Shown one piece after another: positions 1 to 64,000 of a DNA stretch of 64,000 nt (position 1 is the stretch's first letter; each line of letters starts with the position of its first letter). The notes below the pieces were generated by a model that saw nothing but the letters and a program-made list of their open reading frames with translations, was not told the DNA's origin and ran no database searches. Both the position numbers and the translations under genes were made by a program. Source of the stretch: Peptostreptococcaceae bacterium VA2 (GTDB lineage Bacteria; Bacillota; Clostridia; Peptostreptococcales; Peptostreptococcaceae); the NCBI GenBank assembly GCA_000686145.1, contig JMMB01000007.1:1488001-1552000 (forward strand), given 5' to 3'.

Positions 1-570
1 AGAGAAAAGGGAATAGCGGTTTACAATAATATGGCTGAAATAAATATGTGTCTACCTTTTATGAGAGAAAAAGCAGAGGATTTAAGCAATGTGATCTTTG
101 ATATGACTCCAAATATAATAGCTATAATTGATAAAGAATTAGATTTTGTTCAATTAAATCCATCAGCGGAACAATTTTTTAAAACATCAAGACAAAATAT
201 AAAAGGCATTCCTATTGAAATGTTTTTAGAAGAAGAAGATTTTAAAAAAGTAAAAGAGACTAAAAAGAATATATTTAAGCAAAGAAAAAGTATAAAACAA
301 AATGATGCTACTATAATACAAAGCATAATATGGTTAGAAAAAAATCAGGTCATTTTATGGATAGCAGATGATATTACTAAAAATGAAGAGCTACAAGAAA
401 AGTTACAGAAAATGAAAATAGATGCCATTGATATGGCTCAAAAGGTTATAAATAAACAAATGACAGTAGCACAAGAAATAGCAAGTCTTTTAGGGGAGAC
501 AACTGCTGAAACAAAGGTGACTTTAACACAGCTTAAAAACTTAATTTTAGAAGATGAGGTAAGTATGTAA
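1..570 (+). CDS. [FeFe]-hydrogenase-like PAS domain protein, C-terminal part (5' end outside window)
   Basis: The reading frame is open from the first base, so the gene begins upstream; the first ATG at 31 is internal. The visible part holds a PAS-type sensor domain (IIAIIDKELDFVQLNPSAEQ, then a WLEKNQVILWIADDIT segment) followed by a helical, probably coiled-coil tail. In clostridia this tail usually ends a protein that begins with ferredoxin and hydrogenase-large-subunit-like domains and is encoded next to a SpoIIE-type phosphatase. That arrangement is seen here: the stop overlaps the next start by one base (TAATG). The hydrogenase assignment rests on this context because the cluster-binding domains lie outside the window. 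A redox-sensing role is inference. Confidence 0.7.
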   Translation, partial: REKGIAVYNNMAEINMCLPFMREKAEDLSNVIFDMTPNIIAIIDKELDFVQLNPSAEQFFKTSRQNIKGIPIEMFLEEEDFKKVKETKKNIFKQRKSIKQNDATIIQSIIWLEKNQVILWIADDITKNEELQEKLQKMKIDAIDMAQKVINKQMTVAQEIASLLGETTAETKVTLTQLKNLILEDEVSM

Positions 571-1730
571 TGAAATTTTTTATAGATTTTTCAAGTAGTA
601 GTCTAAACAAGTATGGGGAAGAGCTATGTGGAGATAAGGTAGAATTTTACCATGATGAAGATAAGTTTATAGCTGTATTGTCTGATGGGCTAGGAAGTGG
701 GGTTAAAGCTAATATATTAGCAACCCTCACAGCTAAAATAGCAATAACGATGCTAAAAGAGGGATTACCTATTGAAGATGTAGTTGATACTGTTATACAT
801 ACACTACCTGTATGTTCTATAAGAAATTTAGCATATTCAACATTCACAATTATAAAAGTTGATAGCAATGGTATAGCATATGTGGCTGAATTTGATAACC
901 CAAGTATATTCTTTTTAAATGATAGAAAAGTAAAAAAAATAGAGTGGAGTACAAGTGAAATAAATGGAAGAAAAATAAAAGAAAGTAAGTTTGAATTAAA
1001 GGAAAAAGATATATTAGTGTTTGTAAGTGATGGAGTTGTTCATGCTGGGGTGGGAAAGATATTAAACTTAGGATGGCAATGGGATGATATACAAAAGTAT
1101 TTAAAAGCCAATACTAATAGAAATATGTCATCAAAGACAGTTACTAATTTATTACTAGGAGCATGTGACCAACTTTATATGCAACAGCCTGGAGATGATA
1201 CAACGGTAGCAACTATAAAAGTAGTAACACCTAAAAAGGCAGTGCTTTTTTCTGGACCGCCAATAGACCCTAATATGGACAAAACTGTAGTAGATAAAAT
1301 AATGAATGTGTGTGGAAAAAAGATTGTGTGTGGCGGAAGTGCAGGCAATATTGTAGCTCGTGAGTTAGGAAGAGAACTTAAAACAAGTTTTACTATAATT
1401 GATAAAGATATACCACCTATAGGGTATATAAAAGGTATAGACTTAGTTACAGAGGGAGTATTGACAATAAGAAAGGCAACTGGAAAGTTAGAAAAGATAA
1501 AAGATGCAACCGATTTGAAATTTTTATATGAAGAAGATGGAGCAAGTAAATTAGCAAGAATGCTTTATGAAGACTGCACTCATATAAAATTAATTATTGG
1601 ACGTGCTATAAATCCAGCACATCAAAACCCTGATTTTCCAAATGAATTAAGTATAAAGCTATATGTATTAAATGAATTGAAAACGATTTTAAAAAGTTTA
1701 GGAAAGATAGTTGAGGTAGAATTTTATTGA
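570..1730 (+). CDS. SpoIIE family PP2C-type serine phosphatase
   Basis: 386 residues. The N-terminal half (about 1-220) is a PP2C/SpoIIE fold with metal-binding motifs DGLGSG (near residue 39), SDGV (near 152) and PGDDTTV (near 207). The C-terminal 160 residues (KKAVLFSGPP onward, with GGSAGNIVAREL) form an extra domain typical of this hydrogenase-associated phosphatase family. It is translationally coupled to the PAS protein (one-base overlap) and followed by a terminator. The likely role is to dephosphorylate a protein partner in response to the redox or PAS signal; no anti-sigma or STAS partner is visible in the window, so the target is unknown. Confidence 0.85.
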   Translation: MKFFIDFSSSSLNKYGEELCGDKVEFYHDEDKFIAVLSDGLGSGVKANILATLTAKIAITMLKEGLPIEDVVDTVIHTLPVCSIRNLAYSTFTIIKVDSNGIAYVAEFDNPSIFFLNDRKVKKIEWSTSEINGRKIKESKFELKEKDILVFVSDGVVHAGVGKILNLGWQWDDIQKYLKANTNRNMSSKTVTNLLLGACDQLYMQQPGDDTTVATIKVVTPKKAVLFSGPPIDPNMDKTVVDKIMNVCGKKIVCGGSAGNIVARELGRELKTSFTIIDKDIPPIGYIKGIDLVTEGVLTIRKATGKLEKIKDATDLKFLYEEDGASKLARMLYEDCTHIKLIIGRAINPAHQNPDFPNELSIKLYVLNELKTILKSLGKIVEVEFY

Positions 1731-1749
1731 TATTAAAAATAAAAGAATT

Positions 1750-1789
1750 AAAAAGTCATGAAGTTAAAAATTAATTTCATGACTTTTTT
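1750..1789. terminator. Bidirectional intrinsic terminator
   Basis: Stem AAAAGTCATGAA pairs with TTCATGACTTTT, with T-runs on both strands. It lies between two convergent genes (SpoIIE-type phosphatase and YknZ-like permease) and can serve both. Confidence 0.85.
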
Positions 1790-1800
1790 ATATATTAATA

Positions 1801-3072
1801 TTACTTATAAATAGCTTTAATAGGATCAAGTCTTGAAGCTTTAAAAGCTGGAACAATACCAAATACAACACCAGTCACAACAGTTGCAATAAATGCATAG
1901 AATAAGCTGTTAGCATTAGGGATAGCTTTAAATGGTAAATAATTAGATGCATAATTTACAACTATAAATCCTATTATTATACCAAGTATTCCACCACACA
2001 CAGTTATAAATACAGCTTCTGTTAAAAACTGTAGCATTATATGTCTTGGCTTTGCACCTATAGCTCTTCTTATACCTATTTCTCTTTGACGTTCCATTAC
2101 AGATACATACATTATATTCATAACACCAACGCCACCTACAAACATAGATATAGCAGTTATAGCAGTTATAAATAGGTTTATATTAGAAACCATTGAATCA
2201 AGAGCTTGTGTTTGCTCAGTTGGATCCTCTGGCGTGTATGAACCACTTATATCAGGATGAAGGTCTTGTAACTTAGTACATACATTATTAGCAACTTCAA
2301 ATAAATCAAATCCCTTAGAAACTATTAGGTCTAAACCATATATCTCAGATGGATATGAATATTGGCTTATTAGCCCATCTAAAGATTTTTTAGGCATGTA
2401 TGAAGTTATAGGGGTAAACTCTTGAGATTTTTTAGGCATGTATGAAGTTATAGGGGTAAACTCTTGAGACATAAGATTATTATTATCTTCTTCAGGAGTT
2501 ATAGAACTTTCATCAACAACACCGATTACTTCAAAAATATGCCCATTAATAGACATACCCTTACCAATAGCACTCTCAGGAGTACTAAATAAGTCTGTAG
2601 CATTTTGTACAGTAATCATAACAACTTTTCTGTTTTCATCTTCAATAGCAAAGTTTCTACCATACATAGCTTTAACTTTAGAGTCTTTTTTTAATTCTGA
2701 AATTTCAACAGAAGTAGTTTTTTTATCGAAAGTTGCCTCTCCATAATAAGTTGAATTATAATTAGAATCATCTTTACTAGGTCCTATTTTTTCAACACCT
2801 TCTACAAAAGAAAGCTCCTCAATATCACTGTTTGCAAATGGCTGTAAGAATGCACTCATATTAGTCATATTAGAATCTGTAGGTTCAAAAGATATTCTTG
2901 TTTTGTTAGGATTCACCTTACTAACAGAATTAGCAACTTCTTTTTTCATACCATTACCAATAGAACTAACTAGTATTACAGATGTTATTCCCATTATAAT
3001 CCAAAGTAGAGTAACAGCTACTCTAAGTTTATGTCCTTTTAAATTAGCTAAAGCACTTTTTATTAGGTTCAT
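1801..3072 (-). CDS. ABC transporter permease, MacB/YknZ-like (FtsX fold)
   Basis: 423 residues. It has an N-terminal membrane helix (VTLLWIIMGITSVILVSS), a large extracytoplasmic MacB-PCD-like domain (about 45-290) and three C-terminal helices with the conserved family segment MERQREIGIRRAIGAKPRHI. An ATG start is preceded by GGAGGT embedded in the end of the upstream ATPase gene (3-base gap). It is the third gene of an operon membrane-fusion protein, ATPase, permease, as in Bacillus yknXYZ; the usual role is export of a toxic peptide or drug. A perfect 14-residue tandem duplication (SQEFTPITSYMPKK twice) lies at 2384-2467. The substrate cannot be read from the sequence. Confidence 0.9.
   Translation of the reverse strand: MNLIKSALANLKGHKLRVAVTLLWIIMGITSVILVSSIGNGMKKEVANSVSKVNPNKTRISFEPTDSNMTNMSAFLQPFANSDIEELSFVEGVEKIGPSKDDSNYNSTYYGEATFDKKTTSVEISELKKDSKVKAMYGRNFAIEDENRKVVMITVQNATDLFSTPESAIGKGMSINGHIFEVIGVVDESSITPEEDNNNLMSQEFTPITSYMPKKSQEFTPITSYMPKKSLDGLISQYSYPSEIYGLDLIVSKGFDLFEVANNVCTKLQDLHPDISGSYTPEDPTEQTQALDSMVSNINLFITAITAISMFVGGVGVMNIMYVSVMERQREIGIRRAIGAKPRHIMLQFLTEAVFITVCGGILGIIIGFIVVNYASNYLPFKAIPNANSLFYAFIATVVTGVVFGIVPAFKASRLDPIKAIYK
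2384..2467 (-). repeat. Perfect 42-bp tandem duplication inside the permease gene
   Basis: The 42-base unit at 2384-2425 is repeated without change at 2426-2467. It stays in frame and duplicates 14 residues in the extracytoplasmic domain. Perfect identity suggests a recent replication-slippage event. Confidence 0.95.
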
Positions 3073-3075
3073 AGG

Positions 3076-3756
3076 TTACACCTCCAAAGATAGTACACCA
3101 TCTTTAAGCCTTACAACTTTAGTGGCATACTTTACCAAATCACTATCATGGGTAACCATTATTATAGTTTTACCTTCTTCATTTAAAGCTTTAAGAAGGT
3201 CCATTATATCTTTACTAGTTTCACTATCTAGTGCACCCGTAGGTTCATCTGCAAATATCAAAGATGGGTTATTAACAAGTGCACGAGCTATAGCTATACG
3301 TTGTTGTTGCCCACCTGACAATTGAAGAGGAAAACTTTTGATTTTATCTATAAGTCCGACAGACTCTAGTTTTTGTGATATAATTTCTTCTCGCTCAATT
3401 TTCTTTAGACTACCATCATAAATAAGAGGAAGTTCTACATTTTGATAAATGTTTAGAGTTTCTATTAAGTTAAACTGTTGAAAAACGAAACCTATATTTT
3501 TATTTCTAAAATCAGATCTTTGATTTTCATTTAAATTGGTTACATTTTCACCATTAAAAATATAATCTCCGTTATCAAATTTATCTAAAAATCCAAGAAC
3601 ATTAAGTAATGTAGTTTTACCACTACCAGATTTACCCATTATCATAACGAAATCTCCAGCTTCTATCTCTAAATCTAAAGATTTAAGTACATGGAATTTT
3701 TCTTTTCCAACTTTATAATATTTTTGAATATTTTCTAGCTTAATTATATTACTCAA
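3076..3756 (-). CDS. ABC transporter ATP-binding protein, MacB/LolD/YknY-like
   Basis: About 226 residues from a TTG start at 3756 (LSNIIKLENIQKYY); the open frame extends upstream, but only across the end of the preceding gene. It has Walker A GKSGSGKT, Q-loop FVFQQFNLIE, signature LSGGQQQR, Walker B LIFADEPTGALDS and H-loop MVTHD. The EPTGALDS form is typical of the LolD/MacB/YknY subfamily that pairs with FtsX-like permeases. The start lies one base after the stop of the membrane-fusion gene. A TTG a few codons upstream (LSNKLSNII) is an alternative start. Confidence 0.9.
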   Translation of the reverse strand: MSNIIKLENIQKYYKVGKEKFHVLKSLDLEIEAGDFVMIMGKSGSGKTTLLNVLGFLDKFDNGDYIFNGENVTNLNENQRSDFRNKNIGFVFQQFNLIETLNIYQNVELPLIYDGSLKKIEREEIISQKLESVGLIDKIKSFPLQLSGGQQQRIAIARALVNNPSLIFADEPTGALDSETSKDIMDLLKALNEEGKTIIMVTHDSDLVKYATKVVRLKDGVLSLEV

Positions 3757-3757
3757 T

Positions 3758-4861
3758 TTATTGCTCAACCCCTTCTTTAGGGGCATTAGGGACAGCCTCA
3801 TCACCATTAGGTGTACCTTCTTCACTTACAGGAGCATTTCCAGTATTTACAGGGGCTCCTTCTTCCATACTTTCATCTGGATATCTTATTATAATATCGT
3901 TTTTATCAAGACCTGATGACACAACAGTGAATTCAGCGTTCTCACTAGATATTTGTATAACTTCCTTTTTAAGTATTCCATTTAAATCTTTGAAAACATA
4001 ACTTTCTTTTTCTTTTTTTATGATAGCTGATGTTGGTATCTTAGTTAATTTATCATGAACTTTTATAGAAGCTTGAACATGAAATCCATTTACTAAGTTT
4101 TCTTGATTTTCAAAAGCAATGTTTATATCATAGTGAGATAAATTTTCTTGTCCACCAGCACTCATATCATTAGGAGTAGTAGATGGTCTATTAGATATAA
4201 AACTTATCCTACCAGTTAATTTTTTATCGTTAGAAAATACTAATACGTCTACAGGATCATCTATTTGAAGCTTTGGTAAATCTTGTTCACTAGCTTGACC
4301 TTTCATATAAAACTCATTACTTTGAAGAGTTAAAAGTGAAGTTTGTTCATCTGAGTTTTCTGACTTATCATTTAAGTATACTTTACCTTCAAATGGAGCA
4401 TATGTATTTACATAAGCTTTCTTATCTAGTGCTGATATTTGAGCATTTAGCTTTTTAATTTCAGTGTTAATAAGAGGGTCATTGGCAGTATTTGATTTCT
4501 TTAATTCGCTTAGTTGGCCTTTTAGACCGTCTATTTCATCTAAAACCGATTCATTTTTAGTAGTAAACAAAAGATCTCCCTCTTTAATAAGTTTACCATT
4601 TGTAACATTTAACTTACTTATCTTACCTTCTGAAGATGGATTAAAATCTTCTGATTTACTAGGTACTATAACACCATTTATAAATATTTTTTCGTCATCA
4701 GCGATAGTATAAGTTTCGATAGTGTTTTCCATTTCACTCATTTGATCATTATTTAGTTTATTTTTATTATAAATCCATCCTCCGATACCTAAGGATACTA
4801 TAACAAAAACCCCTATACCAACAATAACCTTTTTATTTTTAAATTTTTCAAAAAATGACAT
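3758..4861 (-). CDS. Membrane-fusion (HlyD/YknX-like) subunit of ABC exporter
   Basis: 367 residues from ATG at 4861, chosen because AAGGAGGA lies four bases upstream; the longer open frame has no such site. One N-terminal membrane helix (about 12-32) is followed by a periplasmic-adaptor-type region: barrel-sandwich halves around residues 65-160 (ISKLNVTNGKLIKEGDLLF, then YAPFEGKVYLNDKSE) flanking a short coiled coil (LKGQLSELKKS). The C-terminal tail is rich in Glu, Pro and Asn. It is the first gene of the exporter operon and links the permease to the extracellular side of a Gram-positive wall. Confidence 0.85.
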   Translation of the reverse strand: MSFFEKFKNKKVIVGIGVFVIVSLGIGGWIYNKNKLNNDQMSEMENTIETYTIADDEKIFINGVIVPSKSEDFNPSSEGKISKLNVTNGKLIKEGDLLFTTKNESVLDEIDGLKGQLSELKKSNTANDPLINTEIKKLNAQISALDKKAYVNTYAPFEGKVYLNDKSENSDEQTSLLTLQSNEFYMKGQASEQDLPKLQIDDPVDVLVFSNDKKLTGRISFISNRPSTTPNDMSAGGQENLSHYDINIAFENQENLVNGFHVQASIKVHDKLTKIPTSAIIKKEKESYVFKDLNGILKKEVIQISSENAEFTVVSSGLDKNDIIIRYPDESMEEGAPVNTGNAPVSEEGTPNGDEAVPNAPKEGVEQ

Positions 4862-5040
4862 ATATTCCTCCTTGTGTAAAAAAATACTACCCAATCTAAA
4901 TTATAGAAGAAAATACACCAATAAGTCAAAGAAAAACGAAAAATTAAACAATATTGTAATTAAATCGAGCTAAAAATTTAAAAAATGATAAAAAACAATG
5001 ATTATGCTACATATACAACTATTATTTATAAAAAAGTACA

Positions 5041-5070
5041 AAAAAAGAGAAGCAAATTTGCTTCCCTTAA
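5041..5070 (-). terminator. Terminator of the GNAT-like gene
   Basis: On the minus strand, AAGGGAAGCAAATTTGCTTC is followed by TCTTTTTTT, just after the stop at 5084. Confidence 0.75.
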
Positions 5071-5083
5071 TAAATATATTTTT

Positions 5084-5716
5084 TTAAGCCGTAAATTCAA
5101 TCTCTTGTTCACATGGATTTACTAATTGTTTTATAAGTATATTTCTACTTATACCATATTCGTTTGTTTTCTGTAGTTTAATTTCAAAACCTAATTTTAT
5201 AACCGTATTTAGACTAAATATATTTTCTGTAGCCACGGCAGTTACAATATAGTTCTTACCTCTGATAATAGATTCTTCCATTCTAGTCTCTAGTAATATT
5301 TTATGAAGGGCATTTCCACGGTAAAGAGGGTCTACCATTACGTATCCAGATACATAGCTAGAATTTATTTCTTCTTCAGTAAGTCCCATTTCATAAAGAT
5401 AATCTAAATAATCGCCACTTGGCAATTCACAAAGCGCAGATGCCACTAAAGTTTCTTCAATGTAGTAACCTATTATAAATCCACCTTTGTCTAAAACATC
5501 CATTAAATAAAGTTGATCTCGAAACTTTAGCCAATTCTTATTGTCTATAGTAGCGCTTACTTTATTGTATAAATTAGTAATGTCTTCAAACTTAGATGCT
5601 GTGATGTAACATACATCAGCATATAAATTTTCGCAGATTTCTCCGTTAAATTTAGATAATTTTACTTTCTTTATCAAAATAGACACCAGTTGTTCACACA
5701 AGCTCGCTACACTCAT
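5084..5716 (-). CDS. GNAT-like acetyltransferase, downstream of a group I intron
   Basis: Up to 210 residues. The central and C-terminal part looks like a GNAT fold: GGFIIGYYIEETLVASALCE (strand, turn, strand), then VMVDPLYRGNALHKILLETR, where R-G-N-A matches the acetyl-CoA loop, and a final SLNTVIKLGFE segment. The N-terminal end is uncertain. The ATG at 5716 lies inside the 3' end of the intron-like element and has no ribosome binding site; a TTG at 5677 (MIKKVKLSKFN) is an alternative. The start may be created or exposed only after splicing. The substrate is unknown. Confidence 0.65.
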   Translation of the reverse strand: MSVASLCEQLVSILIKKVKLSKFNGEICENLYADVCYITASKFEDITNLYNKVSATIDNKNWLKFRDQLYLMDVLDKGGFIIGYYIEETLVASALCELPSGDYLDYLYEMGLTEEEINSSYVSGYVMVDPLYRGNALHKILLETRMEESIIRGKNYIVTAVATENIFSLNTVIKLGFEIKLQKTNEYGISRNILIKQLVNPCEQEIEFTA

Positions 5717-5724
5717 GCAGTTCT

Positions 5725-6126
5725 CTTAAGTAACCGCGTTTGCGATTACATTTATGAACTTCTCATACTTTCATATGAGAGCAGACTATTTCTTCACCCT
5801 CGACATTAATCGTTAGGGGCAACCTACTTCCACTATCAATAGCTTATAGTGTACGAGACAATTCTCTAGTCGTTGAAGGTTTCCCTATTCGGGACTTCCC
5901 TGCATGAACATCCATTGTTAGCGGTACTTAGGGTTTAACCATATACCATCCTAAGACTTTTTTCTACTTTCGTTCCTTCACGCTTAAAGCTATTCGCTTT
6001 TACGTTGTGGCACCTAGGCTTTAGGAATTATCTGCAATTCAAGTTGTGTCCTATGCAGATTTCTCTACATACGAGGCTTAAATCGTTACCTCTTTTCCGA
6101 AATTAGAGACAATATAGTCTCTTTAA
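5725..6126 (-). ncRNA. Group I intron, ORF-less (IStron-like ribozyme)
   Basis: This segment is visibly richer in G and C than its surroundings and has no open frame. Read on the minus strand it contains the group I core. The P7 strands are TTCAACGACTAGA (5865-5877) and AAGAAATAGTCTG (5782-5794), whose GACTA and TAGTC pair. A P9-like hairpin CTCATA-TGAAAG-TATGAG lies at about 5761-5779, a hairpin GTAATCGC-AAAC-GCGGTTAC at 5730-5749, and a leading hairpin AGAGAC-TATATT-GTCTCT at about 6108-6125. IStrons of Clostridioides combine such an intron with IS605-type tnpA/tnpB genes; here both genes are absent. Exact splice sites were not determined. Confidence 0.75.
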
Positions 6127-6131
6127 TAAAA

Positions 6132-6178
6132 TATTAAACTTAGCTAAAATTTATAAAATATTTTAGTTAAGTTTAATT
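6132..6178. repeat. Inverted repeat upstream of the group I intron
   Basis: On the minus strand ATTAAACTTAACTAAAAT and ATTTTAGCTAAGTTTAAT form an almost perfect 18-bp hairpin immediately before the intron-like element. It may be a terminator or leader element, or mark the edge of the inserted DNA. The rest of 6179-6359 is AT-rich and holds no gene. Confidence 0.6.
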
Positions 6179-6359
6179 ATTATATCATAATTGTTTAAAA
6201 AAGGTACTAAATTTTATGAAAATTTAACAAAAAGATTAATAACTAAATTGAAATTTAAAAAAACTATAAAAATAGAGATTTTATGAGGTTAACTTTAGCA
6301 AGAATATAAAAAAGAATATGGGAAAACATAAAATTATAAAATTGATTGAGGAGTTAATT

Positions 6360-7598
6360 ATGACAAAAATAAACATACTTACTAATAAGCTATTTTTCAT
6401 ATTACTTACAGTTGTTATAGCTTTATATACTTTAGGAATGAATAAGAATGAAAATAATCAAGATGGGAAAATATTTAAAAATATATATATCCAAGAAATA
6501 CCTATAGGTCACCTTACTATTTATGAAGCAAAAAAAGAAATTGAAAAACACTATACACCTAAAGATATACAAATAAAATACAAAGATAAAAAATGGAAGA
6601 TAAAAGAAAGTGATATAAACTTAGACTACAATGTAGATAGAGCTTTAAAAAAAGCCTATAATTACAATAGGAGCGAAGATAAGGTAGAAAATATAAAAAG
6701 AATGTTTAGCTTATCTTTTAATGAACGCTACAATATAGATTTACATGCAAGTTATGATGAAAGCAAGCTAAGTGCTATCATACAACAAATTAGTAAAGAA
6801 ATAAATGTAAGTGTAGTACAAGCTAGTATAAAAATAAAAGAAAGTGGAGAAATAAAAAGAACTAACTCTAAAGAAGGAATAGAAGTAGATATTGTAAGAC
6901 TAAAAGAAACTATATACGAAATGATAGATAAAAAAAATATAAATGAAATAAATCTACCTACTAACATTATTGAACCTAAAATAAATACTGAAGATGTAAA
7001 TTCTATAAATACTGTACTAGGACAATGTAGTACAAGTTTTAATGATAAAACTTCTAGAGGTAGTAATATATATGTAGCAGCAAAGAGTACTGGGGACACT
7101 TTAATTATGCCAGGTGAAACTTTTTCATACAACAAAGCAACAGGAGCTAGGACGTGGAGCAATGGATATAAATCTGCTAAAGTTATAGTAGGTGGTAAAT
7201 ATGTAAACGGAGAAGGCGGAGGAGTTTGTCAAGTTTCAACTACAATATATAATGCAGCACTTTTAGCTGCAATGGAAATAGAAGAGGTTCATAATCATAC
7301 ATTTTCATCACATTATGCACCTAGAGGAAAAGATGCAGCAGTATCTTATGGATATACAGATTTTAAATTTAGAAATCCATATTCACACCCTATATATATA
7401 AAAAATATAGTAAACAATGGGGCGATAACATCAAAAATATATGGATGTAGTCAAGATAGAGAAAAGTTATATATAAAAACAGAAGAGAAACATTTAAAAG
7501 ATAAGATAAATGTAAAAACATATAGGATATATTTAGGCGAAGAAAACAATAAGATAAGAGAAGAGTTAATTTCAAAAAGTGAATATAAAATTAAATAG
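6360..7598 (+). CDS. VanW family protein with peptidoglycan-binding-like domain
   Basis: 412 residues from ATG at 6360, preceded by GAGGAG at good spacing; an in-frame ATG at 6318 lacks a site. It has an N-terminal signal-anchor helix (LFFILLTVVIALYTLGM), a YoaR-like putative peptidoglycan-binding region (about 35-215) and a VanW domain (about 225-380) with GETFSYN, GEGGGVCQVSTTIYNAALLA and HNHTFSSHYAPRGKDAAVSY. Exported and membrane-anchored. VanW proteins occur outside vancomycin clusters in most clostridia; the function is unknown but wall-related. No van genes are nearby. Confidence 0.85.
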   Translation: MTKINILTNKLFFILLTVVIALYTLGMNKNENNQDGKIFKNIYIQEIPIGHLTIYEAKKEIEKHYTPKDIQIKYKDKKWKIKESDINLDYNVDRALKKAYNYNRSEDKVENIKRMFSLSFNERYNIDLHASYDESKLSAIIQQISKEINVSVVQASIKIKESGEIKRTNSKEGIEVDIVRLKETIYEMIDKKNINEINLPTNIIEPKINTEDVNSINTVLGQCSTSFNDKTSRGSNIYVAAKSTGDTLIMPGETFSYNKATGARTWSNGYKSAKVIVGGKYVNGEGGGVCQVSTTIYNAALLAAMEIEEVHNHTFSSHYAPRGKDAAVSYGYTDFKFRNPYSHPIYIKNIVNNGAITSKIYGCSQDREKLYIKTEEKHLKDKINVKTYRIYLGEENNKIREELISKSEYKIK

Positions 7599-7643
7599 AA
7601 AACTATTTTATTATATTTTTTATAAATAAAGGGGGAGATAAAA

Positions 7644-9077
7644 ATGAGTTCACAACAATCAATAGGAACCGAATCGATTTATAAACTACTTATAAAGTAT
7701 TCTATTCCAGCAATAATAGGAATGATGGTAAATGCTTTGTATAATGTAGTGGATAGAATATTTATAGGGAATATACCAGGAGTAGGACCACTTGCAATAA
7801 CTGGTCTTGGGGTTACAATGCCTATTATGACTATAATATTAGCTTTTGGGATGCTTATAGGAATAGGAACAACAACTAGTATTTCTATAAAATTAGGTCA
7901 AGGAAAAAAAGAAGAAGCACAAAAGTTAATAGGAAATGCAATTACATTATCAATATTAATAGGAATTATATTAACAATTATAGGAATTGTTTTTGTAGAT
8001 AAAATACTTATGTTATTTGGTGCTAGTGAAAATACATTGTTTTATGCAAAAGAATATATAAACATAATATTAATAGGAAGTGTAGTAAATTTATTATCAT
8101 TTTCACTGAATCATTCAATAAGAGCAGACGGAAGTCCAAAAATATCTGCGGGCATAATGATAATTGGATGTTTGACTAACGTAATTTTAGATGCACTGTT
8201 TATATTTATATTTGGTATGGGTATAAAAGGAGCCGCACTAGCAACTATTACATCTCAGACATTAACTGCTGTTTTAACAATGACCTATTATATGTCTGGT
8301 AAATCAAATTTAAAATTCACTAAATCTAGCTTGAAATTAGATAAAAAACTAGCATTAGAAGTATTTGTAATAGGAATATCTCCATTTGCAATGCAAATTG
8401 CAGCTAGTATGGTTCAAGTAATATCTAACCATGCACTAAAAGCTTACGGTGGAGACCTAGCAATAGGTGCAATGACTACTATATCTTCAATTTCCATGAT
8501 ATTTTTAATGCCGATATTCGGAATAAATCAAGGCTCACAACCAATAATAGGTTTTAACTACGGAGCAAAACAATATAAGCGATCTAAAAAAGCATATATA
8601 GTATCTTTATGTGCAGCAACGACGATATTGTGTATTGGAAGTGGCATAATACAGTTATTTCCAGAGCAGATAATAGGACTTTTTAATAAAGATGAAGAGC
8701 TTATGAAGATGTCAGTAGAAGGAATTAGAGTTTATTTATTTATGTTACCATTAGTTGGAATATCTATAACTGGTAGTAATTATGTACAATCAATAGGTAA
8801 AGCTAAAGTAGCGATGTTTTTAAGTTTACTTAGACAAGTAATATTATTAATTCCAGCAATAATTATCCTACCTAAATTTTTCGATTTACAAGGAGTATGG
8901 CTAGCACAACCGATAGCAGATTCTATAGCTATAATAATTACAGCTATAGTAATAATCATAGAAATGAGAAGTTATAATAAAGAAGATATAAGTATAAAAG
9001 AGTATGACCAAGATAAAAAGTTATCAAAAATAAAAACAGAATTTGCTATAGAGCGAGATTCTAATGAATTGATTTAA
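7644..9077 (+). CDS. MATE family efflux transporter
   Basis: 477 residues and about twelve membrane helices in two similar halves. The family signature is seen in helix 1 (YSIPAIIGMMVNALYNVVDR), around PKISAGIMIIGCLTNVILDA, and in the second half (GINQGSQPIIGFNYGAKQ). GGGGGAG lies upstream of the ATG. These transporters export cationic compounds with Na+ or H+ antiport. It stands alone between the VanW gene and the pst operon; its own terminator follows. Confidence 0.9.
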   Translation: MSSQQSIGTESIYKLLIKYSIPAIIGMMVNALYNVVDRIFIGNIPGVGPLAITGLGVTMPIMTIILAFGMLIGIGTTTSISIKLGQGKKEEAQKLIGNAITLSILIGIILTIIGIVFVDKILMLFGASENTLFYAKEYINIILIGSVVNLLSFSLNHSIRADGSPKISAGIMIIGCLTNVILDALFIFIFGMGIKGAALATITSQTLTAVLTMTYYMSGKSNLKFTKSSLKLDKKLALEVFVIGISPFAMQIAASMVQVISNHALKAYGGDLAIGAMTTISSISMIFLMPIFGINQGSQPIIGFNYGAKQYKRSKKAYIVSLCAATTILCIGSGIIQLFPEQIIGLFNKDEELMKMSVEGIRVYLFMLPLVGISITGSNYVQSIGKAKVAMFLSLLRQVILLIPAIIILPKFFDLQGVWLAQPIADSIAIIITAIVIIIEMRSYNKEDISIKEYDQDKKLSKIKTEFAIERDSNELI

Positions 9078-9085
9078 GTATTATT

Positions 9086-9111
9086 AAAGCCTAGATTTTT
9101 TAGGCTTTTTT
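9086..9111 (+). terminator. Intrinsic terminator after the MATE gene
   Basis: AAAGCCTA-GATTTTT-TAGGCTTTTTTA hairpin with T-run, nine bases after the stop. Confidence 0.85.
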
Positions 9112-9181
9112 ATTTTGTAAATAATCTTAAACTTACATGGTTATAATATGAATATTCAAAAGTAAATATTGGAGGTAAAGT

Positions 9182-10006
9182 ATGTTTAATAAAAAAGCAG
9201 CAGTATTATTAAGCAGCTTGGTACTAGTATGTGGACTGAGTACGGGTTGTGATAAAGAAAAATCAAACAAGACTTCAGGTGTAGCTATATCTGGCTCAAC
9301 TTCAGTAGGACCTCTTATAGAAAAAGAAGCTGAAAAATTTAAAACTTCAAATCCTAGTATAAATATTGAAGTAAATCAATTAGGGTCATCAGCTGGAATT
9401 AAAGATGTTATAAACGCAACTGTTAATATAGGAATGTCATCTAGAGATTTAAAGAAAGAAGAAAAAAGTGCTGGACTTAAAGAAGTAGAAATTGCATATG
9501 ACGGTATAGCCCTCATAACTAATTCTAAAAATAATATAAAAGGGTTAACAATGGCTCAAATAAAAGATATATACACAGGAAAGATAACTAATTGGAAGGA
9601 TCTAGGAGGTAAAGATGCCCCAATAGTGGTTGTATCAAGAGAGGATGGATCTGGGACTCGTGATGCTTTTCAGGAAATAGTAGGATATAAGCCAGAAGAA
9701 CTTACTAAAGAAGCACAAATAGGAGATGGATCAGGAAATATAAAATCCACTGTATCAACAAATAAAAATGCTATAGGATTTATATCATTTGAATATATAG
9801 ATGATACTATAAAGGCTTTAAGTGTAGATAATATAGAGCCAAAAGCTGGTGCAGTTAAAGATGCAACTTATAAAATATCAAGACCGTTTTTATTAGTATA
9901 CAAAGAAGATAAAGCTGATGAAAATTCTAAAAAGTTTATAGATTATATATTAAGTGAAGAAGGACAAAAAATAGTAGAAGAAAATGGGTTAATAAAAATA
10001 AAATAA
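9182..10006 (+). CDS. pstS: Phosphate ABC transporter substrate-binding lipoprotein PstS
   Basis: 274 residues. The lipoprotein signal ends in LSTGC (Cys about residue 23). The mature part is a phosphate-binding protein with SGSTSVGPLIEKEAEKF, QLGSSAGIKDV and the phosphate loop SREDGSGTRDAF. It is the first gene of pstSCAB-phoU; GGAGGT precedes the ATG. It captures phosphate outside the membrane for PstCA. A TATAAT-like box occurs at about 9140-9150; no clear Pho box was identified. Confidence 0.95.
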   Translation: MFNKKAAVLLSSLVLVCGLSTGCDKEKSNKTSGVAISGSTSVGPLIEKEAEKFKTSNPSINIEVNQLGSSAGIKDVINATVNIGMSSRDLKKEEKSAGLKEVEIAYDGIALITNSKNNIKGLTMAQIKDIYTGKITNWKDLGGKDAPIVVVSREDGSGTRDAFQEIVGYKPEELTKEAQIGDGSGNIKSTVSTNKNAIGFISFEYIDDTIKALSVDNIEPKAGAVKDATYKISRPFLLVYKEDKADENSKKFIDYILSEEGQKIVEENGLIKIK

Positions 10007-10023
10007 ATTGATCTAAGTTAATA

Positions 10024-10046
10024 GAGTCTCCCTATTTAGGGAGACT
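10024..10046 (+). promoter_or_regulatory. Intergenic stem-loop between pstS and pstC
   Basis: A perfect 9-bp stem AGTCTCCCT-ATTT-AGGGAGACT lies in the 60-base gap without a T-run. Such hairpins commonly protect the upstream cistron or partly attenuate the rest, giving more binding protein than permease. That role is inference. Confidence 0.65.
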
Positions 10047-10065
10047 TGCCTATATGGAGGATTAC

Positions 10066-10962
10066 ATGCAAATTAATGAAAAATCAGATAACAACAATAA
10101 AAATAAATATTTAATAGATTATATAACACAAAAGATATTTTTAATAAGTGCATTAGTAGCAGTAATGAGTTTACTACTTATAATAGGTTTTGTATTTTAT
10201 AAAGGCTTAACTCCATTTATATTGAAAGGTTATTCATTTGTAGATTTTATATTCGGAAAAGAATGGGTTCCAAGTGCTGATAAATTTGGTATATTTCCAA
10301 TGATAGTATCATCATTGTTAGCAACTTTTGGTTCTTTACTAATAGGAGTACCAATTGGAATTTTTACAGCTGTATTTATAGTTGAAATTGCACCAAAAAA
10401 ATTAGGTAAAATAATATCTCCAGCAGTTGAATTATTAGCAGGGATACCATCTGTTTTGTATGGAGTATTTGGAGTTGCTTTTATAGTTCCAAATATTCAA
10501 AAGATATTTAATTTACCAAAAGGGCAAAGTTTGTTAGCTGTAATAATAGTACTAGCAATTATGATGTTACCTACAATAATAGCTGTATCAGAAACAGCCA
10601 TAAGAGCAGTACCAAAGTCTTACAAAGAAGGGTCTCTAGCTCTTGGAGCATCCAAAACTGAAACAACCTTTAAAGTTGTAGTGCCTGCAGCTAGATCAGG
10701 TATTTTAGCAGCTGTAGTATTAGGCGTAGGAAGAGCTATTGGAGAGACTATGGCAGTTATATTAGTAGCTGGAAATTCTCCAGTTATACCAAATTCTATA
10801 ATGGATAGTGTAAGGTTACTTACAACAAATATAGCACTTGAAATGGGATATGCATTTGGAACTCATCAAGAAATGTTATTTGCAACAGGCGTAGTATTAT
10901 TTATGTTTATACTAATATTAAATTTAATATTAACTAAAATATCAGGTAAGGCGGGAAGCTAA
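10066..10962 (+). CDS. pstC: Phosphate ABC transporter permease PstC
   Basis: 298 residues from ATG at 10066, chosen for TGGAGG five bases upstream; the ATG at 10054 overlaps that site. Six membrane helices. The permease EAA-type loop is seen at about YKEGSLALGASKTETTFKVV. A long extracytoplasmic loop (GYSFVDFIFGKEWVPSADKF) is typical of PstC. It ends two bases before pstA and pairs with it to form the phosphate channel. Confidence 0.93.
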   Translation: MQINEKSDNNNKNKYLIDYITQKIFLISALVAVMSLLLIIGFVFYKGLTPFILKGYSFVDFIFGKEWVPSADKFGIFPMIVSSLLATFGSLLIGVPIGIFTAVFIVEIAPKKLGKIISPAVELLAGIPSVLYGVFGVAFIVPNIQKIFNLPKGQSLLAVIIVLAIMMLPTIIAVSETAIRAVPKSYKEGSLALGASKTETTFKVVVPAARSGILAAVVLGVGRAIGETMAVILVAGNSPVIPNSIMDSVRLLTTNIALEMGYAFGTHQEMLFATGVVLFMFILILNLILTKISGKAGS

Positions 10963-10963
10963 T

Positions 10964-11788
10964 ATGAGAAAGCTCAAAGAAATTGTACTTAATTTAACAG
11001 TATGGTTATGTGCAATATTTACAGTATCTGTATTAGCATCAATAGTTGGATTTATATTTATAAAAGGTGCAAAGTTAATAAAACCATCATTTTTATTTAG
11101 CGATTACTCAGCAAATGGAAGTGGTGGGATATTACCTATGATAGTAGCTACATTGTATACTATCTCTTTAGCAGTCTTAATAGCTACACCAGTAGGAGTT
11201 TTAGCTGCTGTGTATCTTAAAGAGTATGCAAAGCAAGGCAAAATCGTAAAAATAATAAGATTTGCAACTGAAAGTTTAGCTGGAATACCGTCTATAGTAT
11301 ATGGACTATTTGGTGGAATATTTTTTGTAGTAGTACTTGGATTTAATTATTCAATATTATCAGGGTCATTAACTGTATCTATAATAATACTTCCATTCAT
11401 AATTCGTACAACTGAAGAATCATTAAAAACTGTTCCGATAAATTATAGAGAAGCTTCATTAGGACTTGGAGCAACTAGATTTCAAACTTTATATAAGGTA
11501 GTACTACCAAGTGCTGTACCTGGAATACTATCGGGACTTATATTATCAATAGGTAGAGTGGTTGGAGAGTCAGCGGCAATATTACTTACAGCAGGAACTG
11601 TAGCACAGATACCACATAGCATTTTTGATAGTGCAAGAACATTAACTGTTCATGCATATTTGGTTACTAAAGAAAAAGGAAATATAGAAGAAGCAGCCGC
11701 TATAGGAATAGTATTGATAGTTATAATATTAATTTTAAATTCTTTAGCGAAATTGATAAGTAAAAAAATCAATAAAGCAAATTATTAA
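10964..11788 (+). CDS. pstA: Phosphate ABC transporter permease PstA
   Basis: 274 residues, six helices, with the PstA EAA loop (PINYREASLGLGATRFQTLY) and the following VLPSAVPGILSGLILSIGR segment. The start follows pstC after one base, so translation is probably coupled. Partner of PstC in the membrane. Confidence 0.93.
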   Translation: MRKLKEIVLNLTVWLCAIFTVSVLASIVGFIFIKGAKLIKPSFLFSDYSANGSGGILPMIVATLYTISLAVLIATPVGVLAAVYLKEYAKQGKIVKIIRFATESLAGIPSIVYGLFGGIFFVVVLGFNYSILSGSLTVSIIILPFIIRTTEESLKTVPINYREASLGLGATRFQTLYKVVLPSAVPGILSGLILSIGRVVGESAAILLTAGTVAQIPHSIFDSARTLTVHAYLVTKEKGNIEEAAAIGIVLIVIILILNSLAKLISKKINKANY

Positions 11789-11800
11789 TGAGGTGCGAAT

Positions 11801-12559
11801 ATGTCACAAAAAACTAAGATAAGCGTAAGAGATTTAGAACTATACTATGATGATAATAAAGCATTAAATGGAATTAATATAGATATAGCTGAAAATGAAG
11901 TAACAGCTTTTATAGGTCCATCTGGGTGTGGAAAATCAACATTTCTCAGAACTTTAAATAGAATGAATGACTTAATAGATAATGTGAAAATAACAGGAGT
12001 TATAAAAATAGATGGAGAAGACATTTATAAAAGTGATGATGTTATAAAACTTCGAACAAAAGTAGGAATGGTATTTCAAAAGCCAAATCCGTTTCCTATG
12101 AGCATATATGATAACATAGCTTATGGACCTAAGGTACAGGGAATAAGAAGCAAAAAAGAACTAGATAAAATTGTACAAAAAAGTTTAAAAGATGCAGCTA
12201 TATGGGATGAAGTTAAGGATAGACTAAAAACTTCAGCACTAGGTTTATCAGGAGGACAACAACAGCGTGTATGTATAGCTAGAGCAATAGCTATGAACCC
12301 AAAAGTTATATTAATGGACGAACCAACTTCAGCACTAGACCCTATATCAACATTAAAAGTAGAAGAGCTTATACAAAATATGAAGGGTAAATATACAATT
12401 GTTGTAGTTACTCATAATATGCAGCAGGCAGCTAGAATATCTGACAAAACAGCATTTTTTTTAAGTGGAGAAATAATTGAATTTGACAATACTAATACAA
12501 TTTTTACAAATCCTACAAATAAAAAAACAGAAGATTATATAACTGGAAGGTTCGGTTAA
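11801..12559 (+). CDS. pstB: Phosphate ABC transporter ATP-binding protein PstB
   Basis: 252 residues, the usual PstB length. Walker [10 protein letters not shown], PstB-specific [12 protein letters not shown], signature LSGGQQQR, Walker [14 protein letters not shown] and H-loop [17 protein letters not shown] lies upstream of the ATG. It energises PstCA. Confidence 0.96.
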
Positions 12560-12577
12560 AAGATAAGGAGACCTTAT

Positions 12578-13231
12578 ATGAATATTAGTAATATGGACTT
12601 AAATATAAATAAATTAACTGATTTAACTTTACAAATGATGGATAAATGCCAAAATATAGTTATTAAATCTGTAGATGCAATGGTAGCTAAAGATATAGAA
12701 AAATCAAAAGAGATACTAATTCTAGATAATGAAATAGATGATTTAAGATCATACATAAGAGATAAAAGTATAGAACTTATAGCTCTAAAGCAACCACTAG
12801 CAACCGATTTAAGAATTATACATGCACTTGGTGTTATAGCTATAGAACTTGAACGAGTTGGGGACTATGCAGTAAATATAGCCATGGAAACTATAAAAAT
12901 AGGAAATGATGAATACGTAGAGAAGTTAATAGACATACCAAAGATGAAAGATGTTTGTGTATCTATGCTAATAAATGCTAAAAAAGCTCTTCAAGAAAAT
13001 GATGAAAAACTTGCATATAAAACAGGACTGCAAGATGATATAGTAGATGAATTATATAATGATGTGTATGTAGATGCCCTAGGAGCAATGCATAAAAATG
13101 TTGATAATATAAATCAAGGTGTAAAGCTATTGTTTGTGGGACGATATTTAGAACGAATAGGAGATCATATAACTAATATTTGTGAGTTGGTTATATATGC
13201 AATAAAAGGTGAAATGATAGAGATAGATTAG
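12578..13231 (+). CDS. phoU: Phosphate signalling complex protein PhoU
   Basis: 217 residues, all-helical with two three-helix repeats; the repeated PhoU signature is seen as LIALKQPLATDLRIIHALGVIAIELERVGDYAVNI-type and KLLFVGRYLERIGDHITNICE segments. AAGGAG precedes the ATG. It is the last gene of the pst operon and modulates transporter activity and PhoR signalling. No phoR or phoP is in the window. Confidence 0.95.
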   Translation: MNISNMDLNINKLTDLTLQMMDKCQNIVIKSVDAMVAKDIEKSKEILILDNEIDDLRSYIRDKSIELIALKQPLATDLRIIHALGVIAIELERVGDYAVNIAMETIKIGNDEYVEKLIDIPKMKDVCVSMLINAKKALQENDEKLAYKTGLQDDIVDELYNDVYVDALGAMHKNVDNINQGVKLLFVGRYLERIGDHITNICELVIYAIKGEMIEID

Positions 13232-13257
13232 CTGCTAATTAAATTAGCAGCTTTTTT
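13231..13257 (+). terminator. Terminator of the pst operon
   Basis: GCTGCTAATT-A-AATTAGCAGC hairpin followed by TTTTTT directly after the phoU stop. Confidence 0.9.
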
Positions 13258-13291
13258 ATGCAAAAAATTATAAATCGTTCTTTAATTACAA

Positions 13292-13334
13292 ATTGTATCT
13301 AAACATAAAATCATATTTTATGTTTAGATACAAT
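13292..13334. repeat. Perfect 20-bp inverted repeat with 3-base loop
   Basis: Arms 13292-13311 and 13315-13334 are perfectly complementary (ATTGTATCTAAACATAAAAT and its reverse complement), with loop CAT. It lies between the phoU terminator and the subtilase pseudogene. There is no T-run, so it is either an unusual terminator, a protein-binding palindrome or a remnant of inserted DNA. Confidence 0.85.
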
Positions 13335-13399
13335 TAAAAAATAATTTCTTATGTGATATAAACAATGAAATGTTTTACAATATAAAAGGAAGATACATT

Positions 13400-14359
13400 A
13401 TGAATGAAAACTTAAATCTAATACCATATTTTATTGAAAGTGAAATAACGGATTTATCATATTCTATTCCATACGGAGTTAAGATGATAAATTCACCTAT
13501 GTTATGGTCTAAAGGCTACACAGGAAAAGGTGTAGTTATAGCAGTTATAGACACAGGATGTGATACAAAGCATCCAGCTTTAGATGGTAGCATAATTGGA
13601 GGAAGAAATTTCACCAATGATGATAACTAAGACCCTAATATATATGAAGATTACCAAGGCCATGGAACTCATGTAGCTGGAACTATAGCAGCAAATAACG
13701 ATAAAGTAGGTATTACAGATATAGCTCCTGGTGCGAATTTATTAATTTTAAAAGCATTAAATAAAAATGGTAGTGGAAGTATAAAGTGGATAATAGATGC
13801 TATAAACTATGCAATATCTAAAAATGTATATATAATATCAATGTCACTCGGCGGATCAACAGATACTAAGGAACTACACGATGCAGTTATAAATGCTGTA
13901 AGTAAAAATATATTAGTTGTATGTGCAGCAGGTAATAGATGAGATAATGGAAATTCAAGTACTGATGAATTTGATTACCCAGGTTCTTATGATGAAGTTG
14001 TAGCAGTTGGAGCAATAGATAAAAATAAAAGTATAGCTAGATTTAGTAATTCCAATAAATTTGTAGATTTAGTGGCACCGGGAGTAGGAATTTTATCTAC
14101 CTATAAAAATAAATCTTATGCAACACTAAGTGGGACTAGTATGGCAACACCTCATGTAAGTGGAGCTTTGGCTCTTCTAATAGAGTGGGCAAATAATGAA
14201 TTTGAAAGAAAGCTTACAGAAACAGAATATTATTCTCAACTTATAAAATGTACAGTACCATTTACACTTTCAAGAGCGCTCCAAGGAAATGGATATGTAT
14301 ATATAAATGTGCATAGTATAAATAAAAAAAATAAAGCTATAAAAAAAGATATAAAATGA
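13400..14359 (+). pseudogene. Subtilisin-like S8 serine protease, two in-frame stops
   Basis: One continuous frame of about 320 codons is interrupted by TAA at 13628-13630 and TGA at 13940-13942. The catalytic triad remains: Asp in VIAVIDTGCDTKHPA, His in DYQGHGTHVAGTIAA and Ser in LSGTSMATPHVSGALALL; the oxyanion Asn is in CAAGN just before the TGA. The start at 13400 is preceded by GGAAG; the protein has no signal peptide, like cytoplasmic or spore-associated clostridial subtilases. Residues after the second stop could still be made from an ATG at 14072 but would lack Asp and His. The damage is two point mutations rather than a frameshift. Confidence 0.9.
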
Positions 14360-14382
14360 AAATTTCATATCTTTTTTTATAC
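14340..14382 (+). terminator. Terminator after the subtilase pseudogene
   Basis: AAAAAAGATAT and ATATCTTTTTTT flank a 14-base loop, overlapping the last codons. Confidence 0.75.
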
Positions 14383-14471
14383 TATCGAGTAAGTAACTAT
14401 TATTTGCTTATTAAGAGTACAAAACATGAATATACTATATCGTATTATTAAATTGCAAAGGTAGTGAGATA

Positions 14472-14801
14472 ATGAAAATAAAAGTTATGACAATATTTGG
14501 AACAAGACCAGAAGCTATAAAAATGGCTCCTCTTGTAAAAGAGTTAGAAAATAGATTAGAGATAGAAAGTATAGTTTGTGTAACTGCTCAACATAGAGAA
14601 ATGTTAGATCAAGTTTTAAGTGTATTTGAAATTATTCCAGATTATGATTTAGATACAATGGAACAAAATCAAAGTTTAATGGAAATAACTTTAAGAGCTT
14701 TAGAAAGTTTAGATAAAGTTATAAAAAAAGAAAAGCCTGATATGGTGTTAGTTCATGGAGGCACAACTACAACATTAGCCATCACTTGGACCAACATTTA
14801 A
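14472..14801 (+). pseudogene. UDP-GlcNAc 2-epimerase (WecB/MnaA), N-terminal fragment
   Basis: 109 residues, of which about 103 match the start of UDP-N-acetylglucosamine 2-epimerase: [34 protein letters not shown] and the [15 protein letters not shown] segment. Intact enzymes run to about 370 residues. The frame leaves the family at about 14779 and stops six codons later, where an unrelated DUF11-type sequence begins. AAGGTAGTGAG precedes the ATG. The product cannot be active, since the C-terminal UDP-binding domain is missing. It belongs to ManNAc-type surface-glycan synthesis, as does the broken wecC at 22348. Confidence 0.88.
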
Positions 14802-15204
14802 CAAAGGTTCAGTAATTGTTAATGGTGTAAGTAATCAAACGTATGACCCAACAGCTGGATTTAGTCTGGGAGATATAGGAATGGGTAATGTCGTTACTGT
14901 AGCATTTGTTGCAACAGTAGTATCAATTCCACCAACAAATCAAGCTGTTATACCGTTTAAATATGTAGTTGATCAAAAACAACAACCATATAGTAGCACA
15001 GCTTATTCAAATACTGTAACAACTAATATAGCACTAGGTAGTTTAAGTGTAACTAAGGCAGTAAATAAACAATTTGCTACAATAGGAGATAACTTAACGT
15101 ATACTGTTACGATAGTAAATACAGGAAACATTAATGCTACTAATGTAGTATTCTTAGATCCAACCCCTACTAACTCAGTATTTGTATTAGCATCTACAGA
15201 ATAA
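14779..15204 (+). pseudogene. Internal fragment of a DUF11-repeat surface protein
   Basis: In a frame shifted from the wecB fragment, about 140 residues match DUF11-type beta-sandwich repeats of large Gram-positive surface proteins: GSVIVNGVSNQTYDPTAGF, then VVTVAFVATV, then a new repeat beginning LSVTKAVNKQFATIGDNLTY and VTIVNTGNINATNVVFLDPT. There is no start codon with a binding site, no signal peptide and no wall anchor; the frame stops in the middle of the second repeat. It is fused directly to the wecB remnant, which marks a deletion junction. Confidence 0.8.
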
Positions 15205-15255
15205 AAAAATATATCCTGCAAATAATAATAATAAAATATGAAAAGAGATAAAATT

Positions 15256-15903
15256 ATGAAAAAATTACTTTACATAAGTGTGAATTCAAAACCAGAGGAC
15301 CTATCAGCTAGTAAAACAATAGCTAGAAAATTTATAAATAGATTCTTAGAAGAAAACAAAGATTTTAAAGTAGAAGAATTAGATTTGTACAAAGAACATA
15401 TACCAAGACTTGAATACAAATACTTTGAAAAAAGAAATTGTATAATAAAAGAAGAAGATGCGAAACAATTAGATGATAAAGACATAAAGGAAATACGAAA
15501 AATAAGAGGTTTATGTGATCAATTTGTAGGTGCTAATGTATATGTAATAGCAGCACCAATGTGGAGCTTGTCATTCCCTGCACCACTTAAAGAATATATA
15601 GATTGTATAATGCAAGATCAAAAGACAATAACATTTGATAGTGGAAAACCAGAAGGTCTTTTAAATGATATAGATAGAACCGTAGTATATATTCAATCAT
15701 CAGGAGGTCATATTCCATGGATACTAAAGCCTGTGATGAATAAAGGTGTAAATTATGTAGAGAATATAATTAAATTTATGGGAATTAAGAAATTTGAAGA
15801 ATTATTAGTAGATGGTACAGGATTTACAGAACAAGAGAAAAAAGAAGCTATAGACAAAGCTGAAGGAAAAATAGATGATATAATACATTCTATGAAGTAT
15901 TAA
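15256..15903 (+). CDS. FMN-dependent NADH azoreductase family protein (flavodoxin fold)
   Basis: 215 residues from ATG at 15256 (MKKLLYISVNSKPEDLSASK). An ATG six codons upstream has no binding site. The N-terminal SxSxxxxxxF phosphate-binding turn, the YVIAAPMWSLSFPAPLKEYI flavin-binding segment and the IQSSGGHIPW loop are typical of AzoR-type NAD(P)H dehydrogenases. These are cytoplasmic FMN enzymes reducing quinones or azo compounds. It is intact although its left neighbours are broken. Confidence 0.85.
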   Translation: MKKLLYISVNSKPEDLSASKTIARKFINRFLEENKDFKVEELDLYKEHIPRLEYKYFEKRNCIIKEEDAKQLDDKDIKEIRKIRGLCDQFVGANVYVIAAPMWSLSFPAPLKEYIDCIMQDQKTITFDSGKPEGLLNDIDRTVVYIQSSGGHIPWILKPVMNKGVNYVENIIKFMGIKKFEELLVDGTGFTEQEKKEAIDKAEGKIDDIIHSMKY

Positions 15904-16195
15904 TATTGGTTTATAAAATTAAGAAATTGATAAAAAAACATGATACATTTTGAAATTTAATAAAATTTATATATTGAAAAAAATAATGGGAAAACATTTT
16001 TTACAACAGAATTTAAATATAGATTAAAATATAAATTATAAATCAAGTACAAAAAAATAAGGAAATAACAGCGTTTAATAGGAACAATTAATTTATAGAA
16101 AATATTGAAAATTAAAAAAAATAAAAGATGAATGAGATATTATGTCAAAAAAATAAAAATAAGAAAAAACATGTCGAAAAACAGAAAAAAATGTA
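15904..16195. other. AT-rich intergenic region without recognised gene
   Basis: About 290 bases between the azoreductase stop and the permease promoter. Both strands are extremely AT-rich with no open frame longer than about 20 codons with a binding site, and no riboswitch core or terminator-like hairpin with a T-run was recognised. Confidence 0.7.
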
Positions 16196-16223
16196 TTGAA
16201 AGTAATTAAAAATGCATTATAAT
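16196..16223 (+). promoter_or_regulatory. Sigma-A-type promoter of the amino-acid permease
   Basis: TTGAAA (16196-16201), a 16-base spacer and TATAAT (16218-16223), about 50 bases before the permease start. Confidence 0.7.
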
Positions 16224-16271
16224 TAAAAATGTAAAATGAAATAATAAAATTATATATCTAAGGAGAATGAC

Positions 16272-17618
16272 ATGGAAAATAATCAACTTCAAAAAACTCT
16301 TGGAATGTCTGCGGCTCTATCAACGGTTGTTGGTATGGTAATAGGAGCAGGAGTATTCTTCAAACCTCAGTCAGTTTATATGTCAACAGGTGGAGAACCA
16401 GGATTAGGGGTAATAGCATGGGTATTAGCAGGAATTATAACTATAACAGCAGGACTTACTGCAGCAGAAGTTTCAGCAGCAATACCTAAAACTGGTGGAA
16501 TGATGATATATATAAAAGAAATCTACGGAGATAGATTAGGGTTTTTAACAGGGTGGATGCAAACTGTATTATTCTTCCCAGGAACAATAGCAGCATTAGG
16601 AGTTATATTTGCAGAACAAGCAGTAACTTTAATCGGAAAACCTTCTTTAACGCTTCCAATAGCAGTTGGAATTATTTTATTAGTAGCAGCATTAAATACT
16701 TTAGGATCTAAAACAGGTGGAATGATACAAACTGTATCTACACTATGCAAGTTAATACCTCTTGTATTAATAATGGTATTTGGATTCATTAAAGGGTCAG
16801 GACAAAATGAAATATTAACTCCTCTTGTTGGAGAAGGTGTTAATGTAGGGAGTGTAATAGGACAGGTATTAATAGCGATATTATTTGCTTATGATGGATG
16901 GATAAATGTTGGAGCTTTAGCTGGGGAGATGAAAAATCCAGGTAAAGATTTACCTAAGGCTATAGTTGGTGGATTAACAGTAGTTATGGCAGTTTATTTA
17001 ACAATAAACTTAGCATACCTTTGGGTATTACCAGCTAGTGAATTAGCAACATATTCAGCACCAGCAGCAGCAGTAGCAGAAGCTATATTTGGACCAGTTG
17101 GTGGAAAAATAATAACTGTTGGGATATTAATATCAGTATTTGGAACATTAAATGGATTTACTTTAACAGGTTCTAGAGTTGCTTATACTTTAGCCGAGCA
17201 AAAAACTTTACCAGGACATAAGTCTTTATCAAAGTTAAACGGAGCTCAAGCACCAGCTAACTCAATATTATTAATAGCAGGACTTTCTTCAATATATGCT
17301 TTATCTGGACAATTTAACTTATTAAGTGACTTAGCTATATTTGCTATATGGATATTCTATGTATTAACATTTATAGGTGTTATAAAATTAAGAAAAGATC
17401 AGCCAAACTTACACAGACCATATAAAGTACCTCTATATCCAGTAATACCATTAATAGCAATATTCAGTGGATTATTTGTTGTAGTAAATCAATTATTCTT
17501 AGCAGGTATGAAAACTACTATGGTGTCTGTAGGAGGACTTATAGTAACTGCAATAGGTCTACCAGTTTACAATTATATGGTTAAGAAAAATAAAGAAGAT
17601 TTAAAAAAAACAGCATAG
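16272..17618 (+). CDS. APC-superfamily amino acid permease
   Basis: 448 residues, about twelve helices. The APC signature is clear in helix 1 (VVGMVIGAGVFFKPQSVYMS) and helix 6 (ILFAYDGWINVGALAGEMKNP), with RPYKVPLYP near the C-terminus. The closest well-known relatives are SteT-like and other LAT-type exchangers. AAGGAG precedes the ATG. Transported amino acid not determinable from sequence. Single-gene unit with its own promoter and terminator. Confidence 0.9.
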   Translation: MENNQLQKTLGMSAALSTVVGMVIGAGVFFKPQSVYMSTGGEPGLGVIAWVLAGIITITAGLTAAEVSAAIPKTGGMMIYIKEIYGDRLGFLTGWMQTVLFFPGTIAALGVIFAEQAVTLIGKPSLTLPIAVGIILLVAALNTLGSKTGGMIQTVSTLCKLIPLVLIMVFGFIKGSGQNEILTPLVGEGVNVGSVIGQVLIAILFAYDGWINVGALAGEMKNPGKDLPKAIVGGLTVVMAVYLTINLAYLWVLPASELATYSAPAAAVAEAIFGPVGGKIITVGILISVFGTLNGFTLTGSRVAYTLAEQKTLPGHKSLSKLNGAQAPANSILLIAGLSSIYALSGQFNLLSDLAIFAIWIFYVLTFIGVIKLRKDQPNLHRPYKVPLYPVIPLIAIFSGLFVVVNQLFLAGMKTTMVSVGGLIVTAIGLPVYNYMVKKNKEDLKKTA

Positions 17619-17626
17619 ATATATAT

Positions 17627-17659
17627 AAAAACTCAAAGTGAAAGCTTTGAGTTTTTTTT
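17627..17659 (+). terminator. Terminator of the permease gene
   Basis: AAAACTCAAAG-TGAAAG-CTTTGAGTTTTTTT hairpin with T-run. Confidence 0.9.
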
Positions 17660-17802
17660 ATATTAATTAAAAAAATTAATTTATATGTGATAAAACAAGA
17701 AAATTAACTAATACTATATAAAGAACAAAGTAAAAAATAAATAAAAAAGATGTTCCCGAAAATATACAATATAACTTAAAGTCATGCACAGGAGGAACAA
17801 TA

Positions 17803-18525
17803 ATGAACAGCCTAATGAAAAAAAAATTAAAAATAATATTAAGTAGTGGAGTAATAGCAATAGGTACGATAGTATCTAATATCAAAGTAGTATGCGCTTA
17901 TAATGAAGAATCTAACAATCAAAGGAAAATTGCATATATAACTATTGATGATGGACCATCTAAATACACTGAAAGTATAATAAAAATCCTAAACAAACAC
18001 AATGCTAAAGCAACATTTTTTATGATAGATAGAAATATGAAAAATTATCCAGATCAAGTAAAAAGTATAATTGAAAATGGAAATACTGCAGGATTTCATA
18101 CTGTTTCCCATGATATAAATAAGTTGTACAAAAGCTGTAATTCTGCAAAAGAAGAATTTGATATAAACATGAAAACTTTTTATGAAATAACAGGGATGGA
18201 ATCTAAATTAATAAGATTGCCATATGGAAGTAAGCCATGTACACCAAGTAAATCATATGAAAATTTAGTAGAAGCAGGATATAAACTTTGGGATTGGAAT
18301 ATAGATACTGAAGATTGGAAATTTAGTTCTAATAAAATAATACAAAATGTTAAAAATTATACTCAAAATAAAAATAAAGTAGTTATTTTAATACATGAAA
18401 AGCAACAAACAGTAGAAGCACTAGATAAGATATTAGTATACTTAGTAAATGAGGGATATGAGCTCTTACCAATAGATGAGAACCAAAAACCACAAAATTT
18501 TTGGTCAGATAATCTTAATCAATAA
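17803..18525 (+). CDS. Secreted polysaccharide deacetylase (NodB domain)
   Basis: 240 residues. A signal peptide (MKKKLKIILSSGVIAIGTIV, ending near VVCAYN) is followed by a NodB deacetylase domain: YITIDDGPSKYT (catalytic Asp pair), FHTVSHDINKL (metal His pair), LIRLPYGSK, and C-terminal WNIDTEDW and VILIHEK. The domain is complete. It probably removes acetyl groups from peptidoglycan or chitin-like glycans at the cell surface. AGGAGGA precedes the ATG at good spacing. Intact, in contrast to the broken glycan genes around it. Confidence 0.88.
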   Translation: MNSLMKKKLKIILSSGVIAIGTIVSNIKVVCAYNEESNNQRKIAYITIDDGPSKYTESIIKILNKHNAKATFFMIDRNMKNYPDQVKSIIENGNTAGFHTVSHDINKLYKSCNSAKEEFDINMKTFYEITGMESKLIRLPYGSKPCTPSKSYENLVEAGYKLWDWNIDTEDWKFSSNKIIQNVKNYTQNKNKVVILIHEKQQTVEALDKILVYLVNEGYELLPIDENQKPQNFWSDNLNQ

Positions 18526-18541
18526 AAAAAAATTGATTAAG
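18514..18541. terminator. Hairpin after the deacetylase gene
   Basis: CTTAATCAAT and ATTGATTAAG flank an all-A loop at the end of the gene; there is no T-run on the plus strand, so termination strength is uncertain. Confidence 0.5.
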
Positions 18542-18634
18542 ACTATATTCATAATACAAATTTGTAGTAAATATAATGCAATTGAATATAATTTAGTATT
18601 GAAGTATTTATTTTAAAGGGAGTAATATTTATTT

Positions 18635-19072
18635 ATGGATAATAAAAATACTAAAAAAATAAAGACTAAATGTTCTAAGCAAAATTCTAATTCAAATAAA
18701 ACTACTAAAAATAAAAATAAGATTAAATCACCAAACTGTGACACTAATAAAGAGTTAGATTTAGGCCTGAATCGATTATCATACGCAGATTTCGTACTAT
18801 TAGCTTCAGTAGCAGCTTATGCTATATCTGAGGATTTAAATGACGCAGATTTAGATTTATTGATAGTATTTTTTAGCATGATGTCATCAGATTTAGCGTT
18901 AATCAGAACAAAGAGGGGGATTAGACGAAGGGAACAAATAGAAAATATTATATCCGATACAGATACAGCAGCTATAGTTACTACGATTACCTCAAATGAG
19001 GCTTTGGTGTCAGATTTGTCTAGAAATACTAAAGTAAAGAAAAAACGTGTAAAAATAAAAAAGAAAAAATAA
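18635..19072 (+). CDS. Small basic-acidic-basic protein of unknown function
   Basis: 145 residues, not assigned to a known family. Residues 1-45 are almost only Lys, Asn, Ser and Thr (natively disordered); the middle (about 46-95, SYADFVLLASVAAYAISEDL, then DADLDLLIVFFSMMSSDLAL) is hydrophobic and acidic and predicted helical; the end is a Lys-rich tail (VKKKRVKIKKKK). AAAGGGAG lies 12 bases upstream, a rather long spacing. Its position beside the LRR and glycosyltransferase genes suggests a surface- or spore-associated role, but that is inference. The hydrophobic part is too acidic for a confident membrane helix. Confidence 0.65.
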   Translation: MDNKNTKKIKTKCSKQNSNSNKTTKNKNKIKSPNCDTNKELDLGLNRLSYADFVLLASVAAYAISEDLNDADLDLLIVFFSMMSSDLALIRTKRGIRRREQIENIISDTDTAAIVTTITSNEALVSDLSRNTKVKKKRVKIKKKK

Positions 19073-19174
19073 GAGCAATTATATTTATATTTTATAAAAT
19101 AATTGTTTTTATTTTTTTTTGCTAATAAATTGCTTATAAATAAAGAATATTTATAGCATACTTAAAATGAAAAT

Positions 19175-19909
19175 TTAATCAGTTGAATATTGTGGGTTAA
19201 TTATATCAGAATTTATAATATTTATACAATCTTCAAGAGTAGTATTAAGTTTAATATCATTACATTTACTTACTAAAATTTTCATATTATATAAAAAAGT
19301 ATGTTTATTATTGTCGAAATGCTTAAAAACTATATGGTTAAAAGAACTAGTAGCATAAATCTTATACCCATTTTTTATACAATCATTATTAAAATGAAAA
19401 TCTTCTTTAACGGATATATCTCTAAATTTCACTTTATGAAAAATTTCTTTATCAAAGCAAATAGTGGACCCCATTATAGAGGAAGTATATCCATTTTGTA
19501 TACCCTCATTTTTAAGTATTAGCTTACTAGATTCTTCAAGGTAATAATAAGTCTTATTTTTACCGACAATATAGCAAGAATGTAACAAAAAAGATCTGTA
19601 AGCTTCATTTAAGTAGTATTGTCCATAGTAATCATCATCGTCAAATTTAGATATTAAATTATAATTAGACTTATTAACTCCGAAATTCAAACATTCTCCT
19701 AGTGAAATTTTTTCTGAAAGCTTATATATCGTAATTTTTGAATTTGTAGAAATATAGTTAGAAAAATCTTGTGGAGTCATATTATCATTATTTATAATGA
19801 TAATATGTTCTTTATTTTTAAAGCTCTGAGTGTAGTAATTGTTTATTATATTTTCTATACAATAATTTCTATTTGTTACAGTAATAATGGAAAACCCATC
19901 TTCCTTCAT
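19175..19909 (-). CDS. Family 2 (GT-A) glycosyltransferase
   Basis: 244 residues. It opens with the GT-A nucleotide-binding strand (FSIITVTNRNYCIENIINNY), and has the acidic metal-binding motif LISKFDDDDYYGQYYL near residue 90 and a SSIMGSTICFDKEIFHK acceptor region with the later VKEDFHF motif (ED catalytic pair). No membrane helix, so cytoplasmic. It is transcribed after the large LRR gene on the same strand, 39 bases away, which suggests that it glycosylates that protein or a nearby surface protein. Sugar donor unknown. Confidence 0.8.
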   Translation of the reverse strand: MKEDGFSIITVTNRNYCIENIINNYYTQSFKNKEHIIIINNDNMTPQDFSNYISTNSKITIYKLSEKISLGECLNFGVNKSNYNLISKFDDDDYYGQYYLNEAYRSFLLHSCYIVGKNKTYYYLEESSKLILKNEGIQNGYTSSIMGSTICFDKEIFHKVKFRDISVKEDFHFNNDCIKNGYKIYATSSFNHIVFKHFDNNKHTFLYNMKILVSKCNDIKLNTTLEDCINIINSDIINPQYSTD

Positions 19910-19948
19910 TAAAAATTCCTCCTATCAATGCTTTTGTATTAAGAACTA

Positions 19949-22123
19949 TTAAATTGTTAAAGGTGTAACCTGTAAAAATACATTTACTCTACCAGAAAAA
20001 TTACTAATATCACTACCAATAATTTCGTGGCTAAAATCAAAATACGCATTTGTGTTTACTAGTATATTCTCCCAGACAAGACTTACACAATCGCAACTAT
20101 CAGCTGAAGAACAGTGTCCATTATTTGATGCAGAATCAATACATGGAGTTGCAGAATCTATATCCTGTAGGAGTGCTAAATCAAGTATAAAATCATAATC
20201 AACTATAGGTGATAATGTAGGTAAGTCTACTACTTGATTTTGTGCATTGAAATAAGTTAAATGAGTTAAAACATTAAGTGAAGAAATATTGCTTATTTTG
20301 TTACTTGATATATCTAGAATATCTAATTTCAGAAGGTTTGATAAAGGAGTTATGTCAACTATATCGTTACCTGATAAATTTAATTCTACAAGATTAACAA
20401 GGCTACCGATTGGTTCTACACTTACTATTTTATTAGTTAAAGCGGATAGTAAACTCCTAAATGTAGGCGATGGTGTAGAAGAAGCATTTAATGTGGTTAA
20501 ATTAACAAGAACGCTTAAAGGTGACAGATCACTTATATTATTACCAGATATATTTAATGATGTTAAATTTGTTAAAGGCTTTAGTATAGTTAAATCAGAT
20601 ATAGTATTACCTGATAAATCTAAAATCTCTAAGCTTGTAAGTATTTGTAAAAAATATGTGTTTGTGTTATCTAGGTTGCATGAAGGCATATATAGTTCAA
20701 TCAAATTTGGCGTATATTTAAAAATACTTACATCAACGATACTATTGCTAGCAAATTCTAGTACGGTAATACTTTGTAATTCTCCTGGAGTAAATGGTTC
20801 TGTAGAATCGATAGGTCTTCCTAAAGCTATGTTTAAAGCTTTTTGAGTGCCTGTATCCTCTGGTGGAATCATTATTGGAGGAGCTTTATATAAGCTAACA
20901 TTAACTGTTATATCATATAAATAACAATCATCAGTAGTATCTACTGGTGCGACTATAAATTCATTTTCAATATCTACAAGAAAATCAACTGGTTTAAGTG
21001 TTGAATCATTTAATATATTGCATAAATCAAATTCATCGCCTAAGAAAGAATCGCTTTGTAAAGCATATATATCTACATTGTCTACATTATTTATAGTTTT
21101 TATAATGTTTGGATTTAATTTATTTATATCACTTATAGGTGCTCCATTTTGATCTACTTTAATAGAATATAAACCTATAGAATATGATATATATGGAGTT
21201 AAACTTGTGCTTTTATAAGATATAAAAGCAGGAACATTTTTATTAGGACAAATACCAGGAACTGAGGAAGGATATTTGACAATATTATTAGCTAGATACA
21301 AATCTTCAATTATTGGTAAGTTGTCATAACAAATTAATGATGTTGATTTTGAAAATGGATAACTAAATTTTGACTTTTCAACTGGAATTAAAAGATGCCT
21401 AGTACCAACAAAATATTTTTCAGAATATCCAATGTCTGCTATTTCTGCAATAGGCTCTAAATCAGCTTCTAATATACTAAAGTCCATAGAATTACTTTCG
21501 ATATTATCACTAGATTCTGAATTGTCACCTGAATCACTTGAAGGTTGAATATCTGTAAGTATAGGGTTTTGTAATTCTAAAGTAACCGTATTATCTTCTA
21601 ATATAAAATTAATATCGGTGTTTTTAAATACAGGCTTATTAATTATTATGTTAAAATCATTTATTTCTAAATTTTTATTTTTATCTAAAGTTATTTTACA
21701 ATTACCATCAAAGCTAATGCTAATATCCATAGGGTTAGCATTTTCTTTTAATATAAATGTAGCTTCTAAAATTGTATCTTTAATAGAATATACAAGATCT
21801 ATATTTTCATAAAGATTATGATAGATGAGGTCTGTAGGTTCATTTGTGTATAGCTTTTCCAAATTACAGTTATTAAAATAAAAGTTTAAATAACTAGAAT
21901 CTGAAATTATATTTTCCTTAGAAACTTTAGTATTAAAAAGACTATCTTTAATACGTTTTAGAATACCTTTAGATTCGCTATCTTTAGATGTTATATTTTG
22001 AATAGAATATAAATTTAATTTAGAACTGAAAAATAATGCTTCGTAATTTTTTTCTTTTAATAGATATTTTTCAGGACTAGATTTAGTAGAATTAATCTTT
22101 TCGAAACTAGATATACTAATCAC
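19949..22123 (-). CDS. Leucine-rich-repeat protein with DUF7948-like N-terminus
   Basis: 724 residues. The N-terminal 190 residues resemble the DUF7948 module that precedes beta-propeller repeats (LYENIDLVYSIKDTILEATF, then ANPMDISISFDG). Residues about 225-420 form an unassigned beta-rich region. Residues about 430-640 carry internalin-like LRRs (LEILDLSGNTISDLTILKPL, LTSLNISGNNISDLSPLSVL, and a further pair LVELNLSGNDIVDITPLSNL and ILDISSNKISNISSL). A Cys-rich stretch (CIDSASNNGHCSSADSCDC) precedes a beta-rich end. There is no signal peptide, membrane helix or LPXTG. GTG is the first possible start, but its binding site AAAGAAG is too close, so the true start is unsure. Spore-surface location is inference. 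Confidence 0.75.
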   Translation of the reverse strand: MISISSFEKINSTKSSPEKYLLKEKNYEALFFSSKLNLYSIQNITSKDSESKGILKRIKDSLFNTKVSKENIISDSSYLNFYFNNCNLEKLYTNEPTDLIYHNLYENIDLVYSIKDTILEATFILKENANPMDISISFDGNCKITLDKNKNLEINDFNIIINKPVFKNTDINFILEDNTVTLELQNPILTDIQPSSDSGDNSESSDNIESNSMDFSILEADLEPIAEIADIGYSEKYFVGTRHLLIPVEKSKFSYPFSKSTSLICYDNLPIIEDLYLANNIVKYPSSVPGICPNKNVPAFISYKSTSLTPYISYSIGLYSIKVDQNGAPISDINKLNPNIIKTINNVDNVDIYALQSDSFLGDEFDLCNILNDSTLKPVDFLVDIENEFIVAPVDTTDDCYLYDITVNVSLYKAPPIMIPPEDTGTQKALNIALGRPIDSTEPFTPGELQSITVLEFASNSIVDVSIFKYTPNLIELYMPSCNLDNTNTYFLQILTSLEILDLSGNTISDLTILKPLTNLTSLNISGNNISDLSPLSVLVNLTTLNASSTPSPTFRSLLSALTNKIVSVEPIGSLVNLVELNLSGNDIVDITPLSNLLKLDILDISSNKISNISSLNVLTHLTYFNAQNQVVDLPTLSPIVDYDFILDLALLQDIDSATPCIDSASNNGHCSSADSCDCVSLVWENILVNTNAYFDFSHEIIGSDISNFSGRVNVFLQVTPLTI

Positions 22124-22347
22124 CTTCTTTAATTAAAAATTAAATTAACTAAACAGCATTTTAACTGAGTCAGTTTATAATATGATATGTTATATTCAAT
22201 TAAAAAGTGATATGTTTTATTAAGTAATATTACATATTTTTATTGTTATTTAAAATAAAGTGAGTAAGTAATAAAATGAATATGTAAGACATAATATAAA
22301 TGAAATATATAATGTTTTACAAATTGTTTAATTTAGGAACAATCATA

Positions 22348-23087
22348 ATGAATAAAAAAATTTGCGTAGTTGGTCTTGGATATATAGGTCTTCCAACAGC
22401 TGCTATGCTTGCAAACTGTGGGTATGATGTAGTAGGTGTTGATACCAATAAAGAAGTTTTAGACAACTTAAATAAAGGAAAGATAATAATAATAGAAGAA
22501 CCATATCTTGAGGATTTGGTTAAAAAAGTTGTAAGTAGTAAAAAGTTAATTGGACTTAATACTCCATGTGAAGCAGACATATTTATAATAGCTGTTCCAA
22601 CTCCTATAAATGAAAATAAGAAAGCTGATATGAGATATGTAATAAATGCAACCAATTCTATAGTTTCCTATGTAAAAAAAGGAGACATAGTTATTTTAGA
22701 ATCTACGTCACCAGTAGGAACAACTAATGAGATAATAAAGCCTATATTAGAGAAAACAGATTTAGAAATTGACAAAGATATATATGTCGGATATTGTCCA
22801 GAAAGAGTTCTTCCAGGCAAAATTTTAAAAGAATTGGTAGAAAATCATAGGGTAGTTGGAGGAATAAATGAAGAATCGGCAATTAAGATAGCTAAAATTT
22901 ATAAAAGTTTTGTAAAAGGTCACATATATACAACTGATACAAAAACTGCTGAGATGACAAAACTTATAGAAAATACTTTTAGAGATGTTAATATAGCACT
23001 ATCAAATGAATTGCTTAAAATTTGTGATAGTATTAATATAAATGTTTGGGATGTGATTGAGTATAGTAATAAGCATCTTAATGTATT
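22348..23087 (+). pseudogene. UDP-ManNAc dehydrogenase (WecC-like), N-terminal fragment fused to RmlA piece
   Basis: From ATG at 22348 ([20 protein letters not shown]) about 245 residues match UDP-N-acetylmannosamine/UDP-sugar dehydrogenases: Rossmann [18 protein letters not shown], the region [13 protein letters not shown] and the start of the central helix ([20 protein letters not shown]). The match ends at about 23085, before the catalytic Cys domain, which is absent. The frame runs on into an RmlA fragment ([18 protein letters not shown]) and stops at 23208. Intact enzymes have about 400 residues, so the product is inactive. A CATAATATA motif just upstream resembles a sigma-K -10 element. 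Confidence 0.85.
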
Positions 23088-23335
23088 GTCAATAGAAGAA
23101 AAACCAAGTGTGCCAAAGTTGAATTATGCAGTTCCTGGTTTGTATTTTTATGATAATCAGGTAGTGGAGATTGCAAAGCTGTTGAACCATCACAAAGAGG
23201 CGAATTAGAAATAACTTCAATAAATAATGAATATTTAAATATGAATAAATTTAAAGTGGAATTATTAGGAAGAGGTATGGCTTGGTTAGACACTGGAAGA
23301 TATAATGGATTATTAGATGCATCTAAAGAATATAA
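23085..23335 (+). pseudogene. Glucose-1-phosphate thymidylyltransferase (RmlA), C-terminal internal fragment
   Basis: About 80 codons matching the second half of Rml[31 protein letters not shown], then after a -1 shift at 23175-23177 (three A where four are needed) [17 protein letters not shown] and LLGRGMAWLDTGRYNGLLDA. It is fused in frame to the wecC fragment upstream and runs directly into an rmlB fragment downstream. No start, no nucleotide-binding N-terminus. Confidence 0.82.
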
Positions 23336-23944
23336 AGTAAAAAGATTTAACTAAGTATCTACAGATGAAGTATATGGAGATTTACCATCAGATAAATTAG
23401 ATTTGTTTTTTACAGAATACACTCCAATAAATCCAAGTTCTCATTATTCTGCATCTAAGGCATCTGCAGATATGTTGGTTCAAGCTTATTTTAGGACTTA
23501 TAGTCTGCCTGTTACGATATCAAGATGTTCAAATAATTATGGTCGATATCAATTTAAAGAAAAATTAATTCCCAATATGATAAATAAGGCAATAAACAAT
23601 GAAAAATTAACTGTATACGGGCAAGGTTTAAATGTGAGAGATTGGCTTCATGTTTATGAGCATTGTACGTCAATAGACCTTATACTGAATAATGGAAAAG
23701 TTGGAGAAATATACAATGTAGGAGGACACAATGAAAAAACTAATATAGAAGTTGTAAAGATTATAATAAAAGAATTAAAAAAATCGAACTCTCTTATTAG
23801 TTATGTAGAGGATAGACCAGGGCACGACTTAAGATATGCAATTGATCCTTCAAAAATCCAAACACAACTTAATTGGAAACAAAAGTATAAATTTGAAGAA
23901 TGAATAGTTGAAACTATAAAGTGGTATTTGGAAAATAAAGTTTA
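23335..23944 (+). pseudogene. dTDP-glucose 4,6-dehydratase (RmlB), C-terminal fragment with two stops
   Basis: The frame begins at about KVKRFN, continues after a TAA at 23352-23354 (family residue Gln) with VSTDEVYGDLP, then SSHYSASKASADMLVQAYFR (catalytic Tyr-x3-Lys), ISRCSNNYGRYQFKEKLIP, the VRDWLHVYEH segment and YVEDRPGHDLRYAIDPSKI. A second nonsense codon, TGA at 23901-23903, interrupts FEE-IVETIKWYLEN. The NAD-binding N-terminal third is missing. It is the last piece of a three-gene chimera (wecC, rmlA, rmlB). Confidence 0.88.
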
Positions 23945-24076
23945 AAAAATAGAACTAAACTATAAAATCAAGCATATTATACAATAAATTACTATGCAAA
24001 ATATTATATATATTAATACTTTTTATGTGATATTTTGTATTGTGATTTATAAATGAGTATTGTAGGAATACTATAG

Positions 24077-24595
24077 ATGAAGTGTAATAGTATAATTAAT
24101 TTTGAAAATTTAATTCCAATTCCAGATGGTATAGAATATTCTATATCAACAGATCAAATTAAATATTCTGTAGCTGCTAATACCGATAATTTAGAACAAG
24201 ATTTGCAGCCAGGACAATACCCTGTTGAAAATATAACAACTATATGCCCAAATCAACAAATAAAAGGGAATGTTAATTTATATGAAATTAGGGTGTCAGT
24301 ATACTTAACATATTCAGTATCATTAAAATGCTTAGTAAGTAGCGATAATTTTGAAATAAGTGCTTTTTATACTGATATAAATGGATGGGTTTCACAGAGT
24401 GCCGTATTACCAATAGAGTCAGATGGTGAAAATAATAATAAGCTACCATATATGGTGGTAGGATACAGTGTGAAAAATTCAACTACAACGAATATAAACG
24501 TAGCATTAGTAGATTTAATTGTAGATCCGCCTGTAGAGATAAGTGGAAATAAAGTTGTATTAGTAAAAGGACCATTTGAAATAACGTTAGATTAG
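24077..24595 (+). CDS. Orphan beta-rich protein, possibly surface-associated
   Basis: 172 residues, no family recognised. It has no signal peptide or membrane helix and is rich in Ser, Thr, Asn and alternating hydrophobic residues, which suggests a beta-sandwich (YEIRVSVYLTYSVSLKCLVS and INVALVDLIVDPPVEISG). Three Cys residues lie at positions 3, about 57 and about 85. TAGGA lies nine bases before the ATG. It follows the glycan pseudogene chain and precedes an exceptionally long hairpin, so it is a single-gene unit. The C-terminal half of the LRR protein at 19949-22123 has a similar composition, but no convincing alignment could be made by eye. Confidence 0.6.
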   Translation: MKCNSIINFENLIPIPDGIEYSISTDQIKYSVAANTDNLEQDLQPGQYPVENITTICPNQQIKGNVNLYEIRVSVYLTYSVSLKCLVSSDNFEISAFYTDINGWVSQSAVLPIESDGENNNKLPYMVVGYSVKNSTTTNINVALVDLIVDPPVEISGNKVVLVKGPFEITLD

Positions 24596-24614
24596 ATACA
24601 GTATAAATTGAATA

Positions 24615-24672
24615 TAAATACGTTGAAAGGCTAGATTAAAATTTATTTTAATCTAGCCTTTCAACGTATTTA
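24615..24672. terminator. Perfect 28-bp inverted repeat, probable bidirectional terminator
   Basis: Arms 24615-24642 and 24645-24672 are exact reverse complements with a two-base loop. It contains GTTGAAAGGCTAGATTAAAA at its core. It follows the orphan gene by 19 bases. Stems this long are rare for ordinary intrinsic terminators. Confidence 0.8.
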
Positions 24673-24778
24673 ATAGTAATAAAATCAAAAGTTACAAAAT
24701 AGTTACATATTTTAGAAAAAGATATAATATATATAAATATGATTAAATGTAAATTTGGTTAAAAAAAGGGGGTCTATT

Positions 24779-25594
24779 ATGAAAGAAGGTAAAATAATAA
24801 CAACTAGTATAGTAGGTGTATTAGTGATGGGGATATTATTAGGAGGATATTGGACTTTAAAAAAAGAACAATTAAATATAGTAGTTAAAGGTGAAGAAAT
24901 AAAAATATCAACTTTTCAAAAGACAGTTAAAGGTTTATTGGATGAAGAAAAAATAAAGTATGATGAAGATGATGAAATAAGTCCTGGCTTATATACAAAA
25001 TTAACTGATTATATGAATATAAAAGTTACAAATGTAAAGAAGGTAACACAAAAAGAATATGATAAAATTCCTTTTGAAGTTAATTTAGTTGAAGATAAAA
25101 ATATAGAAAAAGGAAATACAGAGCTAGAACAAGAAGGAAAAGAAGGAAAAAAAGAGTTAGTTTATGAATTGATATATAATGATGATGAACTAGTAAATAA
25201 AGAATTAATTAAAGAGAATATAATAAAAGAGCCAACAAATAAAATTATGAAAAAAGGTATAAAAGAAGAGATAATAGTCGCATCAAGAGAATCTAATTCA
25301 AGAAAATCTGATTCAAAAAAATCTAATTCAAGACAAATGAACGTAGTAGCAACAGCATACGCAGGAGATGGAATAACATCTACAGGTACAGTACCTAAAT
25401 GGGGTACAATTGCAGTTGACCCTAGTGTTATACCATACGGATCAAAAGTATATATACCTAAATTTGGTATGAGTTTTATAGCTGAAGACTGTGGAGGTGC
25501 AATAAAAGGAAATAAAATAGATATTTTTATGAATAGTGAAAGCCAAGCAGATAGCTGGGGAAGAAAGAGTATAGAAATTAATGTTACTATGTAA
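24779..25594 (+). CDS. 3D-domain cell-wall protein (YabE/YocH-like)
   Basis: 271 residues from ATG at 24779, preceded by GGGGGT; the upstream ATG lacks a site. A signal-anchor helix (IVGVLVMGILLGGYW) is followed by a DUF348-like segment (LNIVVKGEEIKISTFQKTVK), a G5-like region (IPFEVNLVEDKNIEKGNTEL, KELVYELIYNDDELVNKELI), a Ser/Lys linker (about 175-195) and a C-terminal 3D domain with AVDPSVIPYGSKVYIP and CGGAIKGNKIDIFM. The catalytic Asp residues of the MltA/3D fold are present. It is probably a secreted peptidoglycan lytic enzyme of the resuscitation/germination type. Confidence 0.87.
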   Translation: MKEGKIITTSIVGVLVMGILLGGYWTLKKEQLNIVVKGEEIKISTFQKTVKGLLDEEKIKYDEDDEISPGLYTKLTDYMNIKVTNVKKVTQKEYDKIPFEVNLVEDKNIEKGNTELEQEGKEGKKELVYELIYNDDELVNKELIKENIIKEPTNKIMKKGIKEEIIVASRESNSRKSDSKKSNSRQMNVVATAYAGDGITSTGTVPKWGTIAVDPSVIPYGSKVYIPKFGMSFIAEDCGGAIKGNKIDIFMNSESQADSWGRKSIEINVTM

Positions 25595-25621
25595 ATTAAC
25601 CAAATAATTAAAATTATATTT

Positions 25622-25661
25622 AAATATTCTGTATATATTATATATACAGAAATATTTTTTT
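25622..25661 (+). terminator. Terminator after the 3D-domain gene
   Basis: AAATATT-CT-GTATATA paired with TATATAC-AG-AAATATTT and a T7 tail. Confidence 0.75.
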
Positions 25662-25788
25662 ATCGATATGGATTATAAATTATAGTATCTTTACTTACAG
25701 GTAAAAACAGTATATTATTAATAATAATAGGCTTATAATTAAGGCTATAACACGTTATACTTATGATGAAAGGGAGATTAATTTAATT

Positions 25789-27501
25789 ATGGAGTGTTTG
25801 GTGGTAGATTATATGAAAAAGTACAAAGAATGGACAGCTAATCCATATTTTGATGAAGAAACAAAAAAAGAACTTATGGAATTAAAAGAGAACGAAAAAG
25901 AAATACAAGATAGATTCTATAAAGACTTAGAATTTGGTACAGCAGGTATTAGGGGAGTAATATCAGCTGGAACTAATAGGATAAATAACTACACTGTAAG
26001 AAGAGCTACCTTTGGACTAGCTAATTACATAATCAAAAATACTAAAGAAAAAGATAGAGATAGAGGCGTGGTTATAGCTCATGATAATAGACATATGTCT
26101 AGGGAGTTTTGTATGGAAACTGCAAATACTTTAGCTGCGTGTGGTATAAAAGCATATATATTTGATGATTTGAGAACTACACCAGAACTATCATTTGCAC
26201 TTAGAAATTTAAATGCTATAGCAGGTGTTGTAATAACAGCGAGTCATAACCCACCAGAGTATAATGGATACAAGGTATATTGGGAAGATGGAGCACAAGT
26301 TATGCCCCATATTGCAAATGCTATAACTAAAGAAATAAATAGCATACATGATTATAGTCAAATCCCCACTATAAATGAAAAAAATAAAAATCTAGTTGTA
26401 ATGCTAGGTGAAGACGATGACGGTGCGTTTATAGAAGCTGTTAAAAAGCAAGTAATAAGAAAAGAATTAATACAAGAAGTAGGTAAAAACTTTAAAATAG
26501 TATTTACTCCACTTTGTGGAACGGGTAATGTTCCGATAAGACGTGCGTTATCTGAAGTTGGATTTGAAAATATAATAGTAGTTAAAGAAGAAGAAAAGCC
26601 AGACCCTAATTTTGCAGGTATTGACTATCCAAATCCTGAAGATAAAAGAGCTTTAGATAGAGGTATAAATATAGCTAAAGAAAATGGAGCTGACTTAGTT
26701 ATAGCGACTGATCCAGACTGCGATAGAGTTGGGGTTGCTGTAAAAGCTACAAATGGTGAATACGTTCTTTTAACTGGGAATCAAATTGGTGGTATGTTAA
26801 CTAATTATATAATAGAGGGATTAAAAGAGAAAAATGAATTAGAGGAAAACTCAGCATTAATAAAGACAATAGTTACTTCTGAATTTGGTGCAGATATTGC
26901 TAAATCAAACAATGTAGATGTATTAAATGTGCTTACAGGATTTAAATTTATAGGAGAAAAGATAAAGTTATTTGAACAAACAAATGATAAGACTTATGTA
27001 TTTGGATACGAAGAAAGTTATGGATACTTAGTTGGAACTCATGCTAGAGATAAAGATGGTGTAGTTGCATCATTATTGATAGCTGAGATGGCAGCTTTCT
27101 ACTATTCTAAAGGCTTAAGTTTGTATGAAGGTTTAATAGAACTTTATAATAAATATGGATTTTTTAAAGAAGAAACTATTTCTTTGACTTTAAAAGGAAT
27201 AGAGGGATTAGCTAAGATAAAAGATATAATATCTTACTTTAGAGAAAATGAAATAATATCAATAAATAATACTAAGGTAGTGGATATCAAAGATTATAGT
27301 AAAGAAATAGATGATCTTCCAAAAGCTGATGTATTAAAATATTTCTTAGAAGATGGTTCTTGGGTAGCTATAAGACCTTCAGGAACAGAGCCTAAACTTA
27401 AATTTTACGTAGCTGTAAAAGGTGAGACTGAAGAAATTTCAAATAAAAAAATTAATGAAATAAAAACTTATATAGATAAAACAATACAAAAATTAATGTA
27501 A
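25789..27501 (+). CDS. Phosphoglucomutase/phosphomannomutase (alpha-D-phosphohexomutase)
   Basis: 570 residues. Active-site Ser loop TASHNPPEYNGYKVYWEDGA, metal loop ATDPDCDRVGVAV, sugar loop GYEESYGYLVGTH and phosphate loop RPSGTEPKLKFYV are all present, so the enzyme is complete. Length and order match PgcA-type enzymes interconverting glucose 1- and 6-phosphate, used for UDP-glucose and surface polymers. The ATG at 25789 has AAAGGGAG 12 bases upstream; an ATG at 25813 (MKKYKEWTANP) with GGTGG is an alternative start. Confidence 0.93.
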   Translation: MECLVVDYMKKYKEWTANPYFDEETKKELMELKENEKEIQDRFYKDLEFGTAGIRGVISAGTNRINNYTVRRATFGLANYIIKNTKEKDRDRGVVIAHDNRHMSREFCMETANTLAACGIKAYIFDDLRTTPELSFALRNLNAIAGVVITASHNPPEYNGYKVYWEDGAQVMPHIANAITKEINSIHDYSQIPTINEKNKNLVVMLGEDDDGAFIEAVKKQVIRKELIQEVGKNFKIVFTPLCGTGNVPIRRALSEVGFENIIVVKEEEKPDPNFAGIDYPNPEDKRALDRGINIAKENGADLVIATDPDCDRVGVAVKATNGEYVLLTGNQIGGMLTNYIIEGLKEKNELEENSALIKTIVTSEFGADIAKSNNVDVLNVLTGFKFIGEKIKLFEQTNDKTYVFGYEESYGYLVGTHARDKDGVVASLLIAEMAAFYYSKGLSLYEGLIELYNKYGFFKEETISLTLKGIEGLAKIKDIISYFRENEIISINNTKVVDIKDYSKEIDDLPKADVLKYFLEDGSWVAIRPSGTEPKLKFYVAVKGETEEISNKKINEIKTYIDKTIQKLM

Positions 27502-27506
27502 AAAAA

Positions 27507-27537
27507 ATTAAGGATGTAGCTAATGTTACATCCTTTT
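27507..27537 (+). terminator. Terminator of the phosphoglucomutase gene
   Basis: AAGGATGTA-GCTAATGT-TACATCCTT hairpin followed by TTTATA, directly after the stop. Confidence 0.75.
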
Positions 27538-27588
27538 ATAATTTATATACATATATATAAATATAACAATTTAGAGAGGAGTCACTAT

Positions 27589-28434
27589 ATGATCAAAATA
27601 GATAGTTCAAATGTTATAAATACTATAAAAAAAGAATCGAATTACTCTGAAATTAACTCAAAGGCAGCTGAAATGTCTTTTTACTTGCTATTATCATTTT
27701 TCCCATTTTTAATATTTACTATAAGTAGTATAGCTTATACACCGATTCTTCATTTGAACAAATATATATCAATATTTCAAAATATGATGCCAGAGAGTGC
27801 ATTTCAGATAACATTATCTATAATTAACTCAGCGATGGAAAATAAAAGTTTGAGTTTCATAATAACAAGTTTCGTTCTTACACTATGGACATCTTCAAGA
27901 GCTGTAAGAGGAATAATAAGAGGTGCAAATAACTCATACAAAGTAAAAGAAACAAGATCTTATATAAAAGTAATGTTGATAGGTCTTTTTTTTACAGTAA
28001 TATTATTAGTTTTGATTTTCTCATCTATGATATTTTTAGTATATGGTGAAAAAATCGGCTATTTAATATTTGGATTTATAGGACTTGATAATATATTTAT
28101 GAACGTTTGGAATATTTGTAGATATACAATAGGTGTTTCGACCATAGTTATAATACTTGTGAGTTTGTATAAATATACTCCCAATAAAAAGATAAAAACA
28201 AAAGATGCAATACCAGGTGCGGTTATCGCAACTTTTGGTTGGATAATAGTATCACTTTCTTATTCTTATTATTCGAATTACTATGCAAACTATGAAGTTA
28301 TTTATGGTAGTATAGGTGGAATAATAGTACTTATGACATGGATTTATTTGAGTAGTTGGATGATGCTTGTAGGTGCAGAAATAAATGCTAAATTATATTT
28401 TAGAAAATCAAATAAAGCAAGTTATAAAAATTAA
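27589..28434 (+). CDS. YihY/virulence factor BrkB family membrane protein
   Basis: 281 residues from ATG at 27589 with GAGGAG upstream; the longer open frame starts in the preceding terminator. Six helices. The family signature is seen as AAEMSFYLLLSFFPFLIFTI near the start, TLWTSSRAVRGIIRGANNSY, and WIYLSSWMMLVGAEINAKLY at the end. The function of the family is unsettled despite its old RNase BN label. Integral membrane. Confidence 0.9.
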   Translation: MIKIDSSNVINTIKKESNYSEINSKAAEMSFYLLLSFFPFLIFTISSIAYTPILHLNKYISIFQNMMPESAFQITLSIINSAMENKSLSFIITSFVLTLWTSSRAVRGIIRGANNSYKVKETRSYIKVMLIGLFFTVILLVLIFSSMIFLVYGEKIGYLIFGFIGLDNIFMNVWNICRYTIGVSTIVIILVSLYKYTPNKKIKTKDAIPGAVIATFGWIIVSLSYSYYSNYYANYEVIYGSIGGIIVLMTWIYLSSWMMLVGAEINAKLYFRKSNKASYKN

Positions 28435-28502
28435 TGCATAAGTTTAAATAAATAGAAATAAATATGATAAAATATATATAAAAAATAAAGGATGTGTAAG
28501 AA

Positions 28503-29144
28503 ATGGATAAAAACATAGCATGGGTTAATGAACAAAGAATAAAAAGAACTATAAAAGCATTAGAAAAAAACAATATGGAAGGTTATTTAGTAGAAAACAA
28601 AGAACAGCTTTTAGAAAAAATACAAGACATAGCTGAGGAGGGATCTTTGGTTGCTTGTGGTGGATCAGTGACATTATTCAAAACTGGTGTAATAGATTTT
28701 TTAAGAACTGGAAAATATGATTTTTTAGATAGATATAAAGAAAATTTAAATGCAAATGACTTAAAAGAGATATTTAGAAAATCATTTTTTTCAGATGTTT
28801 ATTTTACTAGTAGTAATGCAATAACTGAAAATGGAGAACTTTATAATGTAGATGGAACTGGAAATAGGGTAGCAGCTATGCTTTATGGACCAGACAAAGT
28901 TATTGTAATAGCAGGTGTAAATAAGATAGTGAAAAATGTAGACGAAGCTATTAATAGAAACAAAGAAATAGCAGCACCAGCTAATGCTAAAAGAATAGGA
29001 ACTAAGACACCTTGTGCAAGTACTGGTACTTGCATGGATTGTTATAGTCCAGAGAGAATCTGCTGCGAGTACACACTTATAAAAAGACAGAGAGTATCAC
29101 AAAGAATTCATGTTATATTTTTAAATGAAGACTTTGGTTATTAA
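28503..29144 (+). CDS. LUD-domain (LutC/YkgG-like) protein
   Basis: 213 residues, single LUD domain: AEEGSLVACGGSVTLFKTGV, then SDVYFTSSNAITENGELYNV, DGTGNRVAAMLYGPDKVIVI and NKIVKNVDEAINR. It ends with a Cys-rich stretch (CASTGTCMDC, ICCEYTLIKRQR) that could bind a cluster or metal. LUD proteins take part in lactate utilisation in the LutABC system, but lutA and lutB are not here and stand-alone versions in clostridia have unknown substrates. Confidence 0.85.
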   Translation: MDKNIAWVNEQRIKRTIKALEKNNMEGYLVENKEQLLEKIQDIAEEGSLVACGGSVTLFKTGVIDFLRTGKYDFLDRYKENLNANDLKEIFRKSFFSDVYFTSSNAITENGELYNVDGTGNRVAAMLYGPDKVIVIAGVNKIVKNVDEAINRNKEIAAPANAKRIGTKTPCASTGTCMDCYSPERICCEYTLIKRQRVSQRIHVIFLNEDFGY

Positions 29145-29257
29145 AATACATACCACTCATACCATATTAATGAATTTATTGATAAATAAGATTTTACGAT
29201 TATGAATATACTATACTATAGAATGACTGTAAGCACTAATAGTAGTAAGGAGGCAAC

Positions 29258-30148
29258 ATGAAAAAAGTAAAACTTATATACAATCCAAATTCAGGTGAAA
29301 AAAGAATCGCGAATGTATTAGATTATATCATAAGGATATATCAAGAAAATAATTACACACTCATACCTTATAGGTTAAATAAAGAAGAACATATAAGTAA
29401 AGCATTTTTAGGAGTAGATGATACGTACGACCACTTATTAATAGCAGGAGGCGATGGAACTGTAAATATGATATTAAACTCTATGAAAGAGTTTGACATA
29501 AATGTACCTATTGGTATTTTGCCAACAGGTACAGCTAATGATTTTGCTAATGCTTTAAATATACCTTGGGATATAACTGAAGCTGTAAAATGTATAATTA
29601 ACTCTACACCACAAAAAATAGATATTGGAAAAATAAATGATAAATACTTTATAAATGTGGCAAGCGCAGGAATGTTTACAGATGTATCTCAAAAGATTAA
29701 TCCAGAATTTAAAAATTATATAGGAAGAGTGTCATATTACATAACGGGTATAGAGGAAGCTCTACATTTAAGAAAGTTTAAGATAAAAGTCAATTCAGAA
29801 GAAGTAACCTATGAAGGTGATATGTATCTTATGTTAGTTTTTAATGGGAAAACAGCAGGAAACTTAAATTTAGCTTACAAAGCAGAGCTAGATGATGGAT
29901 ATTTAGATGTGATAATATTTAAGGGAATGCCTATACCAAAGTCTATTCCAATTCTTTTTAATGTATTAAAGGGAGCTCATTTAGAAGGATATAATGAAAA
30001 TGAAATTTTATACTTTAAAACAAAAAAAGTAAGAATAGAGTGTGATGATGATTTAAAAACAGATGTAGATGGAGAAAAAGGACCTGATTTTCCTCTTGAT
30101 ATAGAATGTATTAAAGATGAAATAGAGATATTAGGATTTTGTAAATAG
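29258..30148 (+). CDS. Diacylglycerol kinase family lipid kinase (YegS/DgkB-like)
   Basis: 296 residues. The nucleotide-binding motif LLIAGGDGTVNMILNSM and the following GILPTGTANDFANALNIP are diagnostic, with the C-terminal sandwich domain ending FPLDIECIKDEIEIL. Cytoplasmic, membrane-associated enzyme phosphorylating diacylglycerol or a related lipid. AAGGAGG precedes the ATG. Convergent with glnS, with a shared terminator. Confidence 0.92.
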   Translation: MKKVKLIYNPNSGEKRIANVLDYIIRIYQENNYTLIPYRLNKEEHISKAFLGVDDTYDHLLIAGGDGTVNMILNSMKEFDINVPIGILPTGTANDFANALNIPWDITEAVKCIINSTPQKIDIGKINDKYFINVASAGMFTDVSQKINPEFKNYIGRVSYYITGIEEALHLRKFKIKVNSEEVTYEGDMYLMLVFNGKTAGNLNLAYKAELDDGYLDVIIFKGMPIPKSIPILFNVLKGAHLEGYNENEILYFKTKKVRIECDDDLKTDVDGEKGPDFPLDIECIKDEIEILGFCK

Positions 30149-30180
30149 AAAAAAGGAATGACTTTAGTCATTCCTTTTTT
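30149..30180. terminator. Bidirectional terminator between lipid kinase gene and glnS
   Basis: Perfect 15-bp stem AAAAAAGGAATGACT / AGTCATTCCTTTTTT with two-base loop and T-runs on both strands. Confidence 0.92.
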
Positions 30181-30184
30181 ATTT

Positions 30185-31849
30185 TTATTTTTTAGGTTTA
30201 AAAGAACTCTTAAGAGGGACAACTCTATTAAATACTAATTTATTGTCAGTACTGTATTTATTATCCACACTGAAGAATCCATTTCTTACAAATTGGAACT
30301 TATCTAAAGATTTTGCACATTTAACTTGAGTAGGCTCAGCAAAACCTTGTAATATTTCTATTGAATTAGGGTTTATTTGTTCTAAGAAGTGCTTTCCTTC
30401 ATTTTCAGGAGCATCATCAAGTATTAATGGTTCGTATAATCTAAATTCACAAGGAGTAGCAGTATTAGCTTGAACCCAATGTATAGTAGATTTTACTTTA
30501 CGATCAGTAAATCCTGAACCACTCTTTGTTTTAGGGTCGTAAGTACATTGAATTTCTATTACATTTCCATTTTCATCTTTTATTATATCATTACACTTAA
30601 CAAAGTAAGCACCTTTTAAACGAACTTCATTTCCTGGGAATAATCTGAAATATTTTTTTACAGGTTCTTCCATAAAGTCATCTTGTTCTATATATAATTC
30701 TCTACCAAATGGTATTAATCTAGTCCCTTTAGTTTCATCTTTGGCATTGTTTTCTAATTCTATCATTTCAACATCATTTTCAGGGTAGTTTGTTATTACT
30801 AATTTAAGTGGTTTTAAGATACCCATAGCAAGAGGAGCTTTTGATTGTAAATCTTCTCTTACAAAGAAATCTAACATTTGGCTGTCTACTTTAGAATCAG
30901 CCTTAGCGACACCTATCTCACGACAGAAGTTACGTATAGACTCTGATGTATAACCCCTACGTCTAAGACCTGATATAGTAGGCATACGAGGGTCATCCCA
31001 ACCGTCAGTAACACCTTCATCAACAAGTTCTTTTAATTTTCTCTTACTCATAACTGTATTTGTAAGATTAAGTCTTGCAAATTCTATTTGTCTAGGAACA
31101 TTTTCCATTTCACATTCCTTAACAAACCAATCGTAAAGAGGTCTTTGATCGGCAAATTCAAGAGTACAGATAGAGTGAGTTATACCCTCTATAGCATCTT
31201 CTAGTGGATGAGCAAATGCATACATAGGATAAACACACCATTTGTCACCTGTGTTATGATGAGTTGAGTGAGCTATTCTATATATTATAGGATCTCTAAA
31301 GTTTATATTAGGAGAGCTCATATCAATTTTAGCTCTTAAAACTTTTTCTCCATTTTGAAAATCGCCATTTCTCATTTTCTCAAATAAGTCTAAGTTTTCT
31401 TCTACCGATCTATTTCTGTAAGGACTTTCTTTACCTGGCGCTGTTAAAGTTCCGCGATACTCTCTAATTTCGTCTGGAGTTAATTCACATACATAAGCCT
31501 TCCCTTTTTTGATTAAAAGGATAGCTCTTTTGTACATTTCATCAAAATAATTTGATGCAAAGTATAAGTTATCCCAATTAAATCCTAACCACTCTACATC
31601 TTCTTTTATCGAATTTACGTATTCAACATCTTCTTTAACAGGGTTTGTATCATCAAATCTTAAGTTTACCTTACCTTGAAATTCTGTAGCTAAACCGAAG
31701 TTAAGACAAATACTCTTTGCATGACCTATATGTAAGTAGCCGTTTGGTTCAGGCGGAAAACGAGTTATGATACTGTCATGTTTTCCAGTTTCTAAATCAT
31801 TTATAATAATATTTTTTATAAAGTTAGATGAATTATTTTCATTTGACAT
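30185..31849 (-). CDS. glnS: Glutaminyl-tRNA synthetase
   Basis: 554 residues. Class I signature [16 protein letters not shown] (HIGH) and [10 protein letters not shown] (KMSKS-like) are present, with [15 protein letters not shown], the conserved [19 protein letters not shown] and a two-barrel anticodon-binding C-terminus. Length matches bacterial GlnRS, and the GlnRS-type DDTNP distinguishes it from GltX. AGAGGT precedes the ATG. Charges tRNA-Gln. No T-box leader was recognised upstream. Confidence 0.96.
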
Positions 31850-32207
31850 ATATAATACCTCTCAATTAATTAATTTTTCTGTACAGTATACTATGCATAT
31901 TGCATAAGGATACTATAATCCATACTATTAATTTTAATATAATATTGGAAAAAAATAAAGATATAATTATTTAAAAATAAAATCTTATCAAAAAATTATA
32001 TATTTAAGAGTATTATACAAAATTGTAAATTTTATAATATAAAAATATATTTCATTAAAAATCATATAAAATATCTTAATATAAAGGTCAATTTAAATAG
32101 ATTTATGTTTGATTATAAAAAATATAATAAAAATTAATAATATTTATTATATAACTACCAATAATAGTTATATAATATGTTTATGAATATTTTAAAGAGG
32201 TGATGTT
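31850..32207. other. AT-rich intergenic region between divergent genes
   Basis: 358 bases between glnS (minus) and the DUF2140-like gene (plus). It must hold both promoters, but only loose TATAAT-like boxes are visible. No riboswitch, tRNA or small open frame was recognised. Confidence 0.7.
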
Positions 32208-32858
32208 ATGAAAAAAAGTTTAAAAATAATAATAAGTATTTTTGTGTTAGTAGGAATTGTGCTATTAGGAGCTTATTATGCCCTAACACCAAGTGAAAGA
32301 GTTAACACGTCAAAAGGTAGACTTATAACTAGTGAGGAATTGTTAACAGGTTCTTTTATAGATAGTGTTGAAATACTCAAAAACCCACTTAGGGCTCAAG
32401 GAAAAATTTCTATATCAGAAGATGACTTTAAAAATGTAGTTTATACAGCGATGACAGAATATAATATAGAAGAGTTGAAAAATATAGATGTAAATATTTT
32501 TAACAATGCTATAAAAGTTGTTTCGCCTTATAAAGTATTAGGATTTATCGATAGTCAAATATCAGTGAATTTAAATCCAACTATAGTTAACCATAATTTA
32601 AAAATTAAATTAACTGATTGTAAATTAGGAAAAATAAAAATAAAAGATGAAAAAATAGGTGGGTTATTAAAACAATACAAAGATAAAATACCATTTTCGT
32701 TAAAGGATAATGTTTTAACAGTAAACAAAAACATTACTTATCCACTAACACTTAATAAGATCGATGTAAAAGATAAAGAAATTCTATTAGATTTACAATT
32801 AGAAATTAACAATCTGATTGATTTTATATCAAAGTATAAAGTCAATATAGTAGGATAA
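32208..32858 (+). CDS. Membrane-anchored protein, possibly DUF2140/YpmS-like
   Basis: 216 residues. One N-terminal anchor helix (IISIFVLVGIVLLGAYYAL) is followed by an extracytoplasmic domain of alternating beta strands (VSPYKVLGFIDSQISVNLNP and KDKEILLDLQLEINNL), which resembles the YpmS/DUF2140 family in size and layout. The resemblance is to pattern rather than motif. GAGGTG lies upstream. Function unknown; it is followed after 35 bases by a VTT-domain gene. Confidence 0.65.
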   Translation: MKKSLKIIISIFVLVGIVLLGAYYALTPSERVNTSKGRLITSEELLTGSFIDSVEILKNPLRAQGKISISEDDFKNVVYTAMTEYNIEELKNIDVNIFNNAIKVVSPYKVLGFIDSQISVNLNPTIVNHNLKIKLTDCKLGKIKIKDEKIGGLLKQYKDKIPFSLKDNVLTVNKNITYPLTLNKIDVKDKEILLDLQLEINNLIDFISKYKVNIVG

Positions 32859-32893
32859 AAATTTTGACGACATAACTTTAGGAGTAAATTGTT

Positions 32894-33467
32894 ATGGAAC
32901 AAATATTGTATTCATTAACAGACTATAAGGTTTTAGCTATTATAGTAGGATTTATATTAATAGCAGTAGAAACTTTTTTACCTGTATTGCCATTAATTGC
33001 AATAGTAGTGGCAAATGCTTTTGTACTTGGAATGTGGATGGGTTTTTTTAGTATCTTGGGTAGGCTCTAGTGTTGCATCAGTAGCACTTTATTTAGTAGT
33101 TAATAAGTTTTCTAAGTGGAAGTATTTTGAAAAATATCAAGACAAAAATAAAATAAAAAAAGTAATTGAGTGGATAAAAAAACAGGGATTTAATAGTATT
33201 TTCATATCTTATGCATGTCCATTTATTCCAGATTTTTTGATAACTGTAGGCTCTGGATTTACTGGATTAGATTTAAAAACATTTGTTTCTGGGATGGTTT
33301 GTGGAAAATTTGTAATGTTTTTACTTATAAGTTATGTAGGCGAAGATATTAATCATATATTTTCTCATCCGATGAAAATTGTAGTTTTTTCATGCGCTAT
33401 ATTGATATCTTGGATAATTGGACAACGAATAAATAATAAAATTCATAAAAGTGGAAGCAATAAATAA
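32894..33467 (+). pseudogene. TVP38/DedA-like VTT-domain membrane protein with +1 frameshift
   Basis: ATG at 32894 with AGGAG upstream opens MEQILYSLTDYKVLAIIVGF and continues to MWMGFF; a T7 run at 33043-33049 shifts the frame (six T would give WMGFLVSWVGSSVAS). The second frame carries the VTT signature (LVSWVGSSVASVALYLVVNK, then FISYACPFIPDFLITVGSGF, GLDLKTFVSGMVCGKFVMFL). Apart from this one extra T the gene looks complete at about 190 codons. Pseudogene, sequencing error or slippage are all possible. Confidence 0.82.
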
Positions 33468-33637
33468 AAAATATAAATAAAATTTATTTTATTATTTGAA
33501 CTATATTGAAATTTATGCTAAAATAATATAGTTGTACCTAAATAATAATTTATATTAAACTAAGGTATAACTTAGACTTGTTAAGTTTATTAAATTAAAT
33601 TGCTTAACAAAATAAAATATTATTAAGGGGGGGAAAT

Positions 33638-34201
33638 ATGAAAAAGATATATATAGTAACGACGTATACTGGAACTTTATTATCTTATCTTATAAGAAAT
33701 ATAAGTAAAACCCCATATGCACACGTATCTATAGCTTTAAATCAAGAATTAAAGCCAATGTATTCATTTGGAAGATTAAATCCAAAGACTCCAATTTTTG
33801 CGGGTTTTGTGGAGGAAAATATAAATGAAGGATTGTATGCTATTAGGAAAAATACTATGTGTAGGGTGTACTCATTAGAGGTTACAAACTTACAATATGA
33901 GAAAATATATGAAAATATAATGAATATTAGTCAAAATAGAAATGAATATGATTATGATGTTAAAGCACTTGTGTATTTAACTGTAGATAAACCAAGAGAA
34001 AAAGAATACAAATACGTATGCTCTCACTTTGTGGCAGACATGCTAAAAAGGAGTGGAGTTGAGATTTTTGATAAACCATCATATGAAACTATACCAAATG
34101 ATTTTTATGATTTAGATTGTTTGAATTTAGAATATGAAGGATTATTATCAAAATATCAAATAAAAGAACACTTATATGTGGGAAATATGGCAAAAGCATA
34201 A
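33638..34201 (+). CDS. YiiX/NlpC-P60-like putative cysteine hydrolase
   Basis: 187 residues, no signal peptide. A conserved His lies in TPYAHVSIAL near residue 30 and a Cys in YVCSHFVADMLKRSGV near residue 130; the order His then Cys is that of circularly permuted papain-like YiiX/LRAT-related enzymes. GGGGGG precedes the ATG. The catalytic assignment is by motif only. Substrate unknown (amide or thioester bonds of lipids or peptides are usual). Own terminator follows. Confidence 0.7.
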   Translation: MKKIYIVTTYTGTLLSYLIRNISKTPYAHVSIALNQELKPMYSFGRLNPKTPIFAGFVEENINEGLYAIRKNTMCRVYSLEVTNLQYEKIYENIMNISQNRNEYDYDVKALVYLTVDKPREKEYKYVCSHFVADMLKRSGVEIFDKPSYETIPNDFYDLDCLNLEYEGLLSKYQIKEHLYVGNMAKA

Positions 34202-34203
34202 GG

Positions 34204-34240
34204 AAATACCTCTTATTTGATAAGAGGTATTTATTTTTTT
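34204..34240 (+). terminator. Terminator of the YiiX-like gene
   Basis: AAATACCTCTTA-TTTGA-TAAGAGGTATTT hairpin with following T-run. Confidence 0.85.
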
Positions 34241-34294
34241 GTAAAAAATGGATATAATGATATTAATAACTATTTGGGTTGAAAGGAGTATTAA

Positions 34295-35959
34295 ATGAAA
34301 AAATTTATTAAAACATATGGGATAGCGTTTATAGTTGTAGCGATATACTCATTTGTTAAATTACCAGTACTAAGTTTAGATTTCATATCATGCGTTTCAG
34401 TACTGATAATATTCTTTGGCGTAGCAGGAATATTAGATATGATGCTTGATAGAGGAGAAAGAACTTCTAAAGTTGCTAAATACAATTTTAGCATAGCGAT
34501 TATTCTAATAGTTTATAGCATTGCAGTGCCATTTTTAGCATCTACGCCTGTTTTTCATGCAAAGACATATAGGAATTTATTAGGGACAGTAAAAGAAAGT
34601 GAGTTTTCTAAAGATGTAAGTCCTGTAAGTGTAAACGATATACGTCTTGTAGATGAAGACATGGCGATGAAGCTAGGAGACAAAAAACTTGGAGAAGATC
34701 CAGCTTTAGGGAGTGTATCAAAGCTTGGAAAGTTCCATATACAAAGTGTAAAAGGCGAATTATACTGGGTAGCACCGTTAGTACATAGAGATATAATTAA
34801 ATGGGTAACATCTTTGGATGGTACTAAAGGATATGTGATGGTATCAGCAAGTAATCCTCAAGATGTTAGATTAGTGCAAAAGATAGATAACAAACCTGTC
34901 AAAATAGTGTATCAGCCAGAAGCATACTTACTTCAAGACCTTCATAGACATATGTATATAAAGGGAATAGTAAATGCAGGAATGACAGATTTCACATTAG
35001 AAATAAATGATGAAGGAAGACCTTATTGGGTTACAAGCTTATATGAACACAAAATAGGATACGGTGGAGCTAATGCTGTGGGAGTAGCTACAGTTGATGC
35101 TGAAACTGGAGAAACTAAGAGATATACAATAAAAGAAGCACCGAAGTGGATAGATAGAATACAACCTCAAGAATTTGTGACAAGTCAAATAAATGATTGG
35201 GGATTATATATTAAAGGATTCTTAAACTCAGTTATATCAGAAGAGGGAGTTTTAGTTCCAACTGAAGGAACATCTTTAGTTTATGGAGATGACAATAAGG
35301 CATATTGGTATACAGGTATAACTTCTTCAGGTGGGGATGAGTCTACTATAGGATTTATGTTAGTAGACACTCGCACTAAAGAAGCTAAATTATACAAACA
35401 ACCAGGAGCAACTGAAACTGCAGCAATGAAATCTGCGGAAGGTAAGGTTCAGGAAAAAAATTATGAAGCTACGTTCCCTGTAATGTATAATATGTTAGGA
35501 ACTCCAACATATGTATCATCACTAAAAGATAAAGCTGGGCTTGTTAAAATGGTAGCATTTATATCAGTAGAAGACTTTAGTGTATTAGGGCTTGGAGAAA
35601 GTAAGGAAGAAGCTTTAAGAAACTACAGAGAAGCATTAGCATCAAAAGGTAATACTATTAAAATAGACAATGATGTAAGTAGTGAACATATAGAAGGAAC
35701 TATTTCAAGAATTAGTGCTGATGTTAAATCAGGAAATACATTCTACTATATGACAATAAATGAAAATCAAAACATAATATTTAATGCTACTTCAAAGTTA
35801 TCAATAGAAATTCCTTTAACTTCTGTTGGAGATAAGGTTAAAATATCTTACCAAAAAGGTGAAAAAGGATTTGTAGATATAGTCGAGTTTGACAACTTAA
35901 CTTTAGGAAAAGTAAAAGCTGTTAATGTAGATGAAAAAATAGAAGGAAAGTTAAAATAA
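34295..35959 (+). CDS. Large membrane protein with PepSY-like repeats, function unknown
   Basis: 554 residues. Three N-terminal membrane helices (about 7-25, 28-50, 64-85) are followed by a long extracytoplasmic part. The latter has repeated units in which a processed residue pair such as YWVAPLVHRDIIKWVTSLDG, PYWVTSLYEHKIGYGGANAV and AYWYTGITSSGGDESTIGF recurs, with VGVATVDAETGETKRYTI typical of PepSY-type domains. The C-terminal 100 residues look like an OB-type strand domain (VGDKVKISYQKGE). Conserved in this family of clostridia but I do not recognise a function. Confidence 0.65.
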   Translation: MKKFIKTYGIAFIVVAIYSFVKLPVLSLDFISCVSVLIIFFGVAGILDMMLDRGERTSKVAKYNFSIAIILIVYSIAVPFLASTPVFHAKTYRNLLGTVKESEFSKDVSPVSVNDIRLVDEDMAMKLGDKKLGEDPALGSVSKLGKFHIQSVKGELYWVAPLVHRDIIKWVTSLDGTKGYVMVSASNPQDVRLVQKIDNKPVKIVYQPEAYLLQDLHRHMYIKGIVNAGMTDFTLEINDEGRPYWVTSLYEHKIGYGGANAVGVATVDAETGETKRYTIKEAPKWIDRIQPQEFVTSQINDWGLYIKGFLNSVISEEGVLVPTEGTSLVYGDDNKAYWYTGITSSGGDESTIGFMLVDTRTKEAKLYKQPGATETAAMKSAEGKVQEKNYEATFPVMYNMLGTPTYVSSLKDKAGLVKMVAFISVEDFSVLGLGESKEEALRNYREALASKGNTIKIDNDVSSEHIEGTISRISADVKSGNTFYYMTINENQNIIFNATSKLSIEIPLTSVGDKVKISYQKGEKGFVDIVEFDNLTLGKVKAVNVDEKIEGKLK

Positions 35960-35985
35960 CAGTTTAAATTAATAATATACCAAGT

Positions 35986-36015
35986 AAAAAGCAATGTATT
36001 AATACATTGCTTTTT
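35986..36015. terminator. Palindromic terminator after the PepSY-like gene
   Basis: AAAAAGCAATGTATT directly followed by its reverse complement AATACATTGCTTTTT. Confidence 0.8.
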
Positions 36016-36129
36016 ATTTGTTTATAGAATTAAAATAATTTTATTAAAATATGTAAATTTTATATCCTTAAATTAATATAATGATAGTACAACTTGGTAA
36101 GTAAAATAACTTCAAGGAGATCAGACATA

Positions 36130-36738
36130 ATGATGGGGATAGAAAAAGATATATTAATATTAATTAGTAGAGTTAGGTGTATGACTGAAACTCAGGTTGG
36201 AAAAGTTTATGGGACAAGAAAAAAATATGGAAAAAAATCATTTAAAAAAACTTTAAGAAAGATGTGTAATGAATATACATTGAGAAAATATCCATGTAAT
36301 ATAAATTATTCTGGATATAAAGATAATTCATATGTATATTATTTAAGTGGAAGCAAGATGTATAAAGGTAATGAATTAGTTAAAGCTGTAATAGGATCTG
36401 AATTTGCTATTAAACTTAATTCAGGTGGATATGAGCTTAAACGATTTTATAGGAATATATCAGTTGGAGGTTTAAAATATGATTTATTCATAGAATATAT
36501 AGATAAATATAATGATCCAAAACAAATTTTAGTAGATATAACTTTAGATGAACAATTAAGATTATCTAAATATGAGGATATGGAAAATAAAATGAAAAAC
36601 TCTACAATTCCGTTTTATGAGCCACCAAAAGTAATAGTGGTAACATCTAAAGATCTAGAAAATATTCAGTCAAATAGAATAGACGCAGATATAGTATTTT
36701 TAGACTTAAATTTAAATAAATTATTTAGATATATATAA
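36130..36738 (+). CDS. Winged-helix/nuclease-like protein, possibly replication-relaxation family
   Basis: 202 residues from ATG at 36130 with AAGGAGATC upstream; the earlier in-frame ATG overlaps that site. The N-terminal 60 residues look like a winged helix (ILILISRVRCMTETQVGKVY, then KTLRKMCNEYTLRKYP). The C-terminal half looks like a restriction-like sheet with YDLFIEYI and KQILVDITLDEQLRLSKYED. This layout is that of replication-relaxation-like proteins, but the match is weak. It lies alone on the chromosome with no plasmid genes nearby. Confidence 0.5.
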   Translation: MMGIEKDILILISRVRCMTETQVGKVYGTRKKYGKKSFKKTLRKMCNEYTLRKYPCNINYSGYKDNSYVYYLSGSKMYKGNELVKAVIGSEFAIKLNSGGYELKRFYRNISVGGLKYDLFIEYIDKYNDPKQILVDITLDEQLRLSKYEDMENKMKNSTIPFYEPPKVIVVTSKDLENIQSNRIDADIVFLDLNLNKLFRYI

Positions 36739-36766
36739 AACCTATTTAATTAAATAGGTTTTTTTA
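36737..36766 (+). terminator. Terminator after the winged-helix gene
   Basis: AAAACCTATTTAATTAAATAGGTTTTTTT, a near-perfect palindrome with T-run. Confidence 0.85.
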
Positions 36767-36921
36767 TTATAATTAAATACTATACTTTTGAATAATAGAT
36801 AGAAAATTACAGAAAATATATTAAAAACAAATAAAAATATATTTATAGACGAAATTTGTAAAAAATTCCTAGAAGAATATTAATTATCATAAAATCAACA
36901 ATAGGAAAAAGGAGAATTTCT

Positions 36922-37521
36922 ATGAAATTTAAAATAGTATTAATAATATCAGTAATGTTTTTAATATTTTCAAGTGGATGTTCTAGCAAAAAAGCATATG
37001 ATTTACAAAAAGATGGAAAAGCATATTTAGAAACACATAATTATAAAAAAGCAAAAGAAATTTTGTCAGAGGAACTAGGTATAAATAGTAGTGATGAAAA
37101 TGTACGAGCAATGTATAAGCAAGCTATGGCAATGGATATTGTTTTAGAATATGAAAATCAAAAAAAATATAAAAAGGCAATTAGTGAACTTGAAACTATA
37201 GAAAAAATAAAAAATGGTTCATCAGTTATAAAAAGTGAAGTAGAACAAAAGAAAAAAGATTTAATTTTATTAAAAGAAAAATATGAGAGTGATCAAGAAA
37301 ATAGAAAAAAAAATGCAAAGGTTGTATCTAATAAAGATAGTTATAGAGTTGAACAACAAGCAATTAAAGAACAAGAGAGACAGTTGGAAAAATATCAAGA
37401 CGAAATAATAAATAAAGAAGATAAAAACGACAAAAAAGAAGAAAATAAAGAGGAAGGAGAATTATTGGATGATTCGGTGATTTCTCCACCAGCTAAACAC
37501 GTACAAGACAAAAAACTATAA
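36922..37521 (+). CDS. Lipoprotein with TPR-like and coiled-coil segments
   Basis: 199 residues. Signal peptide with lipobox SSGC (Cys about residue 20), then helical TPR-like pairs (AYLETHNYKKAKEILSEELG, ENQKKYKKAISELETIEKIK) and a long charged coiled coil (about 95-165) ending in an acidic, Pro-containing tail. Anchored outside the membrane. No specific family recognised; AAGGAG precedes the ATG. Confidence 0.7.
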   Translation: MKFKIVLIISVMFLIFSSGCSSKKAYDLQKDGKAYLETHNYKKAKEILSEELGINSSDENVRAMYKQAMAMDIVLEYENQKKYKKAISELETIEKIKNGSSVIKSEVEQKKKDLILLKEKYESDQENRKKNAKVVSNKDSYRVEQQAIKEQERQLEKYQDEIINKEDKNDKKEENKEEGELLDDSVISPPAKHVQDKKL

Positions 37522-37540
37522 CAAAGTTTTAGATAATGCA

Positions 37541-37584
37541 CACATAAAAAACTGTAGTTTATTAAAACTAAAGTTTTTTATGTG
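37541..37584. terminator. Bidirectional terminator, lipoprotein and AI-2E-family genes
   Basis: CACATAAAAAACT and AGTTTTTTATGTG arms with inner pairing of TAGTTT and AAACTA, between convergent genes. Confidence 0.8.
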
Positions 37585-37602
37585 AAGGTTTATATTTGAG
37601 TT

Positions 37603-38697
37603 TTATTTTGAACCTTTTATATAAATTCTTTTTTCAATATATTTATCAAGGCAAGACTTTATAACAGCAGCAATTGGGACAGACAAGAAAACTCCTATAA
37701 GTCCAAATAAAGAACCACCAATTAATACTGCGGATATTATCCAAAGAGGGCTAAGTCCAACTTGATCGCCCATTATCTTAGGACCTATGATGCTTCCATC
37801 AACTTGTTGAAGAACAAATATAAATATTAAAACCCAAAATGCTTTAATTGGGCTTTGAATTAGAGTCATAGCAAAAGGAGGTACAGCTCCCATAAATGGA
37901 CCAAAGTATGGAATAATATTTGTTAAAAAAATTATAAAAGATAAGAATAATACATTATCAATTTTTAAAATAAATTTAAATCCTATAAATGCTAAAACAC
38001 CAATTATGGCAGAATCTAAAATTCTTCCTATTATATAATGATAAAATATATTATGACACATTTTAAAAAAATTAATAATACTATTAGCTTTCTTTTTAGT
38101 AGTAGCACAATAAAGTAGTTTTTTAAAACCTAGCGATATATTCTCTTTATCAAACAACATGTAAATTGATAAAATTATACCCATAGCGATGTTAAATAGT
38201 AATGATGTTATGCTAAATACATAAAGGACAATATCAGAAGAAGTTTTAGAAAATAAATTTATAAGTTCCTTTAAGATAACGTTTAAGTTTTTTTGAATGT
38301 GCGGTAAAACTATTTCTAACACATTAGTTTTAGAAACATATCTATTTAAAAATTCTTCTAACATAACTATATAATTTGGAATTTCTTTTATTAGAGTATC
38401 TAAAGTATTAATTATAGCAGGTATGAAAATCTTACCTATTAATATTAAAACAATTGATATTATTATATAACATAAAAGTATATTTAGTATTCTATGTAGA
38501 TTAAATTTTTTTTCAAATAGCATCATCATAGGGTTAATTAATAATGCAAATAAAATACCTAATAAAAAAGGACTTAAAATTTTTATCAAACCACCGATAT
38601 TAGAAAGTAGCCTAGTTGGTGTATCTACAACTTTATAAATTAATATGCTAATAAATGCTATGAATATATAATATTTTATATTTTCTTTTGAAATCAT
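37603..38697 (-). CDS. AI-2E family transporter (PerM-like)
   Basis: 364 residues with about eight helices. The family pattern is seen in the N-terminal helices (GGLIKILSPFLLGILFALLI), a soluble amphipathic middle (about 100-160) and the C-terminal conserved FLTNIIPYFGPFMGAVPPF, QQVDGSIIGPKIMGDQVGLS and FGLIGVFLSVPIAAVIK. Substrates in this family vary (autoinducer, ions, polyamines), so the name is the family's only. Divergent from the RluB-type gene. Confidence 0.9.
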   Translation of the reverse strand: MISKENIKYYIFIAFISILIYKVVDTPTRLLSNIGGLIKILSPFLLGILFALLINPMMMLFEKKFNLHRILNILLCYIIISIVLILIGKIFIPAIINTLDTLIKEIPNYIVMLEEFLNRYVSKTNVLEIVLPHIQKNLNVILKELINLFSKTSSDIVLYVFSITSLLFNIAMGIILSIYMLFDKENISLGFKKLLYCATTKKKANSIINFFKMCHNIFYHYIIGRILDSAIIGVLAFIGFKFILKIDNVLFLSFIIFLTNIIPYFGPFMGAVPPFAMTLIQSPIKAFWVLIFIFVLQQVDGSIIGPKIMGDQVGLSPLWIISAVLIGGSLFGLIGVFLSVPIAAVIKSCLDKYIEKRIYIKGSK

Positions 38698-38897
38698 AAG
38701 AACTCCTTAATTAACATATTTACAATATGTTATGGCGAAATATTATAAATTAATACTATTAAAGTATATGCAAAGATACTAAAGATATTTAAAAAATTAA
38801 ATGTTTTGTCTTTGACATATAGTTAGTATGGTATAATAGTTAAATAAAAATAAGTAAAATACAAAAATAAATATAAAATCATAAAAGAAGGTGCAAT

Positions 38898-39614
38898 ATG
38901 AGAATTAACAAATACATAGCTTCTTGTGGAATAGCATCAAGAAGAAAAGCAGAAGAAATAATATTACAAAAAAGAGTTACAGTTAATGGTAACGTTGTGA
39001 GTGAGTTATCATTTAAAATAGATGAACAAAATGATATAGTTCAAATAGATGGAGCGAAAATAGGATTAGATGAAAAAGAAGTTTATATAGTTTTAAACAA
39101 ACCAGAAGGCTACATAACAACAGTAAAAGACCAATTTGATAGACCTAGTGTTCTTGACTTAGTAAGTGATATAAAGGAGAGAATTTATCCTATAGGAAGA
39201 CTAGACTATGAAACTAGTGGATTATTAATACTTACTAACGACGGTGATTTAACATATAAACTAACTCATCCAAAGCACGAAGTTGCTAAAACTTATATGG
39301 CAATAGTAAAAGGAATACCAACAAATGATGAAATGAAAAATTTTGAAGATGGACTTTATATAGAGGATTATAAAACGGCTCCAGCTAAAATAAAAATTGT
39401 GAAAAAAGATGAAGAAAAAAATTATGCAATATGTGAAATAAAAATACATGAAGGTAGAAACAGACAAGTAAGAAAAATGTGTAGAGCTATAGATCATCCA
39501 GTACTAAGACTTAGAAGAGCAGCTATGGGAGAAATTACCTTAAGAGGAACAGAAGTGGGCAAATATAGAAATTTAACAAAAGAAGAAGTAGATTATTTAA
39601 AAGGATTAAAATAG
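38898..39614 (+). CDS. rRNA pseudouridine synthase, RsuA/RluB family
   Basis: 238 residues. An N-terminal S4 RNA-binding domain (MRINKYIASCGIASRRKAEE) is followed by the catalytic domain with the Asp-containing motif GRLDYETSGLLILTNDGDLT and the closing NRQVRKMCRAIDHPVLRLRR. It modifies a uridine of 16S or 23S rRNA; RluB-type is more likely by length and sequence, but not certain. Eleven bases before the next methyltransferase gene, so probably one transcript. Confidence 0.92.
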   Translation: MRINKYIASCGIASRRKAEEIILQKRVTVNGNVVSELSFKIDEQNDIVQIDGAKIGLDEKEVYIVLNKPEGYITTVKDQFDRPSVLDLVSDIKERIYPIGRLDYETSGLLILTNDGDLTYKLTHPKHEVAKTYMAIVKGIPTNDEMKNFEDGLYIEDYKTAPAKIKIVKKDEEKNYAICEIKIHEGRNRQVRKMCRAIDHPVLRLRRAAMGEITLRGTEVGKYRNLTKEEVDYLKGLK

Positions 39615-39624
39615 AGGAGCTTAT

Positions 39625-40206
39625 ATGAAAAAGGCAAAATATTTAACAAAGGTCACTGACATAAATAAATTATATTTAGAAAAAATAATAAATGAAGGCG
39701 ATATTGTAGTAGATGCAACTATGGGAAATGGATATGATACAAAGTACTTAGCACAAAAAGTTGGGGAAAATGGATTTGTTTACAGCTTTGATGTACAAGA
39801 AGAAGCTATTAAATCAACGGCTAAAAAATTAGAAAAAGAAAATTTAGACAAAAGAGTAAAGCTGATATTAGATGGGCATGAAAACATGGATAAGTATGTT
39901 GAAAAAGAAGTTTCATGTATTGTATTTAATTTGGGATATTTACCAAGAGCTAAGCATAGGATTATAACAAAACCAAATACAACAATAAAAGCTATAGAGC
40001 ATAGCTTAAAGCTATTAAAACCTCATGGTGTAGTGAGTATTTCAATCTACACAGGCCACGAAGGTGGAATGGATGAGAAAAATAGTGTATATGATTTTGT
40101 TAAAAATTTAGATCAAAGCAATTTTGATGTGTTGGAATGTGGATTTGTAAATCAAATAAATAATCCTCCACAACTTGTTTTGATAGAAAAGAAGAACGAA
40201 TTTTAA
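39625..40206 (+). CDS. SAM-dependent methyltransferase, MnmM (YtqB)-like
   Basis: 193 residues. Class I Rossmann motif VDATMGNGYDTKYLAQKVG, acidic SAM-ribose residue in YSFDVQEEAI, and the family-diagnostic FNLGYLPRAKH, as in YtqB/MnmM, which methylates the wobble uridine side chain of tRNA. GAGGAG upstream. Co-transcribed with the pseudouridine synthase gene, giving a small RNA-modification unit. Older annotation of the family is rRNA methylase. Confidence 0.82.
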   Translation: MKKAKYLTKVTDINKLYLEKIINEGDIVVDATMGNGYDTKYLAQKVGENGFVYSFDVQEEAIKSTAKKLEKENLDKRVKLILDGHENMDKYVEKEVSCIVFNLGYLPRAKHRIITKPNTTIKAIEHSLKLLKPHGVVSISIYTGHEGGMDEKNSVYDFVKNLDQSNFDVLECGFVNQINNPPQLVLIEKKNEF

Positions 40207-40207
40207 G

Positions 40208-40233
40208 ACCATGCTTTAAAAGCATGGTTTTTT
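40208..40233 (+). terminator. Terminator of the RNA-modification pair
   Basis: ACCATGCTTT-AAA-AGCATGGTTTTTT hairpin with T-run. Confidence 0.88.
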
Positions 40234-40274
40234 GTATCTTAAAACATAAATTTTATATGTTTGGGGGGGTATTT

Positions 40275-40466
40275 ATGAAAAAAACAGTGGTTATAGAGAG
40301 TGCATGGTGTAAAAAGTGTGGTATTTGTGTTGAGTATTGTCCAGTTAAAATATTAGAGTTAAATGAAGATACAGTTTATATAAAAGATAGCGAAAAGTGT
40401 ATATCATGTGGAAAATGTGAACAAAGATGTCCAGATTATGCAATATATCTACAAAAAACTGAGTAA
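40275..40466 (+). CDS. korD: 2-oxoacid:ferredoxin oxidoreductase delta subunit (4Fe-4S ferredoxin)
   Basis: 63 residues from ATG at 40275 with GGGGGGGT upstream. Two CxxCxxCxxxCP motifs (WCKKCGICVEYCP and CISCGKCEQRCP) bind two [4Fe-4S] clusters. First gene of a four-gene operon korDABC; passes electrons from the TPP-bound intermediate to ferredoxin. Confidence 0.9.
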   Translation: MKKTVVIESAWCKKCGICVEYCPVKILELNEDTVYIKDSEKCISCGKCEQRCPDYAIYLQKTE

Positions 40467-40484
40467 ATTTAAGGAGATGTTGGT

Positions 40485-41636
40485 ATGACTGAAAGAACAA
40501 AGTTATTACAGGGAAATGAAGCTTGCGTACAAGGGGCAATTTATGCTGGAATGCGTTTTTTTGCAGGATATCCTATAACACCATCTACAGAAATAGCAGA
40601 ATTATCTTCATTATTGCTTCCAAAAATTAAAGGGAAATTTATTCAAATGGAAGATGAAATAGCTTCAATTGCAGCAACTATTGGAGCGTCTTTAGCAGGG
40701 TATAAAAGTATGACCGCAACAAGTGGTCCAGGTTTTTCTTTAAAACAAGAATGCATAGGATATGCATCACTAGTTGAATCACCATGTGTAATTGTAAATG
40801 TGCAAAGATGTGGTCCAAGTACTGGACTGCCTACAAGTCCATCACAAGCAGATTTAATGCAAGCTAAATGGGGAACTCATGGAGACCATCCGATTATTGC
40901 ATTATCACCGTCTACAGTAGAGGAAACGTTTGAATTGACTGTAAAAGCATTTAACTTTGCTGAAAAATATAGAACTCCAGTAATACTTCTTTTGGATGAG
41001 GTAGTAGGGCATTTAAGAGAAAAAATAGAAATTCCTAAAGCTGGAGAATTAGAAATTGTAAACAGGAAAAAGCCAACTGGCAATAAAGATGAATATAAGG
41101 CTTATGAGTATTGTGAAGACTTTGTTCCACCGATGGCAAGTATTGGTGAAGGCTATAGATATAATGTGACTGGTCTTATGCATGATGAGACAGGATTTCC
41201 AACTAATAGTACTTCTGAAACAGGAAAACTAATGAATAGATTATTTGATAAAATAGAAGAAAATTTAGATGATATATTAATTTATGATGAATATAAAACG
41301 GATGATGCAAATATTTTATTAGTATCATTTGGAGGTATGTGCCGTTCTTGTAAGGATGCAATAAAAAAATTGAGAAAAGAAAATGTAAAAATTGGGTTGT
41401 TTAGTGTAAAAACAGTATGGCCATTTCCTGAAGAAAAACTAAAAGAAGTAGCTAAGAATATAGACAAGATAGTTGTTGTAGAAATGAATAAGGGTCAAAT
41501 GATACAAGAAGTACAAAGAACTTTAGGTAAAGAAAAAGATATAATTGGCATAAATAAAATAAATGGTGAAGTCATAACTCCAATTGAAATAATAGATACT
41601 ATTAAGGAGGAATATTTAAGATGCCTAGTGAAATAA
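40485..41636 (+). CDS. korA: 2-oxoacid:ferredoxin oxidoreductase alpha subunit (probably 2-oxoglutarate)
   Basis: 383 residues. Begins with TKLLQGNEACVQGAIYAGMR and FFAGYPITPSTEIAE, the conserved pyrimidine-domain start, and MEDEIASIAATIGASLAGYK; the C-terminal domain II has ILLVSFGGMCRSC. Separate alpha and gamma genes and the sequence type fit 2-oxoglutarate or branched 2-oxoacid (KorA/VorA) enzymes rather than the long fused pyruvate enzyme. It overlaps the beta gene by 16 bases. Substrate is inference. Confidence 0.88.
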   Translation: MTERTKLLQGNEACVQGAIYAGMRFFAGYPITPSTEIAELSSLLLPKIKGKFIQMEDEIASIAATIGASLAGYKSMTATSGPGFSLKQECIGYASLVESPCVIVNVQRCGPSTGLPTSPSQADLMQAKWGTHGDHPIIALSPSTVEETFELTVKAFNFAEKYRTPVILLLDEVVGHLREKIEIPKAGELEIVNRKKPTGNKDEYKAYEYCEDFVPPMASIGEGYRYNVTGLMHDETGFPTNSTSETGKLMNRLFDKIEENLDDILIYDEYKTDDANILLVSFGGMCRSCKDAIKKLRKENVKIGLFSVKTVWPFPEEKLKEVAKNIDKIVVVEMNKGQMIQEVQRTLGKEKDIIGINKINGEVITPIEIIDTIKEEYLRCLVK

Positions 41637-42436
41637 TAAAAAAAAATTTAAGAACAAATAGATTACCACATATATGGTGTCCGGGATGTGGTCATGGAAT
41701 ACTTATGAGAGCAATTGCTGTTTCTATAGAAGAACTAAACATTGACAAAGATAAGGTATGTATTGTATCAGGGATAGGATGTTCGTCAAGAGCAGCTGGA
41801 TATATGAATTTTAATACTATTCATACAACTCATGGTAGGGCTTTAGCATTTGCTACAGGAATAAAACTTGCAAAACCAGAACTTCATGTAATTGTAATAA
41901 GTGGGGATGGAGATTTAACAGCAATAGGAGGAAATCATTTTATACATGCTTGCAGAAGAAATATAGATATTACTACTATTGTTTTTAATAATAATATATA
42001 TGGTATGACTGGAGGACAATACTCTCCAACTACTAAAACTGGAGATTTTGCAACTACAGCTCCTTTTGGAAATATTGATAAACCATTTGATATATGCGAA
42101 TTAGCTTGTGGGGCTGGAGCAACATTTGTGGCTCGTGGTAGTGTATACCATGTTCCAAATACTATTCAATACATCAAAAAAGGATTAACACATAAAGGTT
42201 TTTCAGTAGTGGAAGGGTTAAGTATATGTCCAACGTATTATGGAAGAAAAAATAAAAAGGGTTCAGCTATAGCATTAATGAATGAGTTAAGAGATAAATG
42301 TGTTAATATAACTAAGAAAGAGAGTGTTAATGAAAAGGAACTTGAGGATAATATATATATAGGAGTATTTAAAGATATAATCACGCCTGAATATACAGAT
42401 GAATATAAAAAAGTATTAGATAAGTTTGATAAATAA
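41621..42436 (+). CDS. korB: 2-oxoacid:ferredoxin oxidoreductase beta subunit (TPP-binding)
   Basis: 271 residues. The cluster/TPP start IWCPGCGHGILMRAI, the TPP motif GDGDLTAIGGNHFIHACRRN running to FNNNIYGMTGGQYSP, and HTTHGRALAFATGIKLAKP are diagnostic. AAGGAGG lies inside the end of korA. Pairs with korA to form the active site. Confidence 0.92.
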   Translation: MPSEIIKKNLRTNRLPHIWCPGCGHGILMRAIAVSIEELNIDKDKVCIVSGIGCSSRAAGYMNFNTIHTTHGRALAFATGIKLAKPELHVIVISGDGDLTAIGGNHFIHACRRNIDITTIVFNNNIYGMTGGQYSPTTKTGDFATTAPFGNIDKPFDICELACGAGATFVARGSVYHVPNTIQYIKKGLTHKGFSVVEGLSICPTYYGRKNKKGSAIALMNELRDKCVNITKKESVNEKELEDNIYIGVFKDIITPEYTDEYKKVLDKFDK

Positions 42437-42458
42437 ATGGTTAAAGGAGAGAAAAATT

Positions 42459-43004
42459 ATGAAAATGGAAGTAAGGCTTAGTGGTTCAGGCGGTCAAGGT
42501 CTAATACTTGCCGGAATAATACTTGCAGAGGGGGCTATAAGTTCAAAATTAAATGCAGTGCAGACACAATCTTATGGACCTGAAGCTAGAGGTGGAGCTA
42601 GTAAATCTGAGGTAATAATAAGTGATAGTGAGATAAATTTTCCTAAAATTTTAAAACCAAAAATATTGCTTTCTTTAACACAAAAATCTTTAAATGAGTA
42701 TTTAAAAGATGTAGATAAAAGTGGTATAATAGTAGTAGATAGTTCAATAGAAGTAGAATGTAGAGAAATAGCAAATATTTATAAGTTTCCAATAATAGAT
42801 TCTTCAAAAGAAGTTATGGGTAGCAGCGTAGCCGCAAATATGGTAGCACTTGGTGTGCTTAGCCAACTCATAGATGATATAGATACAGAAAATATAAAAA
42901 AATCAATGATAAAAAGAGTCCCAAAAGGAACAGAAAAATTGAACATAGCAGCATTTGAAAAAGGAATTGAACTTTTTAATATGAGTATTCATGCAAACCA
43001 CTAA
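42459..43004 (+). CDS. korC: 2-oxoacid:ferredoxin oxidoreductase gamma subunit
   Basis: 181 residues from ATG at 42459 with AAAGGAGAG upstream; the longer open frame starts within korB. Family start VRLSGSGGQGLILAGIILAE and TQSYGPEARGGASKSEVIIS. Completes the korDABC complex, which links amino-acid fermentation or biosynthetic 2-oxoglutarate to ferredoxin. Confidence 0.92.
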   Translation: MKMEVRLSGSGGQGLILAGIILAEGAISSKLNAVQTQSYGPEARGGASKSEVIISDSEINFPKILKPKILLSLTQKSLNEYLKDVDKSGIIVVDSSIEVECREIANIYKFPIIDSSKEVMGSSVAANMVALGVLSQLIDDIDTENIKKSMIKRVPKGTEKLNIAAFEKGIELFNMSIHANH

Positions 43005-43015
43005 AGGAGATATTT

Positions 43016-43888
43016 ATGGACGATACAAAAGATTTGAAAGATAGCAAGAAGCTAATATCTGATATACAGGCGCAATACCCAAGATTTAGTAAGGGACAAA
43101 AGTTAATAGCACAATATATTTTATCAAATTATGATAAGGTAGCATTTATGACTGCATGTAAATTAGGTGATACTGTAGGTGTAAGTGAATCAACAGTTGT
43201 TAGATTTGCAAATGCATTAGGATATTCAGGATATCCAAAATTACAAGCAGCACTTCAAGAATTGATAAAAAATAAATTAACAACAGTACAGAGAGTAGAA
43301 ATGGCAAATGAGTACCGTGATGACTATACAATACTTAATAAAGTATTGAAAAGTGATATGGATAACATAAGAGGAACTTTAGAAGAAATTGATAAAAAGG
43401 CTTTTGAAGATTCGGCAAATAGATTGTTAAAAGCTAAAAAAATATATATATTGGGAATGAGAAGCTCTTTTGCTATAGCTCAATACTTAGGATTTTACTT
43501 AGATATAATATTAGACAATGTTCATATAATTAGAATGGATATGGGAGATGCATTTGAGCAAATAGTAAGAATTGGTGAAGATGATGTTTTAATTGCAGTA
43601 AGTTTTCCAAGATATTCTAAAAAATCATATCAAATAGTAAGCTTTGCTAAAGAAAAGGGAACACATATAATATCTTTAACGGACAGTTTGTTTGCACCGG
43701 TAGCATCAATTGCAGACAATACTTTATTAGTGAAAAGTAATATGGCATCATTTGTTGATTCATTAGTTCCAGCTTTGAGTATAGCTAATGCACTTATAAT
43801 AGCTGTTGGAATGAAAGAAAAAGAAGATATAAAACAGCATTTTGATGACTTAGAACAAATATGGGACAAATATTCAGTTTATGAATAA
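43016..43888 (+). CDS. MurR/RpiR family transcriptional regulator
   Basis: 290 residues. N-terminal HTH_6 domain (FSKGQKLIAQYILSNYDKVA, then VGVSESTVVRFANALGYSGY) and a C-terminal SIS sugar-phosphate-sensing domain (AKKIYILGMRSSFAIAQYLG, then VLIAVSFPRYSKKSYQIVSF). It follows korC by 11 bases with AAAGGAG, so it is probably in the same transcript; which operon it controls is unknown. Confidence 0.9.
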   Translation: MDDTKDLKDSKKLISDIQAQYPRFSKGQKLIAQYILSNYDKVAFMTACKLGDTVGVSESTVVRFANALGYSGYPKLQAALQELIKNKLTTVQRVEMANEYRDDYTILNKVLKSDMDNIRGTLEEIDKKAFEDSANRLLKAKKIYILGMRSSFAIAQYLGFYLDIILDNVHIIRMDMGDAFEQIVRIGEDDVLIAVSFPRYSKKSYQIVSFAKEKGTHIISLTDSLFAPVASIADNTLLVKSNMASFVDSLVPALSIANALIIAVGMKEKEDIKQHFDDLEQIWDKYSVYE

Positions 43889-43918
43889 GAGATAGTAATT
43901 ATAAATTTTTTTTTATAT

Positions 43919-43957
43919 ATAAAAAGCTGACTGCATTATTGTGCAGTCAGCTTTTGT
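43919..43957 (+). terminator. Terminator of the kor-rpiR operon
   Basis: AAAAAGCTGACTGCA-TTATTG-TGCAGTCAGCTTTT hairpin. Confidence 0.88.
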
Positions 43958-44049
43958 GTTTAAGTTAAATATACATCTAATTTAAACATTAAGCAAGTAC
44001 TATAGTAATATATATAATAAAAGGTGTTATTTAAAGAGGGGTGTGAGTT

Positions 44050-44295
44050 GTGGATGAAGTATTTACTAAATTTATATTTGGGTACCCAATGATTTTTGAA
44101 AAAAAAGGAGACTAATTTGTTGTAACTATTGATGAATTAGGGATAAAACAACAATCTCAAAGTAGAGGAAGAGCTATAAGAGAAATATTTGAAGAGGTAA
44201 AAGAAAAAAATAAGTTGAAGTTAATAGAACCTAAAAGATACAATCGTAATTTGTATTATCATAAGATAATATTATGTTTATATATTATAGAATAG
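44050..44295 (+). pseudogene. Small degenerate ORF, possibly HicB-like
   Basis: A GTG start with AGAGGGG upstream opens 21 codons (VDEVFTKFIFGYPMIFEKKGD) and then meets TAA at 44113; the same frame continues for 59 codons (FVVTIDELGIKQQSQSRGRA, then IREIFEEVKEKNKLKLIEP) to TAG at 44293. The strand pattern YPMIFEKKGD-x-FVVTIDELG recalls HicB antitoxins, but no HicA partner is present and the match is weak. Probably a decayed small gene. Confidence 0.5.
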
Positions 44296-44330
44296 ACATT
44301 TAAATATAAAGAAAAAATAAGAGGTGGAAA

Positions 44331-46319
44331 ATGAATAAGACAATAGGGGTACTTGCTCATGTTGATGCTGGAAAAACAACATTTTGTGAGCAAATACTTT
44401 ACAATACAAACAGCATAAGAAATAGAGGAAGGGTGGATTTGAAAAATACTTTTTTAGATAGTCATGATATAGAAAAGAAAAGAGGTATAACTATATTTTC
44501 AGAACAAGGTATTTTTAAATATAATAATTCGAATTATTATTTAATAGATACACCTGGACATATAGATTTTTCTCCAGATATGGAAAGAGCTATAAGTATA
44601 ATGGACTATGCAATTATAATAATAAGTGGAGTTGAAAAAATCCAATCACATACTAAGACTGTATTTAGGTTACTAAAAAAATATAATATACCAATAATAT
44701 TTTTTGTAAATAAAATAGATAGGATAGGTTCAAGTACTGAAAATGTAGTAGAAGATATAAAAAATACATTAACTAGAGATGTGATAGATATAAGTGACAG
44801 CCTAAGTTTAAATGGAAAAGAAGTTAAATTAAAAGAAGATATTATAGAGTTTATAGCAGAAAGAGATGACAAGCTTTTTGAAAAATATTTATCTGATGAA
44901 TACGACGAAAGCTTATGGATAGAAACTTTAAAAAAGATGCTTAAAAATACTAAAATATGTCCACTATTAAAAGGATCATCTCTTAATGATATAGGGATAA
45001 AAGAATTCATAGAAAAATTAGATTTTTTAACTTATACTCACTATAAAGAAGATGAAAATTTTATCGGAAAAGTATATAAAATAAGATACGATGAAAATAA
45101 AAATAGAATAACTTATATAAAGGCATTGAAAGGAAAATTAAAAATAAAAGATGAAATTTCATATACATACAAAGACGAAACTATTAATGAAAAAATAAAT
45201 AATATAAAAATTTACAATAGTAGTAAATACGAGGCAGTGAAGGAAGTTAGGGGCGGAGATATATTTGCAGTAGTCGGCCTTACAAACACTATTTCGGGAA
45301 ACTATATAATAGACGCTAAGTCGGAAAGCATTTGTATAGACAATGAAGAACTTAAATTTGAAATAGTTCCTACATTAAAGTCAAAAATAATATTTGATAA
45401 TTCTTTGAGTATTAAAGATATACTTAATACTTTTAATATATTAAATTCTGAAGAACCATCATTAAATATAGTTTGGAATGAAAAGCTTAAAGAGATACAT
45501 ATACACGTTATGGGTAAAATACAATTAGAGATTTTAAAAGAGATAGTTAAAAATAGATTTGGTATAGATGTAGAATTTGGACCTTGCGAAATCTTATATA
45601 AAGAAACGATAAAAGAAAAAACTATTGGATATGGACATTTTGAACCACTTGGACACTATGCAGAAGTTCATTTACAAATAGAACCAGGAGAGAGAAATAC
45701 TAACATAGGTTTTGAAAGTAAAGCACATGTTGATGATATATCTATAGGTCATCAAAATTTAATTAAAACTCATATATTTGAAAAAGAACATAGTGGAATA
45801 TTAGGTGGATATAGTCTTACTGATTTGAAAGTAACATTAATTACAGGAAAAGCTCATAACAAGCATACTAGCGGTGGAGATTTTAGGGAAGCAACATTAA
45901 GAGCTTTAAGGCAAGGTTTAGAAACTGTTGAAAATATAATATTAGAACCTTATTATAAATTTAAGATAGAAGTAGATTTAAATAATATGGGAAGAGTATT
46001 GTCGGATATCCAAAAGATGCATGGTGAGTTTGAATCACCCATAGTGATAGAGGATAGAAGTATAGTAGAAGGAAGAGCACCTGTTGCTACAATTATGGAT
46101 TACAGCTTAGAGTTGATTACTTTTAGTAAAGGAAATGGTAATATTAGTTTTATATTTGATGGATATGATATTTGCCACAATACTGAAGATGTAGTTGAGA
46201 AAAGAGGTTATGATAAAGATGCAGATAGTGAGTATACTTCAAATTCAATATTTTGTTCGAAGGGTCAAGGCTATATTGTAAAATCAAATGAAGTTAAAAG
46301 TCATATGCATTGTTTGTAA
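44331..46319 (+). CDS. EF-G-like translational GTPase, TetM-type ribosomal protection family
   Basis: 662 residues. G motifs: AHVDAGKTTF (G1), RGIT (G2), DTPGHIDF (G3), NKIDRIG (G4). Domain II follows at about 230-310, and domains III to V are EF-G-like with YGHFEPLGHYAEVHLQIEPG in domain IV, a VDLNNMGRVLSDIQKMHGEF segment and a C-terminal RAPVATIMDYSLELITF region. Compared with Tet(M) the domain IV sequence is clearly different, so this looks like the chromosomal branch found in many clostridia rather than an acquired tetracycline determinant. GAGGTG upstream. Resistance function should not be assumed. Confidence 0.82.
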   Translation: MNKTIGVLAHVDAGKTTFCEQILYNTNSIRNRGRVDLKNTFLDSHDIEKKRGITIFSEQGIFKYNNSNYYLIDTPGHIDFSPDMERAISIMDYAIIIISGVEKIQSHTKTVFRLLKKYNIPIIFFVNKIDRIGSSTENVVEDIKNTLTRDVIDISDSLSLNGKEVKLKEDIIEFIAERDDKLFEKYLSDEYDESLWIETLKKMLKNTKICPLLKGSSLNDIGIKEFIEKLDFLTYTHYKEDENFIGKVYKIRYDENKNRITYIKALKGKLKIKDEISYTYKDETINEKINNIKIYNSSKYEAVKEVRGGDIFAVVGLTNTISGNYIIDAKSESICIDNEELKFEIVPTLKSKIIFDNSLSIKDILNTFNILNSEEPSLNIVWNEKLKEIHIHVMGKIQLEILKEIVKNRFGIDVEFGPCEILYKETIKEKTIGYGHFEPLGHYAEVHLQIEPGERNTNIGFESKAHVDDISIGHQNLIKTHIFEKEHSGILGGYSLTDLKVTLITGKAHNKHTSGGDFREATLRALRQGLETVENIILEPYYKFKIEVDLNNMGRVLSDIQKMHGEFESPIVIEDRSIVEGRAPVATIMDYSLELITFSKGNGNISFIFDGYDICHNTEDVVEKRGYDKDADSEYTSNSIFCSKGQGYIVKSNEVKSHMHCL

Positions 46320-46334
46320 AATTAGTAAAATATA

Positions 46335-46363
46335 TTGACAATAATATAAAAAGGTAATAGAAT
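46335..46363 (+). promoter_or_regulatory. Promoter of the adenosine deaminase leader
   Basis: TTGACA (46335-46340), 17-base spacer, TAGAAT (46358-46363), about 15 bases before the riboswitch aptamer. Confidence 0.75.
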
Positions 46364-46378
46364 TAATAAAAATAAATG

Positions 46379-46446
46379 TTTCGTATAACCCCAATAATAT
46401 GGTTTGGGGGTTTCTACCAAGAACCAATAATTCTTGATTACGAAGA
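46379..46446 (+). ncRNA. Purine riboswitch aptamer, adenine type
   Basis: The aptamer core is clear: P1 TTCGTA (46380-46385) with TACGAA (46439-46444), the J1/2 and P2 region ATAACCCCAATAATATGGTT, TTGGGGGTTTCTACC and the P3 loop GAACCAATAATTCTTGATTA. The discriminator position in TTGATTACG is T (46438), which in characterised purine riboswitches means adenine rather than guanine. The downstream gene is adenosine deaminase, which fits adenine or adenosine metabolism. Confidence 0.92.
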
Positions 46447-46499
46447 AGTTGTGTATATTTGTTATGCAAAACTTCTTTGTAATCAAGAATTTTTTTTAT
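46429..46499 (+). terminator. Riboswitch expression platform (terminator)
   Basis: AATTCTTGATTACGAAGAAGTT pairs with AACTTCTTTGTAATCAAGAATT, followed by T-rich tail. The 5' arm includes the 3' strand of aptamer P1, so ligand binding should prevent terminator formation and switch the gene on. Confidence 0.88.
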
Positions 46500-46558
46500 A
46501 CAAAAAAGTAAAACTAACATATATATAATAAATAAAAAAATACAAAGGGGAAAATATT

Positions 46559-47548
46559 ATGGCTAGAAAATTACCAAAAATAGAACTACATTGTCACTTA
46601 GACGGAAGTGTAAGAGCGAGTACAATAATAGATATAGCAAAAGCTGAAAATATAGAATTACCTTCATATGAGGAAATAGAAGTAAAAAATATGGTTGAAG
46701 TATCTTCAAATTGTACATCACTTGATGAATACTTAAAAAAATTTGAGATTCCGAATAAAATAATGCAAAGTAAAGAAAGTTTAGAAAGAATTACATTTGA
46801 ATTATTAGAAGATGCAGCAAATGAAAATGTAAAATATATAGAGGTAAGATTTGCACCACAACTTCACACTAAAGGTGGATTATCTTTCCAAGAAATAATA
46901 CAAAGTGTGATAAATGGAATAAAAAAAGCAGAATATACTTACGAGATAAAAGGAAATGTGATACTGTCATGTGTGAAGTTTATGAGTATAGAAAGTGGAT
47001 TGTTAGTTGTTGAAGAGGGGCGAAAATTTTTAAGCGAAGGTGTAGTAGCTATAGATTTAGCTGGAGCTGAAGAAGAAGGATTTGCTAACAAGTTTAAATG
47101 TATAATAGATAAAGCTAGAGAATATGGATATAGAGTTACAATACATGCGGGAGAAGCTGCTAGTGCTCAAAATGTAATTGACGCTATAAATTTACTTGGT
47201 GCAGAAAGAATTGGTCATGGCGTTAGAATACAAAATATGAAAGAGGCATATGATTTAGTAAAAGCTAAAGGGATAGTACTTGAGATGTGTCCAACAAGCA
47301 ATATTCAAACTAAGGCTGTAAATGATTTTAATAAATATCCATTATTTGATTTTTATAAAGATGATATTAGTGTGACTTTTAATACAGACAATAGGACCGT
47401 TTCAAATATAGATTTAACTAATGAGATAGAATTAATATTTAAAAACTTTAAAATGAATGAGAAAGACTACAAAAATATTTACTTAAAGACTATAGATGCA
47501 ACATTTGCAGATATAGAAACTAAAAAGTGGCTTAAGAGATTTATATAG
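46559..47548 (+). CDS. add: Adenosine deaminase
   Basis: 329 residues. Metal and catalytic motifs: LPKIELHCHLDGSVR (HxH), YRVTIHAGEAASAQ (HAGE), RIGHGVRIQ and FNTDNRTVSN (Asp near the C-terminus). Deaminates adenosine to inosine in purine salvage. AAAGGGG precedes the ATG. Preceded by an adenine riboswitch with a terminator; monocistronic. Confidence 0.95.
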   Translation: MARKLPKIELHCHLDGSVRASTIIDIAKAENIELPSYEEIEVKNMVEVSSNCTSLDEYLKKFEIPNKIMQSKESLERITFELLEDAANENVKYIEVRFAPQLHTKGGLSFQEIIQSVINGIKKAEYTYEIKGNVILSCVKFMSIESGLLVVEEGRKFLSEGVVAIDLAGAEEEGFANKFKCIIDKAREYGYRVTIHAGEAASAQNVIDAINLLGAERIGHGVRIQNMKEAYDLVKAKGIVLEMCPTSNIQTKAVNDFNKYPLFDFYKDDISVTFNTDNRTVSNIDLTNEIELIFKNFKMNEKDYKNIYLKTIDATFADIETKKWLKRFI

Positions 47549-47560
47549 ATTATATAATTA

Positions 47561-47605
47561 AAAATGGTGTGTTAAGATAATTTTTATTATTTTAACACAC
47601 CATTT
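47561..47605. terminator. Bidirectional terminator between add and cyclophilin gene
   Basis: AAATGGTGTGTTAA and TTAACACACCATTT arms with an inner ATAAT/ATTAT pair, between convergent genes. Confidence 0.85.
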
Positions 47606-47629
47606 AATCATATAAATATATTGTTAATG

Positions 47630-48259
47630 CTACATTTTAGTTGGAGTTTTATAGTCAACGCCCTTAGTATCAACTTTTATTGATTCAATAATTATGTCTT
47701 TAACAGGTTTATCATTAGCTCCTACCTCAACATTTTCTATTTTATGAACAATATCCATTCCACTTATAACTTTACCAAAACCGGCATACTGCTTATCTAA
47801 ATGAGGAGAGTCTTTAGTTACTATGAAGAACTGACTGCCTCCACTATCTTTTTGTTGACTTCTAGCCATAGATAAAATACCTTCAGTGTGAGATAAGTCG
47901 TTTTTAAATTTATTTTTGTCAAATTCACCCTTTATAGCATATCCTGGTCCACCCATTCCAGTTCCATCTGGATCTCCACCTTGAATCATAAAATCTTTTA
48001 TAATTCTATGGAAAGTAAGTCCATTATAAAAACCACTATTAGCTAATGCTATAAAATTGTCTACAGTGTTTGGAGCAATATGAGGATAAAGTTCAGCTTC
48101 AACAGTTCCAAAATCTTTAAATACTATAGTAGCTATTGGAAGATTTTTTGGTGGAGTTCTAACCTCGTTATTTATACTTTCATTTGAAGAACATCCAACT
48201 AAAGCTAAAGCACCAGCTAGCAAACTTGCTAAAAACCCTTTTTTACTTTTATTAGTCAT
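47630..48259 (-). CDS. Cyclophilin-type peptidyl-prolyl isomerase lipoprotein
   Basis: 209 residues from ATG at 48259 with AAGGATGG upstream; the ATG four codons earlier overlaps that site. Lipobox ALVGC, then a cyclophilin domain: GTVEAELYPHIAPNTVDNFI, FHRIIKDFMIQGGDPDGTGM (catalytic Arg, Gln) and GSQFFIVTKDSPHLDKQYAG. A surface-anchored foldase helping proteins fold after export. Confidence 0.93.
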   Translation of the reverse strand: MTNKSKKGFLASLLAGALALVGCSSNESINNEVRTPPKNLPIATIVFKDFGTVEAELYPHIAPNTVDNFIALANSGFYNGLTFHRIIKDFMIQGGDPDGTGMGGPGYAIKGEFDKNKFKNDLSHTEGILSMARSQQKDSGGSQFFIVTKDSPHLDKQYAGFGKVISGMDIVHKIENVEVGANDKPVKDIIIESIKVDTKGVDYKTPTKM

Positions 48260-48388
48260 AATAATTACCATCCTTATGTTAATTTATGGATTTATTATAC
48301 CATAAAAAAATAGACAGTCAAAGCTAGGATTATTTATCTTTAAAATACACATAATATAGATAAAATAATACAATATGGAGGTTTTAAA

Positions 48389-48799
48389 ATGAAAAAGGCA
48401 CATAAAACTAAGCTTATGTTTTTAACAATATGCGTAGTTGTTTGTGTGGGATTTAGCATAAATAAATCATATGCTAAAGAACCTATTATGGAGTACAAAT
48501 TTACAGTAGAAGACCAAAAAGTAAAAAGAGCTAGTTTTATATGGAAATCTTGTATAAACGAACTTAAAAATGAAAATGTATTAACAAGCATAGATATTAA
48601 TAATATAAATAGCTACTTAGCTAAACAGATGAGAAGTGAAAAATCTGAAGCTCCTATGAAAAGATATGCTAGACAAAAAAATGCTCTTAGACCAACTACT
48701 ATAGAAAAAATGGTAGAAGAAAAAATTATAACAGCAGAACAAGGTGGACAACTTAGAGATAAAATGAGTAAATATAATTTGAGAAACTTAGAGAAATAG
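48389..48799 (+). CDS. Small secreted protein of unknown function
   Basis: 136 residues. Signal peptide (about 1-30, LMFLTICVVVCVGFSINKSY, likely cleaved near SYAKEP) and a mature charged helical part in which a segment TIEKMVEEKIITAEQGGQLR resembles the repeated EKxxxEGxIT helix-loop-helix units of secreted clostridial proteins. GGAGGT upstream. No family assigned. Confidence 0.65.
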   Translation: MKKAHKTKLMFLTICVVVCVGFSINKSYAKEPIMEYKFTVEDQKVKRASFIWKSCINELKNENVLTSIDINNINSYLAKQMRSEKSEAPMKRYARQKNALRPTTIEKMVEEKIITAEQGGQLRDKMSKYNLRNLEK

Positions 48800-48943
48800 A
48801 ATAATTTGTTGAAAAAAGTATGATAAAAGATAGTGCACTAAAAGATAAAATATAATACAATAAATTTGAGTATACCATTCTCCTTGGCATACTAATTAAA
48901 ATCTATTTTTATATTAAAAGAGAATACATTTGAACGGAACATT

Positions 48944-48973
48944 AAAAGCTAACTATATTTATAGTTAGCTTTT
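48944..48973 (+). terminator. Hairpin after the small secreted protein gene
   Basis: AAAAGCTAACTAT-ATTT-ATAGTTAGCTTTT hairpin; a short T-run is within the stem end. It lies about 145 bases beyond the stop; nothing else was recognised in 48800-48940. Confidence 0.65.
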
Positions 48974-49092
48974 AGTAATTTATATATAAAAAAATATAGG
49001 AAATTAATATATATATAGATAAAATAATAACAAAGTGTTGTAGATTTATGATTAAACTTATAGTTGATTAAAAGTCACAACGCCAAACAATA

Positions 49093-49121
49093 TTGACAAA
49101 TATTGTATTTAACATTATAAT
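49093..49121 (+). promoter_or_regulatory. Perfect consensus sigma-A promoter upstream of glpP
   Basis: TTGACA (49093-49098), 17-base spacer, TATAAT (49116-49121): both hexamers and spacing match the consensus exactly. Confidence 0.88.
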
Positions 49122-49127
49122 CAAAAT

Positions 49128-49213
49128 GTTAAATGAGCTCGACTCAAGGGAGTTAGTAAGATAAACACAAAAGGACTAGGATTTGCTTACACTGAGTAGT
49201 GTAAGTTTTTTTT
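49128..49213 (+). ncRNA. Short structured leader or small RNA ending in a terminator, upstream of glpP
   Basis: From the predicted start at about 49128 to the T8 run there are about 86 bases. A small hairpin GACTC-AAGG-GAGTT (49141-49154 region) precedes GTAAG (49156-49160). The terminator is CTTACACT-GAGT-AGTGTAAG (49186-49205) plus T8. GTAAG could instead pair with the CTTAC of the terminator, giving a mutually exclusive fold. No known riboswitch class was recognised. It differs from the GlpP-type leaders downstream. Confidence 0.6.
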
Positions 49214-49290
49214 ATATAAAAATGAGATATTAGTAGCTAAAATAAAACAATGATATAATAAAAAAATAAAGCAAATATATGGAGGTTAAT

Positions 49291-49842
49291 ATGAAAGAAT
49301 TATTAGAGATGAATCCTATAATCGGTGCAATTAAGGATGATGAGAATCTTAGAGAAGTTGCAAAATCAGATTGTGATATTGTATTTTTATTAAACGGAGA
49401 TATACTTACACTAAAAAAAAGAATAGAGTTTTTACATAATCATGATAAAAAAGTATTTGTCCATATTGATATGATACAAGGTATATCTTCAAGCCCTGTA
49501 ATTGTAGATTATATAAAAAGAGAATTACATTTAGATGGAATAATAACTACTAAAAATAATATTGTAAAAAGAGCAATAGAACTAGACTTAAAAGTAATTC
49601 AAAGGTTTTTCTTTATAGATTCGATGTCTCTTGAAAATGCTATAGAAAGCTTAAGGAAAGTGAAGCCTCAGGCAATTGAAATAATGCCAGGTATATTACC
49701 TAAAGTAATAAAAAAGATGAATAAAACTTATCCTAATATACCGATAATTTGTGGGGGGCTTATAGATAAAAAAGAAGAAATAATAAATGTTTTATCAGTT
49801 GGAGCAATGGCTATATCAACTACAGACATTGATATGTGGTAA
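49291..49842 (+). CDS. glpP: Glycerol uptake operon antiterminator GlpP
   Basis: 183 residues from ATG at 49291 with TGGAGGT upstream. TIM-barrel-like GlpP family: NPIIGAIKDDENLREVAKSD, VFVHIDMIQGISSSPVIVDY, GIITTKNNIVKRAIELDLKV, IEIMPGILPKVIKKM and ICGGLIDKKEEIINVLSVGA. With glycerol 3-phosphate, family members bind leader RNA and prevent termination. Here they would act on the glpF and glpA leaders. Confidence 0.93.
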   Translation: MKELLEMNPIIGAIKDDENLREVAKSDCDIVFLLNGDILTLKKRIEFLHNHDKKVFVHIDMIQGISSSPVIVDYIKRELHLDGIITTKNNIVKRAIELDLKVIQRFFFIDSMSLENAIESLRKVKPQAIEIMPGILPKVIKKMNKTYPNIPIICGGLIDKKEEIINVLSVGAMAISTTDIDMW

Positions 49843-49921
49843 GACTCTTATAACAAAAAATTATGAATTAGCTTGAATATTATAAAGATTTTGTTTATTA
49901 AATATCAAACAAACTATTTCA

Positions 49922-49950
49922 TTGACTGGAAAATGTTTTCATGATACCAT
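49922..49950 (+). promoter_or_regulatory. glpF promoter with overlapping cre-like site
   Basis: TTGACT (49922-49927), 17-base spacer and a weak TACCAT box. TGGAAAATGTTTTCA at 49927-49941 is a near-palindrome resembling a CcpA cre site and overlaps the promoter, consistent with catabolite repression of glycerol use. Confidence 0.65.
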
Positions 49951-49968
49951 TTAGTTAACTTAATATTA

Positions 49969-50024
49969 GGCTAGAGAAGAGAGAGCCTATAGTTTATAAC
50001 TATAGGACCTCTCTGTTTTTTTTT
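49969..50024 (+). promoter_or_regulatory. GlpP-responsive leader and terminator before glpF
   Basis: GGCTAGAGAAGAGAGAGCC (49969-49987) leads into a long stem (AGAGAG-CCTATAGTT / AACTATAGG-CCTCTCT) with a T9 tail. The same element occurs at 52608 before the glpA-like gene. In Bacillus, GlpP antiterminates glp leaders of this kind. Confidence 0.82.
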
Positions 50025-50065
50025 GAAATATTAAGATTAGCTAAAAATATAAGGAGGAATTTAGA

Positions 50066-50863
50066 TTGAAAAAAACATTAGTAGGCGAATGTATATCTGA
50101 GTTTATTGGATCATGGATATTAATATTTATAGGATGTGGATCAGTAGCATCTATGGTATTAAGTGGTGCAAGTATTTCACAATGGGAAATAGGTGTTATA
50201 TGGGGATTAGCAGTAACAATGGCAATATACATAACAGGAGCGGTATCAGGAACTCATATAAATCCAGCAGTAACAATAGCTTTAATGGTACACAGAGATT
50301 TTCCAAAGAAAAAAGTATTACCGTATATAGTATCTCAAGTATTAGGTTGCTTTGTAGGAGCAGCTACAGTTTACTTCTTATTTAAGAATTTATTTATATC
50401 CTTTGAAAGCACTAATAATATAGTAAGAGCAAGTTCTGATGGTCTTGCTACTGCTGGAATATTTTCAACATATCCAAATGCAGCATTAAGTTCAATAGAG
50501 GCATTATTCGTAGAAATACTTATAACTATGTTTTTAGTTATGGTAATCCTTGCTGTAGGAGATGCAAAAAACTCTAAAAGACCTCATGCAAATTTAGCAC
50601 CAGTTATGATAGGTTTAACAATAGCTATACTAGGAGGAAGTTTTGGAGTATTAACAGGATTTGCAATGAATCCAGCGAGAGATTTAGGACCTAAATTATT
50701 TGCAGTAATAGCAGGCTGGGGAACAGATGCATTAGGACCTAACATGTATTTTTGGGTACCAATAGTTGGACCAATAATAGGAGCAGTGATAGCAGGATTT
50801 GTATTTGATAAAGGTGTTAAAAAATATATGGACGAAGAAGAATCATTAGAAGAAATAAAATAA
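50066..50863 (+). CDS. glpF: Glycerol facilitator (aquaglyceroporin)
   Basis: 265 residues from a TTG start with AAGGAGGA upstream. Six helices with both NPA half-helices: SGTHINPAVTIALMV and GFAMNPARDLGPKL; the Asp after the second NPAR is typical of glycerol-conducting members. Passive glycerol uptake. Followed by glpK. Confidence 0.95.
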   Translation: MKKTLVGECISEFIGSWILIFIGCGSVASMVLSGASISQWEIGVIWGLAVTMAIYITGAVSGTHINPAVTIALMVHRDFPKKKVLPYIVSQVLGCFVGAATVYFLFKNLFISFESTNNIVRASSDGLATAGIFSTYPNAALSSIEALFVEILITMFLVMVILAVGDAKNSKRPHANLAPVMIGLTIAILGGSFGVLTGFAMNPARDLGPKLFAVIAGWGTDALGPNMYFWVPIVGPIIGAVIAGFVFDKGVKKYMDEEESLEEIK

Positions 50864-50928
50864 TATTTACAGAAGTAAAATGATATGGCATCATTAATTG
50901 TAAAATAATAATATAAATATTAAAATAA

Positions 50929-52488
<1,560 letters not shown>

Positions 52489-52506
52489 AAATAATCTGTA
52501 AAGATA

Positions 52507-52535
52507 TTGACAAAAAGTGACAAATGAGATAATAT
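52507..52535 (+). promoter_or_regulatory. Promoter of the glpA-like operon, with downstream cre-like site
   Basis: TTGACA (52507-52512), 17-base spacer, TAATAT (52530-52535). GAAAAGGTTTTCA at 52549-52561, just downstream of the start point, resembles a roadblock-type cre site. Confidence 0.78.
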
Positions 52536-52607
52536 GAGTATATAAAAAGAAAAGGTTTTCACTAATGTTAATATTTTATATAAATATTAGTGGATTAAAA
52601 TATTTAT

Positions 52608-52660
52608 GGCTAAGAGATGAGAGAGCCTTCTATACAATGTATAGGGGGTCTCTCTATTTT
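52608..52660 (+). promoter_or_regulatory. GlpP-responsive leader and terminator before the glpA-like gene
   Basis: GGCTAAGAGATGAGAGAGCC (52608-52627) is followed by stem GAGAGA-CC-CTATAC / GTATAG-GG-TCTCTC and a T7 tail. Nearly the same sequence as the glpF leader, but with its own promoter. Confidence 0.82.
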
Positions 52661-52692
52661 TTTATCAAAAATGAAAATATGGAGGTAAAAAT

Positions 52693-54153
52693 ATGTATGA
52701 TATAGCAATAATAGGAGCTGGAATTAGCGGAAGTTCTATAGCTCGTGAACTATCAAAATATAATTTAAAAACTATAGTACTTGAAAAGGGAGTTGATGTA
52801 TGTCAAGGTACGACTAAAGCAAATAGTGCTATAGTGCATGGGGGATTTGACGCTAAAGAAGGTAGTTTAAAAGCAAAATTAAATGTAGCAGGAAATAAAT
52901 TGTACCCTAAACTTTGTGAAGATTTAAATGTAGAATTTAAGCAAAATGGTTCTTTAGTATTAGCTTTTAATGAAGAGGATGAAAAACATATAAAAGATCT
53001 TTATGAAAGAGGAATAAGAAACAATGTAGATGGACTTAAAATATTAAATAGGGAAGAAGTAATAGAAATAGAACCAAATATTAATAAAAATGTCATCAGT
53101 GCTCTTTTATGTGAGGTAGCAGGGATTGTTTGTCCATTTAATTTAAATGTAGCTCTTATGGAGAATGCAATAGAAAATGGTGCAGAGCTTCAAGTGCAAT
53201 CGAAAGTTATAGGGATTGAAAAAATAGATGATTATTTTGATATAAAGCTTTTAAATAAAGATAATATTAAATCAAAATATATTATAAATGCAGCTGGTGT
53301 TTATGCTGACAAAATAAACAACATGATAGGTGGGGATGAATACTTTATAATACCTAGAAAAGGTGAGTATAAAGTGTTAGATAAAAGTGAAGGTAAAATG
53401 GTAAATCATGTAATATTCCAATGTCCAACAGAAAAAGGAAAAGGTGTATTAGTTACAAAAACTGTTCATGGAAATTTATTAGTCGGACCAAATGCTACAA
53501 TAGTTGATAATGCTGAGGATATAACTACAACTAGAGACGGTATAAATGAAATCGTAGAAAACTCAAAGAAAAGTATAGAAAATATAGATTTTAGAAAAAC
53601 AATAACATCGTTTGGAGGAGTTAGAGCAACTCCTAATACTGGAGATTTTTGTATATTTGCATCAAATAAGTGTAAAAACTTCATAAATGTAGGGGGTATA
53701 GAATCACCAGGACTTGCATCGGCACCAGGTGTTGCAAAGTACGTAGTAGAATTACTGAAAAACGAAGGATTAATCCTAGTAGAAAAAGCAAACTTTAATC
53801 CAATAAGAAATAAAAACAAATCATTTGTAAAAATAAATAATGAAGAAAAAAATGCAATGATAAAAAATAATAAAAATTATGGAAAAATAGTATGTAGATG
53901 TGAAAGTATTACAGAAGCTGAAATAATAGATGCAATAAATTCTACTTGTGGTGCTAGAACTGTAGATGGAGTAAAAAGAAGAGTTAGACCAGGCATGGGA
54001 AGATGCCAAGGTGGATTTTGCGGACCTAAAGTAATAGAAATAATAGCACGAGAGTTGAATATGAGTATAGAAGATGTATTAAAAGATTACGAAAAATCAA
54101 ATATGGTAGTAGGAAAAGTAAAAGAGTTAAGGGGTGAGTTAGTTGAAATATAA
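52693..54153 (+). CDS. glpA: FAD-dependent glycerol-3-phosphate dehydrogenase-like protein with BFD [2Fe-2S] domain
   Basis: 486 residues. DAO-type oxidase fold with FAD motif IAIIGAGISGSSIARELSKY and GVDVCQGTTKANSAIVHGG; the C-terminal BFD domain has GKIVCRCESITEAEI and RPGMGRCQGGFCGPKVIEI, ligands for [2Fe-2S]. This GlpA-like layout is followed by the GlpB-like gene (11-base overlap) and a DUF1667 gene, a set that oxidises glycerol 3-phosphate to dihydroxyacetone phosphate in anaerobes. GGAGGT upstream. Confidence 0.9.
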   Translation: MYDIAIIGAGISGSSIARELSKYNLKTIVLEKGVDVCQGTTKANSAIVHGGFDAKEGSLKAKLNVAGNKLYPKLCEDLNVEFKQNGSLVLAFNEEDEKHIKDLYERGIRNNVDGLKILNREEVIEIEPNINKNVISALLCEVAGIVCPFNLNVALMENAIENGAELQVQSKVIGIEKIDDYFDIKLLNKDNIKSKYIINAAGVYADKINNMIGGDEYFIIPRKGEYKVLDKSEGKMVNHVIFQCPTEKGKGVLVTKTVHGNLLVGPNATIVDNAEDITTTRDGINEIVENSKKSIENIDFRKTITSFGGVRATPNTGDFCIFASNKCKNFINVGGIESPGLASAPGVAKYVVELLKNEGLILVEKANFNPIRNKNKSFVKINNEEKNAMIKNNKNYGKIVCRCESITEAEIIDAINSTCGARTVDGVKRRVRPGMGRCQGGFCGPKVIEIIARELNMSIEDVLKDYEKSNMVVGKVKELRGELVEI

Positions 54154-55388
54154 TGTAGTAGTAGTAGGAGGAGGACCTGCAGGTCTTGGAGCAGCAGTAG
54201 AAGCTAAAAAAAATGGTGCAAAAGATATACTTATAATAGAAAGAGATAGAGAATTAGGTGGAATATTAAACCAATGTATTCACAATGGATTTGGATTACA
54301 TGAATTTAAAGAAGAACTGACAGGTCCTGAGTATGCTCATAGATTTATTGAAATGGTAAAAGAAGAAAATATAGATTATATGCTAAATACTATGGTACTT
54401 AATATAAATGAAGATAAAACTATAGAAGCTTTAGGAGAATATGGTTTAATAAATATAGAAGCCGATGCAATAGTTTTTAGCAATGGGATGTAGAGAAAGA
54501 ACAAGAGGTGCTATAGACATACCAGGATACAGACCTAGTGGAGTGTATAATGCAGGTGCAGCTCAAAGGCTTAGTAATATGGAAGGTTATATGGTAGGAA
54601 AAGAAGTAGTGATATATGGTTCTGGTGATATTGGGCTTATAATGGCTAGACGTATGACTCTAGAAGGTGCTAAAGTTAAAGCAGTAGTTGAAGTTAACCC
54701 TCATTCAAGTGGATTAACTAGAAATATAGTACAATGTTTAAATGACTTTAACATACCATTAATGCTAAGTACAGGTATAAGTTATATACATGGAAAGCAA
54801 AGGGTTGAAGGTGTTACTCTTTCGAAACTTGATGAAAACAGAAGACCAATAGAGGGAACAGAAGAATTTATAAAATGTGATAGTGTACTTTTATCAGTAG
54901 GTCTTATACCTGAAAATGAATTAAGTGTTGAAGCGGGTGTTAAGCTAGATATTAAGACTAGTGGACCAATAGTTAATAACTCAATGATAACTAATATAGA
55001 TGGAGTGTTTGCTTGTGGAAATGTTGTTCATGTGCATGATTTAGTAGACTTCGTTACAAAGGAAAGCAGAATAGCAGGGAAAAATGCTGCACTTTATTCT
55101 TTAAATAAATTAATACAAAATGATACAGTAAGTACAATAGCAAATGATGGAATTTCATATATAGTTCCTCAAAACATAGATACAAAATGTGAAGAAGATA
55201 TAAATCTATTTATGAGAGTTAGAGCTATTTACAAAAATAAAAAATTAGTGGTAAGAAGTAATGATAAAGTTATATTAGAAAAGAAAAGGCTTCATATGAT
55301 ACCATCTGAAATGGAAAATATAAAAATAAGTAAAGATTTATTTAAAGATATTACAGGAAATATAACTGTAAGCGTTGAGGAGGTTTAA
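54143..55388 (+). pseudogene. GlpB-like FAD/NAD oxidoreductase, +1 frameshift in a T5 run
   Basis: TTG start within the end of the glpA-like gene, AGGGGTGA upstream. First frame: VVVVGGGPAGLGAAVEAKKN, NQCIHNGFGLHEFKEEL to ADAIVFSNGM and stop at 54493. The continuing frame begins MGCRERTRGAIDIPGYRPSG and has the second nucleotide motif VVIYGSGDIGLIMARRMTLE, DSVLLSVGLIPENELSVEAG and IDGVFACGNVVHVHDLVDFV. With four T at 54474-54478 the protein would read IVLAMGCRERTRG, the normal family sequence. One extra T breaks an otherwise complete gene of about 415 codons. Confidence 0.9.
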
Positions 55389-55390
55389 AT

Positions 55391-55753
55391 ATGGAAAATA
55401 TTACTTGCATAGTTTGTCCAATGGGATGTCCATTGGTGGTAACTAAAATAGATGATGGATATAAAGTAGAAGGTAACACTTGTAAAAGAGGAGAAAAATA
55501 TGGAGTAGAAGAATTAACAAATCCTAAAAGAGTTATAACTACTACTGTTAAACTTACTGACTCATACTTAAATTTACTTCCAGTTAAAACTAGCGATTCA
55601 GTTCCTAAAGGAATGATATTTGAGATAATGGAAGAATTAGATAATATAAAGGTCATTGCACCTATAAATGTTGGGGATATAATAATAGAGAATGTATTAA
55701 ATACTGGTGTAAACATACTTAGTTCAAAGAGTGTAGAAAAGTTTAATATATAG
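55391..55753 (+). CDS. DUF1667 domain protein of the glycerol 3-phosphate oxidation set
   Basis: 120 residues. Cys cluster ITCIVCPMGCPLVV and GNTCKRGEKYGVEE, then NPKRVITTTVKLTDS and VPKGMIFEIMEEL, as in the small Cys-rich proteins always found after the glpAB-like pair in anaerobes. Probably an electron-transfer subunit. The gene starts two bases after the GlpB-like stop. Confidence 0.88.
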   Translation: MENITCIVCPMGCPLVVTKIDDGYKVEGNTCKRGEKYGVEELTNPKRVITTTVKLTDSYLNLLPVKTSDSVPKGMIFEIMEELDNIKVIAPINVGDIIIENVLNTGVNILSSKSVEKFNI

Positions 55754-55754
55754 A

Positions 55755-55812
55755 ATATAAATGAAAGACGATAATTATTTTTAATAAAATAATTATCGTC
55801 TTTCATTTATAT
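55755..55812. terminator. Perfect 27-bp inverted repeat ending the glp operon
   Basis: Arms 55755-55781 and 55786-55812 are exact reverse complements, loop TAAT. It includes AAAGACGATAATTATTTT. Begins right after the DUF1667 stop. Confidence 0.85.
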
Positions 55813-55946
55813 AATGAAATTTATTTTTGAAATTAAAGTTCTGAATTATATTGATTTTAAAGGATGTTATTATAGAATTAAGTATATTTTAAATAGGTAT
55901 AAAAGGATTAATCAATAAAAATATATTGAAAAACAATAAAAAATTA

Positions 55947-55975
55947 TTGACTAAAAAAATATTCTGTATTATAAT
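55947..55975 (+). promoter_or_regulatory. Promoter of the small membrane protein genes
   Basis: TTGACT (55947-55952), 17-base spacer, TATAAT (55970-55975). Confidence 0.78.
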
Positions 55976-56011
55976 TTAACTAAAGAAATTAGAAATTATG
56001 GAGGTAAAGAA

Positions 56012-56227
56012 ATGAAAAAATATGCTTTGAATTTAATACCATTTGTTATAGGGTTAGGATGTTTTATAGCGTTTAATATTATAGGAAGTAAAGTTTTACC
56101 TAATGGAACTCTTGATGAACCGTTTTTCTTAATACCAATTGCGTGTATATTTTTCGCTATAGGTATAGTTGGAGTTATAGGTAGATTAATATCGTTTTAT
56201 ATTAAGTCTAAACAACCTAGTAAATAA
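56012..56227 (+). CDS. Small two-helix membrane protein, DUF3955-like
   Basis: 71 residues with two membrane helices (LIPFVIGLGCFIAFNIIGS and FLIPIACIFFAIGIVGVIGR) joined by a short PNGTLDEPF loop, which resembles the DUF3955 family. TGGAGGT upstream. Function unknown; followed after 49 bases by another small membrane protein. Confidence 0.65.
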   Translation: MKKYALNLIPFVIGLGCFIAFNIIGSKVLPNGTLDEPFFLIPIACIFFAIGIVGVIGRLISFYIKSKQPSK

Positions 56228-56276
56228 AATGTTGCATTAAAAATAACTATTTTAAAAAATAAAAGGAGAGTTAGAG

Positions 56277-56519
56277 TTGAATGATATATTAATATTTTTA
56301 ACAGGAGTGATAATTTACTTAATAGGACTGATATACAAAGCTTGTAATCATAGGTATAAAAATTTTATAAAAAAAATATGTCTTATTTCATTTTTATTTT
56401 CTATTGTTATAATATTAATTGGCAACATATTTGATTTTTCAGATATTAAATATTTGCTTGGTGGAATTTTGATTATAATATTTCCTATTATTTCAACTTT
56501 AATCAAATCTGAAATATAA
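56277..56519 (+). CDS. Small membrane protein of unknown function
   Basis: 80 residues from a TTG start with AAAGGAGAG upstream. Three hydrophobic segments (ILIFLTGVIIYLIGLIY, ICLISFLFSIVIILIGNIF, LLGGILIIIFPIISTLI). No family recognised. Same transcript as the preceding small membrane gene. Confidence 0.55.
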   Translation: MNDILIFLTGVIIYLIGLIYKACNHRYKNFIKKICLISFLFSIVIILIGNIFDFSDIKYLLGGILIIIFPIISTLIKSEI

Positions 56520-56718
56520 GAAAGTTATGCAAAATAGATAAAATCTATTTTGCATAGCTAAAACATAGATAAAAACTATTTTAAGAAAAATGTCGAATGT
56601 AGTAAACTGATAAAGTGAAGGATAATTTGAATTATTGAAATTATCTTAAAATTAAGTATCTTATGATGCGTGTATCATTTGTACTAATTACGCTTATAAA
56701 AATCAGAGAGGAGAAAAG

Positions 56719-57661
56719 ATGAGAAAAAAAGTTAGTATATTATTGCTTACATTTTCATTTATGCTTTCGATACTACTAGTTGGATGCAATTCGAAAAAAA
56801 TTAACAATGAGGAACAATTCAATGAAAGTGAATACAAAAATGTAGAGTATTTTATTACACCACAGGAATTAAATAAAATTATAGGTAGTAAAGATATTAT
56901 ATTATTAGATTGTAATAAACCTGATGTATATCAAAAAAAAACATATACCAGGTGCTGTTAACATCGGAATTCATGCTTTTTCAGACATATCAAATAAAAT
57001 AGGAGATCCAGGGTGGGGAACTATTTTAGACAAAGCTAAATTACAAAATAAAATGGAAACATTAGGAATTGATAATAGCAAAACAGTAGTATTTTATTCT
57101 GATGTATTTAAAGGTCCAGGCGCAGATGGAAGAGCTGTATGGCAGTCTAAAGTTGCAGGGCTTGATAATGTGAAAATGTTAGTGGGTGGACTAAGTTACT
57201 GGCAAGATTTAGGGTACGAAACTACTGATAAAGTGTCAAAAGCAACATCTACTAAAGGGTTAGAGTTAAAGGATTACGATACGAGTTACATAGCTACAAA
57301 AGAATATGTAAAAGAAAACTTAGTAAAACAAGTTATTATAGATGTTAGAACAAAAGGTGAATATGAAGGTTCTCAAAAAGTAGGAGAGCCAAGAGGTGGG
57401 CATATAAAGGGTGCTATAAATATGCCGTGGTTAGAACTTTTAAATGATGATGGAACCCCAAAAGATAAAGAAGAAATCAAAAAAATTATGGCATCATTAG
57501 GTGTTAAACCAGAAGATGATTTTGTACTATACTGAACTATGGGTATTAGATCTGGCTATGCAGCCATGATCCTCAAAGCAGTTGGCTTTGAAAATGTTAA
57601 AAATTATGAAGGATCTATATACGAATGGGGTGGAGATTCTAGCCTTCCTATGGAAAAATAG
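56719..57661 (+). CDS. Two-domain rhodanese lipoprotein; candidate selenoprotein (TGA at catalytic Cys), A9 frameshift
   Basis: ATG with GAGGAG upstream; lipobox LLVGC (Cys about 23). First rhodanese domain FITPQELNKIIGSKDIILLD, then YQKK; an A9 run (56933-56941) shifts the frame, and with A8 it would continue HIPGAVNIGIHAFSD. Second domain: YIATKEYVKENLVKQVIIDV, RGGHIKGAINMPWLELL, DDFVLY, then TGA (57533-57535), then TMGIRSGYAAMILKAVGFEN and GSIYEWGGDSSLPMEK to TAG at 57659. TGA replaces the active-site Cys of the C-x-x-G-x-R-S loop, which suggests selenocysteine. The frameshift may be sequencing error, slippage or decay, so expression is not certain. Confidence 0.72.
57536..57574 (+). promoter_or_regulatory. 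Candidate bacterial SECIS stem-loop after the TGA
   Basis: Right after TGA: GGG (57541-57543) can pair with CTC (57572-57574), GATC (57549-57552) with GATC (57568-57571), and GGCT (57554-57557) with AGCC (57562-57565), closing loop ATGC about 23 bases after the TGA. The paired codons GCC, ATC and CTC are rare in this AT-rich genome. Position and size fit bacterial SECIS elements. Confidence 0.6.
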
Positions 57662-57691
57662 ATTAAAACTTAATATATAGTAATTAGAAAT

Positions 57692-57733
57692 ATTTAAGCC
57701 CTACATTTATATCTATAAATGTAGGGCTTAAAT
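57692..57733. terminator. Perfect 20-bp inverted repeat after the rhodanese gene
   Basis: ATTTAAGCCCTACATTTATA and its exact reverse complement, separated by TC. Confidence 0.85.
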
Positions 57734-57757
57734 AGCTTACAATAAATGTTGAAAAAT

Positions 57758-57785
57758 TTGCAACTGAAAAAAACTAAGTTATAAT
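57758..57785 (+). promoter_or_regulatory. Promoter of the FetAB-like genes
   Basis: TTGCAA (57758-57763), 16-base spacer, TATAAT (57780-57785). Confidence 0.7.
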
Positions 57786-57858
57786 ATATTATAGTATTCA
57801 ATATATCATGCATAGATATAGATTTAAAATATTAACGAGAATACATGGAGGTAGAAGA

Positions 57859-58515
57859 TTGAGTATACTTAGTTTGAAAAATATAAAATATTCATTTGGA
57901 AATACAGATATCTTAGAGGGGATAAACTTAGATATAAATAAAGGTGACTGTATTTCTATAGTAGGTAAATCAGGATCAGGAAAAAGTACATTATTAAAGT
58001 TGTGTGCAGACTTAGTAACACAAATAGAAGGAGAAATCATATATAATGGAAAAAATTATAATACTTACAATCCAATTGATCTTAGAAAAAATATAAGCTA
58101 CTGTGTACAGCTACCATATCTGTTTGGAGATAATATCTGTGATAACTTAGAATATCCATTCAAAATAAGAAAAGATAAAATAAATAAATTGAAAATAAAA
58201 GAATATTTGAATAAATTCAACTTGGATGAAAGCTACTTACAAAAAGATATAAATTCATTATCAGGTGGGGAAAAGCAAAGAATAGCACTTATTAGAAATT
58301 TAATATATACACCAGATATATTGCTTTTAGATGAAGTTACCTCTGGGTTAGATTATCAAAATGCTAAGTTAGTTGAAACTTTAATTAAAGAAATGAATGA
58401 AAGTGGTGTTACCGTAATTTGGATAACACATAATCTAGAGCAAAGTGAATCTATATTTAATAAAAGGATTTGCATTGAAGAAGGAAAGATAATTAAAGAG
58501 GAGATATTTAAATAA
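57859..58515 (+). CDS. fetA: ABC transporter ATP-binding protein, FetA/YbbL-like
   Basis: 218 residues from TTG at 57859 with GGAGGT upstream; the longer open frame has no site. Walker A GKSGSGKST, Q-loop YCVQLPYLFGD, signature LSGGEKQR, Walker B ILLLDEVTSGLD, H-loop ITHNLEQSE. It overlaps the permease gene by one base. FetAB of Escherichia coli exports iron and protects from oxidative stress; the assignment relies on the partner permease. Confidence 0.82.
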   Translation: MSILSLKNIKYSFGNTDILEGINLDINKGDCISIVGKSGSGKSTLLKLCADLVTQIEGEIIYNGKNYNTYNPIDLRKNISYCVQLPYLFGDNICDNLEYPFKIRKDKINKLKIKEYLNKFNLDESYLQKDINSLSGGEKQRIALIRNLIYTPDILLLDEVTSGLDYQNAKLVETLIKEMNESGVTVIWITHNLEQSESIFNKRICIEEGKIIKEEIFK

Positions 58516-59258
58516 TGGAAACTATTTCACTAACAATAGCATCGATTTTAATCATCATACCTATATTTATATCACATAAGGAAAAATTGGGATTAGAGAA
58601 AGAAATAATTATAAGTATGCTCAGAGCAATAATTCAGTTAATAATAGTTGGGTACATATTAGAATTTATATTTGGAATGGAAAATCCTATATTTACACTT
58701 TCACTAGTTTTAATTATGATAATTAATGCTGCTTTAAATACTAAAAAAAGAGGCGAAGGAATAAAAAATTGTGAAAAAATAGCTTTTATAGCAATAATAT
58801 CAGGAACAAGTATTACATTGTTTGTATTAGTTATTTCTAAGGCTATACATTTTGTTCCAAATGAAATTATACCAGTAGGAGGGATGATAGTTAGTAATTC
58901 CATGGTAGCTATAGGCCTAGCATACAGAAACTTAAATACTAGTTTCAAAAATAGAAGAAATGAAGTAGAAGTTAAATTATCACTAGGAAGTGATATAAAT
59001 GACGCATCGAAAGAGATAATAAAAGATAGTATAAAAATGGCAATAATACCAACTATAGACTCAGCAAAGACATTAGGAATAGTATCTTTACCAGGAATGA
59101 TGACAGGACTTATATTAGGTGGGGTATCTCCTATTATTGCAATAAAATTTCAAATCATGGTTACGTTCATGATACTATCATCGGTCTCTATAGCAGTAAT
59201 AATAGCAGTATATCTAGCATATAGAGATTTCTTTAATCAAAGAAAGCAACTTAAATAA
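58515..59258 (+). CDS. fetB: ABC transporter permease, FetB/YbbM family (UPF0014)
   Basis: 247 residues, about six to seven helices. Family segments: MLRAIIQLIIVGYILEFIF, IPVGGMIVSNSMVAIGLAYR, KMAIIPTIDSAKTLGIVSLP and PGMMTGLILGGVSPIIAIKF. Together with the ATPase it forms a probable iron exporter. Confidence 0.88.
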   Translation: METISLTIASILIIIPIFISHKEKLGLEKEIIISMLRAIIQLIIVGYILEFIFGMENPIFTLSLVLIMIINAALNTKKRGEGIKNCEKIAFIAIISGTSITLFVLVISKAIHFVPNEIIPVGGMIVSNSMVAIGLAYRNLNTSFKNRRNEVEVKLSLGSDINDASKEIIKDSIKMAIIPTIDSAKTLGIVSLPGMMTGLILGGVSPIIAIKFQIMVTFMILSSVSIAVIIAVYLAYRDFFNQRKQLK

Positions 59259-59317
59259 TAGGAATCAATATGAATAATTGGAAACTGTATTTTGAAATAA
59301 TATAAATCGCATTAGAT

Positions 59318-59353
59318 AAAAGTTAGGATTTTTTATAAATTCTAACTTTTTTT
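59318..59353 (+). terminator. Terminator of the FetAB-like operon
   Basis: AAAAGTTAG-GATTTTTTATAAATT-CTAACTTTTTTT hairpin with T-run. Confidence 0.82.
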
Positions 59354-59401
59354 ATATAAATAAGCTATGTTTATATTTGTAGGAAAGGAAATCATAAAAT
59401 A

Positions 59402-59521
59402 ATGCTAGATAAACTGAATTATGAATTTAACTATTATGGTGAAAATATTTGTAGATTAAGAAAAGTAAAAGAAAAGTATGATCCATATAATGTATTTAAT
59501 TTTCCTCAAAGTATAAAATAA
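59402..59521 (+). pseudogene. C-terminal remnant of a berberine-bridge-type FAD oxidoreductase
   Basis: 39 codons, ATG to TAA. FNYYGENICRLRKVKEKYDP followed by YNVFNFPQSIK matches the extreme C-terminus (BBE segment) of FAD-linked oxidases of about 450 residues. The rest of the gene is absent. AGGAAAGGAAA lies upstream, but a 39-residue product would not fold as the enzyme. Confidence 0.75.
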
Positions 59522-59545
59522 ATATACGAAAAATTAATAGATCTA

Positions 59546-59585
59546 TAAAAAAACAGTAAGCATAATAATACTTATTGTTTTTTTA
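59546..59585 (+). terminator. Terminator after the BBE remnant
   Basis: AAAAACAGTAAG and CTTATTGTTTTTTT arms around a ten-base loop. From here to the spe promoter (59586-59809) the sequence is AT-rich with nothing recognised. Confidence 0.75.
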
Positions 59586-59809
59586 TGGATTGTTTTTTTA
59601 ATAAAGTTTATAAAAATAAATAAAGTTAATGAAAAAATGAAAAAAGATTACTTATACTAAATTTAATTTAAATTAATATAAGAATTAGGATAGTTATACT
59701 AAACTAAATATAATTTAATATGAACTTAAAAAAATAACTAATCCTTTATACGTTTAAAATACTGATATATAAAGAAAATATTAAAAATAAAATAAAAATA
59801 AAAAAACAC

Positions 59810-59837
59810 TTGAAAAAATACTGAAAAATTGTATAAT
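59810..59837 (+). promoter_or_regulatory. Promoter of the polyamine operon
   Basis: TTGAAA (59810-59815), 16-base spacer, TATAAT (59832-59837), about 95 bases before speA. Confidence 0.72.
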
Positions 59838-59930
59838 TAATAAAGTAAGTTTAATAAAAATAAACAAAAAAAATAGTTATAGTGATATTTGTGAAAAATA
59901 GTAAGCGATTAATGGAAAGGAGGACACAAT

Positions 59931-61382
59931 ATGCAGGATGAAATTTATGGTAAAATACCTCTTTTGGATAACCTTAAAAAATACTCAGTTAAAGATATAA
60001 CTTGCTTTGATGTCCCGGGTCATGTAAGAAATAGAGGCGTTAAAATTTTAAATGAGTATTTCGGGGACGATATCATGAATATGGATATAAACTCATCTCC
60101 AAGAATGGATAATGTATCAAATCCTCAAAGCATAATAAAAGAAGCAGAAGGTTTATTAGCCAAAGCATATAAAAGTAAAAATGCTTTTTTTATAACTAAT
60201 GGAACAACGCAGGCAATACATGCAATGATATTGGCTACAATAAATCCGGGGGATAAGGTTCTTCTACCAAGAAATATTCATAAGTCAGTTATAAATGCAC
60301 TTATTTTAAGTGGAGGCCAGCCTATATTTATACAACCTGAGTTTTGTGATGATTTAGGAATAAGTTTAAATATTGACCATTATAAAGTAAAAGATATAAT
60401 TGATAAAACAGAGGATATAAAAGCTATATTTTTATTAAATCCAACGTATTATGGAATGTGTTGTGACTTAAAAGAAATAATTGATATATGTAGTGAGAAA
60501 AACATTTTAGTATTAGTAGATGAAGCTCATGGAGCACACTTTCCGTTTAATGATGAATTACCTGTATCAGCTATGGAATTAGGAGCACATATGAGTGCAG
60601 TGAGTATTCATAAAACAGGAGGTGCACTTACTCAAGCTTCCGCACTTTTAATAAATGAAAATATAGATGCTAGCAAAGTTAAGCAAATTATAAATATGCT
60701 GCAATCAACATCCGCATCATATTTACTTATGGCAAGTATTGATGGAGCGAGGCATAATTTAGTAGAAAATGGTCAAGGTCAATTATTAAATGCTTTAAAA
60801 CTTTCAAGGTATGCAAAATCAAGAATAAATAAGATTAATAATATAAAAGTTATGTCTAAAGAACTTATAGGCAGCAAAGGTGTAAGTTATTTAGATGAAA
60901 CAAAGTTATGTATAAATGTAAAAAAACTTAATTTAACAGGATTTGAAGTTTATGATTTACTTTATAAAGAATTTGATATACAACCGGAGATGGCAGATTT
61001 ATACAATGTATTAGCACTTGTATCTATTGGAACTACAAAGGAAGATATTGATAAACTTATAAATGCATTAGAAATAATATCGACTATAAGTAGTAAAAAT
61101 CAAAGTACAAAAAATATAAAAATAAAGCAAATAAAACCTATAGTAAAGCTTAATCCAAGAGAAGCGTTTTACTCAGACAAAGAAAATGTAATATTAAATA
61201 ATTGCGTAGATAGAGTCTGTGGGGAAAGTATAATGGCTTATCCACCAGGGATACCTATAATAGCACCAGGAGAGTTGATTACTAAAGAGATTATTGATTA
61301 TATAAAAATATTAAAAGATAATAATGCATATTTATGCGATATGAATGACAAAAATTTAGAAACAATACTAGTTATAATTTAA
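59931..61382 (+). CDS. speA: Arginine decarboxylase (PLP-dependent, fold type I)
   Basis: 483 residues. Orn/Lys/Arg decarboxylase major domain with CFDVPGHVRNRG, AFFITNGTTQAIHAMILATI, LVDEAHGAHFPF and the PLP lysine in SAVSIHKTGGALTQAS; C-terminal domain with IMAYPPGIPIIAPGE. Its length matches the Bacillus SpeA type. Arginine is the most likely substrate because agmatinase, SpeD and SpeE genes follow. AAGGAGG upstream. Confidence 0.92.
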   Translation: MQDEIYGKIPLLDNLKKYSVKDITCFDVPGHVRNRGVKILNEYFGDDIMNMDINSSPRMDNVSNPQSIIKEAEGLLAKAYKSKNAFFITNGTTQAIHAMILATINPGDKVLLPRNIHKSVINALILSGGQPIFIQPEFCDDLGISLNIDHYKVKDIIDKTEDIKAIFLLNPTYYGMCCDLKEIIDICSEKNILVLVDEAHGAHFPFNDELPVSAMELGAHMSAVSIHKTGGALTQASALLINENIDASKVKQIINMLQSTSASYLLMASIDGARHNLVENGQGQLLNALKLSRYAKSRINKINNIKVMSKELIGSKGVSYLDETKLCINVKKLNLTGFEVYDLLYKEFDIQPEMADLYNVLALVSIGTTKEDIDKLINALEIISTISSKNQSTKNIKIKQIKPIVKLNPREAFYSDKENVILNNCVDRVCGESIMAYPPGIPIIAPGELITKEIIDYIKILKDNNAYLCDMNDKNLETILVII

Positions 61383-61409
61383 AAATAAATATTTAGGAGA
61401 GTGGTTATT

Positions 61410-61823
61410 ATGCAATTTGAAACATTAGGACGCCATATATTAGTCGAATACTATAATTGTGATGAGGAGATTTTAAAAGATCCCAAAAATATAGAAAAAT
61501 ATATGAATGATTCAGCATTAAACGCAAAAGCAACAATAGTAGATTCAGTATTTCATCATTTTAATCCTTGGGGTGTGTCTGGTGCAGTTATAATTGCAGA
61601 ATCTCATTTAACAATACATACTTGGCCGGAATATGGATATGCAGCCGCCGATTTTTTCACTTGTGGAGATATAGATCCTTGGAAAAGTTTTGAATTATTA
61701 GAAGAACTATTAAAAGCAGAGAGAAGTGAATCAACAGAAATACCAAGAGGATTAACATCAAAAATACAAAAATTTTCAAAAAAAGATTTAGGCAAAATTA
61801 CATTTAAGCCTGAAGCTATATAA
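61410..61823 (+). CDS. speD: S-adenosylmethionine decarboxylase proenzyme
   Basis: 137 residues from ATG at 61410 with AGGAGAG upstream. Prokaryotic SpeD2-type: [31 protein letters not shown] (the Ser in [11 protein letters not shown] is the self-cleavage and pyruvoyl site), [12 protein letters not shown] (catalytic Cys). Supplies decarboxylated SAM for spermidine. Confidence 0.95.
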
Positions 61824-62064
61824 GTAAATAATGCCTATAAAAACAGCTTAATTATAAAATGAATTAAATGGTTGCACCCAGTTAATGAATTTTATAAAGC
61901 TTTAAAATTTAGCAATACAGAAACTCGCAATTTCCAGCTAATAAAAATAAATTTGAATTAATATTATAACATAAATATATGCAATAAACAAATTTGCGTA
62001 GATATGAAGTAAGAATAACAATAAATATATATAAATTATTAAAATAGGTTTTGGAGGTAGTATT
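61824..62064. other. Intergenic gap inside the polyamine operon
   Basis: 241 bases between speD and speE. No terminator with T-run, no open frame and no recognised riboswitch. AGTTAATGAATTTTATAAAG-type AT-rich sequence only; a second promoter for speE is possible. Confidence 0.6.
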
Positions 62065-62919
62065 ATGGAACTTTGGTACACAGAACAATGGACTAATAAT
62101 GTACGTTTCTCAATAAAAGTAGAAAAACATTTATTTAGTGAAAAATCAGATTTTCAACAAGTGGATGTTTTTGATAGTGAAGAGTTTGGAAAATTTTTAA
62201 CAATAGATGGGCTTATGATGGTAAGTTATAAAGATGAATTTATATATCATGATATGATAGTTCATACTCCTATGGCTACTAATATGAATATAAAAAATGT
62301 ATTAGTTATAGGTGGTGGAGATGGAGGAACTGTAAGAGAACTTACTCGTTATCCACAAATTGAAAAGATAGATATGGTTGAAATAGATAAGATGGTAGTA
62401 GATGTATCAAGAAAATACATTGATATATGTGCATGTAAACTAGATGATGAAAGAGTTAACTTATATTATGAAGATGGAGTAGCTTTTGTTAAGAATTCTA
62501 AAGATAAAGTTTATGACTTAATAATAGTTGATTCGACAGATCCAATAGGACCAGGAGAAGGATTATTTTCATTAGATTTTTATAATGACTGTTATAGAGT
62601 ATTGAGTGATGATGGAATACTTGTAAACCAAAATGAAAGTCCATATTTTGATTTTAATGCTAAAGAAATGAAAAGAGCAAATGAAAAAATAAAAAACATA
62701 TTCCCTATAACTAAAGTTTATCAAGCTCATATACCAACTTATCCATCAGGGCACTGGTTATTTGGATTTGCCTCTAAAAAATTAGACCCAACAAAACATC
62801 AAAATAAAGAAGCTTGGGAAAATTTAAAACTTAAAACTAAATACTACAATAGTGACATACATCAAGGAGCATTTATGTTGCCTCAATATGTTAAGGATAT
62901 GCTAAATGAAGAAAAATAA
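62065..62919 (+). CDS. speE: Spermidine synthase
   Basis: 284 residues. LWYTEQWTNNVRFSIKVEKH, GKFLTIDGLMMVSYKDEFIY, SAM-type motif VLVIGGGDGGTVRELTRYP, IDMVEIDKMVVDVSRKY and VDSTDPIGPGEGLFSLDFY (catalytic Asp). Transfers aminopropyl from decarboxylated SAM to putrescine. GGAGGT upstream; overlaps speB by 14 bases. Confidence 0.97.
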   Translation: MELWYTEQWTNNVRFSIKVEKHLFSEKSDFQQVDVFDSEEFGKFLTIDGLMMVSYKDEFIYHDMIVHTPMATNMNIKNVLVIGGGDGGTVRELTRYPQIEKIDMVEIDKMVVDVSRKYIDICACKLDDERVNLYYEDGVAFVKNSKDKVYDLIIVDSTDPIGPGEGLFSLDFYNDCYRVLSDDGILVNQNESPYFDFNAKEMKRANEKIKNIFPITKVYQAHIPTYPSGHWLFGFASKKLDPTKHQNKEAWENLKLKTKYYNSDIHQGAFMLPQYVKDMLNEEK

Positions 62920-63796
62920 TTTTTCGCATATAAATACATTTATGGCAATGGATACTACTTATGAAGAAGCAAATGTAGTAGTTTATGGTGTGGGATTTGA
63001 TGGTACTACTTCAAACAGACCGGGAACTAGGTTTGCAAGTAGTGCTATGAGGCTTGAATTTGATGGACTTGAGACTTATAGTCCAACTCTAAATTTAGAT
63101 TTAGAAGATTTTAAAGTTTGCGATAGAGGAGATTTAGAACTAAGCATAGGAAATACTGATAAAGTATTAGAAGAAATATATGAAGGAACTAAAGAAATAG
63201 TAAATGATAATAAAGTGCCTTTTATGATAGGTGGAGAACATTTAGTAACGCTTCCTGCTTTTAAAGCAGTTTATGAAAAATATGAGGATGTATATATAAT
63301 TCACTTTGATGCTCATACAGATCTTAGAGAAAGCTATAATAATAATAAAAATTCTCATGCAACAGTAATAAAAAGGATATGGGACATAGTGGGGGATAAT
63401 AAGATATTTCAATTTGGAATAAGATCCGGAACTAAAGATGAATTTAACTTTGCATTAAAAGAAAAGCATACTTATATGGAAGTATCAACTATAAATACTT
63501 TTGAAACAATAGTTAAAAATTTAGAAGGTAAAAATGTTTATTTAACAATAGACTTAGACGTATTAGACCCATCAATATTTCCTGGGACTGGAACGCCAGA
63601 ACCTGGTGGTATAACGTATAGAGAATTAGAAAATATTTTTAAAATATTAAAAAATAGAAATATAAATTTAGTAGGTTGTGATATAGTTGAGCTTAGTCCA
63701 GATTATGATAATTCTGGCGTATCTACAGTAGCCGCATGTAAAGTATTAAGAGAATTAATACTTATAATTTGTGATAAACTAAAAGTCAAAAACTAA
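62906..63796 (+). CDS. speB: Agmatinase (arginase/ureohydrolase family)
   Basis: 296 residues. Manganese motifs FMIGGEHLVTLPAFKAV, IIHFDAHTDLRESY, SHATVIKRI and TIDLDVLDPSIFPGTGTPEP are all present. Hydrolyses agmatine to putrescine and urea; operon context favours agmatinase over arginase. Completes arginine to spermidine. Confidence 0.93.
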   Translation: MKKNNFSHINTFMAMDTTYEEANVVVYGVGFDGTTSNRPGTRFASSAMRLEFDGLETYSPTLNLDLEDFKVCDRGDLELSIGNTDKVLEEIYEGTKEIVNDNKVPFMIGGEHLVTLPAFKAVYEKYEDVYIIHFDAHTDLRESYNNNKNSHATVIKRIWDIVGDNKIFQFGIRSGTKDEFNFALKEKHTYMEVSTINTFETIVKNLEGKNVYLTIDLDVLDPSIFPGTGTPEPGGITYRELENIFKILKNRNINLVGCDIVELSPDYDNSGVSTVAACKVLRELILIICDKLKVKN

Positions 63797-63833
63797 TTTA
63801 TATATAATAATATAAAGCTAAATAGTTTGAAGA

Positions 63834-63869
63834 TAAAGCATAGTGGTGAAAATTAACCGCTATGCTTTA
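63834..63869 (+). terminator. Terminator of the polyamine operon
   Basis: TAAAGCATAGTGGT pairs with ACCGCTATGCTTTA (one G-U) across loop GAAAATTA. Confidence 0.75.
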
Positions 63870-63875
63870 TTTAAA

Positions 63876-63918
63876 TATATCACTATTTATAAAATAGGAA
63901 TATATAAATAGTGATATA
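63876..63918. repeat. Inverted repeat beyond the spe terminator
   Basis: TATATCACTATTTATA (63876-63891) and its reverse complement (63903-63918), 11-base loop. It may be an operator or terminator for the next gene, which lies outside the window. 63919-64000 shows no gene. Confidence 0.65.
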
Positions 63919-64000
63919 ATATAAATTAATAAACCTAATAGCATCTTTTTCTATGGGTATTTTTAATATGTTTGTAGGGATATATTAATAATGTGTCAAT

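Follow-up and report, generated by a model that had tools for sequence, protein, structure and literature searches.

Selenocysteine (Sec) is not new to the rhodaneses. Rhodanese-related sulfurtransferase selenoproteins (COG2897) were described from the Sargasso Sea in 2005 (PMC1088965), and a UxxG rhodanese is listed as "form 4" in a 2026 catalogue (PMC13188914); deep-Sep (PMC12013277) makes no mention of rhodanese. We analyzed a stretch of 64,000 nucleotides from Peptostreptococcaceae bacterium VA2, positions 1488001–1552000 of its contig C7 (hereafter, the window), in which a tandem rhodanese gene contains an in-frame TGA. A first-pass annotation had proposed that this TGA encodes Sec, a reading that is strongly supported by the Sec genes, by the TGA in all 20 close copies and by a conserved stem. 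We consider it very probable that the TGA is read as Sec in a tandem-domain rhodanese lipoprotein and that Sec is its single catalytic residue. Like the marine proteins, the protein would carry Sec in a rhodanese-related sulfurtransferase with the motif UxxG, here U-T-M-G. Unlike them, as far as a comparison by motif and description goes, it belongs to a lipoprotein subfamily of one Clostridia order and some Fusobacteria and has a two-hairpin element behind the TGA. The Sec rhodanese as a kind is therefore known, whereas the lipoprotein subfamily (Clostridia, Fusobacteria) and its two-hairpin element appear to be new, although an earlier mention is possible.

The gene and the features described for it lie on the + strand. 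A probable ribosome-binding site, AGGAG (56709–56713, read from the sequence), precedes the start codon (ATG, 56719) by 5 nt. The start of the gene (56719–56961) encodes a signal peptide with the lipobox LLVGC and the beginning of the first rhodanese domain, and the remainder (56942–57661, in the frame of ORF 56924–57661) contains one TGA, at 57533–57535, where the second rhodanese domain would have its catalytic Cys. Read through, this frame gives ...PEDDFVLY-TGA-TMGIRSGYAAMILKAVGFENVKNYEGSIYEWGGDSSLPMEK-TAG, with TMGIRSGY directly after the TGA and 41 sense codons before the real stop codon, TAG (57659–57661), exactly as the earlier annotation had it. Standard gene calling stops before the active site, so that a conserved exported selenoenzyme would be taken for a rhodanese that is truncated or inactive. 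A long perfect inverted repeat without a clear T-run (57693–57732), probably a transcription terminator, was also seen 3′ of the stop codon.

The Pfam model Rhodanese (PF00581) spans the TGA in two stretches (E = 1.7e-29; 102.7 bits against a gathering cut-off of 22.2 bits), and in alignments the residue encoded by the TGA falls on the catalytic "YC" of the thiosulfate sulfurtransferases of solved structure 1uar, 3p3a, 8k55, 3aax and 3hwi, in agreement with the placement first suggested for it, the active-site Cys of the C-terminal domain. An AlphaFold2 model of the congener's protein (pLDDT 90.4, pTM 0.85) gave thiosulfate sulfurtransferases of mycobacteria and Thermus as its best PDB matches. 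The layout is that of the tandem-domain TST/MST proteins, i.e., two rhodanese domains with the catalytic residue in the second and a matching fold. CysA2, CysA3 and SseA of Mycobacterium and the Thermus rhodanese (PDB 3hwi, 3aax, 3hzu, 1uar) share the fold, the tandem domains and the C-terminal catalytic position (Foldseek E about 1e-21 to 1e-23, query TM-score 0.73–0.78), but they have Cys in place of Sec and are only 25–31% identical. No NCBIfam model scored above its cut-off. The 3-mercaptopyruvate sulfurtransferase model NF008557 gave 93.5 bits, below its curated cut-off of 250. Rhodanese domains are also found in TsoB (NF045694), NF041203 and ExtH (NF040901), the first two of which are described as (seleno)proteins; the protein is a member of none of them, with 28.3 bits against a curated cut-off of 805 for TsoB, 26.9 bits against a curated cut-off of 115 for the rhodanese-related (seleno)protein NF041203, and a score in the range of 26.9–28.3 bits against a cut-off of 200 for ExtH.

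A signal peptide and a lipobox Cys are present in all 18 full-length Sec copies, where the lipobox was called by pattern and also guided the choice of start; the lipobox supports the earlier description of the enzyme as surface-anchored. The closest comparison within the genomes is provided by Cys lipoprotein rhodaneses (for example, locus L015 of the window's genome), which likewise have a lipobox, two rhodanese domains and the loop CTxGIRS. They differ from the Sec protein in carrying Cys, in being about 40% identical to it, in forming a separate clade and in having no hairpins after the Cys codon. Genomes with both the Cys and the Sec version offer a natural comparison of what selenium contributes to extracellular sulfur transfer.

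We compared homologs in samples of the genus (3 genomes), the family (71), the order (394 sampled) and the class (391 sampled). Among the matches listed, one TGA was present in each homolog with at least 60% identity and none in those at about 47% identity or below. A TGA copy is likewise present in two Fusobacteria, which came from a separate collection. The resulting Sec set comprised 20 copies from 19 genomes (17 of the order and 2 Fusobacteria), including that of the window and, in one genome (G039), a second, partial copy. The TGA is kept in all 20 copies, and in each of them TMGIRSGY follows and the frame ends 41 codons later. Twenty-four more distant homologs or paralogs have Cys at the site. 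The alignment with close homologs, which had been suggested as a check for sense codons other than Cys, thus gave TGA in the close copies and Cys in the distant ones. No reversion to Cys was seen inside the Sec clade, no further Sec copy was found in the class-wide sample of 391 genomes, and the plasmid collection held only relatives below 60% identity. A tree built from the 18 full-length Sec proteins and 24 Cys proteins separated the two sets by one branch with a support of 100/100.

The ratio pN/pS was 0.22 for the 41 codons after the TGA and 0.32 for the 41 codons before it, indicating that the tail is translated and constrained. This ratio is difficult to reconcile with a UGA that acts as a real stop, such that the protein ends before the active site and the hairpins behind the codon (described below) act on mRNA stability or termination. 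Hairpins close to stop codons can affect mRNA stability or termination. However, a pN/pS of 0.22 is not expected of a 3′ untranslated region, and the 41 codons encode the catalytic loop along with conserved sequence of the rhodanese family in each copy; we regard a real stop as extremely improbable.

The window's own copy is complicated by a frameshift. A run of nine adenines (A9, 56933–56941, + strand) shifts the frame by +1, so that the ORF from 56719 runs out at 56961 in the assembly and lies in a different frame from the TGA-bearing part. The run is A8 in both congeners (G001 and G002), in which the N-terminus encoded by 56719–56961 is in frame with the rest of the gene. A neighbouring FAD/NAD oxidoreductase-like gene is split into 54143–54493 and 54483–55388 by an extra T at 54474 (T5 run), and the same gene forms a single frame of 414 aa in G001. 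Because the two homopolymer insertions (the A9 run and the T-run at 54474) lie close together, assembly errors are suggested, and the A9 frameshift is probably an assembly indel; alternatively, it may be a true mutation, phase variation or slippage. It has no bearing on the subfamily, the other full-length copies of which are open. With an in-frame TGA and a +1 frameshift both in this copy, the gene could also be taken for a pseudogene, with a nonsense mutation at the TGA and further damage at the A9 run. However, the TGA is common to the otherwise open copies of all 19 genomes, the tail is under purifying selection, the hairpins are conserved, and the lack of the A9 frameshift in the congeners, together with the split neighbouring gene, points to the assembly; a pseudogene is therefore very unlikely. 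Both the pseudogene and the plain stop were rejected for the subfamily since the TGA is kept across copies and the tail is under purifying selection.

Two further observations concern the Sec copies. The codon preceding the UGA (57530–57532 in the window) is UAC in 20 of 20 copies; that is, not only the Tyr but also the choice of its codon is invariant, which may matter for the UGA context. G039 (contigs C3 and C23; loci L030 and L048) apparently has its second Sec rhodanese copy at a contig end, and its two copies are nearly identical 3′ of the TGA.

Selection on synonymous sites has kept a structured RNA element after the TGA. The first-pass annotation had described one stem-loop there; this stem-loop is real (57549–57571), but it does not stand alone, as a stronger second hairpin lies directly 3′ of it (57573–57591). 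The two hairpins of this SECIS-like element (+ strand) were found by RNAalifold in 16 distinct sequences. Hairpin 1 has 9 bp with one bulged base and a 4-nt loop, and hairpin 2 has 7–8 bp and an invariant G at the loop, which is AGUUG in the window's copy. Standard pairs occupied 97.3% of 256 pair cells, a level reached in none of 500 shuffles, and the covariation score was 0.209 compared with 0.03–0.08 for slid registers. Conservation of the downstream stem had been named as a check, and the stem is indeed kept, with compensatory changes: the pair 57553/57566 is UA, AU or CG (four mismatches in 16 sequences), and the pair 57556/57563 is AU, UA or CG (one mismatch in 16 sequences). In both pairs, one side is a third codon position and the other a first position. 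In some single-sequence folds, a lower helix UGGG/CUCA (57540–57543 with 57572–57575) joins hairpin 1; it competes with hairpin 2, and as the consensus fold favours hairpin 2, it was not retained.

The folding of the 57 nt after the TGA was compared with synonymous-codon shuffles that kept the protein and used the codon frequencies of the window. The z values were −3.0 to −6.0 in 20 of 20 Sec copies and −2.4 to +2.0 in the 24 Cys homologs under the same test, where one genome's codon frequencies were applied to all copies, which calls for caution in relatives of higher GC. Hairpin 1 alone gave a mean z of −3.33 (significant at 5% in 18 of 20 Sec copies) and hairpin 2 alone a mean z of −5.75 (20 of 20), while Cys copies were near zero for either hairpin. 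A covariance model of the element matched only Sec rhodanese genes in the 71 genomes searched; this is a check of specificity rather than an independent proof, as the model also holds coding sequence. An Rfam search of the region returned only matches below gathering scores. The codons GCC, ATC and CTC, pointed out earlier as unusual, are rare in the long ORFs of the window (3.1% of Ala, 4.0% of Ile and 0.7% of Leu codons, respectively), and GGC is likewise rare there (4.8% of Gly).

A search of the 3.58-Mb genome for selA, selB, selC and selD, again a check proposed beforehand, found all of them. SelA (618 bits against a cut-off of 268), SelB (353 against 242) and SelD (390 against 125) are encoded, selD with its own in-frame TGA, and a tRNA-Sec with the anticodon TCA (selC) was found; the four genes all lie inside 2.633–2.643 Mb of contig C7. 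Since SelA is over the cut-off in 67 of the 71 genomes of the family, having the machinery is not in itself discriminating; the conservation of the site is. The machinery nevertheless bears on a reading of the UGA by a near-cognate tRNA, which would insert Trp, Cys or another residue and need no selenium. Low-level readthrough of UGA exists in bacteria. However, the complete Sec machinery is present, the site is that of the catalytic Cys, and the structured element is confined to the TGA copies, so that near-cognate readthrough is scarcely credible as the explanation.

Insertion of Sec in bacteria has been modelled with a bSECIS element, a stem-loop just 3′ of the UGA with a stem of 4–16 bp, an apical loop of 3–9 nt, an accepted distance from the UGA of 16–37 nt and an expected loop G; a subset of known elements fails this model (PMC13188914). 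Both hairpins have stems and apical loops of such sizes. Hairpin 1 is 22 nt from the UGA, within the range, but its loop is of the AUGC or AUAC type in most copies and does not supply the loop G in the consensus fold. Hairpin 2 has the loop G in 20 of 20 copies, with the loop G(U/G)(U/G), which becomes AGUUG on loss of the closing pair; however, it lies about 45 nt from the UGA along the sequence, outside the range. Neither hairpin by itself satisfies all of the bSECIS constraints. In this genome, the TGA of selD is followed by a hairpin, GCCAGA-GGU-UCUGGC, whose loop type hairpin 2 resembles. We tentatively suggest, without placing much confidence in the idea, a two-part Sec insertion signal, in which hairpin 2 would carry the SelB-type loop G beyond 16–37 nt and hairpin 1, when folded out, would shorten the effective distance. 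Hairpin 2 would then be the target of SelB, brought near by the folded-out hairpin 1, and the element might represent a bacterial SECIS class of its own; the enzyme it serves would be a selenium-dependent, exported sulfurtransferase, which in some genomes accompanies a Cys version. If the two-hairpin element is a real signal, it is an example of a SECIS that works outside the published distance rule, and it would aid searches for missed selenoproteins.

With Sec as the preferred reading, we propose that the double-hairpin element (57549–57591) would recruit SelB with Sec-tRNA(Sec) and that the UGA would be read as Sec. The protein would be exported and its lipobox Cys lipidated, placing the enzyme on the outer face of the membrane. 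The selenolate of the CxxGxR-type loop may take sulfane sulfur from a donor (thiosulfate, persulfide, polysulfide or 3-mercaptopyruvate), and an enzyme-Se-S intermediate may pass the sulfur to an acceptor. A sulfur-carrying intermediate on a single residue is a step of rhodanese chemistry. Cys is strongly conserved at just two columns of alignment A2, that of the lipobox and the Sec/Cys site; because there is no other conserved Cys, a one-residue ping-pong is likelier than a disulfide-type redox cycle. Judged by homology, sulfane-sulfur transfer is the activity that we somewhat favour.

The neighbourhood allows another assignment. A gene for a VTT-domain (DedA/TVP38-like) membrane protein lies directly upstream in most relatives, a second VTT-domain gene lies downstream in several relatives, and several loci contain a CCG/4Fe-4S protein, an ArsP-type permease or a small thioredoxin. 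DedA-rhodanese domain fusions are known, with a purpose that is unclear (PMC10127716), and a reference cited in that paper connects a DedA protein with resistance to selenite. The VTT/DedA and CCG/4Fe-4S neighbours hint at a process at the membrane that handles sulfur or selenium. The selenoprotein might, for this reason, have a different job, acting on selenium, tellurium or arsenic oxyanions or on metals at the membrane, as its neighbours in relatives include VTT/DedA proteins, a small thioredoxin and an ArsP-type permease accompanied by an ArsR-like regulator, and as the selenite resistance would fit. However, this neighbourhood varies among genera, and the genus of the window lacks it: there, the VTT gene is not adjacent and genes for an ABC ATPase and a UPF0014 permease lie downstream. 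The fold and active-site loop, moreover, are of the sulfurtransferase type; we consider a different job rather unlikely and retain sulfur transfer as the more likely activity.

Two further observations concern nearby loci. The ABC ATPase and UPF0014 permease genes (57886–59258 in the window) are largely deleted in congener G001 (locus L074), where a remnant of 71 aa fuses the start of the ATPase to the end of the permease. At locus L055, a rhodanese-VTT fusion is encoded about 2–3 kb upstream of the Sec rhodanese TGA; it has Asn at the catalytic Cys position (YSNLGIRSG) and may be catalytically inactive.
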